Shown here piece by piece: positions 1 through 36,810 of a DNA stretch of 36,810 nucleotides (the stretch's first letter is position 1; every line of letters begins with the position of its first letter). The stretch lies in contig SYLG01000037.1 in NCBI GenBank assembly GCA_005808665.1, forward strand, positions 1 to 36,810. Direction: 5' to 3'. The translations under genes were made by a program, and so were the position numbers. The stretch comes from Planctomycetia bacterium. Its GTDB lineage: Bacteria; Planctomycetota; Planctomycetia; Gemmatales; Gemmataceae. The notes beneath the pieces were generated by a model. The model saw only the letters and a list, made by a program, of their open reading frames with translations, was not told the origin of the DNA and ran no database searches.

Positions 1-172
1 GCCACCATAATCCACCCCCAGCCATTGCAACCAATGCAAATACAAATGTTCCAGCTTTATTTCCCCATTTGCGGCCAACATAAAAACCAGGAATCAATGA
101 CAAGCCAAGAATGCACATTAGGATTTTGACGAGATTCATAGATTTTTTCAAAGAGATTGGATTCTTTGCCAT
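1..172 (-). CDS. Small membrane protein, 3' part cut by window edge
   Basis: Reading leftwards from an ATG at 172 the frame stays open to base 1, so the gene is truncated by the window and its stop is not visible. The start is supported by a purine-rich AAAGGGG a few bases upstream. A second in-frame ATG lies at 139. The visible 57 residues have a basic N-terminus (MAKNPISLKKS), then two hydrophobic stretches separated by the charged segment YVGRKWGNKAG, as in a small protein with two membrane helices. It lies on the same strand as the two TPR genes upstream and overlaps the ORF at 57-281. I do not recognise a family. The open frame and start site are visible; membrane location is inferred. 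Confidence 0.45.
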   Translation of the reverse strand, partial: MAKNPISLKKSMNLVKILMCILGLSLIPGFYVGRKWGNKAGTFVFALVAMAGGGLWW

Positions 173-281
173 CCCGCCCCTTTGCCCGCACCAAAAGTTC
201 AGGCCCTGCCTGAAGGGTGAAGCCCATTCCCAAAAGGAGGGCGGTGGTGATCCCATAGCGAATGCTTCTCAAACTTGTCAT
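57..281 (-). CDS. Short hypothetical protein with N-terminal hydrophobic segment
   Basis: This is a 74-residue frame that starts 35 bases after the stop of the large TPR gene. A good ribosome-binding site (AGGAAGG, about 8 bases before the ATG) supports the start. Residues 1-22 look like a signal peptide or membrane anchor (MTSLRSIRYGITTALLLGMG). The last 38 or so codons overlap, in another frame, the membrane protein that starts at 172, and that part reads like an out-of-frame shadow. Either it is a genuine short secreted peptide with a long overlap, or one frameshift has split a single gene. No family is recognised. Confidence 0.35.
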   Translation of the reverse strand: MTSLRSIRYGITTALLLGMGFTLQAGPELLVRAKGRDGKESNLFEKIYESRQNPNVHSWLVIDSWFLCWPQMGK

Positions 282-316
282 GATGGTTTCCTTCCTGATC
301 GTTTCTCCAACACCAA

Positions 317-3085
317 TTACTTCTGGGCCAATGCCGCCTGACTGACCAAAACCGCCAAACGAACTTCGGCGAACGGAGTCCATTTGGGATCCACTTTTTG
401 ACCAAGGGCAGCCTGGTAGGCGATCGCTGCTTTGTCGGCTTGCCCAAGGGTTTCCAATAGTTGCCCCCGTAAAACTTCCATCCCTGCCGTGGAGGGGCCA
501 GATTGCAGACGAACGAGGATTTGCCTGGCTTTGTCCGGGTCGATCAAGCCAAGCTCCACCAATTCCCCCTCAATTTCGACCAACCGTTTCAGGACGGTGG
601 TATTCCCTGGAAAGGTTTTGGAAGCTTTTTCCAAAACCTTTTTGGCATCAAGATACCGGGATTGAATTCTTGCCAATTGTGCTATTGCCAAGGCCGTATT
701 GGGGGAATCCAACCGGTCCATCATCTGTTTGGACCCGGCAAAGAGCGAGGGGTATCGGTCCTGAAGTATGGGCGAGGCAATCCATTCTTTGTGGGTTTCC
801 GCGTTTGCCCCTTTGGCCCAATGGCGAAGGGCCTCATTTTCCCTGGAAGCGATGGATCCGACCGAAGCGGCCCATTCCTCGGCAAATCGGGCAAGGGCAA
901 ATTTGAGGACAGGAGATTGGGCCATCTGGAACTGGTTCACGAGGCCCGCATTGACCGCTTGAACGCTTGTTTGAGGTGGCTCGGAAAGTAAGGGCAAGGC
1001 CACCTTCCTGGCCAATTCCAATTGGTCACCTTTTTCCAGAAGGGTCAAAATGCTGGTTGCCCGAAGCAACTCGGTCATTTCTTTTTTGGAATCCAAAGTG
1101 AGAACCGAAGTGGCATCGGTGCTGTTGGATTTCCGGTTGGTAAATTGGTCAAAGGCACGATGAATCACCAACGGGGAAGAACTGTCGGCACCCGTGGCAA
1201 TTCCAAGGGCCCCATCCAGGAATTGGGCCAAACCTTGGCGAATCGACCTTTCTTCCAACAAAAGCTGAAAGTTAATGGCATCGGGACGCATGGCGATAAA
1301 GTCCTGAAGGGCAGTGGCTTTTATCCACGAAGGATTGAAAGACGCTCTGGTTTTCCAGTCCCCGGCACTGGCAAAAGCCTTGGCAGCCGCATCGGAATAG
1401 TCCGGTAACACCAAAACCGAAAGAAAACCTTGGGTTTGCCTGGCAGCAATCACCCCTTGGGCGATTTCCGTTTTTCGGGAAACAAAAGTTTTGTTGTCGT
1501 ATAGTTTTTCCAATTGGGTGGCGGCATTGGCAACCAAAAGGAGGTCTTTGCCCAACTGTTGGCGCACCGGATCGGGGAGGGTGGTTCCCGAACGATTGGC
1601 CCAGACTTTGGTTGCCTGGGCCAATCCGTAGTAGGCTTTCACAAGGATTTCGAATACAGGATCGTTTTGGATCGCCCTGTCCGGTTTGAGGATTTCCCGC
1701 AATTGGGTGGTCGCCTCGTTGGCCAATTGCAATTGGGTGGTGGGGTTTTCCTTCCAGGCTTTTTCCAGATTGAGCCGGGCTAATCCTAGCAGCAGAATTG
1801 GGTCGTCTTTTTGGATGAATTGGGCCGAAAGGGCTGCGGCGATTTCTTTTTGAATCTGTTCCTCTTGGATGGTGCCCTGAAGACTGGCGGAAATGAGAAT
1901 TTGCAGGAACCTTGGATCCCGATGCAAAAGCAATCCTTGGGTGGCGATTTCGACTGCGGCTTTGTGATTCCCCTCTTCCAAGGCAGTGCCTATCTGGTCC
2001 AGGAACCATCTGGGACTTTCCAGCTGTTCGATCGTGGCCTTGGCTTGGTCAAGAAGCTCGGGGGTCAACCCGGCTTTGGGGTCCGCTTTAACAATCTCTC
2101 CAAAGGCGATGCGAGCGATTGTCCTTAGGGGAGCCGCATCCTGATGCAATTTGGCGGAATAGTGGTCACCCTTGGTGGTGTTTTTCGCCAAAAGCAGAGC
2201 GGCCCCGCCTTGAGCGGCAAGGCCAATGGTTTTTACTTTACCCGGGCTTTTGCCAAGGGGACCGGCGATTTTGAGAACCTCAGCAAGCAAGGCGACATCC
2301 AGATTTTTTGGATCCGCATTCGCAATTTTGAACAGGGAATAGGCCAAAGTAGATTCGAAATGGGTAAGGACATCCGTCGCATAGGGTGGCGGCTGAACAT
2401 TTAGGAGCTGGTTTTCGTCCACCTTTTTCCCATCATCGATCCGGGGTTCATCGGAGAGCAAATAATACTCTTTGCGGGCGTTGGCTTCGCTTTTCAACTT
2501 ATCAATCAGGGTTTGGGCGGTGCGAAGGGATTGGGTCACTCCTTTATAATCACCCAGCACAAACTGGGTATTTACTTCAACCAAAGCCGAATTCAGACTT
2601 CGATGGGCACCCACCACATTACGAAGCTGGGAAATCCGGGCGATTTCCTCCTTCCGGGAAAGCTCCGCTATGGTTCTGATCTCGGATTCGCGGTTTAACA
2701 AAACATCGAATCGCACAAGGGCCCGTTTATCCTGAATGGATAATTCCGGAACGCGGGTGGGATCGGCATCGAGAAAGTCTTTTATCAATTTGAGTTCGGT
2801 CAGGCCTTCCTGGAAAAGAGAATACGCCTCGCTGTAAATTTGCAACCCATCCTTGGCGGAAACAATTTCGGCGACAAGGAGGTTCCATGAAAGCCTTTTG
2901 ATCCGATCAGGAAGGTCCTTGACCGTTAAAGGCCCGGTATTCAAGGGTGGGCGGGCAAGGAGGTGAGGATGGCTTAATTTGAAGTCTTTTTTATCCTTTT
3001 CGACATTATCCGCCGGGTACCCGGTGGCGATTAACATTCCCGAAAAAAGGGTTGCCAGACAGGTCTTTGGTAGTATTGGTGGCAT
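317..3085 (-). CDS. Large secreted TPR-repeat protein
   Basis: This 922-residue protein has a hydrophobic N-terminus (residues 5-22, ending near GYPADN) that resembles a Sec signal peptide, so it is probably exported. The rest is almost entirely alpha-helical, with Ala/Leu-rich repeats spaced like tetratricopeptide repeats. The clearest are near the C-terminus, for example LDAKKVLEKASKTFPGN and LGQADKAAIAYQAALGQK. There are no catalytic motifs. TPR arrays usually mediate protein-protein contacts, so a scaffold or envelope assembly role is likely but unproven. It follows a shorter secreted TPR gene by 39 bases on the same strand and is probably co-transcribed. The ATG at 3085 gives an intact signal peptide. 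Confidence 0.8.
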   Translation of the reverse strand: MPPILPKTCLATLFSGMLIATGYPADNVEKDKKDFKLSHPHLLARPPLNTGPLTVKDLPDRIKRLSWNLLVAEIVSAKDGLQIYSEAYSLFQEGLTELKLIKDFLDADPTRVPELSIQDKRALVRFDVLLNRESEIRTIAELSRKEEIARISQLRNVVGAHRSLNSALVEVNTQFVLGDYKGVTQSLRTAQTLIDKLKSEANARKEYYLLSDEPRIDDGKKVDENQLLNVQPPPYATDVLTHFESTLAYSLFKIANADPKNLDVALLAEVLKIAGPLGKSPGKVKTIGLAAQGGAALLLAKNTTKGDHYSAKLHQDAAPLRTIARIAFGEIVKADPKAGLTPELLDQAKATIEQLESPRWFLDQIGTALEEGNHKAAVEIATQGLLLHRDPRFLQILISASLQGTIQEEQIQKEIAAALSAQFIQKDDPILLLGLARLNLEKAWKENPTTQLQLANEATTQLREILKPDRAIQNDPVFEILVKAYYGLAQATKVWANRSGTTLPDPVRQQLGKDLLLVANAATQLEKLYDNKTFVSRKTEIAQGVIAARQTQGFLSVLVLPDYSDAAAKAFASAGDWKTRASFNPSWIKATALQDFIAMRPDAINFQLLLEERSIRQGLAQFLDGALGIATGADSSSPLVIHRAFDQFTNRKSNSTDATSVLTLDSKKEMTELLRATSILTLLEKGDQLELARKVALPLLSEPPQTSVQAVNAGLVNQFQMAQSPVLKFALARFAEEWAASVGSIASRENEALRHWAKGANAETHKEWIASPILQDRYPSLFAGSKQMMDRLDSPNTALAIAQLARIQSRYLDAKKVLEKASKTFPGNTTVLKRLVEIEGELVELGLIDPDKARQILVRLQSGPSTAGMEVLRGQLLETLGQADKAAIAYQAALGQKVDPKWTPFAEVRLAVLVSQAALAQK

Positions 3086-3124
3086 GGGAGGGAACCTTTG
3101 CTACAGGGAATGAGGAGGAAGGAA

Positions 3125-3796
3125 TTAACGAACCTTTTCAATCGGGGGGGCGGTAATCCTGGTGGTAAACCAATTCCGGGATTCCCCCTGAACCTTTTCA
3201 AGGGCGATCGCCAATTGGTTGGATTCGTGTCCGGTAAACGAGATGGGATTGGAATCGGATAATCGTTGGGCGACCACGGAGGCATCCCTGTTTGCCTCGG
3301 GTAAATGCCCCATTTTATGGTGGAGAATGGCTCGGAAGCAGCGAGCTTCGAGGTGATGGGGTTCCAATAGTAGGGCATTGTCCAACAACTCGAGGGCTTT
3401 GGGATTTTGGCCAAGATGAAAAGCCCTGGTGCCTTCATAAAAGTAGACTTGAGCATCGGCAACAAATTGCCCTTTCGGGAAGGAATCAATGGATTTTAAC
3501 GACCCTTGGAGGAGACGGAAAAAGCGGGATTGTTCGCCAGGCGTCCACTGTTTCTTTTTGCCCAATTCACCGGCCATCAAATAATCGGCAAGGGATTCTT
3601 CGGTGGCTCCGACGGCGGACCAAATTTGTGCCCTTGCAATATAGGCTTCATAGGCCAAGGGATCGTTCTTTCCCTTTTCCTTGATGATTTTCGAGATTGC
3701 TCCGAACGATTTTTGCACACTCGGGGGCATTTTGGCAATCAATTCCGGGGAACCTTGTTGGAAAGGCAAAAAAACAAGAAACAGAAGGGGAGTCAT
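3125..3796 (-). CDS. Secreted TPR protein
   Basis: This is a 223-residue protein. Its short hydrophobic leader (MTPLLFLVFLPFQQG) suggests export. The body contains TPR-like helix pairs. The clearest is around residues 115-150, where AFHLGQNPKALELLDNALLL is followed by EPHHLEARCFRAIL, matching the TPR pattern of W/L-G-Y-A-F-A-P spacing. The ATG at 3796 is preceded by GGAG at a good distance. It is the first gene of a pair with the 922-residue TPR protein that starts 39 bases downstream. The promoter must lie in or near the 49-bp repeat region (3864-3984). The fold call is firm; the role is unknown. Confidence 0.75.
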   Translation of the reverse strand: MTPLLFLVFLPFQQGSPELIAKMPPSVQKSFGAISKIIKEKGKNDPLAYEAYIARAQIWSAVGATEESLADYLMAGELGKKKQWTPGEQSRFFRLLQGSLKSIDSFPKGQFVADAQVYFYEGTRAFHLGQNPKALELLDNALLLEPHHLEARCFRAILHHKMGHLPEANRDASVVAQRLSDSNPISFTGHESNQLAIALEKVQGESRNWFTTRITAPPIEKVR

Positions 3797-3863
3797 AAAT
3801 GTTCTCCATGCACGATATTACAGAGGAGAGTATATCACCAGTGGGAGATGGTGTTCAAGGAGT

Positions 3864-3984
3864 TTGGTAACCTCTTAATGTCAATTCTGTAAATATTTCC
3901 AAGCACACCCGGTTGGTAACCTCTTAATGTCAATTCTGTCAATATGTCCAAGCACACCCGGTTGGTAACCTCTTAATGTCAATT
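3864..3984. repeat. 49-bp tandem repeat, about 2.5 copies
   Basis: Copies begin at 3864, 3913 and 3962, each with TTGGTAACCTCTTAATGTCA. Copies 1 and 2 differ at two positions over 49 bases. Copy 3 matches for 23 bases and then diverges. The array sits directly upstream of the TPR gene pair and next to an IS630-like fragment. It could be a regulatory array, a duplicated insertion end, or a slippage product. Confidence 0.9.
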
Positions 3985-4062
3985 TTCCGGGAAAGGCACG
4001 ATCGAACTTGTTGTACCACATGGTCTTTCCGTTTTTTTTAAAAACAATATAAAAAGAATATG

Positions 4063-4479
4063 TTAAAACAAATTTCTAATTGAGACATTTCGTTTATTAA
4101 GATTGATACCATTTGTTTTTGCGAATCTATATATGTATTTTTTGTGAAAATGAACTCCAAACTTTCTGATAATAAAATCTGACAGGTTTAATGCAGACCA
4201 ATAAACAGAACAATATCCAAATTCCTTTGGACACCTTAAAACAACATTTTTCAAAATTGCTATTTCTTTCTTGTTAAGGTATGACGAACTAGTCAATGGA
4301 ATCTTTGACATTACGCCACTTATCCCTCTAATTTGATAACCAGAAATCCAACGATATATTGACCTCGTGGAAACCTTTATTTCCCTGGCGATAGCCTGCC
4401 TGCTCATTCCTTCTTTGAACAGGGCGACCGCCTTCAGTCGAATACTTTCCAAAACGGGTGCTTTACCTTTGGTTCGCAT
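4063..4479 (-). pseudogene. IS630-like transposase fragment (HTH N-terminal part)
   Basis: This 138-residue frame starts with a helix-turn-helix typical of the IS630/Tc1-like transposase N-terminal half: LKAVALFKEGMSRQAIAREI, then VSTRSIYRWISGY. A second winged-helix-like region follows (RCPKEFGYCSVYWSALNL). The DDE catalytic domain that should follow is absent: the frame ends at 4063 and the next bases hold only the tandem repeats. It is therefore an orfA-type remnant or a truncated element. The 3' half of this gene is much more AT-rich than its neighbours, which points to foreign origin. It lies next to an IS1634-like fragment, so this spot has collected several insertions. The family call is moderately secure. 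Confidence 0.7.
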
Positions 4480-4578
4480 GGCAAGATCCTTGGGGTGTTT
4501 TTGGCTGTCACCCTAGAAAGCGTAACCAAACCGCAATGTGTCCAAAAATTCTTCGATTTGGCAAAAGAATTTCTTTTT

Positions 4579-4607
4579 CCCCGATGGTAACCCCAGTACC
4601 ATCGGGG
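4579..4607. other. Perfect 11-bp inverted repeat (hairpin)
   Basis: CCCCGATGGTA at 4579-4589 is the exact reverse complement of TACCATCGGGG at 4597-4607, with a 7-base loop. No T-run follows on either strand, so it is not a typical intrinsic terminator. It lies between the two transposase fragments and could be an IS-end or MITE-type structure, or a binding site for the flanking gene. Confidence 0.8.
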
Positions 4608-4674
4608 GAATTGGGATCTGATTTAGCGTTGGAAAAGGTGCATTTATGCCAGAATTTTGGCGAAACCAGGTGAA

Positions 4675-5229
4675 ATGGCGAAAAAACCTAAGCCCAAAGA
4701 GACCGCCAACTTTTTCGCCAAAAAAAATACCAATGATTTTACAGCTGACAATTTCGGTTCGTTCCCATTAAGCAAATCGGTCCCCATTTCAACGCTCGTA
4801 CCACCATCGAAGGAACTTTGGAAACAGGACATCCAATTGACCGAGGTGGAAGCAGCATTCCGGATCAACAAGGAACAATTGGACCTGAGGCCGGTTTGGC
4901 CCCAGAAAGAGGACCGTGTGAAGGCACATATCCTTGCCTGCTTTATGGCCTATGCCATGGGGAAAACCTTGGCGGCGTGGATGAAAAGGGCCGGACTGGG
5001 AGATCCACCAAGAACCCTGATCAAAGAGCTGGCCCGGATTAAATCCGAGGATGTGTCCATCAAGGCGATCAGCCCGGATGGCTCGATGCGGGAACTGCTG
5101 GCTCGCGGTGTGGTTCAGCCATCCCCGGAACAAAAGGGGTTACTGAACAGGCTGGGCCTCAAGGTTCCGAACCATCTGCGTCGGTTGGAACGGTTGGATT
5201 CAAAAGGAAAACAGGAGGCCATAGCTTGA
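4675..5229 (+). pseudogene. IS1634-like transposase, C-terminal fragment
   Basis: The frame can start at the ATG at 4675 (AGGTGAA just before it) or at a TTG at 4657. From about residue 50 it matches the C-terminal end of IS1634-type (IS4 superfamily) DDE transposases: a final-acidic-residue motif region IQLTEVEAAFRINKEQLDLR, then RPVWPQKEDRVKAHILACFM, then a closing helical region ending GLLNRLGLKVP. The N-terminal and central DDE parts are missing. The first 45 or so residues do not look like transposase and are probably unrelated sequence read in frame. It is a remnant with no expected activity. It may still be translated, since the remaining frame has no stops. Confidence 0.7.
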
Positions 5230-5917
5230 ACCAAACACCCAAAAAGGGGATTTGTAGTCCCCATATTCCAGTTTGCTTTGCCTTTTACCCGGGAAAAACC
5301 GGGTTTCCATGGTCCCACCTGCAGACCTTTGGGTTAAACAGCAACCTGCCTTGGTCAACCCCGGTGGAACGATCAACCCACCCAAGTCTTCTTCCCAAAT
5401 CCTTACCTTTTGAACATCTGAAATAAGGCCTCAGCTGAATTTTCTACCTTGGCCGGATAAGGAACGGGAAGGGTCCGGGTCAGGTCCGGGTCCAGACTGG
5501 GTCGGGTCCGGGCAGGGGCCGGGTCCCAGAAGGATCCTTTGGGCTACCCGGTACGGTCGGATAGGGGTCGGGTCCGGGAAAGAGTTTGGTCGGGTCCGGG
5601 CAGGATGCTATTGGATAGGCGGTGCGGTCGGGTCGATACCGGGTCCAGTCCGGGTCCAGTCCGGGTCGGGTCGGGGTCGGGAGGGGCCAAACCGGGTAAG
5701 GTCAAGCATTGACTTCACAAAAGGAAGGTTCCATTTCCAGGCGGATTCCATCCCAAGCCCATTCTGAAGTTAACCGAACCAAGGGGTGATTTTGTTTGAT
5801 TACTTTTTCAAGCGAACCACCAAGGAGACTTGGCCTTGCCTAGGTGCGTTTTGGGGTCATTAATCCCTGAAATCAATCTCCAGCCAAAATACACTTGTGA
5901 CCTCAAATTCATGAGCC
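5230..5917. other. Gene-poor stretch between IS remnant and permease region
   Basis: I see no convincing gene here. A 66-codon plus-strand frame at 5226-5426 is Pro/Ser-rich with no domain and no good ribosome-binding site. The notable content is the G-rich repeat block at 5461-5700, listed separately. The flanks (5230-5460 and 5700-5917) show no clear promoter or RNA structure. Confidence 0.6.
5461..5700 (+). repeat. GGGTC-rich degenerate repeat block
   Basis: Within about 230 bases the plus strand carries some 15 GGGTC motifs, mostly as GGGTCC or GGGTCGG. One longer word, GGTCGGGTCCGGGCAGG, occurs twice (5500-5516 and 5588-5604), and CCGGGTCCAGT is repeated around 5645-5665. The G-runs are on one strand and closely spaced, so several intramolecular G-quadruplexes are possible. 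No coding frame fits the region. It sits between a transposase remnant and a permease gene. Confidence 0.85.
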
Positions 5918-6058
5918 ATGATCGGTTTTTCAGGGACGACTACGGAGAGTGCCGATCTCACCGAAACGCCGAATTCACCATTAACTTTGGCACTTGTCCT
6001 TGGGATTTTCACACAATTGGCGTTGGTGGGTGCCGTTGCTTTGGGTACAAAAGCTTAG
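5918..6058 (+). CDS. Possible 46-residue single-span membrane peptide
   Basis: This short frame runs from an ATG at 5918 to a TAG at 6056. It has a Thr/Glu-rich, negatively charged N-terminus (MIGFSGTTTESADLTETPNS) followed by one hydrophobic helix of about 20 residues (LTLALVLGIFTQLALVGAVA) and a GTKA tail. That is a typical small type I membrane protein layout. An in-frame TGA just upstream fixes the start. The ribosome-binding site is weak. It lies 65 bases upstream of the APC permease and could be an accessory peptide or a chance frame. No family is recognised. Confidence 0.35.
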   Translation: MIGFSGTTTESADLTETPNSPLTLALVLGIFTQLALVGAVALGTKA

Positions 6059-6123
6059 GAATATCCTCATCGTTCAGGCGTTGCATTCCCCTTTCTGAAT
6101 CCAAGATCCGGAAACCAAGTAAC

Positions 6124-7623
6124 ATGGCAAACATTTTTGCACGCAAACCCCTCGATAAAGTCCTTGGAGAAATGGAGAAAGGGCAGGGGCTAAAACGGGT
6201 ATTGGGGCCGGTTGGCCTGACCGCCATGGGAATCGGAGCCATCATTGGTACAGGAATCTTTGTTCTCATCGGGAAAGCCGCCCGGGATGTGGCCGGACCG
6301 GCTTTGATCCTCTCTTTTGTCGTGGCCGGGTTGGCCTGTATCTTTTCAGCCCTCTGTTATGCGGAGTTTGCCTCCATGGCCCCGGTGGCCGGCTCAGCGT
6401 ACACCTATGCCTATCTGACCTTGGGAGAGTTGATGGCATGGATCATCGGCTGGGATTTGGTACTGGAATATGCGGTGGCCAGTTGCACCGTCGCCCACGG
6501 CTGGTCGAAATATTTTCAGGATATATTGCTGCAATTTAAAATAGACATTCCAAAATTATGGACCAATGCCCCTTTTGACATTGCCAAAGGGGAGTTTTAT
6601 GGGACGGGTTCCTTCATTGACCTGCCTGCCTTGGCTATTTCTTGCATTGTTACCCTGATCCTTGTCCGGGGCATTCGCGAAAGTGCCGTTTTCAATGCCA
6701 TTATGGTTATCATCAAATTGGCGGTGGTTTTCTTCGTCATTTTTGCCGGCATTCCCCATATCAACCCCGCCAACTGGACCAACAATTTTGCTCCTTACGG
6801 GTATGGAGGAGTGGGATTCTTTGGCCATTTGGTCTGGGGCGATTTCAATCAGGCGACGGGCCTTCCTGCCGGGGTGATGGCCGGGGCTGCCCTAATTTTC
6901 TTTGCCTATCTTGGTTTTGATGCCGTATCGACCAATGCGGAAGAGGCCAAAAACCCAAAACGGGACCTGCCGATTGGTATCATTGGTTCTTTGATTATTT
7001 GTACGGTCCTCTACATTGCCGTGGCTGCTGTGATTACGGGTATGGTGCCGTTTGCGGAAATTGAAAAGGAAGCTCCAGTCGCAGGGGTATTTGCCAAGGT
7101 GGGTATGCCTTGGGCCCGGATGCTGGTTTCGGTAGGAGCCCTCACGGGAATCACCTCGGTGCTTTTGGTGATGATGTGTGGTCAACCCCGGATTTTCCTG
7201 GCGATGGCTCGCGATGGCCTATTGCCCACCAAGTTTTTTGCCGCCATTCATCCGACTTTTCAAACCCCTTGGAAAGCAACACTTTTAACCGGATTTTTGG
7301 TAGCCCTTGGAGGGAGCTTACTTCCGTTGGATATCCTGGCGGAGTTAACCAACATTGGCACCCTGTTTGCCTTTGTGGTGGTTTGTGCGGCGGTGCTGGT
7401 CCTTAGGGTCAAAAACCCGGATGCTCCCCGATCATTCAAGGCTCCCCTGGGTCTTTTTTGCCCGATTGCGGGCATCATTCTTTGCCTCTTATTGATGTTT
7501 TCTTTGGGCTGGGAAAACTGGCTCCGGCTTGTCATTTGGTTGGGCCTTGGTTTGGTTGTCTATTTTGCCTACGGCATTCGCCATAGTCGCCTCCAAATCC
7601 AAGCCAGTCAAACCCGGAGTTAG
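6124..7623 (+). CDS. APC-family amino-acid permease (cationic amino-acid transporter type)
   Basis: This is a 499-residue integral membrane protein of the amino acid-polyamine-organocation superfamily, probably of the CAT/YfnA branch, which imports amino acids across the cytoplasmic membrane. The diagnostic N-terminal motif lies about residues 36-46 (IGAIIGTGIFVLIG), the substrate-binding bend of helix 1. It is followed by CYAEFASMAPVAGSAYTYAY in helices 2-3 and GFDAVSTNAEEAKNPKRDLP in helix 6, both typical of the CAT subgroup. About 12 hydrophobic segments are visible. I chose the ATG at 6124 because the upstream in-frame extension is not membrane-like and is unlike the family. A second APC permease starts 6 bases after its stop, so the two are co-transcribed. 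The substrate cannot be read from sequence. Confidence 0.88.
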   Translation: MANIFARKPLDKVLGEMEKGQGLKRVLGPVGLTAMGIGAIIGTGIFVLIGKAARDVAGPALILSFVVAGLACIFSALCYAEFASMAPVAGSAYTYAYLTLGELMAWIIGWDLVLEYAVASCTVAHGWSKYFQDILLQFKIDIPKLWTNAPFDIAKGEFYGTGSFIDLPALAISCIVTLILVRGIRESAVFNAIMVIIKLAVVFFVIFAGIPHINPANWTNNFAPYGYGGVGFFGHLVWGDFNQATGLPAGVMAGAALIFFAYLGFDAVSTNAEEAKNPKRDLPIGIIGSLIICTVLYIAVAAVITGMVPFAEIEKEAPVAGVFAKVGMPWARMLVSVGALTGITSVLLVMMCGQPRIFLAMARDGLLPTKFFAAIHPTFQTPWKATLLTGFLVALGGSLLPLDILAELTNIGTLFAFVVVCAAVLVLRVKNPDAPRSFKAPLGLFCPIAGIILCLLLMFSLGWENWLRLVIWLGLGLVVYFAYGIRHSRLQIQASQTRS

Positions 7624-7629
7624 GCGCCA

Positions 7630-9276
7630 ATGTCTTCACCCGAATCCAACGGTTTTCAAAGGCGCATTGGCCTTTTTGATGCCACCATGCTGGTTTCCGG
7701 GACAATGATTGGTTCGGGAATCTTTATTGTCGCTTCGGATATGGCAAGGGATGTTGGGTCTGCGGGCTGGCTTTTGGGTTTGTGGATTGTTACCGGGATA
7801 ATGACCCTTTTAGGTGCCTTAAGCTATGCCGAATTGGCCTCCATGATGCCCCATGCCGGTGGACAATATGTCTACCTCAAGGAAGCGTATGGCTCGCTTT
7901 GGGGTTTCCTTTATGGGTGGTCGGCATTTCTGGTGATCCAATGCGGGTCGATTGCTGCCGTGGCGGTTGCTTTTGCCAAGTTTTTAGGGGTCCTATGGCC
8001 CAGGTTGGGAACGGGCCCGGATGCGGCCCTTTTCACCATTACCGGGCTTGATTGGAAGGTTGGTTTACCCCTGCCCTGGTTAAGGGAACCCTTGATCATC
8101 TTTGAACGCTCCGAGTTTATGATTACTGCGGGCCAGCTAGTGGCGGTTGGGATTGTTATCCTTTTGACCTTGGTGAATTGTCGGGGCGTCAAAGAGGGCA
8201 AGACGATCCAGAATTTATTCACCGTCGCCAAGATTGGTGCCCTTTTGGCAATGATTTTGGTGGGTGTTTTTTTGGCCAACAAACCTGAGGTGGCCTGGAA
8301 CAATTGGAATGGCGCCTGGGACTTTTTTTCCCAATCCAACCCTCCCGGGAAGGGAAGCCGGTTTTTATCCATCCAGGCTCTCACCGGAGCCCCAGAGTTT
8401 TTGGTTATGCTCATGGTTGCCGGTGGGGCAATGGTGGGATCTCTCTTTTCGACAGATGCCTGGAACAATGTCACTTTTTCGTCCGCAGAAGTCAAAAACC
8501 CGGCCCGAACGGTACCTCGCAGTTTGATTTTTGGCACTTTGTTGGTTACCACGCTTTACCTCCTTGCAAACCTTACTTATTTGATGGTTCTGCCGGTTCA
8601 GGGGGATGAAGCGCTTGCCGGCATGTTGAAATCGATCCCAAGCGAGGACTTGACCCTGGCTGCCAATTATCCCAATTCCACTCAATTGCTAGGGATTTCC
8701 CAGGCCAAGGATGACCGGGTGGGAACAGCAGTGCTGCAAGCTGCATCCCCAAAACTGGGGGTTCCCCTGATGGCAATCGCCATTATGGTTTCAACTTTTG
8801 GTTGTTTGAACGGGATGATCCTCCTTGGAGCCAGGCTTTACTACGCCATGGCCCAGGATGGACTTTTTTTCAAACGGGTTGGGGAGCTTAATAAAAGCGG
8901 TGTGCCTCAAGCCGGGCTCATTTGCCAAGGAATTTGGGCCATTCTGTTGATTTTTTCGGGAACCTACTCCGAGTTACTTGATTATGTCATATTTGTTGCG
9001 CTTTTGTTTTACTTTATGACGGTACTTGGGCTATTTGTGCTTCGGGTTCGCCGTCCCAAGGCGGAGCGGCCTTTCCGGGTGCCGGGCTATCCCATATTGC
9101 CTGCTTTGTACATGGTCCTTTGCTTCCTGGTAATGGGTGACCTTCTCATTGTTCGTCCGGAATATACATGGCCAGGGTTGCTTATCGTCCTCACTGGTGT
9201 CCCTGTGTATTGCGTTTGGCGGGTCCTTGGGAAATGTCCCAAATCGGGGACTTCCGCCAAACCCTTGGTGGAATAG
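7630..9276 (+). CDS. APC-family amino-acid permease (LAT/SteT-like)
   Basis: This is a 548-residue membrane transporter, the second of two adjacent APC permeases. The helix-1 unwound motif SGTMIGSGIFIVASDMARDV near residues 22-41 and ALSYAELASMMPHAGGQYVY resemble the L-type / serine-threonine exchanger branch, unlike the CAT-like neighbour. About 12 membrane segments are visible. A loop of about 50 residues (roughly 335-380, SIPSEDLTLAANYPNSTQLL onward) lies before a conserved helix ending YYAMAQDGLFFKRVGELNKS. It starts 6 bases after the upstream permease stop, implying one transcript and perhaps complementary substrates. Family membership is secure; substrate and direction of exchange are not. 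Confidence 0.88.
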   Translation: MSSPESNGFQRRIGLFDATMLVSGTMIGSGIFIVASDMARDVGSAGWLLGLWIVTGIMTLLGALSYAELASMMPHAGGQYVYLKEAYGSLWGFLYGWSAFLVIQCGSIAAVAVAFAKFLGVLWPRLGTGPDAALFTITGLDWKVGLPLPWLREPLIIFERSEFMITAGQLVAVGIVILLTLVNCRGVKEGKTIQNLFTVAKIGALLAMILVGVFLANKPEVAWNNWNGAWDFFSQSNPPGKGSRFLSIQALTGAPEFLVMLMVAGGAMVGSLFSTDAWNNVTFSSAEVKNPARTVPRSLIFGTLLVTTLYLLANLTYLMVLPVQGDEALAGMLKSIPSEDLTLAANYPNSTQLLGISQAKDDRVGTAVLQAASPKLGVPLMAIAIMVSTFGCLNGMILLGARLYYAMAQDGLFFKRVGELNKSGVPQAGLICQGIWAILLIFSGTYSELLDYVIFVALLFYFMTVLGLFVLRVRRPKAERPFRVPGYPILPALYMVLCFLVMGDLLIVRPEYTWPGLLIVLTGVPVYCVWRVLGKCPKSGTSAKPLVE

Positions 9277-9396
9277 GCCGTTACGGCCCCAAAAAAGTTA
9301 GCATTTGATTGCGGGTTTGAGGGTGGCCTTTGGGCTTGACCCCTTTGACGAAATTGTTATCCTCCACCCTCGTGTTTGGATCCAAAAGGGGGAATG

Positions 9397-9789
9397 ATGC
9401 CGGATCAGGAAACGACGGTTGGGGAGCTTCGGGCCAGATGGAGCAAATTTGTATCAGACCGGGATTGGAATCGATTTCACACGGCAAAGAATCTTTCCAT
9501 GGCCATTGCCGCAGAAGCGGCAGAGCTGGTGGAATTGTTTCTTTGGGTGGAGGGTCCAGAGTCCACCACAATGGCCAAGGGGGAATTTCTAACTGCTACC
9601 CAGGATGAAGTGGCTGATGTTGCCGGAGCCCTTTTGGCGTTTTGCAACGCCATGGACATAGATTTAAGCGATGCCATAGCCAAAAAAATGGCAAAAAACG
9701 AGCTGAAATACCCCGTGGAGGTAATGCGGGGAAAGTGGAGGCAAAGCCCGAATAAGGGTTGTGGGGAGCCGGTATCCGGGGGCCCGTAG
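9397..9789 (+). CDS. MazG-like nucleotide pyrophosphohydrolase
   Basis: This protein of about 130 residues belongs to the all-alpha NTP pyrophosphatase fold, closest by eye to the dCTPase/RS21-C6 (YpjD-like) group, which hydrolyses (deoxy)nucleoside triphosphates to monophosphate and pyrophosphate. The metal-binding EAAEL...E motif is in MAIAAEAAELVELFLWVEG, and the second acidic helix is DEVADVAGALLAF. DWNRFHTAKNL at the N-terminus and KYPVEVMRGKW at the C-terminus are also typical. Tandem ATGs at 9394 and 9397 follow a GGGGG run, and either could be the start. The last 18 or so residues (NKGCGEPVSGGP) are beyond the family core. A likely role is nucleotide-pool cleaning. It lies downstream of the permeases after a 120-base gap. 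Confidence 0.85.
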   Translation: MPDQETTVGELRARWSKFVSDRDWNRFHTAKNLSMAIAAEAAELVELFLWVEGPESTTMAKGEFLTATQDEVADVAGALLAFCNAMDIDLSDAIAKKMAKNELKYPVEVMRGKWRQSPNKGCGEPVSGGP

Positions 9790-9795
9790 TTGGGG

Positions 9796-9811
9796 TCGGT
9801 ATAATCGGTAT
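9796..9811. repeat. Intergenic TCGGYATAATCGGYAT repeat, copy 1
   Basis: The 16-base word TCGGTATAATCGGTAT lies just after the MazG-like gene. A second copy, with C in place of T at both Y positions, is at 10553-10568 after the rimI terminator. Each copy is itself an imperfect double of TCGGYATAA. Confidence 0.7.
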
Positions 9812-9957
9812 TTTCGTCAAGATCGCTCAAGCGAAAAGCCTTTTAAGCCGATATTTTTTAGGGGGGATCTGTCCTGTCAGAATCCAAAACCCATTGGAGC
9901 ACCCGCCAGGGAAGGCAGGTGCGAAGGCAAATCGCCTTCACGGTTGGGGGAGCCGGA

Positions 9958-10482
9958 ATGGAATCCAGAAGCAAAGAACAAATCAAACTGCACATCCGCT
10001 GGATGATCCGGCGGGATATGCCAGAGGTCGTAGCCATTGAGTCAGGGTGCTTTGATCACCCATGGACGGAGGAAGATTTTCTCCAGGCTCTAAGGCAGAG
10101 AAACTGCATTGGCATGATTTCCGAACACGAAGAACGGGTTATTGGGTTTATGATTTATGAGCTCCACCGATCCAGGCTCCACCTTCTCAACTTTGGTGTG
10201 AGCCAGGAATTCCGTCGAATCGGAGTTGGCCGTCAGATGGTGAATAAACTCGTCGCCAAACTTTCCCATCATCGTCGCACCCGGGTAACCTCCGCAGTGC
10301 GGGAAGGCAATCTGGCCGCCCAGATGTTTTTTCGCAGCCAAAACTTTTTGGCAACCAAGGTCCTGCGTGGATTCTACGGGGACAACGGCGAAGATGCCTA
10401 TTTCATGCAATTTCACCTGCCGGGAATGGTGCACGATAATATTGAAGTTACCGAAGATGCCGCCGTAGGCATGGAAGAATAA
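9958..10482 (+). CDS. rimI: RimI-like GNAT N-acetyltransferase
   Basis: This 174-residue acetyl-CoA-dependent acetyltransferase closely resembles RimI, which acetylates the N-terminal alanine of ribosomal protein S18. The start at 9958 is chosen because GGGGGAG precedes it at good spacing; the frame is open further upstream. The RimI-type opening is visible (AIESGCFDHPWTEEDFLQAL), followed by the VIGFMIYEL beta-strand. The acetyl-CoA pyrophosphate loop (FRRIGVGRQMV, the R-x-x-G-x-G/A pattern) is at about residues 87-97. Then comes the VREGNLAAQMFFRSQNF region with the conserved Asn and Phe, ending in LRGFYGDNGEDAYFM. A strong terminator follows 37 bases after the stop. RimI itself is likely; another GNAT of the same subgroup cannot be excluded. 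Confidence 0.82.
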   Translation: MESRSKEQIKLHIRWMIRRDMPEVVAIESGCFDHPWTEEDFLQALRQRNCIGMISEHEERVIGFMIYELHRSRLHLLNFGVSQEFRRIGVGRQMVNKLVAKLSHHRRTRVTSAVREGNLAAQMFFRSQNFLATKVLRGFYGDNGEDAYFMQFHLPGMVHDNIEVTEDAAVGMEE

Positions 10483-10518
10483 CCAATGCCACAATGCTGG
10501 TGGAGGCTTTGAAACCGT

Positions 10519-10546
10519 AAAACCGCACCATGGGTGCGGTTTTTTT
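10519..10546 (+). terminator. Intrinsic terminator after rimI
   Basis: A GC-rich stem (AACCGCACC at 10521-10529 pairing with GGTGCGGTT at 10533-10541) with a 3-base loop is followed by a run of T residues to 10546. The stem can be extended by two A-T pairs. The opposite strand also has four Ts after the stem, so weak bidirectional action is possible. It ends the rimI transcript. Confidence 0.9.
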
Positions 10547-10552
10547 GCCAAA

Positions 10553-10568
10553 TCGGCATAATCGGCAT
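10553..10568. repeat. Intergenic TCGGYATAATCGGYAT repeat, copy 2
   Basis: TCGGCATAATCGGCAT lies directly after the rimI terminator. It matches the copy at 9796-9811 at 14 of 16 bases, the differences being C for T at the same position of each half. The two copies bracket rimI. Confidence 0.7.
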
Positions 10569-10676
10569 AATCCCAACCGGTTTGTTTTCGCTTTTTGTTC
10601 TTTTTTCCGGCAAACAACGGCGAGATATTTCTCACTTTGGGCTATCATGAGAAGGTAGCCTTAAGGGAGTTTTCTC

Positions 10677-11270
10677 ATGATTCATTACCAATACCATCGT
10701 ATGCTTTCGGGTTTGTTGCTTGGGGCCATGTCCATTTCTGGCCTTGGTGCGGCCGATTCCAAAGAAGGGGTAGCATCCCCTGGAGCAAATCCCCCGGCCA
10801 CTCCATTGATACAGACGACATCCTTGGCACCAATGCTGGAATCCGTCCAAAAACAACTCGCCGACATCCAGATTTCGTTGCAATCCCTGAAGGCTCAGGA
10901 TAGCGAGGTTCGGCTTCGGAAGCTCGAAGCGGACCTTGCCCTGGTTCGGGGTCAACTTACCAGGATTGAATCCTCCCTAAAACCGGTCAAGGGAGAATCC
11001 CGCACCTCCTTTTCCATTAGTCCAGGGACGGTTTCCCCTCCCCAAACCGGGACGATTCGGCTTAGTAATACTAGTGCCTACTATGCCTCGGTTTCCTTGG
11101 GTGGTTTGATTTACCGGATTGCTCCAGGGCAAGTTTTGCCCATTCCGGGTCAGCCCGTTGGCGATTTCAAATATGATGTCAAGGCCGATGGTTTTGGCTT
11201 GATCCAACCCGTTACTCAACGCACCCTGGGTAAAGACGAGGTATTCACCATTTTCATTTACCCTCGCTAA
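10677..11270 (+). CDS. Secreted coiled-coil protein of unknown function
   Basis: This is a 197-residue protein. A signal peptide spans about residues 1-25 (hydrophobic MLSGLLLGAMSISGLGA, likely cleavage near GAADS). A Pro/Ala/Thr-rich linker follows, then a heptad-like coiled coil at about residues 52-105 (LESVQKQLADIQISLQSLKA, then LRKLEADLALVRGQLTRIES). The C-terminal beta-rich domain of about 85 residues (GTIRLSNTSAYYASVSLGG and later FTIFIYPR) has no motif I recognise. The start has a good ribosome-binding site (AAGGGAG). It lies after the rimI terminator and 8 bases before cytidylate kinase, so it may share a transcript with cmk and plsC. Export and coiled coil are reasonably clear; the role is unknown. 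Confidence 0.75.
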   Translation: MIHYQYHRMLSGLLLGAMSISGLGAADSKEGVASPGANPPATPLIQTTSLAPMLESVQKQLADIQISLQSLKAQDSEVRLRKLEADLALVRGQLTRIESSLKPVKGESRTSFSISPGTVSPPQTGTIRLSNTSAYYASVSLGGLIYRIAPGQVLPIPGQPVGDFKYDVKADGFGLIQPVTQRTLGKDEVFTIFIYPR

Positions 11271-11278
11271 AAACGATC

Positions 11279-11938
11279 ATGATTGTGACAATTGACGGCC
11301 CTGCCGGGGCCGGGAAAAGTACGGTAGCCAAGATGCTTGCCGGGCGTCTTGGCTTTGAGTTTTTGGACACCGGCGCCATGTACCGAACCGTGGCGTTGGA
11401 GTTACTCCGTTTGGGTGGAATCGGCCAGGCGGCTGGCTTGGATCAATGGATTGATGGTTTGGAAATGGTTTTTGAGCCGGGAAGGGCATGGCTTCGTGGA
11501 GAAGAGGTTACCAGGGAAATCCGGTCATCCGGGGTAACCGCTTTGGTTTCCACGGTAGCGGAGCATGGACAGGTACGCAGGCGGTTGGTTGGGATCCAAA
11601 AGGCATATGGAAAAGGTCGGTCCCTTGTCACCGAAGGGAGGGATCAGGGAACTGCCGTTTTTCCATTTGCCTTTTGCAAGTTTTTTTTGATTGCCGATGT
11701 GAATGAACGGGCCTTGAGGCGATTTCGGGAGCTGGAAATGCAAGGGGTTGCAGTCAACCTTGACGAGTTGGCTCATCAAATCACGGAACGCGATCGGCGC
11801 GATGCCACGCGGGAAATCGGCCCAATGGTTGCCGCCCAGGATGCAATCCTTATCGATTCCACCGGACATTCCATTGTTCAGGTTGTAGATACCCTCGAAA
11901 ATCATGTTAATCTTCGCAGGGCCCATGTTCATGATTGA
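11279..11938 (+). CDS. cmk: Cytidylate kinase
   Basis: This 219-residue protein phosphorylates CMP and dCMP to the diphosphates in pyrimidine nucleotide metabolism, in the cytoplasm. The N-terminal P-loop IDGPAGAGKST is at about residues 5-15. It is followed by the Cmk signature FLDTGAMYRTVAL (residues 28-40), which binds the nucleotide base, and by TEGRDQGTAVFPFA, the counterpart of the family's EGRDIGTVVFP. The C-terminal lid RDRRDATREIGPM and the final IDSTGHSIVQVVDTL are also typical. Length is normal. It overlaps the plsC-like gene by 8 bases, a common cmk-plsC arrangement, and probably shares a transcript with the coiled-coil gene upstream. Confidence 0.95.
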   Translation: MIVTIDGPAGAGKSTVAKMLAGRLGFEFLDTGAMYRTVALELLRLGGIGQAAGLDQWIDGLEMVFEPGRAWLRGEEVTREIRSSGVTALVSTVAEHGQVRRRLVGIQKAYGKGRSLVTEGRDQGTAVFPFAFCKFFLIADVNERALRRFRELEMQGVAVNLDELAHQITERDRRDATREIGPMVAAQDAILIDSTGHSIVQVVDTLENHVNLRRAHVHD

Positions 11939-12692
11939 AAAAACCACGAACAATCCAAGCGGCAAGGGAGAAGAAGCACGGTCTGGTTGGTTTTTGTATG
12001 AACTGGCTTATTTGATCTGTTTTCCGTTGTACCGGGCACTTTGGAGTTTGCGTGTGCGGGGTACCTCCAATGTCCCCGCTACGGGACCAGTTTTGATTTT
12101 AGCCAACCACCAAAGTTACCTCGATCCGCTCGGGGTTGGGGTAGCTGTCCGAAGACATATGGGATTCATGGCCAAGCAACCATTGTTTGAAAAAAAAGCA
12201 TTGGCATGGATTATACGCAGATTGGGTGCCGTCCCGGTGGATAATGAGGGGACGGGAATTGATGGAATCAAATCGGTAATTAGGATGCTCGACAGGGGTA
12301 GGGCTGTCCTGGTTTTCCCTGAGGGCGAACGAACGATGGGGGGCCAAATGCAGCGATTCGAACCTGGTATTACCACCCTGATTCGCAAAAAAAAACCAAA
12401 AGTCCTGACTCTTGGAATTGCAGGGGCTCATGCAGCATGGCCCAAAAAAGGAAAATTGAAATTTAGCTTTCCGTTATGTTCCCCAAACGAGGCAGCTATG
12501 GCAATCTGCATTGGCAAACCCATTTCAGGAGATTTCCTTGCAGGGATGGAAAGGGAAGAAATGTTGCGGTTTTTGTTTGATCAGGTGGCGGAACAACAAT
12601 GGGCGGCGGAAAAACTGAGGCGGAGCCATCGCTATCTTACGGGAGAGTTGCTTTTGCCCCCTGCCCGCCCGACCTGGCCTGAAATAGGGTGA
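11931..12692 (+). CDS. plsC: 1-acyl-sn-glycerol-3-phosphate acyltransferase (PlsC family)
   Basis: This protein of about 253 residues transfers an acyl group to lysophosphatidate at the membrane in phospholipid synthesis. The catalytic HX4D motif is in NHQSYLDP (His about residue 60, Asp about 65). The glycerol-phosphate binding motif FPEGER is near residue 135, and the final substrate-binding block is around KPKVLTLGIAGAH. A hydrophobic segment near residues 20-37 (FLYELAYLICFPLYRALWSL) fits a membrane anchor. Starts at 11904, 11925 and 11931 are possible. I prefer 11931, which has AGGG at 9-base spacing and overlaps the end of cmk. Acceptor specificity is not readable, so the gene name rests on family membership. 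Confidence 0.87.
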   Translation: MIEKTTNNPSGKGEEARSGWFLYELAYLICFPLYRALWSLRVRGTSNVPATGPVLILANHQSYLDPLGVGVAVRRHMGFMAKQPLFEKKALAWIIRRLGAVPVDNEGTGIDGIKSVIRMLDRGRAVLVFPEGERTMGGQMQRFEPGITTLIRKKKPKVLTLGIAGAHAAWPKKGKLKFSFPLCSPNEAAMAICIGKPISGDFLAGMEREEMLRFLFDQVAEQQWAAEKLRRSHRYLTGELLLPPARPTWPEIG

Positions 12693-12987
12693 GGGGAGAC
12701 TCTAATCATTCCGTTAAGGTTTGGATAGGACCTGAACTTTGGTGTCCCTTTTTCCCTGACCACCCAAACAGGTAAGGGAGGAAAAAAAAGTAGGGTTCGC
12801 CGGGCCCAAAATTGCAACCCAACCCATGGTCCTTTTTTCCTTTTTTGAAAAACCGGTAATCTGAGTCCTTTTTCCTGTCTTTCAAGGATCCAGGTTCTAG
12901 GTTCTCCATGGGTGTTTTCAATATCCCATTGCATACAACCGTCCCAGGTCATGCAATCGTTCCAAGTGAACCCAAGGAGCAATTCCA

Positions 12988-14286
12988 ATGAATCCATGGA
13001 AATCCCTTCTCAGTTGTTTGGTTTTTTCAGCGTTTGGCGCTGCCTCGATGGCCTTTCCCGGAAACGATCACAGTGCGGTAAAACCCGTCCCCCGCGATGC
13101 CAATTGGACCAATCGGCATGAGAAGTTTGTTGAAATCGCCAAGCGTGGCGGTGTGGATGTCCTGTTTTTAGGGGACTCCATAACGGATGCTTGGGGTGGC
13201 GAGGGGCACGGGCAAAATAGCCCTGGCAGTAAATTGTTTGCGGAAAAGTTTGTCCCGCTTAAGGCAGCAAATTTCGGGATCGGCGGCGATCGGACCCAAC
13301 ACATCCTTTGGCGCCTCCAAAACGGCGAATTGCAAGGTATTAACCCCAAAGTTGTCATGCTGATGATCGGAACCAACAATAGTAACGGCAAGGATAACAC
13401 CTCTTCCGAAATTTCCGATGGGGTCAAAGCTATTGTGGGCGAGATTCAAAAACAATCGCCAAGCACAAAGGTTCTTCTTTTAGCCATTTTTCCACGGGCT
13501 ACCGGTAGGGATTTGGATTTGCAAAAAATCCAAACGGAAAAAATCAATCAGGTTAACGAGGCGATTGCCAAGCTAAATGATGGCAAAAAAGTAAAGTTTT
13601 TAGACATAAACAAGAACTTTTTTGACGCGGATGGTTCGATTCCAAGGGACTTAATGCCTGACCAGCTCCACCTTTCTCCCAAGGGATATTCCCTTTGGGC
13701 AACTGCCGTGGAAACCGAAATCAAAACCCTGCTTCAAGATCAACCGGTTGTAACCATCGGGTCCAGGAAAAAATTTGATCCCCCTGCTGCGGTTACCCGC
13801 GTCAAGGAAAAGGCTGAAAATCTGGTAAACCGGGCAAAAGAGAAAGTGGATGCCCCCGCTGCGGTTACCCGCGTCAAGGAAAAGGCTGAAAACCTGGTAA
13901 CCCGGGCGAAAGAGAAAGTGGATGCCCCTGCTGCAGTTACCCGCGTCAAGGAAAAGGCTGAAAACCTGGTAAACCGGGCAAAAGAGAAAGTGGATCCCCC
14001 CGCTGCGGTTACCTGCGTCAAGGAAAAGGCTGAAAACCTGGTAAACCGGGCAAAAGAGAAAGTGGATCCCCCCGCTGCGGTTACCCGCGTCAAGGAAAAG
14101 GCTGAAAACCTGGTAAACCGGGCTAAGGAGAAATCCGAGCCAATCGTTGATCGTGCCAAGGAGAAAACGGAAGGATTATTCTCCCGTGTAAAGGAAAAGG
14201 TCGGTTCTGTTTTGGCACCGGAAGGTCGAAAAAAAGTATTTGAAAATGGCCGCCTTCGAGGGCGATTAGGCATTTTGAAGGACTAA
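12988..14286 (+). CDS. Secreted SGNH/GDSL hydrolase with repeat tail
   Basis: This 432-residue protein has a signal peptide (about 1-22). An SGNH hydrolase domain follows at about 40-250 and resembles PAF-acetylhydrolase-type esterases. Block I is FLGDSITDAWGG with the nucleophile Ser64, block II is NFGIGGDRTQ (95-104), block III is MLMIGTNNSN (124-133), and block V is MPDQLHLSP with Asp225 and His228. Residues 264-383 are five near-identical 24-residue copies of (D-x-P-A-A-V-T-R-V-K-E-K-A-E-N-L-V-N-R-A-K-E-K-V). They are rich in Lys, Glu and Ala and predicted to be long amphipathic helix, like LEA or apolipoprotein tails. A degenerate partial copy and a basic C-terminus follow. Likely an exported esterase acting on an unknown ester, with the tail binding a polymer, membrane or wall. 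It converges on csrA. Confidence 0.85.
   Translation: MNPWKSLLSCLVFSAFGAASMAFPGNDHSAVKPVPRDANWTNRHEKFVEIAKRGGVDVLFLGDSITDAWGGEGHGQNSPGSKLFAEKFVPLKAANFGIGGDRTQHILWRLQNGELQGINPKVVMLMIGTNNSNGKDNTSSEISDGVKAIVGEIQKQSPSTKVLLLAIFPRATGRDLDLQKIQTEKINQVNEAIAKLNDGKKVKFLDINKNFFDADGSIPRDLMPDQLHLSPKGYSLWATAVETEIKTLLQDQPVVTIGSRKKFDPPAAVTRVKEKAENLVNRAKEKVDAPAAVTRVKEKAENLVTRAKEKVDAPAAVTRVKEKAENLVNRAKEKVDPPAAVTCVKEKAENLVNRAKEKVDPPAAVTRVKEKAENLVNRAKEKSEPIVDRAKEKTEGLFSRVKEKVGSVLAPEGRKKVFENGRLRGRLGILKD
13777..14136 (+). repeat. Five 72-bp tandem repeats in coding sequence
   Basis: Five consecutive in-frame copies of 72 bases encode the 24-residue helical unit of the SGNH protein. Copies differ at only a few bases, for example Pro/Ala at position 2, Asn/Thr near position 18, and one Cys for Arg in copy 4. 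The homogeneity suggests recent expansion or gene conversion. It also explains an open frame on the opposite strand. Confidence 0.95.
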
Positions 14287-14302
14287 AACGGACTTACAAA
14301 AA

Positions 14303-14494
14303 CTAACGCATTTCCGGTTCGGAATTGTCCCGGGCCGGAAGGGCTTTTTGGGCAATTTCGCTGCGGGCGATCGAGACCTCCTTGGGAGCTTCAATTCCCA
14401 ACCGAACTTTGTCGCCCCGGACATCAACCACCGTAATGACAACCTCATCGCCGATGAGGAGTGATTCGTTTATTTTCCTTGTAAGGACCAACAT
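14303..14494 (-). CDS. csrA: Carbon storage regulator CsrA
   Basis: This 63-residue RNA-binding regulator acts as a dimer on GGA-containing hairpins in mRNA leaders to control translation or stability. The whole family core is present: [20 protein letters not shown], then [20 protein letters not shown] with the RNA-contacting Arg of the final strand (VRLGI...APKEV), and [11 protein letters not shown]. Length is normal. It is convergent with the SGNH hydrolase gene, with 16 bases between stops, and is transcribed from the gene-poor 14495-15079 region. In several bacteria CsrA controls flagellar or envelope genes; no target can be named here. Confidence 0.95.
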
Positions 14495-14575
14495 GAGGTT
14501 CCATCCCTAGTTTAAACAATTGCGGTTGGTTGACCTTTGGAAATGCCTTCGTTCCCGACAAGTTTTCAATTTCCA

Positions 14576-14604
14576 TTGTTCGCCCACCTCCCCCCATTTG
14601 TCAA
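14576..14604 (-). promoter_or_regulatory. Possible sigma-70-type promoter for csrA
   Basis: On the minus strand a perfect TTGACA (14604-14599) is followed after 17-18 bases by a weak -10 candidate (AACAAT, 4 of 6 consensus positions). It lies about 80 bases upstream of the csrA ATG. This is suggestive only. Confidence 0.35.
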
Positions 14605-15079
14605 CCCTCTAAAATCGTTCCAAACAGATTTTTTTACTAGAATACCTATGAATCCAAACTTCTTCTGACTTGGTCCCAAATCGCCTAACACATTATAAAA
14701 AAATAACTTACGATGCTTTGCTTCCCTTGGATTGCATGCTTTTTTTCAATCAAGCTAAAGTAATTGGGTTCTGGGAAAAAACTTTTTTGAACCAATAATT
14801 CCTTGGTTTGGCAGATTTCCATTTTCAAAAGGCAGGCAACCCCTTTCCCTTACCATTGGTTCCATTGGAAAAGCCATGGTGAAACCGAGGGCTTGAATTC
14901 AAAAAAAACAATTCTGGACCCACTTGGACTGGAACATTGGCAAAGTTTGGCAATGTCTCCCTGCAGATTTGATTCATTTTCAAATATTTAGATATTATTA
15001 GATATAAAAACAGATCCAATTTGCGGTGTAATCTTGCCAACAATATGTATTCCAGGGGGATTGTTTCGCCTTGGATGAT
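14605..15079. other. AT-rich gene-poor region
   Basis: I find no convincing coding frame, RNA gene or repeat in this stretch between csrA and the end of cutC. Short frames on both strands (for example 14803-14991 plus) lack domains and ribosome-binding sites. It probably holds csrA upstream control sequence and the 3' end of the cutC operon transcript. Confidence 0.55.
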
Positions 15080-15820
15080 TCAAAGGTTGGAGAGTGTGCT
15101 TTTCCTGGTTTGGGGGAGAGCGAAATCCATTTCCATTCGTAAAGCCACAAGTGCGGTTTTGTCCAAAAGTTCCAAATGCCCCATCCCATTTTGAGGGTGT
15201 TCGGTCTTTTTTAAACAGGAAGCATGTAGTTCAGTGGCGCCGGTTTCTTTAAGGATATTCGACGCATTGTGGGCACGGATTCCGCCACAGGGCAAAATCC
15301 CAATACGATTGGCGGCCTGGGTTACCAAATCCTTTAACTGCCCAATGGGATCCGCCCTTAAAGCATTTTCTCCACTGGTTAAAATCCTGAGGAAGCCTCG
15401 GTCGGCTAAATCAGTGGTTGCTTCCAATGGATCTATAACAAAGTCAAATGCCCTGTGAAAAACGAGTTTTTTTGTCTCAAGGTGGCGGCCGACCTGATCC
15501 AAAAAATCTTCATCGAGATGGTGGGTTTCGGTTAAGCCCCCCAAAGCAAGGAAATCGGCCCCGGCATCCAGAAAGCTGGTTGCCTGGTCAAGCATTAGGT
15601 CCTTTTCCGAGCGGGTATAGACAAAATGTCCCGGGCGGCAACGGACCAGGACCCCAATGGGGGCATTGGTTTTCCGAAGGGTTTTTAGCATGGATAACTG
15701 GGGGGTGAGGCCCCCCAGTTGAAGGGCGTTGCAAAGTTCCAATCGGTCTGCCCCCCATTCTACCGCCATTGCCCCGGTTTCAGTCGAGGAGACGCAGACT
15801 TCCAAAATGGGCCGAATCAT
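15080..15820 (-). CDS. cutC: CutC-family copper homeostasis protein
   Basis: This 246-residue TIM-barrel protein belongs to the CutC family, named for copper tolerance in Escherichia coli. Its biochemical role is still debated. Family blocks are clear: LEVCVSSTETGAMAVEWGAD, RLELCNALQLGGLTPQLSML at about residues 26-45, VRCRPGHFVYT (about 59-69), DFLALGGLT, FHRAFDFVIDP (His and Asp conserved) and ILTSGENAL. It is the last gene of a three-gene minus-strand operon. Its ATG overlaps the stop of the UnbV-like gene by 4 bases, so translation is probably coupled. Being downstream of a multihaem cytochrome suggests a link with metal or redox physiology, but that is inference. Confidence 0.92.
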   Translation of the reverse strand: MIRPILEVCVSSTETGAMAVEWGADRLELCNALQLGGLTPQLSMLKTLRKTNAPIGVLVRCRPGHFVYTRSEKDLMLDQATSFLDAGADFLALGGLTETHHLDEDFLDQVGRHLETKKLVFHRAFDFVIDPLEATTDLADRGFLRILTSGENALRADPIGQLKDLVTQAANRIGILPCGGIRAHNASNILKETGATELHASCLKKTEHPQNGMGHLELLDKTALVALRMEMDFALPQTRKSTLSNL

Positions 15821-17697
15821 GATTGTTTGATCACGATTTTTTTGTCGATGGGTGGTTTTTCGATCCGTTGGGGCTTGGAATTGGTCCCAGGCCAGGTAAT
15901 CTCAATCCAATCTGCAAAACCTGAACCAAGTCCCAAAGTAACTGCAGTGTCGGGTTGACTTAAATAGCCTCGAGCCCCAGAAATGGATCGTTCCATTATT
16001 GTTTCGCCAACCTTGCATTTTATCAAGGCACCCAAGGCACTTTTGTTGGTTTTAACCCCGTTTCCCTCAAGGGCCAGGCAAAGCCAATGATGGCCCGTTT
16101 TTTGATCATTCCGAAGGATCCTGGCCGGTTCATTGTTGCCTGTAAGGATCAATTCAAGGTCCCCGTCCCCATCCAAATCGGCAAATGCCGATCCACGCCC
16201 TACCATGAGTTTGTTAAAATCTTGGCCCGAATTGGATGGTGGGACAGGTTCAAAGCAACGGGGGCTGCCACCAGAATTCCAAAAAAGCGAAGGGGATTGC
16301 GGAAAACTTTGACTGGCATTAACTTTGGCGATGTCGGGTTCGAGATGGCCGTTATTCAGGAAAATATCGAGCCGACCGTCAAGATCATAGTCTACAAAAA
16401 GGATACCAAATTTCATGGGAACCCTGCTGGGGCCACTAAGACCCACGGCCAAGGCTGAATCAGAAAACCTTAGCACACCAGGTTTGGTGTTTGTAAGAAA
16501 GGTAAGAGGTTCATTGGAGAAATTGGCCACCACCAAACCGTTCTTGCCGGGCCGGTATTCGCCCCAATCGATTCCCATGCCAGCTCGGGCTCTCCCGTCG
16601 GCATAAGCCACACCCGATTCCAGGCCAATCTCCTTGTAACGGCGGCCACCTTTGCCGTCTGGTTGATTGTGAAACAGGAAATTGCGAACCGTATCGTTTG
16701 CAATAAAAATATCCTGCCAACCATCATTATCCGCATCGGCCACCACCACCCCAAGTGACTTGGCTACCGCCCTTTCCCGGGCATTTTCACCTACCCCTTC
16801 CTTTTCTGTGACCAAAATCCCTGCGGTTTTGGAGACATCTTCAAATTTTCCTTCTCCCAGGTTGCGCCAAAGTGTACATTGCGTTCCTTCAAAGGAGGTT
16901 GGGGAAACATAGGCTCTCCCCACTCCAGTTAGAGTCGTTTTTATGGACACATCCAATCCTGGCGCCCAGATTACATAGTGACAAAGGAAGAGGTCCAATT
17001 TGCCATCATTGTCAAAATCCAGGAAGGTGGCCGAACTTGGAAATGAAATGTTTTGCATGTCCTTTTCAAATTGGGACTTTGGAAAGGTGGTCCAGCTGGG
17101 GCCCTGGATTAACCCTGCCTGGGTGGTAACATCCGCAAACCCTTTTCCTCCATTGTTCTTGAGGAGTCGATTTCCCCCCACCGCTGTGATGAATAAATCT
17201 GGCCAACCGTCGTTGTCAAAATCCCCTGTACAACCTCCCAATCCATAAAGTGGACTAGCCAAATCCATGGTTTTTGTGACATTTTCAAATCCCTTGCCGG
17301 TGTTTCGAAAGAGTCCACAAGGCGTGTTTTGGGAAGGTTGATCGGGCCAGGGACAGGAATTCACAAAAAACAGATCGGGTTTACCATCCATATCAAAATC
17401 GAGTACCACAACCCCGGAACCCATGGTTTCGGGAAGGAGTTTGTTTCCGGTTGCACCGGTGTGATGCTTAAAGTTGACTCCCCATTCCAGGGTAACATCC
17501 GTGAATGGGGAGGCCGGAACCACCAGGTCTTTGCGTTTGACGGTTTCCCCAACTTCCACCTTTGGGCCAACGAGGACAGGCTTGGGATAAAACCACCAGG
17601 TAACACCGACTCCGAGACATAAAACAAGTCCCAATCCAATGGAGGCGGCAATTTTTACCCTGGTATTTGCAGAGGGCGTTTCGGGTTTCTCGGGCAT
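15817..17697 (-). CDS. FG-GAP repeat / ASPIC-UnbV protein (CRTAC1-like)
   Basis: This is a 626-residue protein. A membrane anchor or uncleaved signal spans residues 13-36 (IAASIGLGLVLCLGVGVTWW), and the protein is otherwise extracytoplasmic. At least six FG-GAP / beta-propeller blades with calcium-binding DxDxDG loops are visible: LDFDMDGKPDLFFV, GDFDNDGWPDLFIT, LDFDNDGKLDLFLC, ADADNDGWQDIFIA, VDYDLDGRLDIFLN and ADLDGDGDLELILT. The C-terminal ASPIC/UnbV domain spans about residues 530-625 (GNGVKTNKSALGALIKCKVG, then GYLSQPDTAVTLGLG). Family members are surface or periplasmic, and the propeller probably binds a partner. It begins 3 bases after the cytochrome stop and overlaps cutC by 4 bases. 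Membership is firm; ligand and function are unknown. Confidence 0.92.
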   Translation of the reverse strand: MPEKPETPSANTRVKIAASIGLGLVLCLGVGVTWWFYPKPVLVGPKVEVGETVKRKDLVVPASPFTDVTLEWGVNFKHHTGATGNKLLPETMGSGVVVLDFDMDGKPDLFFVNSCPWPDQPSQNTPCGLFRNTGKGFENVTKTMDLASPLYGLGGCTGDFDNDGWPDLFITAVGGNRLLKNNGGKGFADVTTQAGLIQGPSWTTFPKSQFEKDMQNISFPSSATFLDFDNDGKLDLFLCHYVIWAPGLDVSIKTTLTGVGRAYVSPTSFEGTQCTLWRNLGEGKFEDVSKTAGILVTEKEGVGENARERAVAKSLGVVVADADNDGWQDIFIANDTVRNFLFHNQPDGKGGRRYKEIGLESGVAYADGRARAGMGIDWGEYRPGKNGLVVANFSNEPLTFLTNTKPGVLRFSDSALAVGLSGPSRVPMKFGILFVDYDLDGRLDIFLNNGHLEPDIAKVNASQSFPQSPSLFWNSGGSPRCFEPVPPSNSGQDFNKLMVGRGSAFADLDGDGDLELILTGNNEPARILRNDQKTGHHWLCLALEGNGVKTNKSALGALIKCKVGETIMERSISGARGYLSQPDTAVTLGLGSGFADWIEITWPGTNSKPQRIEKPPIDKKIVIKQS

Positions 17698-17700
17698 CGA

Positions 17701-20700
17701 TTAAAAGGCCTTTCCACAAGGACGATTGGTGGGATACAGAATGATCGCCTCTGTTGCGGCGTTGGCCGCGGGGTTTTTGGAACGATATTTGGTTGTGGTA
17801 AACGAACGGGCCAGGTCGTCTGGCTTATACAGTTTGTGCGCCAATCGGTGAGCATCAGCCAACAGGTTTTCCATAGTCCGAATCCGGACCGGGTCCGTTT
17901 CATGAGCCCATTTTTTCGAAACCGCCAGCCAAATCGCCCTGGCATGGGGTAGGTAGGGATTATTGGGCTTGGCGGGAATAGCTTGCATATGGGAGATATA
18001 GCCTCTTAATAAGGCAATGGAATCTTCGGGTAGCCGTGGTTGGGCGAGGAGCGAGAAAACGGTTTCCCCGGGCAGGTCCTTGGCCGGGGCCGGCTGCCAT
18101 GTATCTGATGCTAACCGACTCATAGCTTGGGCAAGGCCATAATGGCTTTCCAAATCTTCCGATTCGTCCTGTAATACCTGGTAAAATTGTTGGGCAGCAC
18201 GGGTCAGCCAAAACCGCTGTTCAGGAGATCCCTCGGATTCGAGTTGGGCCCTCTGGAAAAGGGTTTGGCCTAATTTGGTTCGCACCACATAATCCCTTGT
18301 GAAATCGAATTTGCGTTCGGCAGGTTGAAGATCCGGATCAAGGATTTTTTCAAAGTCTTCAATAGCCCTTTCAAAATGGCCTTTTTCGGTGGCGTTTTCG
18401 GCGTGAACCAGTCCATTAAACCAGGCCAGGGTCCACCATGGAGCTTCGGCATCCCTTGCCTGATTGAGGGCTGCGGTGGCAAGGTCGAGCCTTCCATCGG
18501 CGAAATAAACCCGAGCCAGGTTGGTCCAACCATTTGCTTTCGGAACTTGTTCAGGCATTGCCGCTAAATGCTTGAAGGCATCCTCCGCCTGGAGAAGCTC
18601 ACCTTTTTTTGCATTGGCACCCCCCTCAAGCAAACAACCTATGCCATAGTCGTTCCACCTTTGCCATGCGGGAACAATGGGAGATTTTTGTTCGGCAACC
18701 GGGGTGGGGTCACCCTCAATGGGGAGAGTGACCCGGTCCGTTGCCATATCCACAATGGGGAGAACCGGTACATTCCCTTGATAAACGAATTTGAGGTATT
18801 CATCGTCAAATTTCCGGTATCGGATGCGCACCGCAAACTCTACGGGGCCGGAAGCCTCTTTGGGAATGGTTACCTGATAATGCACCACATTTCCTGCACC
18901 TGGAGGAATTTGGTGATCATAAAGGGGCGTAAAAATGTCTTGGGGATTGCGTCGATTGATTCGATTTCCATTTCGGTCAAGCATATGCACATTGATGAAA
19001 TGGGCATGGCGGTCAACCTCTCCGGCATTGTTTCCCTCCATGGATCCATTGCGGGCAAAGGGTTTATCCGTTCCAGCAAACTTTGCTTGAAAGTCGACCC
19101 AAATCTCATTGGAATCTACCGTTCCTTGGGAAAAGTGGTGACCAACTCCAAGGGTCCGAATGACCACCTCAAAAAGGTAGGTCTGGCCCGGTTGCAGCTT
19201 GGGAAGGTTGGGCCTAAGTATTTCCGGTTTGGCATCGATGGTCCCACCCCTTTTCAGGGCGAACAGATCAACCCTGATTTTTTTGTCCTTGCCTTCCGGA
19301 TCCGTTCCAGTGAGGAAATCCCTGTTTTTCTGGATGGACTTGTCAAATAACCCGGCAAATTGTTGATATTTTGGCTCCAATTTCAACAAAGCGGGTAACC
19401 CTGTGTTGGCGGCCGGAAAGAAGTGGTCGTGCACTTTGGGTATTCCTGTACCATCCCGGTCCTTGGATCCAAAATCGCCACTTGCCACCAAAGGCATATG
19501 ACATTGGGAGCATTCCGGTTTGGCTAATTCCGGATAGTAAAAAGCCCTGCTTCCATGACCGGAAACCCCGGATAAATGGTGGCTGTCATGATGATTTTGA
19601 CCACGGGTAAATTCTTGATAGTGATTGAGGGCAATGGGCAGCGATACTTTGTGGCAGACCGAACAAAAATCGGCAGACTTGTGCAAAGGTTTGAGGAATG
19701 TTTTTTTGTGAAAATCGGGTCGGGCCTTCACCAGTTGCTGATTGATCCATTGAAATGAAGGAGCATCGCTTTTGGCAAAAGGATAATGCAAAGGTTCTTC
19801 GATCGTATACGCCCCATTGCCCACTGTGCTGTTTACATGGGTGATGGCGTGGCAAACGGTGCAGGTGATTCCCGCATGGGCCGTAATATGGTTGACATCG
19901 TCATATTTGGGATCATCAAACGCCCCGGAGAAAAACGGGACCGGATCGTGGCAACCCGCACACCAACGGGCCGCTTTGACATCGCCATCCCGTTCCAAGG
20001 CGACTTTTCGGGTTTCACGAACACTTGCCAGGTAAGGAGGATTATTGAACGAACTGAAATGGTGTGCTGAATGAAACCAGGAATTGTAAACATCCCGATG
20101 GCATTCGAGACAATAAGTATCCATCATTAGCGTGCTGGCAGGGATAAACATTCCATTTGCGGTTCGGGAGTCGGATGGAAAAAAGTAAGCCAATCCTTCG
20201 CGTGGACCTTCCGAACCCCATTTTCTGGGATCCGCCGCATGAACCATAAGCATTGCTCCAACAGAGACTCCCAGCCCTCCAAGGAATCCAACCCCCCAAC
20301 GCCATTTGAGCTTCGGTCCGGCTTTGCGATGGGAGATGTAGATCCAAACGGCCGCAATGGGAGTGATGACATGAAGGGACCAAATCACCCAGCGGGAAAC
20401 TGTGCCTGTGGGTAGTTGAGGCAATCCTTGGATTTGGATTAGGACAATGCCGCTGAAACAGGTTGCCAACCCAACCAGGAAAAGCACAATACCCAAACGG
20501 ACCGCCATTTTGTTGGGTCGATTACTTGCGGTGATCCAGTGCCATGCACCAAAAACCACAAAAGGTATTGTTGCCAAGACCCCTCCACCAATATGAGCTA
20601 GGTAGGTCCAAAGTGTCATGGCATTTGTGTAAGTTTGGCCCGAAGAGGCCTCGAATACACGAATGGCAACCAAATAAACCCCGGTAGCCGTTAGCATGGC

Positions 20701-20829
20701 AACCAGAGCAAACACCAAACCAAGCATTACCTTTAGGCTGCCATTCAATGCCGGAATGTAAACAAACCTGGCCCGAACGGTGGGCTTTACCTCCAAAGGC
20801 GCCGCACTTTCAGGTATTTGAGCGGACAT
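17701..20829 (-). CDS. Multihaem c-type cytochrome with membrane N-terminus and TPR C-terminus
   Basis: This is a 1042-residue protein from the ATG at 20829 (GGGAAC upstream; an in-frame upstream extension from 20916 looks non-coding). Residues 33-197 hold four or five membrane helices with conserved-looking histidines (His79, His97, His153) that could bind haem b. Five CxxCH haem-c sites follow: CLECH about 240, CAGCH about 290, CTVCH about 323, CSVCH about 389 and CSQCH about 440. Many extra histidines nearby could be distal ligands. A beta-rich domain follows, then TPR-like helices from about 730 to the end. Likely an electron-transfer protein anchored in the cytoplasmic membrane and facing the periplasm. 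It is the first gene of the operon with the UnbV and CutC genes. Electron donor and acceptor cannot be inferred. Confidence 0.88.
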   Translation of the reverse strand: MSAQIPESAAPLEVKPTVRARFVYIPALNGSLKVMLGLVFALVAMLTATGVYLVAIRVFEASSGQTYTNAMTLWTYLAHIGGGVLATIPFVVFGAWHWITASNRPNKMAVRLGIVLFLVGLATCFSGIVLIQIQGLPQLPTGTVSRWVIWSLHVITPIAAVWIYISHRKAGPKLKWRWGVGFLGGLGVSVGAMLMVHAADPRKWGSEGPREGLAYFFPSDSRTANGMFIPASTLMMDTYCLECHRDVYNSWFHSAHHFSSFNNPPYLASVRETRKVALERDGDVKAARWCAGCHDPVPFFSGAFDDPKYDDVNHITAHAGITCTVCHAITHVNSTVGNGAYTIEEPLHYPFAKSDAPSFQWINQQLVKARPDFHKKTFLKPLHKSADFCSVCHKVSLPIALNHYQEFTRGQNHHDSHHLSGVSGHGSRAFYYPELAKPECSQCHMPLVASGDFGSKDRDGTGIPKVHDHFFPAANTGLPALLKLEPKYQQFAGLFDKSIQKNRDFLTGTDPEGKDKKIRVDLFALKRGGTIDAKPEILRPNLPKLQPGQTYLFEVVIRTLGVGHHFSQGTVDSNEIWVDFQAKFAGTDKPFARNGSMEGNNAGEVDRHAHFINVHMLDRNGNRINRRNPQDIFTPLYDHQIPPGAGNVVHYQVTIPKEASGPVEFAVRIRYRKFDDEYLKFVYQGNVPVLPIVDMATDRVTLPIEGDPTPVAEQKSPIVPAWQRWNDYGIGCLLEGGANAKKGELLQAEDAFKHLAAMPEQVPKANGWTNLARVYFADGRLDLATAALNQARDAEAPWWTLAWFNGLVHAENATEKGHFERAIEDFEKILDPDLQPAERKFDFTRDYVVRTKLGQTLFQRAQLESEGSPEQRFWLTRAAQQFYQVLQDESEDLESHYGLAQAMSRLASDTWQPAPAKDLPGETVFSLLAQPRLPEDSIALLRGYISHMQAIPAKPNNPYLPHARAIWLAVSKKWAHETDPVRIRTMENLLADAHRLAHKLYKPDDLARSFTTTKYRSKNPAANAATEAIILYPTNRPCGKAF

Positions 20830-20974
20830 GTTAAACAGTTCCCGTGATAATGAATAGGACCGTAGGGAATTATAACCTTTCGTTCCGGGGATAGGGCAAT
20901 GCCCTTTATCAGACAATGCGGCAAGAATCGCAACATTTCAACCGGAACGAGTTCCTTTCTAGGATACGAACCTT

Positions 20975-21898
20975 ATGAACCGTTACCTTGCCGCCGCCAT
21001 TCAGGTCGATTTCCCCAATCCCAAAAACCGGGATGAAATTCCAGGTCGCGTTGGCCGAATGTTGGCGATGGCAGAACAAGCGGTGGTGGGTTATCGACCT
21101 TTGGGTGATGTAAAACTGGTTGTTTTCCCGGAGTTTGCCCATACGGCTCCGGTTTATTTGGAAAAAGGGGACCTGATCAAGTACCTTGCGGTGACCTTTC
21201 CCAACGGCCACCTCGACGCTTATGCAAACAAAGCGCGGGAATTGGATATATACATTCAAACGGGGACATTCCTGGAGTTGGATCCGGCCTGGCCCGGCCA
21301 TGTTTTCAATACCACCTGCCTCATTGGCCCGGAGGGCATCGTTTCGAAATATCGCAAAGTCTATCCGTGGCTTCCTTGGGAGGTACACACAAGCCCCGCT
21401 GACCTGCCCAATTATCCGGATCCGTTATTTCCCGTGGCAGACACCCCGATTGGCAAAATCGGCGTGGCCATCTGTTATGATTGGCTTTTCCCGGAAGCCA
21501 TTCGATCCCTTGCATTGAATGGGGCGGAGGTCCTCATCCGGGTTTCCGCTTACATGGATCCCTGGGGAGCGACGGCCCCGATGGATTGGTGGACCGTGAT
21601 CAATCGCGCAAGGGCTATTGAAAACCTGGCCTTCGTGGTAGCCTCCAATCAGGGAGCCGCACAGGGGAACTATCCCCCTTTTTCTTGGCCAGGAGGGAGC
21701 ATGGTTGTCGATTTTGACGGCCGTATCCTGGCCCAAGCCGACCCAGGTCCGGGAGACAAAATCGTTATTGCCCCCATAGACATTGAAGCTCTTCGGTACG
21801 AACGAAACCGCCGCCAAATGCATCAAATGCCAAGGCACTTAAAACCCTGCCACCGGCAACCAATGGATCAGGATGGCACCTATCCCAAGCGGTCATAG
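20975..21898 (+). CDS. Nitrilase-superfamily C-N hydrolase (amidase)
   Basis: This 307-residue hydrolase of the nitrilase superfamily cleaves non-peptide C-N bonds via a Glu-Lys-Cys triad. The Glu is in VVFPEFAHT (about residue 53). The Lys is in SKYRKVYPWLPWE (about 128). The Cys is in GVAICYDWLFPEAIRSLALN (about 167). The rest of the barrel is complete, including RARAIENLAFVVASNQG and the GGSMVVDFDG strand. The last 25 residues are basic and outside the fold. It is divergent from the cytochrome operon across about 145 bases, and its stop is only 14 bases from that of the convergent EF-hand gene. The substrate (aliphatic amide, formamide or carbamoyl compound) cannot be assigned. Confidence 0.88.
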   Translation: MNRYLAAAIQVDFPNPKNRDEIPGRVGRMLAMAEQAVVGYRPLGDVKLVVFPEFAHTAPVYLEKGDLIKYLAVTFPNGHLDAYANKARELDIYIQTGTFLELDPAWPGHVFNTTCLIGPEGIVSKYRKVYPWLPWEVHTSPADLPNYPDPLFPVADTPIGKIGVAICYDWLFPEAIRSLALNGAEVLIRVSAYMDPWGATAPMDWWTVINRARAIENLAFVVASNQGAAQGNYPPFSWPGGSMVVDFDGRILAQADPGPGDKIVIAPIDIEALRYERNRRQMHQMPRHLKPCHRQPMDQDGTYPKRS

Positions 21899-21912
21899 GC
21901 ACCTTAAAAGAC

Positions 21913-23271
21913 CTATTTGGATTTCCAACGAAGCCATTTCCGCAGGCCCTTTTGGGATTCCGGAAAGGGGGCATTATTTGGTTTCACGGGAATGGGTCCA
22001 AAGGAGGGGTTAGTTTTTGGGGTGATGGTTTCCGCCTGGGGATTGGATGCATTTTTAGCCTTTTCGGCTTCAATGAAGCTCATAACCAGGGCCTGTTCCA
22101 TTTCCATAGGCTTGAAACCAAAGGGACCACGGCCACTTTTGTAGGCGACCTTTCCCTCGGTATCAATGACATAAAGCCGGGCGGGCATTCCGCTGTAGGC
22201 AGTTCCCACCGGATCACTTAGACCGTCTACCAAAACGGGCATCGATGGATTCAGTTTTTTTTGAAACATTGCGCAAGCTTCCACCCGTTCCCCAAGAGTA
22301 GTAGGTTGCTTTAACGAAACCCCCATTTTCCCGTTGGAGTCCATCCTCCAACCGTCCGTGGGATGAGCTTCCCGGACATAGATCATGAAAAAGTTTGCAT
22401 TGTTTTTGTGCCGATTATAAATGGATTCCACATCGGGGTAAAGGCTACGAAATGGGCCACAGGTAAAATTCCCAAAAACCAATACCACAGGTTTTGGCCC
22501 AATGACTTTGGACAAGGTCACCCAATGGTCTCCCCCGGTTTTTTTCAAGACAAAATCCGGGGCGGGTGCTCCTACCTTTGGTCCTTCGGAAATGGAACCA
22601 ATTTCCCCAGCAAATAGCCCTTTCACCAATACGGGTACAGTCGGGGCATCCCCGGAGGGAAAAACCATCGGACCACGCGGAATCAAGGCTCCCCGCAAAT
22701 CATAGGCACTCAGGGAATCGTTTCCTTTGGCGGCATTTTGAAAAAACATTTCCCATTCTTCCCGGGTGAGCCGACCATTGCCGCTGGAATCGATCCTGCG
22801 AAAAACCCTGTTGATCAATCCGGATTGCATAACAAAGGGGTTTTTATCCGACCAATCGAGGTCTGTAGGGCTAATTCTGCCATCGCCATCCCGGTCGATC
22901 TGATCGAATAGGTCAAGGGAACCTTGGAATTGGTTTCTTTCAAGGGTTTGTATTTTTGGGTCCAAACCATTTTTATTGAGGAGCCAATTCCAGGAATAGC
23001 GGGATTGGGCTGGACCAAACCAACCGTCCGATCCGTTCAATTGGGATCCTTTCAGGATGGCAATGAGCATTCGAGCCCCCTCGGACCGGGGAAGGGGATG
23101 GGTATTTTCCAATTGGTTCGCCGCACTAGCTGCCCATTTGGGATCCGCAAGCATTTCGATGGTTATATCCTTGGGAAGCGCAAGGGAGTCCCCTTGGGCA
23201 AATGCTTGGGAAGGGGCCCCGTTTAGCCAAAATACATTCCATATTAGGACGAAAAAGTAGCGCAGGTTCAT
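21913..23271 (-). CDS. Secreted EF-hand plus thioredoxin-like (deiodinase-like) protein
   Basis: This is a 452-residue protein. The start at 23271 is fixed by an excellent GGGAGG ribosome-binding site. The signal peptide is about residues 1-26. Two EF-hand loops with calcium ligands follow: DRDGDGRISPTD (126-137) and DSSGNGRLTREE (161-172). From about 230 there is a thioredoxin-like domain beginning GAPAPDFVLKKTGG. Its active-site region FGNFTCGPF (Cys271), followed by MIYVREAHPTDGW, closely resembles the iodothyronine-deiodinase-like group of the thioredoxin superfamily. Cys stands where animal deiodinases have selenocysteine. Probably a periplasmic calcium-modulated redox protein; deiodination is not implied. 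It is convergent with the nitrilase gene. Confidence 0.85.
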   Translation of the reverse strand: MNLRYFFVLIWNVFWLNGAPSQAFAQGDSLALPKDITIEMLADPKWAASAANQLENTHPLPRSEGARMLIAILKGSQLNGSDGWFGPAQSRYSWNWLLNKNGLDPKIQTLERNQFQGSLDLFDQIDRDGDGRISPTDLDWSDKNPFVMQSGLINRVFRRIDSSGNGRLTREEWEMFFQNAAKGNDSLSAYDLRGALIPRGPMVFPSGDAPTVPVLVKGLFAGEIGSISEGPKVGAPAPDFVLKKTGGDHWVTLSKVIGPKPVVLVFGNFTCGPFRSLYPDVESIYNRHKNNANFFMIYVREAHPTDGWRMDSNGKMGVSLKQPTTLGERVEACAMFQKKLNPSMPVLVDGLSDPVGTAYSGMPARLYVIDTEGKVAYKSGRGPFGFKPMEMEQALVMSFIEAEKAKNASNPQAETITPKTNPSFGPIPVKPNNAPFPESQKGLRKWLRWKSK

Positions 23272-23402
23272 TACAACCTCCCTGAAACGCAATGCATTTT
23301 TGGGAAAGAATAGATCAGGTTTTGGCCTTTAAAAAGGCGAATCCTGTCACCCTTGCCCTTTTAGGAATATTGTATGCCTAGGATTTACGCAGTAAGCTGA
23401 AA

Positions 23403-24383
23403 TTGGGTTTGCCTAAATCAGCCAGGCTGGTTGTTATTTCAGGGAATGCGACGGCGATGGAAGCCCAGAGGACCAATGCTTTTGGTTTGGGGGAACCAAT
23501 CCATGATGCCTGTTCCCGGCTTCTGCATAGACTTGAACCTTCCAGCGAATCACTTTGGCAAGTGGTGAAACCGGAGGTCAAAACAGGGTTCGGGATATTG
23601 ATTCTGGATGATACGGTTTTGGACAAACCGTATGCCCGGTAGATGGATTTTTTTCAACCCATTTGGGCTGGCAAACATCACGCCGTAGTGAAGAGTATCA
23701 CTTGTTGGCCATGCTTTGGACAGGTGGTGATAGGCATTTGCCCTGCGATTATCGAATCTATGACCAAGCCTATGATGGCAAGTCCAAAAACGAACATTTT
23801 GCCGACCTGGTTGAAACGACAACCGAGCGGGGGTTTCAGCCGGAATTTGTTGTTTTCGATGGGTGGTAAATTAATTTGGAGAATCTCAGGAGGATTGGTG
23901 GGAATAGGTTGCATTGGCTGACAAGACTCAAACAAAATAGGAGGGTTAACCCTGACCGAAGTGGCAATCGGCCAGGAATGGAATGCGCAATTTCGGCAAC
24001 CGGAACGGTTGTCCCTCTCGAGAATTACGGAATGGTGAAAGTGTTCCGGATTATTTCCAAGGACGGCACGGCATAATACTGGGCGACCAAAAACATCGAA
24101 ATGAATGAACCGGCACGGGTGAGGCTAGCGGATGCGGGATGGAAGATTGAGGAATACCATCGGGGGAGCAAGCCGATTGCGCCTCAGGAAAAATGGCAAT
24201 GGTGAAAAGGGAAATCCCAACGGGTCCACAAAGGTTACCAATATGGGCTTAATTGGTGTTCGAAAAATACTGCCTCAATACCTGATAAAACCGGGTTGCC
24301 TCAAGGCATAGTTCGTTCTGGAAGCTGTGGAAGCCTTTCGTGCGAAGCCATCGTTTTGGATCCCAAAGGCTTCACCTGGGTAA
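23403..24383 (+). pseudogene. Decayed IS701-like transposase
   Basis: Pieces of one DDE transposase lie in order but in shifting frames. First comes MGLPKSARLVVISGNATAM to LILDDTVLDKPYAR, with the first catalytic Asp of the DDT motif. After an in-frame TAG (23640) come MDFFQPIWAGKHHAVVKS and, following a frameshift near 23690, the HLPCDYRIYDQAYDGKSKNE block. A TAA then stands where Tyr is expected in the DGWY motif. Then LENLRRIGGNRLHWLTRLKQ, NRRVNPDRSGNRP and, past another stop at 24074, IEEYHRGSKP, the region of the third catalytic acid. The C-terminal end is LEAVEAFRAKPSFWIPKASP, ending at TAA 24381, after a further shift. At least four disabling changes are visible, so it is inactive. Confidence 0.85.
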
Positions 24384-24451
24384 GTCCTACCAAGCTGGTC
24401 CAAGCCTACTCCTTAACAAAGGGGTTTGGATCATTCCGACCGTTATGGAAA

Positions 24452-25573
24452 TCAAGCTGCGGCACCGACCCCATCCACAAGGACACATCCAATCCAGGGT
24501 GGAAGTCCCTTGGTGTGCAACCGGGCTTCGGCCTCCATTGGGGTGGTTTCCCACGCATATACCGAGGTGACCCAAGTCCATCCCTGACACTGAGCCAACC
24601 AAAAGCGGGCTATCGCGTCTGTTTGGGAAGATTGGGAAGCCACTACCACCAACCCAAAGCGTTTTCTGATTTCCTGGGCAACTCCATGAATACTTCGGGT
24701 GGCAAACCAGGTTCCTTCGGGATGGAAATCATCACCACGGGGAATTCTGGTAACAAGGGGATTTCTACCGGCAACCAGAATGCTTTCCAATTCGACCCTG
24801 CCCCAAAGAAGGTCCTGCCAACCTGGTCCAGGGGCGTGAAGGCCCCCGTCCATTGCCTCATCCATCTCCAAACAGGCCACCGGGCCATGCTGCCTTGCAA
24901 TCGAATCGATGATCCTTTCCATTACGACTTTCAGGTCCATTGGGGGCAAACCTGAAGGAGCTGTCCCAGGGCTTAAAAATAACCAAGGGGCTAGGCCGCC
25001 CATTGCGTGGTGGGTGAGCCTTTCCAGAATGCCACGAATCACAGGTGGGGCAATGGACCCCTTGGAATCGGGGGAATGGGCCGTGGGTATAGGCGATTCT
25101 TGTTGGGCCAATTGGGCAGCTAAGGGGGGGGCTGTTGGCGAAGGCGTGGGATTTGTATGCACGGGATCCGTTCCCCCCACCATCAGGTTGAAATGGGCCC
25201 GAAAAGTGGGTACGCTTACTCCATTGGAAACGAGTATTTCATTTTCCGGGCCGATTTCCACATAGGCCGAGCCTTCCTCGGTAGCCTTCCAAATGCTTTC
25301 CTCAGGTTCCAAAACTCCATCTTTATCATTTGTTTCATCTAACGAAGGAGAGGCATTATTCAATCCGGAACCCTGCGATCTTCCGGGTGCCCGGATTCCG
25401 GGAGCCAACGGGATTTCATGCCTCATGGGCAATGGGGTGTTTGGCTCATGGGGAGGCCAGGGGATATTTGCGGGAAGGGAGGCCTCGTCCCCGGTTTGGG
25501 CGGTTGTAACAAAATTGGACCATGGTGCCTCATTACCGCTGGCAGGGGTCAGGGCCTCCCAAAGTCGTGACAT
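24452..25573 (-). CDS. CpsD/BY-kinase-like protein lacking the P-loop (putative)
   Basis: This protein of about 373 residues starts at ATG 25573 (MSRLWEALTPASG). The first 180 residues are Pro/Ser-rich and low in structure. From about 200 the order of blocks resembles the C-terminal half of the CpsD/CapB/XrtA-associated tyrosine-autokinase P-loop family: GWQDLLWGRVELESILVAGR matches the family's glycine-rich lead into 'LxGxxxLExxL', and later IRKRFGLVVVASQSSQTDAI matches the LxxRFDLVLLDxPP...D region. The terminal GCVLVDGVG matches 'GVVLN'. No Walker A (GxxxxGKS/T) or final Tyr cluster is visible. It follows an ExeA-like ATPase by 89 bases. Those two families occur together in exopolysaccharide loci, which supports the call. 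It remains tentative. Confidence 0.5.
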   Translation of the reverse strand: MSRLWEALTPASGNEAPWSNFVTTAQTGDEASLPANIPWPPHEPNTPLPMRHEIPLAPGIRAPGRSQGSGLNNASPSLDETNDKDGVLEPEESIWKATEEGSAYVEIGPENEILVSNGVSVPTFRAHFNLMVGGTDPVHTNPTPSPTAPPLAAQLAQQESPIPTAHSPDSKGSIAPPVIRGILERLTHHAMGGLAPWLFLSPGTAPSGLPPMDLKVVMERIIDSIARQHGPVACLEMDEAMDGGLHAPGPGWQDLLWGRVELESILVAGRNPLVTRIPRGDDFHPEGTWFATRSIHGVAQEIRKRFGLVVVASQSSQTDAIARFWLAQCQGWTWVTSVYAWETTPMEAEARLHTKGLPPWIGCVLVDGVGAAA

Positions 25574-25662
25574 TCCAACCAGTCTCCTCGGAAAAACGGA
25601 TCCTGAAATCGAACCGTTGAATGGGCCTTGCAATGGGCCTGTTTATACGGGGATTAAATGGT

Positions 25663-26649
25663 TTATGCGGAGCGTTTTAGTGGATAATTGGTATCCCCGG
25701 CTCGTCCATTTGTGGGGATTGCTTCCCAAGGGTTGTTTGGTTCCGGGGCTCCCAAGGAGTCCGTTTCTCCCTCGTTGTCACCGGATCCCATTTTCCCAAA
25801 TCCATGGTGAACCAATTCCATTTCGTGTTCAAATTGGGCCATGGAAGAACCCCAGAGGTTTTGAGCAGCCATTTCTACCGCCTCCAATTCGATGGAAGCC
25901 ATTCCGGCTCCCGCTGCAAGCCGACTGGCATGGCGACCAACCTGGCAAAGCCGCCGGAGATTGCCGCCTCCCAGTTCAATCATGCGGTTTTCGGCTTCAT
26001 GTCCCAAAATCCGATCCGGATGGCCTCCTGCCCACCGAATCTGGAAGCGCAAGAAATCCGAAGCTTCTGCCGGGTCTAACGAGGAGAGTGCCCCGCCACC
26101 TCCAACCATTTCCCAAGCATCGTGAAGTCCCGACATGGTCGCCAAGCCGGGCAGTTCACCCCGGGCACACAAAACCACCTGAATCCCCGCTTGACCCTTG
26201 CCTTGCAGGTGCGACCAACTTACCAATTCATCAGCACTGGATTCGGACATCAAATCGGCCTGTTCAATCAGGACAATGGGGGGAGTTCCTTGACGCAATC
26301 CCTCCATGATGGCTTCGATCACACGGTTCCGTGCCACCCCTGTGGAGGCAGAACCATCATCAAGATGCCAATCATGGGCGACTTGCCGAATCAAGTCGGC
26401 CGGATCACGAAGTGGCTGGGTGAGATAAGCAAGGCGGCTGTTTTGGGGAATCATTTCCATGAGCAGGTGGAGCAGAAATGTTTTGCCTGTTCCAGGAGCC
26501 CCGGAAAGCGAAATCCAGGGTTCCCCCTCTTGCCAGGCACTTACCAATCCCCGGAGGGCATTTTCGTGAGTTGTCGAAGGGTAATAGCGCCTGGGATCGA
26601 CAACCGCCGGGAACGGTGCCGTTTGAAGCGCAAAGGGCCAGGGGGTCAT
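25663..26649 (-). CDS. ExeA/GspA-like AAA+ ATPase
   Basis: This AAA+ ATPase of about 328 residues resembles ExeA, MshM and the XrtA-associated ATPase. These act in secretion or exopolysaccharide systems, or as general ATP-driven remodelers. The start at ATG 26649 has GGGAG at 7-base spacing and gives the family opening (PWPFALQTAPFPAVVDPRRY, matching 'F..NPF.l.pdp..ly'). Walker A is GAPGTGKT at about residues 50-57 and Walker B is PPIVLIEQADLM. The sensor-1 Asn or Ser position and the C-terminal GGGNLRRLCQVGRHA block are also family-like. The last 60 or so residues are acidic, Gly/Asn-rich and probably disordered. It precedes the CpsD-like gene on the same strand. The family is secure; the process served is inferred. 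Confidence 0.82.
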   Translation of the reverse strand: MTPWPFALQTAPFPAVVDPRRYYPSTTHENALRGLVSAWQEGEPWISLSGAPGTGKTFLLHLLMEMIPQNSRLAYLTQPLRDPADLIRQVAHDWHLDDGSASTGVARNRVIEAIMEGLRQGTPPIVLIEQADLMSESSADELVSWSHLQGKGQAGIQVVLCARGELPGLATMSGLHDAWEMVGGGGALSSLDPAEASDFLRFQIRWAGGHPDRILGHEAENRMIELGGGNLRRLCQVGRHASRLAAGAGMASIELEAVEMAAQNLWGSSMAQFEHEMELVHHGFGKMGSGDNEGETDSLGAPEPNNPWEAIPTNGRAGDTNYPLKRSA

Positions 26650-26760
26650 CCAGAAACTCCCGATGGGTGTGGGGGATTGGAGCTGCGGTGGGTCAAACCG
26701 CAAACCAAACCAACTGAAAGATCGGAATATTCGGCAAAAAACTTGAACCTGTCACAACCC

Positions 26761-27450
26761 TTACGGGAAATGTTGGCTGGGTAAGGGTACTGAAAAAAGC
26801 CTTTGGGGGTCCGGGGGGGGCGGGGGCAATTCTGCGGTCGGCTTTACCCAGATCCCGTGGTGGATTGCCCCTCCCTTTGCAAGGGCTTTTCGTTCGAAAT
26901 TGGTTATGGTTCCCCGATCATCGGGAAGATCCTGGCGCACCAACAGTGGTTGATGATTCAGAATGGCGACGCTTGCTTGAAAGTAGTCTGGGACATCGCT
27001 AGCCAAATGAAAGGCCCCGCCAACCTTTAATGCACGAATGACCCAAATGAGGAAATCCGGGGTGACAAGGCGCCGTTTGGCGTGTCGGGCCTTCCACCAG
27101 GGATCGGGGAAATAAACATGAACTGCCTGGAGCGATTCGGTCGGAATCGACCAAGCCAACGCAAACCGGGCATCGGTACAAGCCATTTTGGCATGTTTCA
27201 AATTGCGCCTGGCAAGACGAGTGGCACAATAGAGTTGATATTTGCGTACCACTTCAATGCCAGCAAAGTTCACTTCCGGGCGGGTGGTGGCAGCATGGAC
27301 GATAAATGCTCCTTTCCCACAGCCGATTTCAAGTTCCACCGGTCTGTCGTTGCCAAAAAGGCTTTTCCAGTCGAGTTTTTGCGGAATGGAAGGCAAATCA
27401 AAACAAAACTGGAACAATAGTTCTGGGGCGACCCGCTCGGGTTTACGCAA
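26761..27450 (-). CDS. trmB: tRNA (guanine-N7-)-methyltransferase
   Basis: This 229-residue S-adenosylmethionine-dependent enzyme makes m7G46 in the variable loop of tRNAs. The SAM-binding motif LEIGCGKGAFIVHAA is at about residues 40-54. It is followed by FAGIEVVRKYQLYCA and by the TrmB signature VYFPDPWWKARHAKRRLV (about 112-129), which includes the catalytic Asp-Pro-Trp cluster. The C-terminal block TNFERKALAKGGAIHHGIWV also matches. The only plausible start is a TTG at 27450, with GAGG 8 bases upstream; no in-frame ATG exists before the upstream stop. It begins 24 bases after the FabZ-like gene, implying one transcript. A Pro-rich tail of about 15 residues exceeds the family core. Confidence 0.92.
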   Translation of the reverse strand: MRKPERVAPELLFQFCFDLPSIPQKLDWKSLFGNDRPVELEIGCGKGAFIVHAATTRPEVNFAGIEVVRKYQLYCATRLARRNLKHAKMACTDARFALAWSIPTESLQAVHVYFPDPWWKARHAKRRLVTPDFLIWVIRALKVGGAFHLASDVPDYFQASVAILNHQPLLVRQDLPDDRGTITNFERKALAKGGAIHHGIWVKPTAELPPPPPDPQRLFSVPLPSQHFP

Positions 27451-27474
27451 GAGAAAGACCTCAAATGGTGGCGT

Positions 27475-27978
27475 TTAGGCCGTTATTTCCGCAGTGGTTC
27501 GATTCACGGCCAAACCAATAATGTCGCCATGAAACACTAGCGTTTTTCCAACAAATCCCTGTACGGCGTAGTTCATTTGACGCCGATTGATCTTGCCGGC
27601 TTTGGCCACCATTACCAACCGATCCCCCGGTTTGACCATGGCACGAAACCGGACATTTTCCATTCCGCCAAAGGCTACAAAATCACCCCCAATGACCGTT
27701 TCGGTGAGGGCATGGAAGGAGCAGATTTGAGCCGCCGATTCACAAATCAAAACCCCCGGAAAAATAGGCATTCCAGGCATATGCCCTTTGGCCCAAAACT
27801 CGTCCGCCGAAACATCCTTGTAGCCGATGACAAGGCCCACTTCGCGGTTACAAACCACGATGGCATCAATTTGTTCCATCTCAAACCGCTGGGGCAGGAT
27901 GGTGCGGATTTTGGCTTTGTCCGCCAAAATGTGGGTCAAATCCACCGTCGAAATGTCCAAAATAGCCGGGGGCGCCAT
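27475..27978 (-). CDS. FabZ-like 3-hydroxyacyl-ACP dehydratase (hotdog fold)
   Basis: This 167-residue hotdog-fold protein is related to FabZ, which dehydrates (3R)-hydroxyacyl-ACP in fatty-acid synthesis. The family motif is in GHMPGMPIFPGVLICESAAQ: the catalytic His of GHFPG is in GHMPG and the acidic residue is the Glu in ICESAAQ. LPQRFEMEQIDAIVV resembles the FabZ opening LPHRYPFLLVDRV, with Gln-Arg-Phe for His-Arg-Tyr. The GDRLVMVAKAGKINRRQMNY block is also typical. The Leu/Met-rich substitutions suggest a divergent planctomycete paralogue rather than the canonical FabZ. It lies upstream of trmB in a probable two-gene transcript. Confidence 0.8.
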   Translation of the reverse strand: MAPPAILDISTVDLTHILADKAKIRTILPQRFEMEQIDAIVVCNREVGLVIGYKDVSADEFWAKGHMPGMPIFPGVLICESAAQICSFHALTETVIGGDFVAFGGMENVRFRAMVKPGDRLVMVAKAGKINRRQMNYAVQGFVGKTLVFHGDIIGLAVNRTTAEITA

Positions 27979-28179
27979 AGTCGAAATCTCTTTTGGTATC
28001 CAAGTGTTTGCAACCGCTTACGGCGAAAAATCCGGGTCCGCCGATTCTAATAATCTACAGATTCCTTGGGTTTTGCCATCATTAAGGTTGGACATGTCTA
28101 ACCACCAACAACTTGTGTCCAAACCAGGCAAAACCCCAAAAGAGGGGCAGGTATCGATTCACGGAATCCAATTTGGGAT

Positions 28180-29142
28180 TTACCCTTCAAACGCAAGGGG
28201 AAGTTGTTCCAGTCTTGTCAAAAGCAAATCGGGGCTCGAAAGGGGGTTCTTGAGCTGTTCCGGTTTAGCTTCCAAAGTGGATTTGTCCCCAACATAAAGG
28301 GCCGTCCTCATACCCATTTTTTTTGCGGGCCCAAGATCTTTGTCCAATCGGTTGGAAACATAAAGGACCTGGGATGGTTGGAGACCGGCTGTTGCCAAAG
28401 CTTCTTTCGTTCGCGAAAAGATTCGGTCGCTTGGTTTTTTGGCGCCCACATCGTACGAAAGAATCCGTAGTTTTTTGTCAAAAAAGAGGTCGGGGTCCAA
28501 CCCCGGATGGTCCCCTAAAACCGCCCGGCGAATCTGGGCCCAGGTAAAGCATTGACCATCCGTCAAAAACCCTTGCCTGATCCCCAAATCCGAAAGGGCC
28601 GTAACCGCCTGCACTGCTCCCTCGTGAGGAGCCGTTCCCTGGAGGCTTGCATGGAAAAAATAGGCAATTTTTTTGGCATATTCCCCTAACTGCCCAAACT
28701 TGGAAACATCATAATGATAATCTGGCTTGAGTTTGTTTTTGACGAAGAACTCCCAAATTTTTTCGGACGGCCTTTCCGGAAACCTTTCCCCACTTGCCGA
28801 CCCAATTCCAACCATGTCAAAGGCGATCACCTGATCATAAAGAACCTTGGCGTGCACGGAGGGAAGGCCGGGCCTTCGGGACATGGAGGTCCACATATTG
28901 AACTCTTGAATGGTTTTGTCCAAGGCAAAAGACATAACCATTTCTTTGGGGTGTTCAAAAAGAAGTTCCCCTTGGAAAATATGGAGGAAGGTCCCGTATA
29001 TATTCCACAAAACCAGGCGGACCTCCGGAAGGTGCCGGATTCCATGACGGGCGTTGGCTGGTTCCGCTTTGGGAGGCTTTGGCCAAATCAGGTCCTTGCG
29101 GCCGGCCAGCTCATCAGCATAATCTTCAAGGCTCAAGGGCAT
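28180..29142 (-). CDS. HAD-superfamily protein with altered catalytic motifs
   Basis: This protein of about 320 residues (ATG 29142, GGAAAG upstream) has the layout of a haloacid dehalogenase-like hydrolase with an alpha-helical cap (about 60-180). Motif I, normally DxDGT or FDVYGT with a nucleophile Asp, reads VLWNIYGTF, with Asn47 where the Asp should be. Motif II is FLTDGQ (Thr194). Motif III Lys lies in GAKKPSDRIF (about 236). Motif IV reads VSNRLDKDLGPAKKMGM, with Asn264 replacing the first metal-binding Asp and Asp269 kept. Without the nucleophile, ordinary phosphatase or dehalogenase chemistry is unlikely, so it may be a pseudoenzyme or use another mechanism. It diverges from a PanE-like gene across only 29 bases. 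Confidence 0.8.
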   Translation of the reverse strand: MPLSLEDYADELAGRKDLIWPKPPKAEPANARHGIRHLPEVRLVLWNIYGTFLHIFQGELLFEHPKEMVMSFALDKTIQEFNMWTSMSRRPGLPSVHAKVLYDQVIAFDMVGIGSASGERFPERPSEKIWEFFVKNKLKPDYHYDVSKFGQLGEYAKKIAYFFHASLQGTAPHEGAVQAVTALSDLGIRQGFLTDGQCFTWAQIRRAVLGDHPGLDPDLFFDKKLRILSYDVGAKKPSDRIFSRTKEALATAGLQPSQVLYVSNRLDKDLGPAKKMGMRTALYVGDKSTLEAKPEQLKNPLSSPDLLLTRLEQLPLAFEG

Positions 29143-29171
29143 GAAATCGCTTTCCAGGGACCAGCCCCAAC

Positions 29172-30212
29172 ATGAACAATGTAACCTTTCTAACCCCCCA
29201 CCTTCCCGCAACCGCCGATGTGGTGGGAGCGGGAGGAATCGGCATCTGCCTTGCTATTGCTTTCCATCAGGCTGGTTGCCGGGTTCAACTGATCGAATCC
29301 TCGGGGACCAAGCTGGATCATGGGAACCAAAACGGGATCCAAATCGCCGGATTTGCCCCCGTTCGGATTCCGATAAAACCATTTCAGGAATGGAAACCCA
29401 ATCCCCATACCCCCATTATACTTTGTACCAAAGGATACCATACTTCTTTGGTTCTTGAAAAAATTCCACTCCAATCGACTATCGTTCCCATTCAAAACGG
29501 ATTCGATGAGGCCCTTGCCGCACGAACACAATCCCTCGAGGGAATTGCTTCGTGGATTTCCGAATGCGATCCCAATGTGCCTTCCACCCGAATCACCCGC
29601 CGGGGTGACTTGCATTTTGGCCCGGCGGTTGGAAATCCGGAGTTTGTCCCAAGCGGGAAAAATTGGCTAAAAGCCCTTGCTGGCCCCCTCAAATCGCTAG
29701 GCATCACCCCCCGGTTTACCCCTGATGTAAGGCCCTATAAATCCACCAAGCTGGTTTACAATGCAGCCATCAGCCCCATTGCCTCGGCGGCAGGAATTGA
29801 CAACAGTCAATTGCTTACCGATCCGCTTGCCCGCCGCTGGTTTTTTGCTTTACTGGAGGAAAATATTGCGATCATGAGGCTTCGAAACATTCCTTTGGCC
29901 AAAATCGGGCCTTTTATGCCAAATACCGTGGCCTGGATCCTGGGCCAAAATTGGCTTCGGGTGCCCTTGGCCCGGCATTTCGCACCTTCGTTACGAGGGA
30001 CTTATTGTTCCATGGCATTGGATTTTGCCAAGGGAATCACCGAAATGGACCATTACAACGGCCACCTCATTCGTTTGGCTGGGGTAGACCGACTTTGCCC
30101 GGTTAACCGAATTGTGGTGACGGTTGCCACACGGTGGCTAACAGCAGGGAGGCTTCCGCACTCTGATTTCCTCAAGGAATTGGAACTGGAAGCGGGGGGA
30201 TCCCTAAACTAA
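29172..30212 (+). CDS. Ketopantoate reductase-family protein (PanE/ApbA-like)
   Basis: This 346-residue NADPH-dependent reductase resembles 2-dehydropantoate 2-reductase, which makes pantoate for coenzyme A. The N-terminal nucleotide-binding motif VVGAGGIGICLAIAF is at about residues 17-31 (GxGxxG). The family's conserved Lys-Asn block is present as YKSTKLVYNAAISPIASAAG (about 194-213), with the catalytic Lys in STKL and the substrate Asn in VYNA. DHYNGHLIRLAGVD matches 'E.d.lnG.vv..g...gv.tP', with Asn-Gly retained and Glu shifted. It is divergent from the HAD gene and 57 bases upstream of the DUF971 gene. Paralogues with other keto-acid substrates exist, so the gene symbol is withheld. Confidence 0.82.
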   Translation: MNNVTFLTPHLPATADVVGAGGIGICLAIAFHQAGCRVQLIESSGTKLDHGNQNGIQIAGFAPVRIPIKPFQEWKPNPHTPIILCTKGYHTSLVLEKIPLQSTIVPIQNGFDEALAARTQSLEGIASWISECDPNVPSTRITRRGDLHFGPAVGNPEFVPSGKNWLKALAGPLKSLGITPRFTPDVRPYKSTKLVYNAAISPIASAAGIDNSQLLTDPLARRWFFALLEENIAIMRLRNIPLAKIGPFMPNTVAWILGQNWLRVPLARHFAPSLRGTYCSMALDFAKGITEMDHYNGHLIRLAGVDRLCPVNRIVVTVATRWLTAGRLPHSDFLKELELEAGGSLN

Positions 30213-30269
30213 TCACTTGGTCCCATGGCCGTCGGCCGGGCTAAAAGATTGAGGACCTTTGATTTTAGC

Positions 30270-30602
30270 ATGAATGACATTCTTCCCACAAAACTGCAAA
30301 AGGATTCAGGCCTCATTCGCATTCAATGGAGCGATGGGCACGAATCCGTTCTTCCTTACAAAAACTTAAGGAACGCCTGCCCCTGTGCGGGTTGTAAAGA
30401 GGAGGCCCAAAAACCACTCAATCCGTTTCGCATCCTTAAGACAAACGAATTGGCACCGCTTGAGGTTTCCCGCCTCGACCCTGTCGGGCGCTATGCCTAC
30501 CGAATCACCTGGGCGGACGGTCATGATACCGGGATCTTTCGTTTGGATTACCTACGGTCGCTTTGTCAATGTGGGTCCTGCCAACCCGGTAAACCGGGAT
30601 AG
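30270..30602 (+). CDS. DUF971 / gamma-butyrobetaine hydroxylase-like N-terminal domain protein
   Basis: This protein of about 110 residues (ATG 30270; a longer start at 30225 is possible) is composed of the small cysteine-rich domain seen at the N-terminus of gamma-butyrobetaine hydroxylases. It also occurs as a stand-alone or Mrp-linked protein. The core is RIQWSDGHESVLPYKNLRNA followed by CPCAGCKEEAQ, then YRITWADGHDTGIFRLDYLR and CQCGSCQPG. The CxCxxC and CxCxxC clusters could bind a metal or iron-sulfur cluster. It lies 61 bases upstream of mrp. DUF971 proteins are commonly adjacent or fused to Mrp/ApbC ATPases, so a joint Fe-S role is a sensible inference. Confidence 0.85.
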   Translation: MNDILPTKLQKDSGLIRIQWSDGHESVLPYKNLRNACPCAGCKEEAQKPLNPFRILKTNELAPLEVSRLDPVGRYAYRITWADGHDTGIFRLDYLRSLCQCGSCQPGKPG

Positions 30603-30663
30603 CAACTCCTTGGCCCTCACCTAAAATGATGCTTTGACAGATTTTTTCTTTTGAAAGTGAACT

Positions 30664-31476
30664 ATGCAACCCGGCGGATTACCCAAGCTTTCCCTACCCC
30701 ACATGAAAAACATCGTTGCCGTAGCCAGCGGCAAGGGAGGGGTTGGCAAGTCCACTGTAGCCAGTAACCTTGCCCTTTCCCTTTGCGGGATGGGTTTCAA
30801 GGTTGGGCTGTTGGATGCGGACATTTACGGTCCGAGCATTCCGCTAATGATGGGGATCCAGGGCCAAGTGGATCAGGCGACTACTCCTTTACCGCTTGAC
30901 CGGTATGGCATCAAACTGATGTCCATGGGGTTTCTTGTTCCCCCGGAAAAAGCAGTCATCTGGCGTGGCCCCATGATTCACCGGGCCCTTACCCAATTCC
31001 TTTCCGATATGGCATGGGGCGATTTGGATTACATGGTGGTTGACCTGCCGCCCGGCACCGGGGATGCCCAATTGACCCTGACACAATCGGTTCCTTTAAC
31101 CGCAGCGGTGGTGGTTACCACCCCCCAGGAAGTCAGCCTCATTGACGCCCGCAAGGGTCTGGAAATGTTTCGCGAAGTGCGGGTACCGGTCCTTGGTATC
31201 ATCGAAAACATGAGCTATTTTGTCGGTGAGGATGGCAAACGGTATGAGATATTTGGTCATGGGGGCGGGCAAAAACTGGCCAAGGCCACCGGAGTTCCCT
31301 TCCTGGGAGCCATACCTATCGATCCCCTGGTGGTCCAGGCCGGAGACAACGGTATGCCCATGGTGATTTCTCACCCCGAATCGGCCACAGCAGGTGCCTT
31401 TCGTGATTTGGGCAAGGTGGTAGTTAAAAACCTGGCCCTGGCACCCAGCGAAGCTCCCCTTCCAGGCCTTTCGTAG
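30664..31476 (+). CDS. mrp: Mrp/ApbC-type P-loop ATPase
   Basis: This 270-residue MRP/NBP35-family ATPase belongs to a group that carries Fe-S clusters to apoproteins. Deviant Walker A GKGGVGKSTVASNLALSL follows the N-terminal 15-residue leader. Then come LLDADIYGPSIPLMMG (switch I-like), WGDLDYMVVDLPPGTGDAQL (Walker B) and VVVTTPQEVSLIDARKGLEM. The usual N-terminal DUF59/MIP18 domain is missing. The CxxC that normally follows ENMSYFVC is replaced here (NMSYFVGEDGKRYEIFG), as in some bacterial groups. It lies just downstream of the DUF971 gene, and the two may act together. An alternative start (MKNIVAV) is at 30703. Confidence 0.88.
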   Translation: MQPGGLPKLSLPHMKNIVAVASGKGGVGKSTVASNLALSLCGMGFKVGLLDADIYGPSIPLMMGIQGQVDQATTPLPLDRYGIKLMSMGFLVPPEKAVIWRGPMIHRALTQFLSDMAWGDLDYMVVDLPPGTGDAQLTLTQSVPLTAAVVVTTPQEVSLIDARKGLEMFREVRVPVLGIIENMSYFVGEDGKRYEIFGHGGGQKLAKATGVPFLGAIPIDPLVVQAGDNGMPMVISHPESATAGAFRDLGKVVVKNLALAPSEAPLPGLS

Positions 31477-31557
31477 TAAGGCGATAGGATTTGTTTCTAA
31501 AAAGGGCCGAGGCTATTATAGGTTGTTGGTTTACGGTCCGTTCAAAAAACGGAAAGG

Positions 31558-31602
31558 TTGGTCCTTCCCAAAAGGGTTGTTTTCGCAAAAAAGGGAGGAC
31601 CA
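31558..31602. other. Inverted repeat between convergent genes
   Basis: GGTCCTTCCC (31560-31569) faces GGGAGGACC (31593-31601) with one bulged base and a 23-base loop that contains short A and T runs. It lies between the ends of mrp and the giant minus-strand gene. It could contribute to transcript ending, but no strong T-run follows the stem. Confidence 0.4.
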
Positions 31603-31674
31603 GCTTTCCCCCGTTCATTCCAATTGGCACTTTTCATATGCCAATTGGGCATGGTCTATCCTTTGGTTCGTTTC

Positions 31675-34600
31675 CTAGCTTACAAAAATGCCTTGGGAGT
31701 TGGTTCGAGAACTTGCTAGGAACTCGAAGACCAAATCTAGCGTAGAATGAAGGTACCCACTACCCGGAGGCGTGAGGCGAAATCCCTTAACCTGGGGAAT
31801 TCCTCCGCGACCAGGCCCGGTGATCAATTCCTGGATTCCATCCCCATTCCCATCCGAAACCCCCAACCGAACTCCTCCTGTAAACTCTTGATCATAAGCC
31901 AAAAGCCGACAAAAAACCGCCCTTGTAAAGGGATTCCAAACAATTATCTCTGGACCTCCCCCCGCTCCCGGTCCCGTGATAACTTCGCTGGTCCCATCTT
32001 GGTCCAAATCCCCACCACTAACAAAGACTCCTCCCCCGAAGCCTTGGTCATAGGCATACCACTGGGATAGAATCTGCCTAGTTGATCCATCAAACACCCG
32101 TACATGCGGACCACCACCCGGTCCTGCACCGGTCACCAAATCACGAACCCCATCCCGGTTGAAATCCACCGCACATATGCTCACCCCTCCGCGGAAATTC
32201 TCCGAATATGCGTAAAATGAACACAACACCGATAGGTCGACCCCATTGAAAATCTTCACATGTGGACCGCCTCCTGGCCCCGCTGCGGCGACGATATCCA
32301 TTACCCCATCAATGTTGTAATCCAGAGTGGAAACATTAACCCCTCCGGCAAAATCCTGGCTGAAAGCGTAAAACGCGCGGAGCACCTTTCGCGTAAGGGA
32401 ATCAACGATTGCTATCGCAGGGCCTCCTCCGGCCCCGGCACCTGCGACAATGTCTGCAACGCCGTCGCCGTTGAAATCACCATTGTAGTCGCCATTGGCA
32501 AGATGGATCTCACCCCGAAATCCCGGAAAAGGGGTTACCCAATTACCTGTCACAAGGGCCCCGGAATAGCCCTCGTTAATCCTGCTCGATGAGGATTCAG
32601 GTGAGCTGACATAAAGGGCTGGTGGTGCTATGCCCCCAGCAGCGAAGGCGCCAATATCGGACCCTGCCCTGGAAGGTGTTATTGGTTTATTAACCCTAGT
32701 GTAGCCCCGCTGATCTAGTCCATTAATTGGAGAATCATCGCTGATCAGATAACCGCCAGTCCCATAGGCTGCGCTATCCTTAAAAATTGCCATGGTGAAG
32801 GTGGGGCCTCCATTATCTTGGAGGGGCCCAAGCTTTGGTTTTCCAACAATGGCACCAAAGTCATAATTCGGACTTGTGTCGATTGGTAATGATCCGTCGG
32901 TTTGTAGGTTATTCATGAAATTCCCGGCTAACGCAAGCGGGTACCCGTGGTAATCCCCACCGGGATTATTGGCAATAATGGTATTTTGCAGGGTTAATGA
33001 GGGATGAATAATCCAAGGAAAGGAATTAGGCACACGAGTCAATCCACCACCATAACTAGCATCAATTCCACTGCCACTGCTAGCTTGATTAGAGGCTATC
33101 GTGCAGTTAATTATTTCCGAATTGCTTGTGGTATAGATGCCGCCCCCGTTGTTTTTAGTGCGATTTTCAGCTACGGTGGAATTTATAATTGAAAATGGGG
33201 CGGTAGGCCTAGCAAGGAGGATGAATGCGTTGATCAGATTTTGTGGCCCAGGGATTGTACCAAATGTAAAGGCGAAAATGCCGCCTCCATTGTTACCGGC
33301 TTCATTGCCTGAGACAGTAGAATTGGAAAGTAGGAGAGTGCCTGATTTATCGATAAAGATTCCTCCGCCATTGCCTATTTCTTTAAAATAGGAATCGATG
33401 AAATTGAGGTGGACATTATCTCCATTTGCAATATTATTTTTGATTGTAGATTCATAAACTGTTATATCGCCGTCGGCGTAAATACCACCGCCATTATCAT
33501 TTGCAGTGTTATTGGAAATAGTAGATCTATAGATGTTGGTATAGTATTCTGGTACATTAGGAGGTGTGCTGGCTTTAACGATGTAGATACCTCCTGCATC
33601 GCCATCAGAAATATTATGGGAAACTGTGGAAAAGTTAACATCAAGGTAGCCATAGTTGACAATTCCACCGCCACGACAATATTGATTTTCCTGTGTGGAT
33701 ATTGTAGTATTAATTGAAACAAGGCAATAATTAATAGTCACCTTTCCTCTATTATAAATCCCACCACCCTCGTTTCCAACAGCCTTATTATTGGACACTT
33801 CGCAATGGTCGAGGGTTAGGGTGCCTGAATTATAAATACCGCCGCCGCCTTTTTCGGTTCCATTTGCAGTGTTAGAAAAGATTGTGGAATCATTGATGGT
33901 GAGTGGGCCGGTGCTTTCATTAAAGATACCTCCCCCTAGTCTTGCCTTGTTGTCTGAAATTTTGGAATCTGAGGTGATCGATAGTAAACCGGTGCCCGTG
34001 TTGTGAATGCCGCCCCCATCACCCAAATTGTCGACTATAAAATTCCCGGAGATGGTGGCATTAGTGAGAAAGATTCTGCCTTCGAGGGTGTTGCTGATCC
34101 CGCCCCCTACGCCATTATTATTGGTTACCGAATTCCCGGAGAGGGTGGATTGGGTGACTTCAAGAGTACCATTGCCGGTGTTGAAGATGGCTCCGCCAAA
34201 ATCCCCCGCCTGGTTATCCCTGAGGGTGCTATTGCCAAACACCCTGGTGGTACCACTGTCGGTGCTGATGGCGCCGCCACGGGCGGTCGCGGAATTGGTT
34301 GAAAGCGTGGAACTGCTGCTGATGTTGACGGTGCCAAAGCGATTGAAAAGGGCTCCCCCCCGTCTGCCCGCAAAATTTGCATCAAGGGTGGATGATATTA
34401 CCTCCACATAACTGCTAAGGGGACCGTCACCGTAATTGAAAATTCCTCCACCATCGGTGACGGCGGTATTCCCTGACAGGGTGGAATTTTGTACGATGAC
34501 CTTGCCATCAAAATGGTTGCTTATGCCCCCACCATTTTCCGCCTTATTGTTCGAAATGGTGGAATTGGACACGGTAAGGGTGCCTGTGTCATTGCGGATG

Positions 34601-35163
34601 GCCCCACCAAAATCACCTGCAGTATTGTTGGTTAGGACACAATTCCTCACCTCGACTGTCCCGTCACGGTTGTAAAGGGCTGCGCCGCTGCCGGTACTGG
34701 TTCTTGCCCCGGAAAGGGTGACACCTCTCAGGGATAGATCTCCTCTGGAAGCGATGTTGAAAATACGAAAATCACGGGAGGAACTGCCAGTATTGCCATT
34801 GAGAGTCAAATTGTCAGAACCCGGCCCTTCAATGCGCAGTCGACCTGCGGTGGCGGTGGAGACAATGCTCGGAAGTGTGGAGGTCAGATTAATCGTACGC
34901 ACAGAATCACCAATGGCAAATACAATGCTATCATCTGCTTTTGTCCCGTTGGCTTGGGTGATCGCATCGCGCAAAGTACCCGCACCGGAATTTCCAAAGG
35001 AGGTCACCGTGTAGGTGGTTGGCGTAACCCGTTCCTCGAGGCAAAGCAGTTCCGGCTTAAAGGGGATTGCCTCCTTTTTCGACCTGCAGATGGGATTGGT
35101 TCCTGAATGATCCCTAAACCAGGTGGCCAAGTTCCACTTTGCCAAAGAAAAATACCTTTTCAT
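31675..35163 (-). CDS. Giant secreted beta-helix / FG-GAP surface protein
   Basis: This is a 1162-residue protein with a strong AGGAG ribosome-binding site. The N-terminus carries basic/hydrophobic MKRYFSLAKWNLATWFRD and, near residue 43, the planctomycete motif LCLEERVTPTTY, linked in that phylum to exported surface proteins. From about 100 to 830 there are many Gly-Gly-(Gly/Ala)-Ile-(Phe/Tyr)-Asn turns every 25-40 residues (GGGISN, GGAIFN, GGGIYN and similar, around 17). They alternate with NSTxSxN strands, a right-handed parallel beta-helix as in Pmp-like or pectin-lyase-like passengers. From about 905 there are four or five FG-GAP-like repeats (DFNGDGVADIVAGAGAGGGP, then GPGGGPHVKIFNG, GPGGGPHVRVFDG). 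Likely a cell-surface or extracellular protein. Its ligand is unknown. Confidence 0.9.
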   Translation of the reverse strand: MKRYFSLAKWNLATWFRDHSGTNPICRSKKEAIPFKPELLCLEERVTPTTYTVTSFGNSGAGTLRDAITQANGTKADDSIVFAIGDSVRTINLTSTLPSIVSTATAGRLRIEGPGSDNLTLNGNTGSSSRDFRIFNIASRGDLSLRGVTLSGARTSTGSGAALYNRDGTVEVRNCVLTNNTAGDFGGAIRNDTGTLTVSNSTISNNKAENGGGISNHFDGKVIVQNSTLSGNTAVTDGGGIFNYGDGPLSSYVEVISSTLDANFAGRRGGALFNRFGTVNISSSSTLSTNSATARGGAISTDSGTTRVFGNSTLRDNQAGDFGGAIFNTGNGTLEVTQSTLSGNSVTNNNGVGGGISNTLEGRIFLTNATISGNFIVDNLGDGGGIHNTGTGLLSITSDSKISDNKARLGGGIFNESTGPLTINDSTIFSNTANGTEKGGGGIYNSGTLTLDHCEVSNNKAVGNEGGGIYNRGKVTINYCLVSINTTISTQENQYCRGGGIVNYGYLDVNFSTVSHNISDGDAGGIYIVKASTPPNVPEYYTNIYRSTISNNTANDNGGGIYADGDITVYESTIKNNIANGDNVHLNFIDSYFKEIGNGGGIFIDKSGTLLLSNSTVSGNEAGNNGGGIFAFTFGTIPGPQNLINAFILLARPTAPFSIINSTVAENRTKNNGGGIYTTSNSEIINCTIASNQASSGSGIDASYGGGLTRVPNSFPWIIHPSLTLQNTIIANNPGGDYHGYPLALAGNFMNNLQTDGSLPIDTSPNYDFGAIVGKPKLGPLQDNGGPTFTMAIFKDSAAYGTGGYLISDDSPINGLDQRGYTRVNKPITPSRAGSDIGAFAAGGIAPPALYVSSPESSSSRINEGYSGALVTGNWVTPFPGFRGEIHLANGDYNGDFNGDGVADIVAGAGAGGGPAIAIVDSLTRKVLRAFYAFSQDFAGGVNVSTLDYNIDGVMDIVAAAGPGGGPHVKIFNGVDLSVLCSFYAYSENFRGGVSICAVDFNRDGVRDLVTGAGPGGGPHVRVFDGSTRQILSQWYAYDQGFGGGVFVSGGDLDQDGTSEVITGPGAGGGPEIIVWNPFTRAVFCRLLAYDQEFTGGVRLGVSDGNGDGIQELITGPGRGGIPQVKGFRLTPPGSGYLHSTLDLVFEFLASSRTNSQGIFVS

Positions 35164-35516
35164 GGAAAAACTCCTGGTTGGAAATGAGGAAGGATGAGAA
35201 AATAGCGGATTGCCATTTTTTGGGATTTACTTGGAAAGGGCTGTAAGGCCTGTTTAGAGCCAAAAAACCCAATACTGCTTTTCCAACCCACTATCCGGTC
35301 GATGCTTTAGTGGGAATAACGAGGGTGGAGGTTACAGCAAATCAAAGAATTTTACAAATTTGCAACGGGTACGGAGTCTTGGTGAGAATTTGAAACTAGG
35401 AAAAATATATTGAATGGAATGACTGGATATCTTTGGAAAGATGATCAGGGAACTTTGGGGCTTGATTAAATCGTTTAAATATTTTTATACGAAAAGACAT
35501 AAAACCAACCCCTGAT
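35164..35516. other. Gene-free region upstream of the surface-protein gene
   Basis: This stretch of about 350 bases is fairly AT-rich near 35340-35500 and holds no convincing gene on either strand. It must contain the upstream control region of the surface-protein gene. No clear promoter pair or hairpin stands out. The minus-strand frame 35396-35713 is an out-of-frame shadow of the EF-hand gene extended into this region. Confidence 0.55.
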
Positions 35517-36137
35517 TTAGTGACCCGTGGATCCATCCAGGAACCCTTTTGGGAGATGATCCTTGTATTCCTTGGTGCTAACCTTATTGTCTCCATCCTT
35601 GTCTGCTTCCTGAATTTTTTGCCAAACGCCCGGTGGCACTTCGGATTGGGTAAGGAATCCGTCTTTGTTTGAGTCAAATCGTGAAAAAACACGGTCGGCG
35701 GAGGGCATGGCAATCGGTTTTTCCGGAAGGTAGTGTTGTTCGGTACTTTTGAGCATGGCGGACCAGGTTTCGCGCTGTCCAGGCTTCAGGATCAGGGCAA
35801 CCTCGGCGTCCATTGCTTTGAAAATATCCAATTGTTTGGGATAGGATTCGGCTCTTAAGGACTCAAGGGATTCGTAATGTCGTTGCAAAATTCCCTCGAT
35901 TTTGGAAGCCTGGCCAACATCCAGCGACAAATCCGAACGCAACTTTGCCAATAGCTTTTCTGGAATCAAATGGGGATGTTTCATTAATTGGATCATTTGG
36001 CTGCGCATCCACAAGGCACCGCCCACCCCACCTACAATGGACCCACCAAAAAAAACGATCCCCAACATCAGGATCCTGGTCCAACTCCTTGTTCCGGAGG
36101 GTGGCTTTGCGATAAGATGCCCTGAGGAAACATTCAT
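35517..36137 (-). CDS. Membrane-anchored Spy/CnrX-like protein with EF-hands
   Basis: This is a 206-residue protein. A membrane helix at about 20-43 (WTRILMLGIVFFGGSIVGGV) leaves the rest in the periplasm. Residues 55-130 form a helical region with the LSLDVGQASKIEGILQRHYE and ILKPGQRETWSAML pattern found in periplasmic Spy/CpxP and CnrX/heavy-metal-sensor proteins. Two EF-hand loops follow: DSNKDGFLTQSE (155-166) and DKDGDNKVSTKE (179-190). It overlaps the 87-residue membrane gene by 4 bases, and that gene overlaps a sigma region-4-like gene. In CnrYXH-type systems a periplasmic sensor controls an anti-sigma and sigma pair, so a metal- or calcium-responsive regulator is a reasonable but unproven reading. 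Confidence 0.8.
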   Translation of the reverse strand: MNVSSGHLIAKPPSGTRSWTRILMLGIVFFGGSIVGGVGGALWMRSQMIQLMKHPHLIPEKLLAKLRSDLSLDVGQASKIEGILQRHYESLESLRAESYPKQLDIFKAMDAEVALILKPGQRETWSAMLKSTEQHYLPEKPIAMPSADRVFSRFDSNKDGFLTQSEVPPGVWQKIQEADKDGDNKVSTKEYKDHLPKGFLDGSTGH

Positions 36138-36397
36138 GACAACACCGTCACAAAAGGAAGGGCCAGGGCAATAAGGGTATCTTCACTCATTCCCATCCAG
36201 AACACAACCAAAGCCGTACCCGCCGCAAGGCACGAACCGATGCAAAAACCAAGGTATTCAGGCTCCAGGCTTTTCCTCCTCAATGGGCGAGACTGGAGAG
36301 TAATCAGGACTCGCTGTGCGACATCAGTACCAGTACCCGTTTCCACCGCCGCCTTGGAGGCAAGCTGCACGAATCGTTTCAGGGGTTCGGTTTTCAT
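36134..36397 (-). CDS. Small membrane protein, possible anti-sigma-type factor
   Basis: This 87-residue protein has a charged N-terminal half (MKTEPLKRFVQLASKAAVET, then VLITLQSRPLRRKSLEPEY) and a hydrophobic C-terminal half with two closely spaced helices (FCIGSCLAAGTALVVFWMGM and TLIALALPFVTVLS). Such a layout, with a cytoplasmic N-tail and membrane C-half, is common for small anti-sigma factors. There is no recognisable ZAS zinc motif, and no homolog is recognised. Its ATG overlaps the stop of the sigma-like gene as ATGA, with AGGTGAG as ribosome-binding site, and its own stop overlaps the next gene as ATGA. Translational coupling of all three is likely. Confidence 0.7.
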   Translation of the reverse strand: MKTEPLKRFVQLASKAAVETGTGTDVAQRVLITLQSRPLRRKSLEPEYLGFCIGSCLAAGTALVVFWMGMSEDTLIALALPFVTVLS

Positions 36398-36717
36398 AGC
36401 TCACCTTTCGCAATCAGATTTTTGAGGCGTATCCGGGCCCTGAATGCTCTGACCCTAGCACCCACCAGGGTCCAACCCGCCCGATTGGCAGCTTCAGCCA
36501 TGGTGCAACCCTCCAAATAAAGAAGGGTTAGGATCAGGCGATCCGAGGGTGAAAGCTGTGCCAACAGATTAAATACCAACTCCCCAGCCTCCAATTGTGA
36601 TAATGGGCCACCGTCCGGCCCACGCAAGGACTGCCAGGAATGTTTAGACAGGGCAACCCTTTTGTTCTTTGCAGTAATTCCCGGCTTCAAAAAAAAGATG
36701 CGCCCTGATTTACCCAT
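36394..36717 (-). CDS. Stand-alone sigma-70 region-4-like protein
   Basis: This 107-residue protein starts at ATG 36717 with AGGAG upstream; an earlier TTG at 36780 also keeps the frame open. The C-terminal half is a clear ECF sigma region 4: LFNLLAQLSPSDRLILTLLY-type lead (here ELVFNLLAQLSPSDRLILTL), then LEGCTMAEAANRAGWTLVGA with the -35-binding helix-turn-helix, and VRAFRARIRLKNLI. Region 2 (-10 and core binding) is not visible: the first 50 residues are basic and unlike region 2, and the upstream frame to the window end gives no region 2. It may be a truncated sigma, an anti-activator-type DNA binder, or a fragment whose region 2 lies beyond the window in another frame. Operon leader of the three-gene cluster. 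Confidence 0.7.
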   Translation of the reverse strand: MGKSGRIFFLKPGITAKNKRVALSKHSWQSLRGPDGGPLSQLEAGELVFNLLAQLSPSDRLILTLLYLEGCTMAEAANRAGWTLVGARVRAFRARIRLKNLIAKGEL

Positions 36718-36785
36718 TGTGAAAGGTCTCCTGTTGAGACACTGTTTTTGGTTGAGCGACAGGCGGTAATATGCGATCAAAGAGT

Positions 36786-36807
36786 GGTTCAGAGGTGGTC
36801 CTGAACC
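36786..36807. promoter_or_regulatory. Perfect 7-bp inverted repeat upstream of the sigma-like gene
   Basis: GGTTCAG (36786-36792) and CTGAACC (36801-36807) are exact inverted copies separated by 8 bases, about 70 bases upstream of the sigma-like ATG on its template side. It could be an operator or a small hairpin. The match is short, so chance is possible. Confidence 0.4.
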
Positions 36808-36810
36808 GAC

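Follow-up and report, generated by a model that had tools for sequence, protein, structure and literature searches.

Can a sigma factor that lacks region 2 head a signalling unit resembling CnrYXH? The question arises at the end of the window (the whole analysed stretch of 36,810 nt, constituting the entire contig C3 of its source genome), where ORFs for a 107-aa sigma-like protein, an 87-aa membrane protein and a 206-aa anchored sensor follow each other (Table 1). A preliminary description had read them as three overlapping, ATGA-joined genes, the first encoding a sigma factor without region 2. The minus-strand ORFs and both overlaps are confirmed: the sigma stop codon occupies 36394–36396 and the ATG of the 87-aa gene starts from 36397, and the stop codon of the latter occupies 36134–36136, with the sensor ATG starting from 36137. 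The sigma factor itself requires another reading: we are confident that the best overall explanation of the locus is an ECF sigma gene split by an insertion sequence and heading a conserved unit of sigma, short transmembrane (TM) protein and sensor. Beside the trio, a 1162-residue protein is encoded (31675–35163, minus strand). Many of its repeats resemble a beta-helix passenger; its C-terminus carries FG-GAP-like repeats, and a CLEERVTP motif lies close to its N-terminus.

Table 1. Features of the three-gene unit, the adjoining mobile element and the second half of the sigma gene (window positions unless a contig is named).
Feature	Position	Strand	Basis or remark
Sigma-like, short membrane protein and sensor ORFs	35517–36717	minus	two ATGA overlaps
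ECF sigma gene, 3' half (linker end, region 4 and stop codon)	36394–36671	minus	Sigma70_r4_2 match
87-aa protein with one predicted TM segment, VDVxxRV family; putative anti-sigma of CnrY-like size	36134–36397	minus	homologues, ATGA overlaps
206-aa membrane-anchored Spy/Metal_resist-like sensor with C-terminal EF-hand pair	35517–36137	minus	family profile and Pfam
EF-hand loop 1, DSNKDGFLTQSE	35640–35675	minus	canonical calcium-binding loop; Pfam EF-hand_1 match, residues 148–166
EF-hand loop 2, DKDGDNKVSTKE	35568–35603	minus	canonical acidic spacing; orthologous loop conserved in G011
ISAs1-family insertion sequence, right end	36672–36810	minus	repeat boundary; C3 ends inside the element
9-bp target-site duplication, right copy, CAAAGAACA	36663–36671	minus	same 9 bases before the left end on C155
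Sigma gene, 5' half with region 2	C155:75984–76293		terminal on contig C155, next to the left end of the element

A profile of the sensor core was run over 398 genomes of the class, and relatives were found in 32 of them. Regions 2 and 4 of sigma are encoded in one ORF upstream of the sensor at 28 of the 30 class loci examined, the two exceptions being this genome and G377, where the contig ends inside sigma; all 28 intact sigmas match the Pfam models of both regions. The gene order sigma – short membrane protein – sensor is kept across families, and tight gene overlaps recur in the trios of relatives, so that the search for the same order in planctomycetes, proposed earlier, shows the trio to be conserved at about 30 loci of the class. 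It was not found in two other genomes of the same genus, and no sensor relatives were found on plasmids. Our literature search found no description of the planctomycete trio, some papers on planctomycete ECF groups being outside its coverage.

The short one-TM protein with the VDVxxRV motif, encoded between sigma and sensor, was aligned from 24 loci, the window included. The 87-aa protein has no Pfam match, its family gave nothing meaningful in a PDB profile search, and neither Pfam nor the PDB profiles yielded a sequence match to any known anti-sigma. Published anti-sigmas of the CnrY kind share almost no sequence (PMC7406223). By analogy, we consider it plausible that this protein is a putative CnrY-type anti-sigma.

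Common to the sensors are an N-terminal anchor, in which F29, G32, and G36 are near-invariant (in the window's sensor, the N-terminal helix is consistent with a membrane anchor), and the core motifs L-x3-Q, LRxExxP, and LxxxQ; predicted helices span 60–69, 74–93, 99–114, and 119–136. The family profile matches Spy at 4.6e-6 and, far more weakly and below threshold, NccX. Pfam Metal_resist (PF13801) is matched by 14 of the 30 sensors at E up to 0.01, with bit scores of 26.2 and 27.1 in the two members scored in detail vs. the cut-off of 29.2; the window's own sensor is not among these matches. Five of the 30 match LTXXQ. The Spy and Metal_resist profile matches bear out the assignment of a Spy/CnrX-like sensor made in the preliminary description. 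The structure model of the sensor (two sequences) has pLDDT of 61 overall and 81–87 in parts of the core only, and the Foldseek / VIA-align comparison with it gave generic helical bundles, with Spy and CnrX absent among the matches listed.

Is this protein a sensor at all? It is possible, though we think it the less likely reading, that it acts as a Spy/CpxP-type periplasmic chaperone, being a sigma target or a passive feedback partner and not a signal input, the EF-hands forming a general cation-stabilised domain. The family profile, fitting Spy far better than NccX, points in this direction, and so does the core alignment, where, as regards the His/Glu/Met metal-ligand set of CnrX, no His, Cys, or Met column is shared by half of the 30 members (H87 in 13/30, H54 in 9/30; CnrX itself is not in the alignment). 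On the other hand, a chaperone does not account well for the gene order and tight overlaps conserved across families, and the N-terminal anchor recalls the membrane-anchored CnrX, not the soluble Spy. A signalling role of the trio remains our preferred reading, and by analogy we hold it to be rather probable for the relatives: the short membrane protein would act as a CnrY-type anti-sigma and tether sigma to the membrane, the sensor would control this tethering, and a periplasmic signal (a metal or other cation, or envelope stress) would alter the sensor and thereby free sigma.

EF-hands were accepted if a 12-residue loop D-x-[DN]-x-[DN]-G/N ... E was accompanied by a Pfam match. The window's sensor has two canonical loops in its sequence and matches EF-hand_1 with 33.3 bits (cut-off 25.4), and thus the two EF-hands reported earlier stand; the unusual calcium-type input suggested with them does not stand as a defining feature, as the EF tail is optional and present on only three of the 30 sensors (this genome, G011, and G366). 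More often, the EF-hand pair, with the shared pattern of about DxNxDGxLxxDEVPxxxWxRLxxADxNxDGxVTxxE, is encoded by a separate small gene directly upstream of sigma, both in this genome (C155:75576–75839, the same as L054:5577–5840) and in G011, G193, G328, G290, and G322; the stretches of relatives with the pair upstream of sigma are L044:7596–7976, L118, L119, L120, L124, and L125. In G131 the pair shares one open frame with sigma, and in G179 and G396 it belongs to a large gene immediately downstream. A scan of the same-strand sequence around the trio loci revealed no further pair of this kind. As judged from sequence, the EF-hand pair is a recurrent neighbour of the unit, carried additionally on the sensor in this lineage, where the sensor tail may have gained a pair similar to the one in the small upstream protein. 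It is rather doubtful that the calcium-type pair, as a secreted upstream partner or fused to the sensor, is the periplasmic input and that sigma answers Ca2+ or another cation; owing to this association, a cultivated relative could serve to test an ECF sigma for such an input. In G193, the EF-hand gene and the trio have upstream of them the gene of a 1137-residue protein (L118:1833–5243) that by eye looks like a heavy-metal RND efflux pump; near the other trios scanned, nothing similar turned up.

The search for the missing part of sigma used G011, a related Gemmataceae MAG (record JAIBBI010000056), in which the sigma of the trio has 195 aa and contains region 2; a scan of genome contigs gave this orthologue only. 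In the window's genome, this region 2 has one strong match, C155:76026–76283 (67% identity), the next-best ones being distant ECF factors (24–26%). The half on C155 matches Pfam Sigma70_r2 with 30.2 bits (cut-off 24), and the window half, Sigma70_r4_2 with 33.2 bits; in the 107-aa ORF, Pfam finds region 4 alone and no region 2. Thus, of the domain content assigned earlier, region 4 is retained, and the lack of region 2 is refuted: the observation named in the preliminary description as refuting it, a region 2 belonging to this gene and complete just beyond the window, was looked for and found, across the mobile element, on C155.

The final 139 bases of the window recur about 20 times in the genome, mostly with 96–100% identity and nearly always at contig ends. 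The copies have a common boundary (...GAATTACTG), being alike up to ...GCCGGGAATTACTG and diverging immediately after, which places the boundary at 36672. With the boundary there, the repeat contributes the ATG (36715–36717) of the "107-aa sigma" and also its first 15 residues, whose codons lie within the element's right end. Contig C88 has the same right end and, just before it, the C-terminal part of an ISAs1-family transposase (NF033564, E 1.3e-8, below the model's full-length cut-off, as only the C-terminal 36 residues match), and contig C18 has a degenerate copy of the element with a DDE transposase. The ends of the element are short inverted repeats, the left end being the inverted counterpart of the right one. 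The transposase C-terminus by the right end, the short terminal inverted repeats and the uniform direct target duplications of 9 bp are those of the ISAs1 family; the difference is that no full-length copy of the exact element was recovered, because the copies collapse at contig ends.

Contig C155 ends 139 bases past CAAAGAACA followed by CAGCAATTCCCGGC... (the element's left end), and hence CAAAGAACA flanks the element on both sides, at the left end on C155 and at the right end in the window. Joined as an empty site, the flanks of C155 and C3 yield an uninterrupted, in-frame 192-aa ECF sigma, aligned without gaps at the junction with the 195-aa orthologue from G011. This ORF combines regions 2 and 4 in one protein with no region 3, as expected of ECF factors, the gene itself being split in this genome. 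No read or contig was seen to span the element, and the link between C155 and C3 is based on homology, the reading frame and the duplication. We conclude that the "107-aa sigma" is a chimera, and the original gene is an ordinary full-length 192-aa ECF sigma cut by an ISAs1-family element. The element entered the gene between regions 2 and 4, making the 9-bp duplication, and the assembly broke at the repeat, leaving the gene halves on C155 and C3.

Among the copies fetched, 14 left and 21 right flanks form 11 unique pairs, C155–C3 being one of them, each with exactly 9 bases shared, vs. the chance expectation of about 0.001 (14 x 21 / 4^9). Contigs do end in a collapsed repeat, with only 139 bases of each element end present, and one may suppose that the split is an artefact of assembly or of a mixed population, the gene being intact in most cells and a minority insertion or a chimeric join at the repeat having broken the contig. 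We consider this very unlikely, as the exact 9-bp duplication on two separate contigs is the mark of a real insertion, the ten other pairs behave alike, and the genome yielded no contig carrying the site intact. The assembly as a whole is broken by about 20 ISAs1-family copies, and the 9-bp duplications allow the two sides of 11 insertion sites to be matched up across contigs.

Least probable of all, almost to the point of being negligible, is a genuine region-4-only regulator (DNA-binding or a decoy) working with the membrane protein and the sensor, or an expressed chimeric ORF with residual function: the ORF is open, and AGGAG ten bases upstream of its ATG means that the region-4 fragment could be translated, but the start codon belongs to a mobile element, C155 has the rest of the gene, and all 28 relatives whose upstream sequence is complete encode region 2 in the same ORF. 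A region-4-only sigma as an evolved design is ruled out by the insertion sequence boundary, the C155 half, the 9-bp duplication and the full-length sigmas of relatives. The outward AGGAG–ATG with the frame open to the tip is a feature of the element's right end (36715–36735, minus strand) and is seen at other right ends too; insertions in the right frame could yield translated fusions with the adjoining gene.

Given the split sigma gene, the sigma output in this genome is probably dead, because the cut separates the two promoter-binding regions of sigma, and the 87-aa protein and the sensor are expected to be left without their sigma partner here, unless the chimeric fragment has some function. 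The source genome thus provides a natural interruption of the sigma gene. The case shows that a contig end within an insertion sequence can give rise to a gene chimera whose start codon looks convincing. With the false "region-4-only sigma" removed, the finding comes down to a conserved planctomycete unit: an ECF sigma, a short membrane protein and a Spy-like sensor, with the EF-hand module fused to the sensor or encoded beside sigma.

Compared with known systems, the sensor resembles Spy / CpxP (LTXXQ) in the Spy profile match, the repeated L-x3-Q helix starts and the LTXXQ matches of some members, and differs in its N-terminal membrane anchor and in the company of its gene, which lies with those of an ECF sigma and a short membrane protein. 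The comparison of the trio with CnrYXH, made in the preliminary description, holds, given its conservation in the class and the profile matches of the sensor, and by analogy a CnrYXH-like signalling role is plausible. As in CnrYXH / NccYXH, the Ni/Co ECF signalling systems of Cupriavidus (PMC4803752, PMC7406223), an ECF sigma, a CnrY-sized single-TM protein (here the putative membrane anti-sigma) and an anchored helical sensor are encoded side by side, and the sensor family matches Metal_resist in 14 of 30 members and, below threshold, NccX. On the contrary, the planctomycete order is sigma – short membrane protein – sensor and not Y-X-H, and three of the planctomycete sensors carry the EF-hand pair. 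The trio thus resembles CnrYXH by anatomy; membership is not claimed, because the short protein has no sequence link to CnrY, no conserved His/Cys set is seen in the sensor core, and release of sigma is proposed by analogy only. CnrY is a class II anti-sigma whose two helices wrap sigma (PMC7406223), and Ni or Co releases CnrH from the CnrYX complex (PMC4803752). In Cupriavidus, selection favours insertion sequences in cnrY or cnrX because sigma is thereby freed (PMC4803752); unlike these cases, here the insertion hit sigma itself, and therefore a loss of output is expected.
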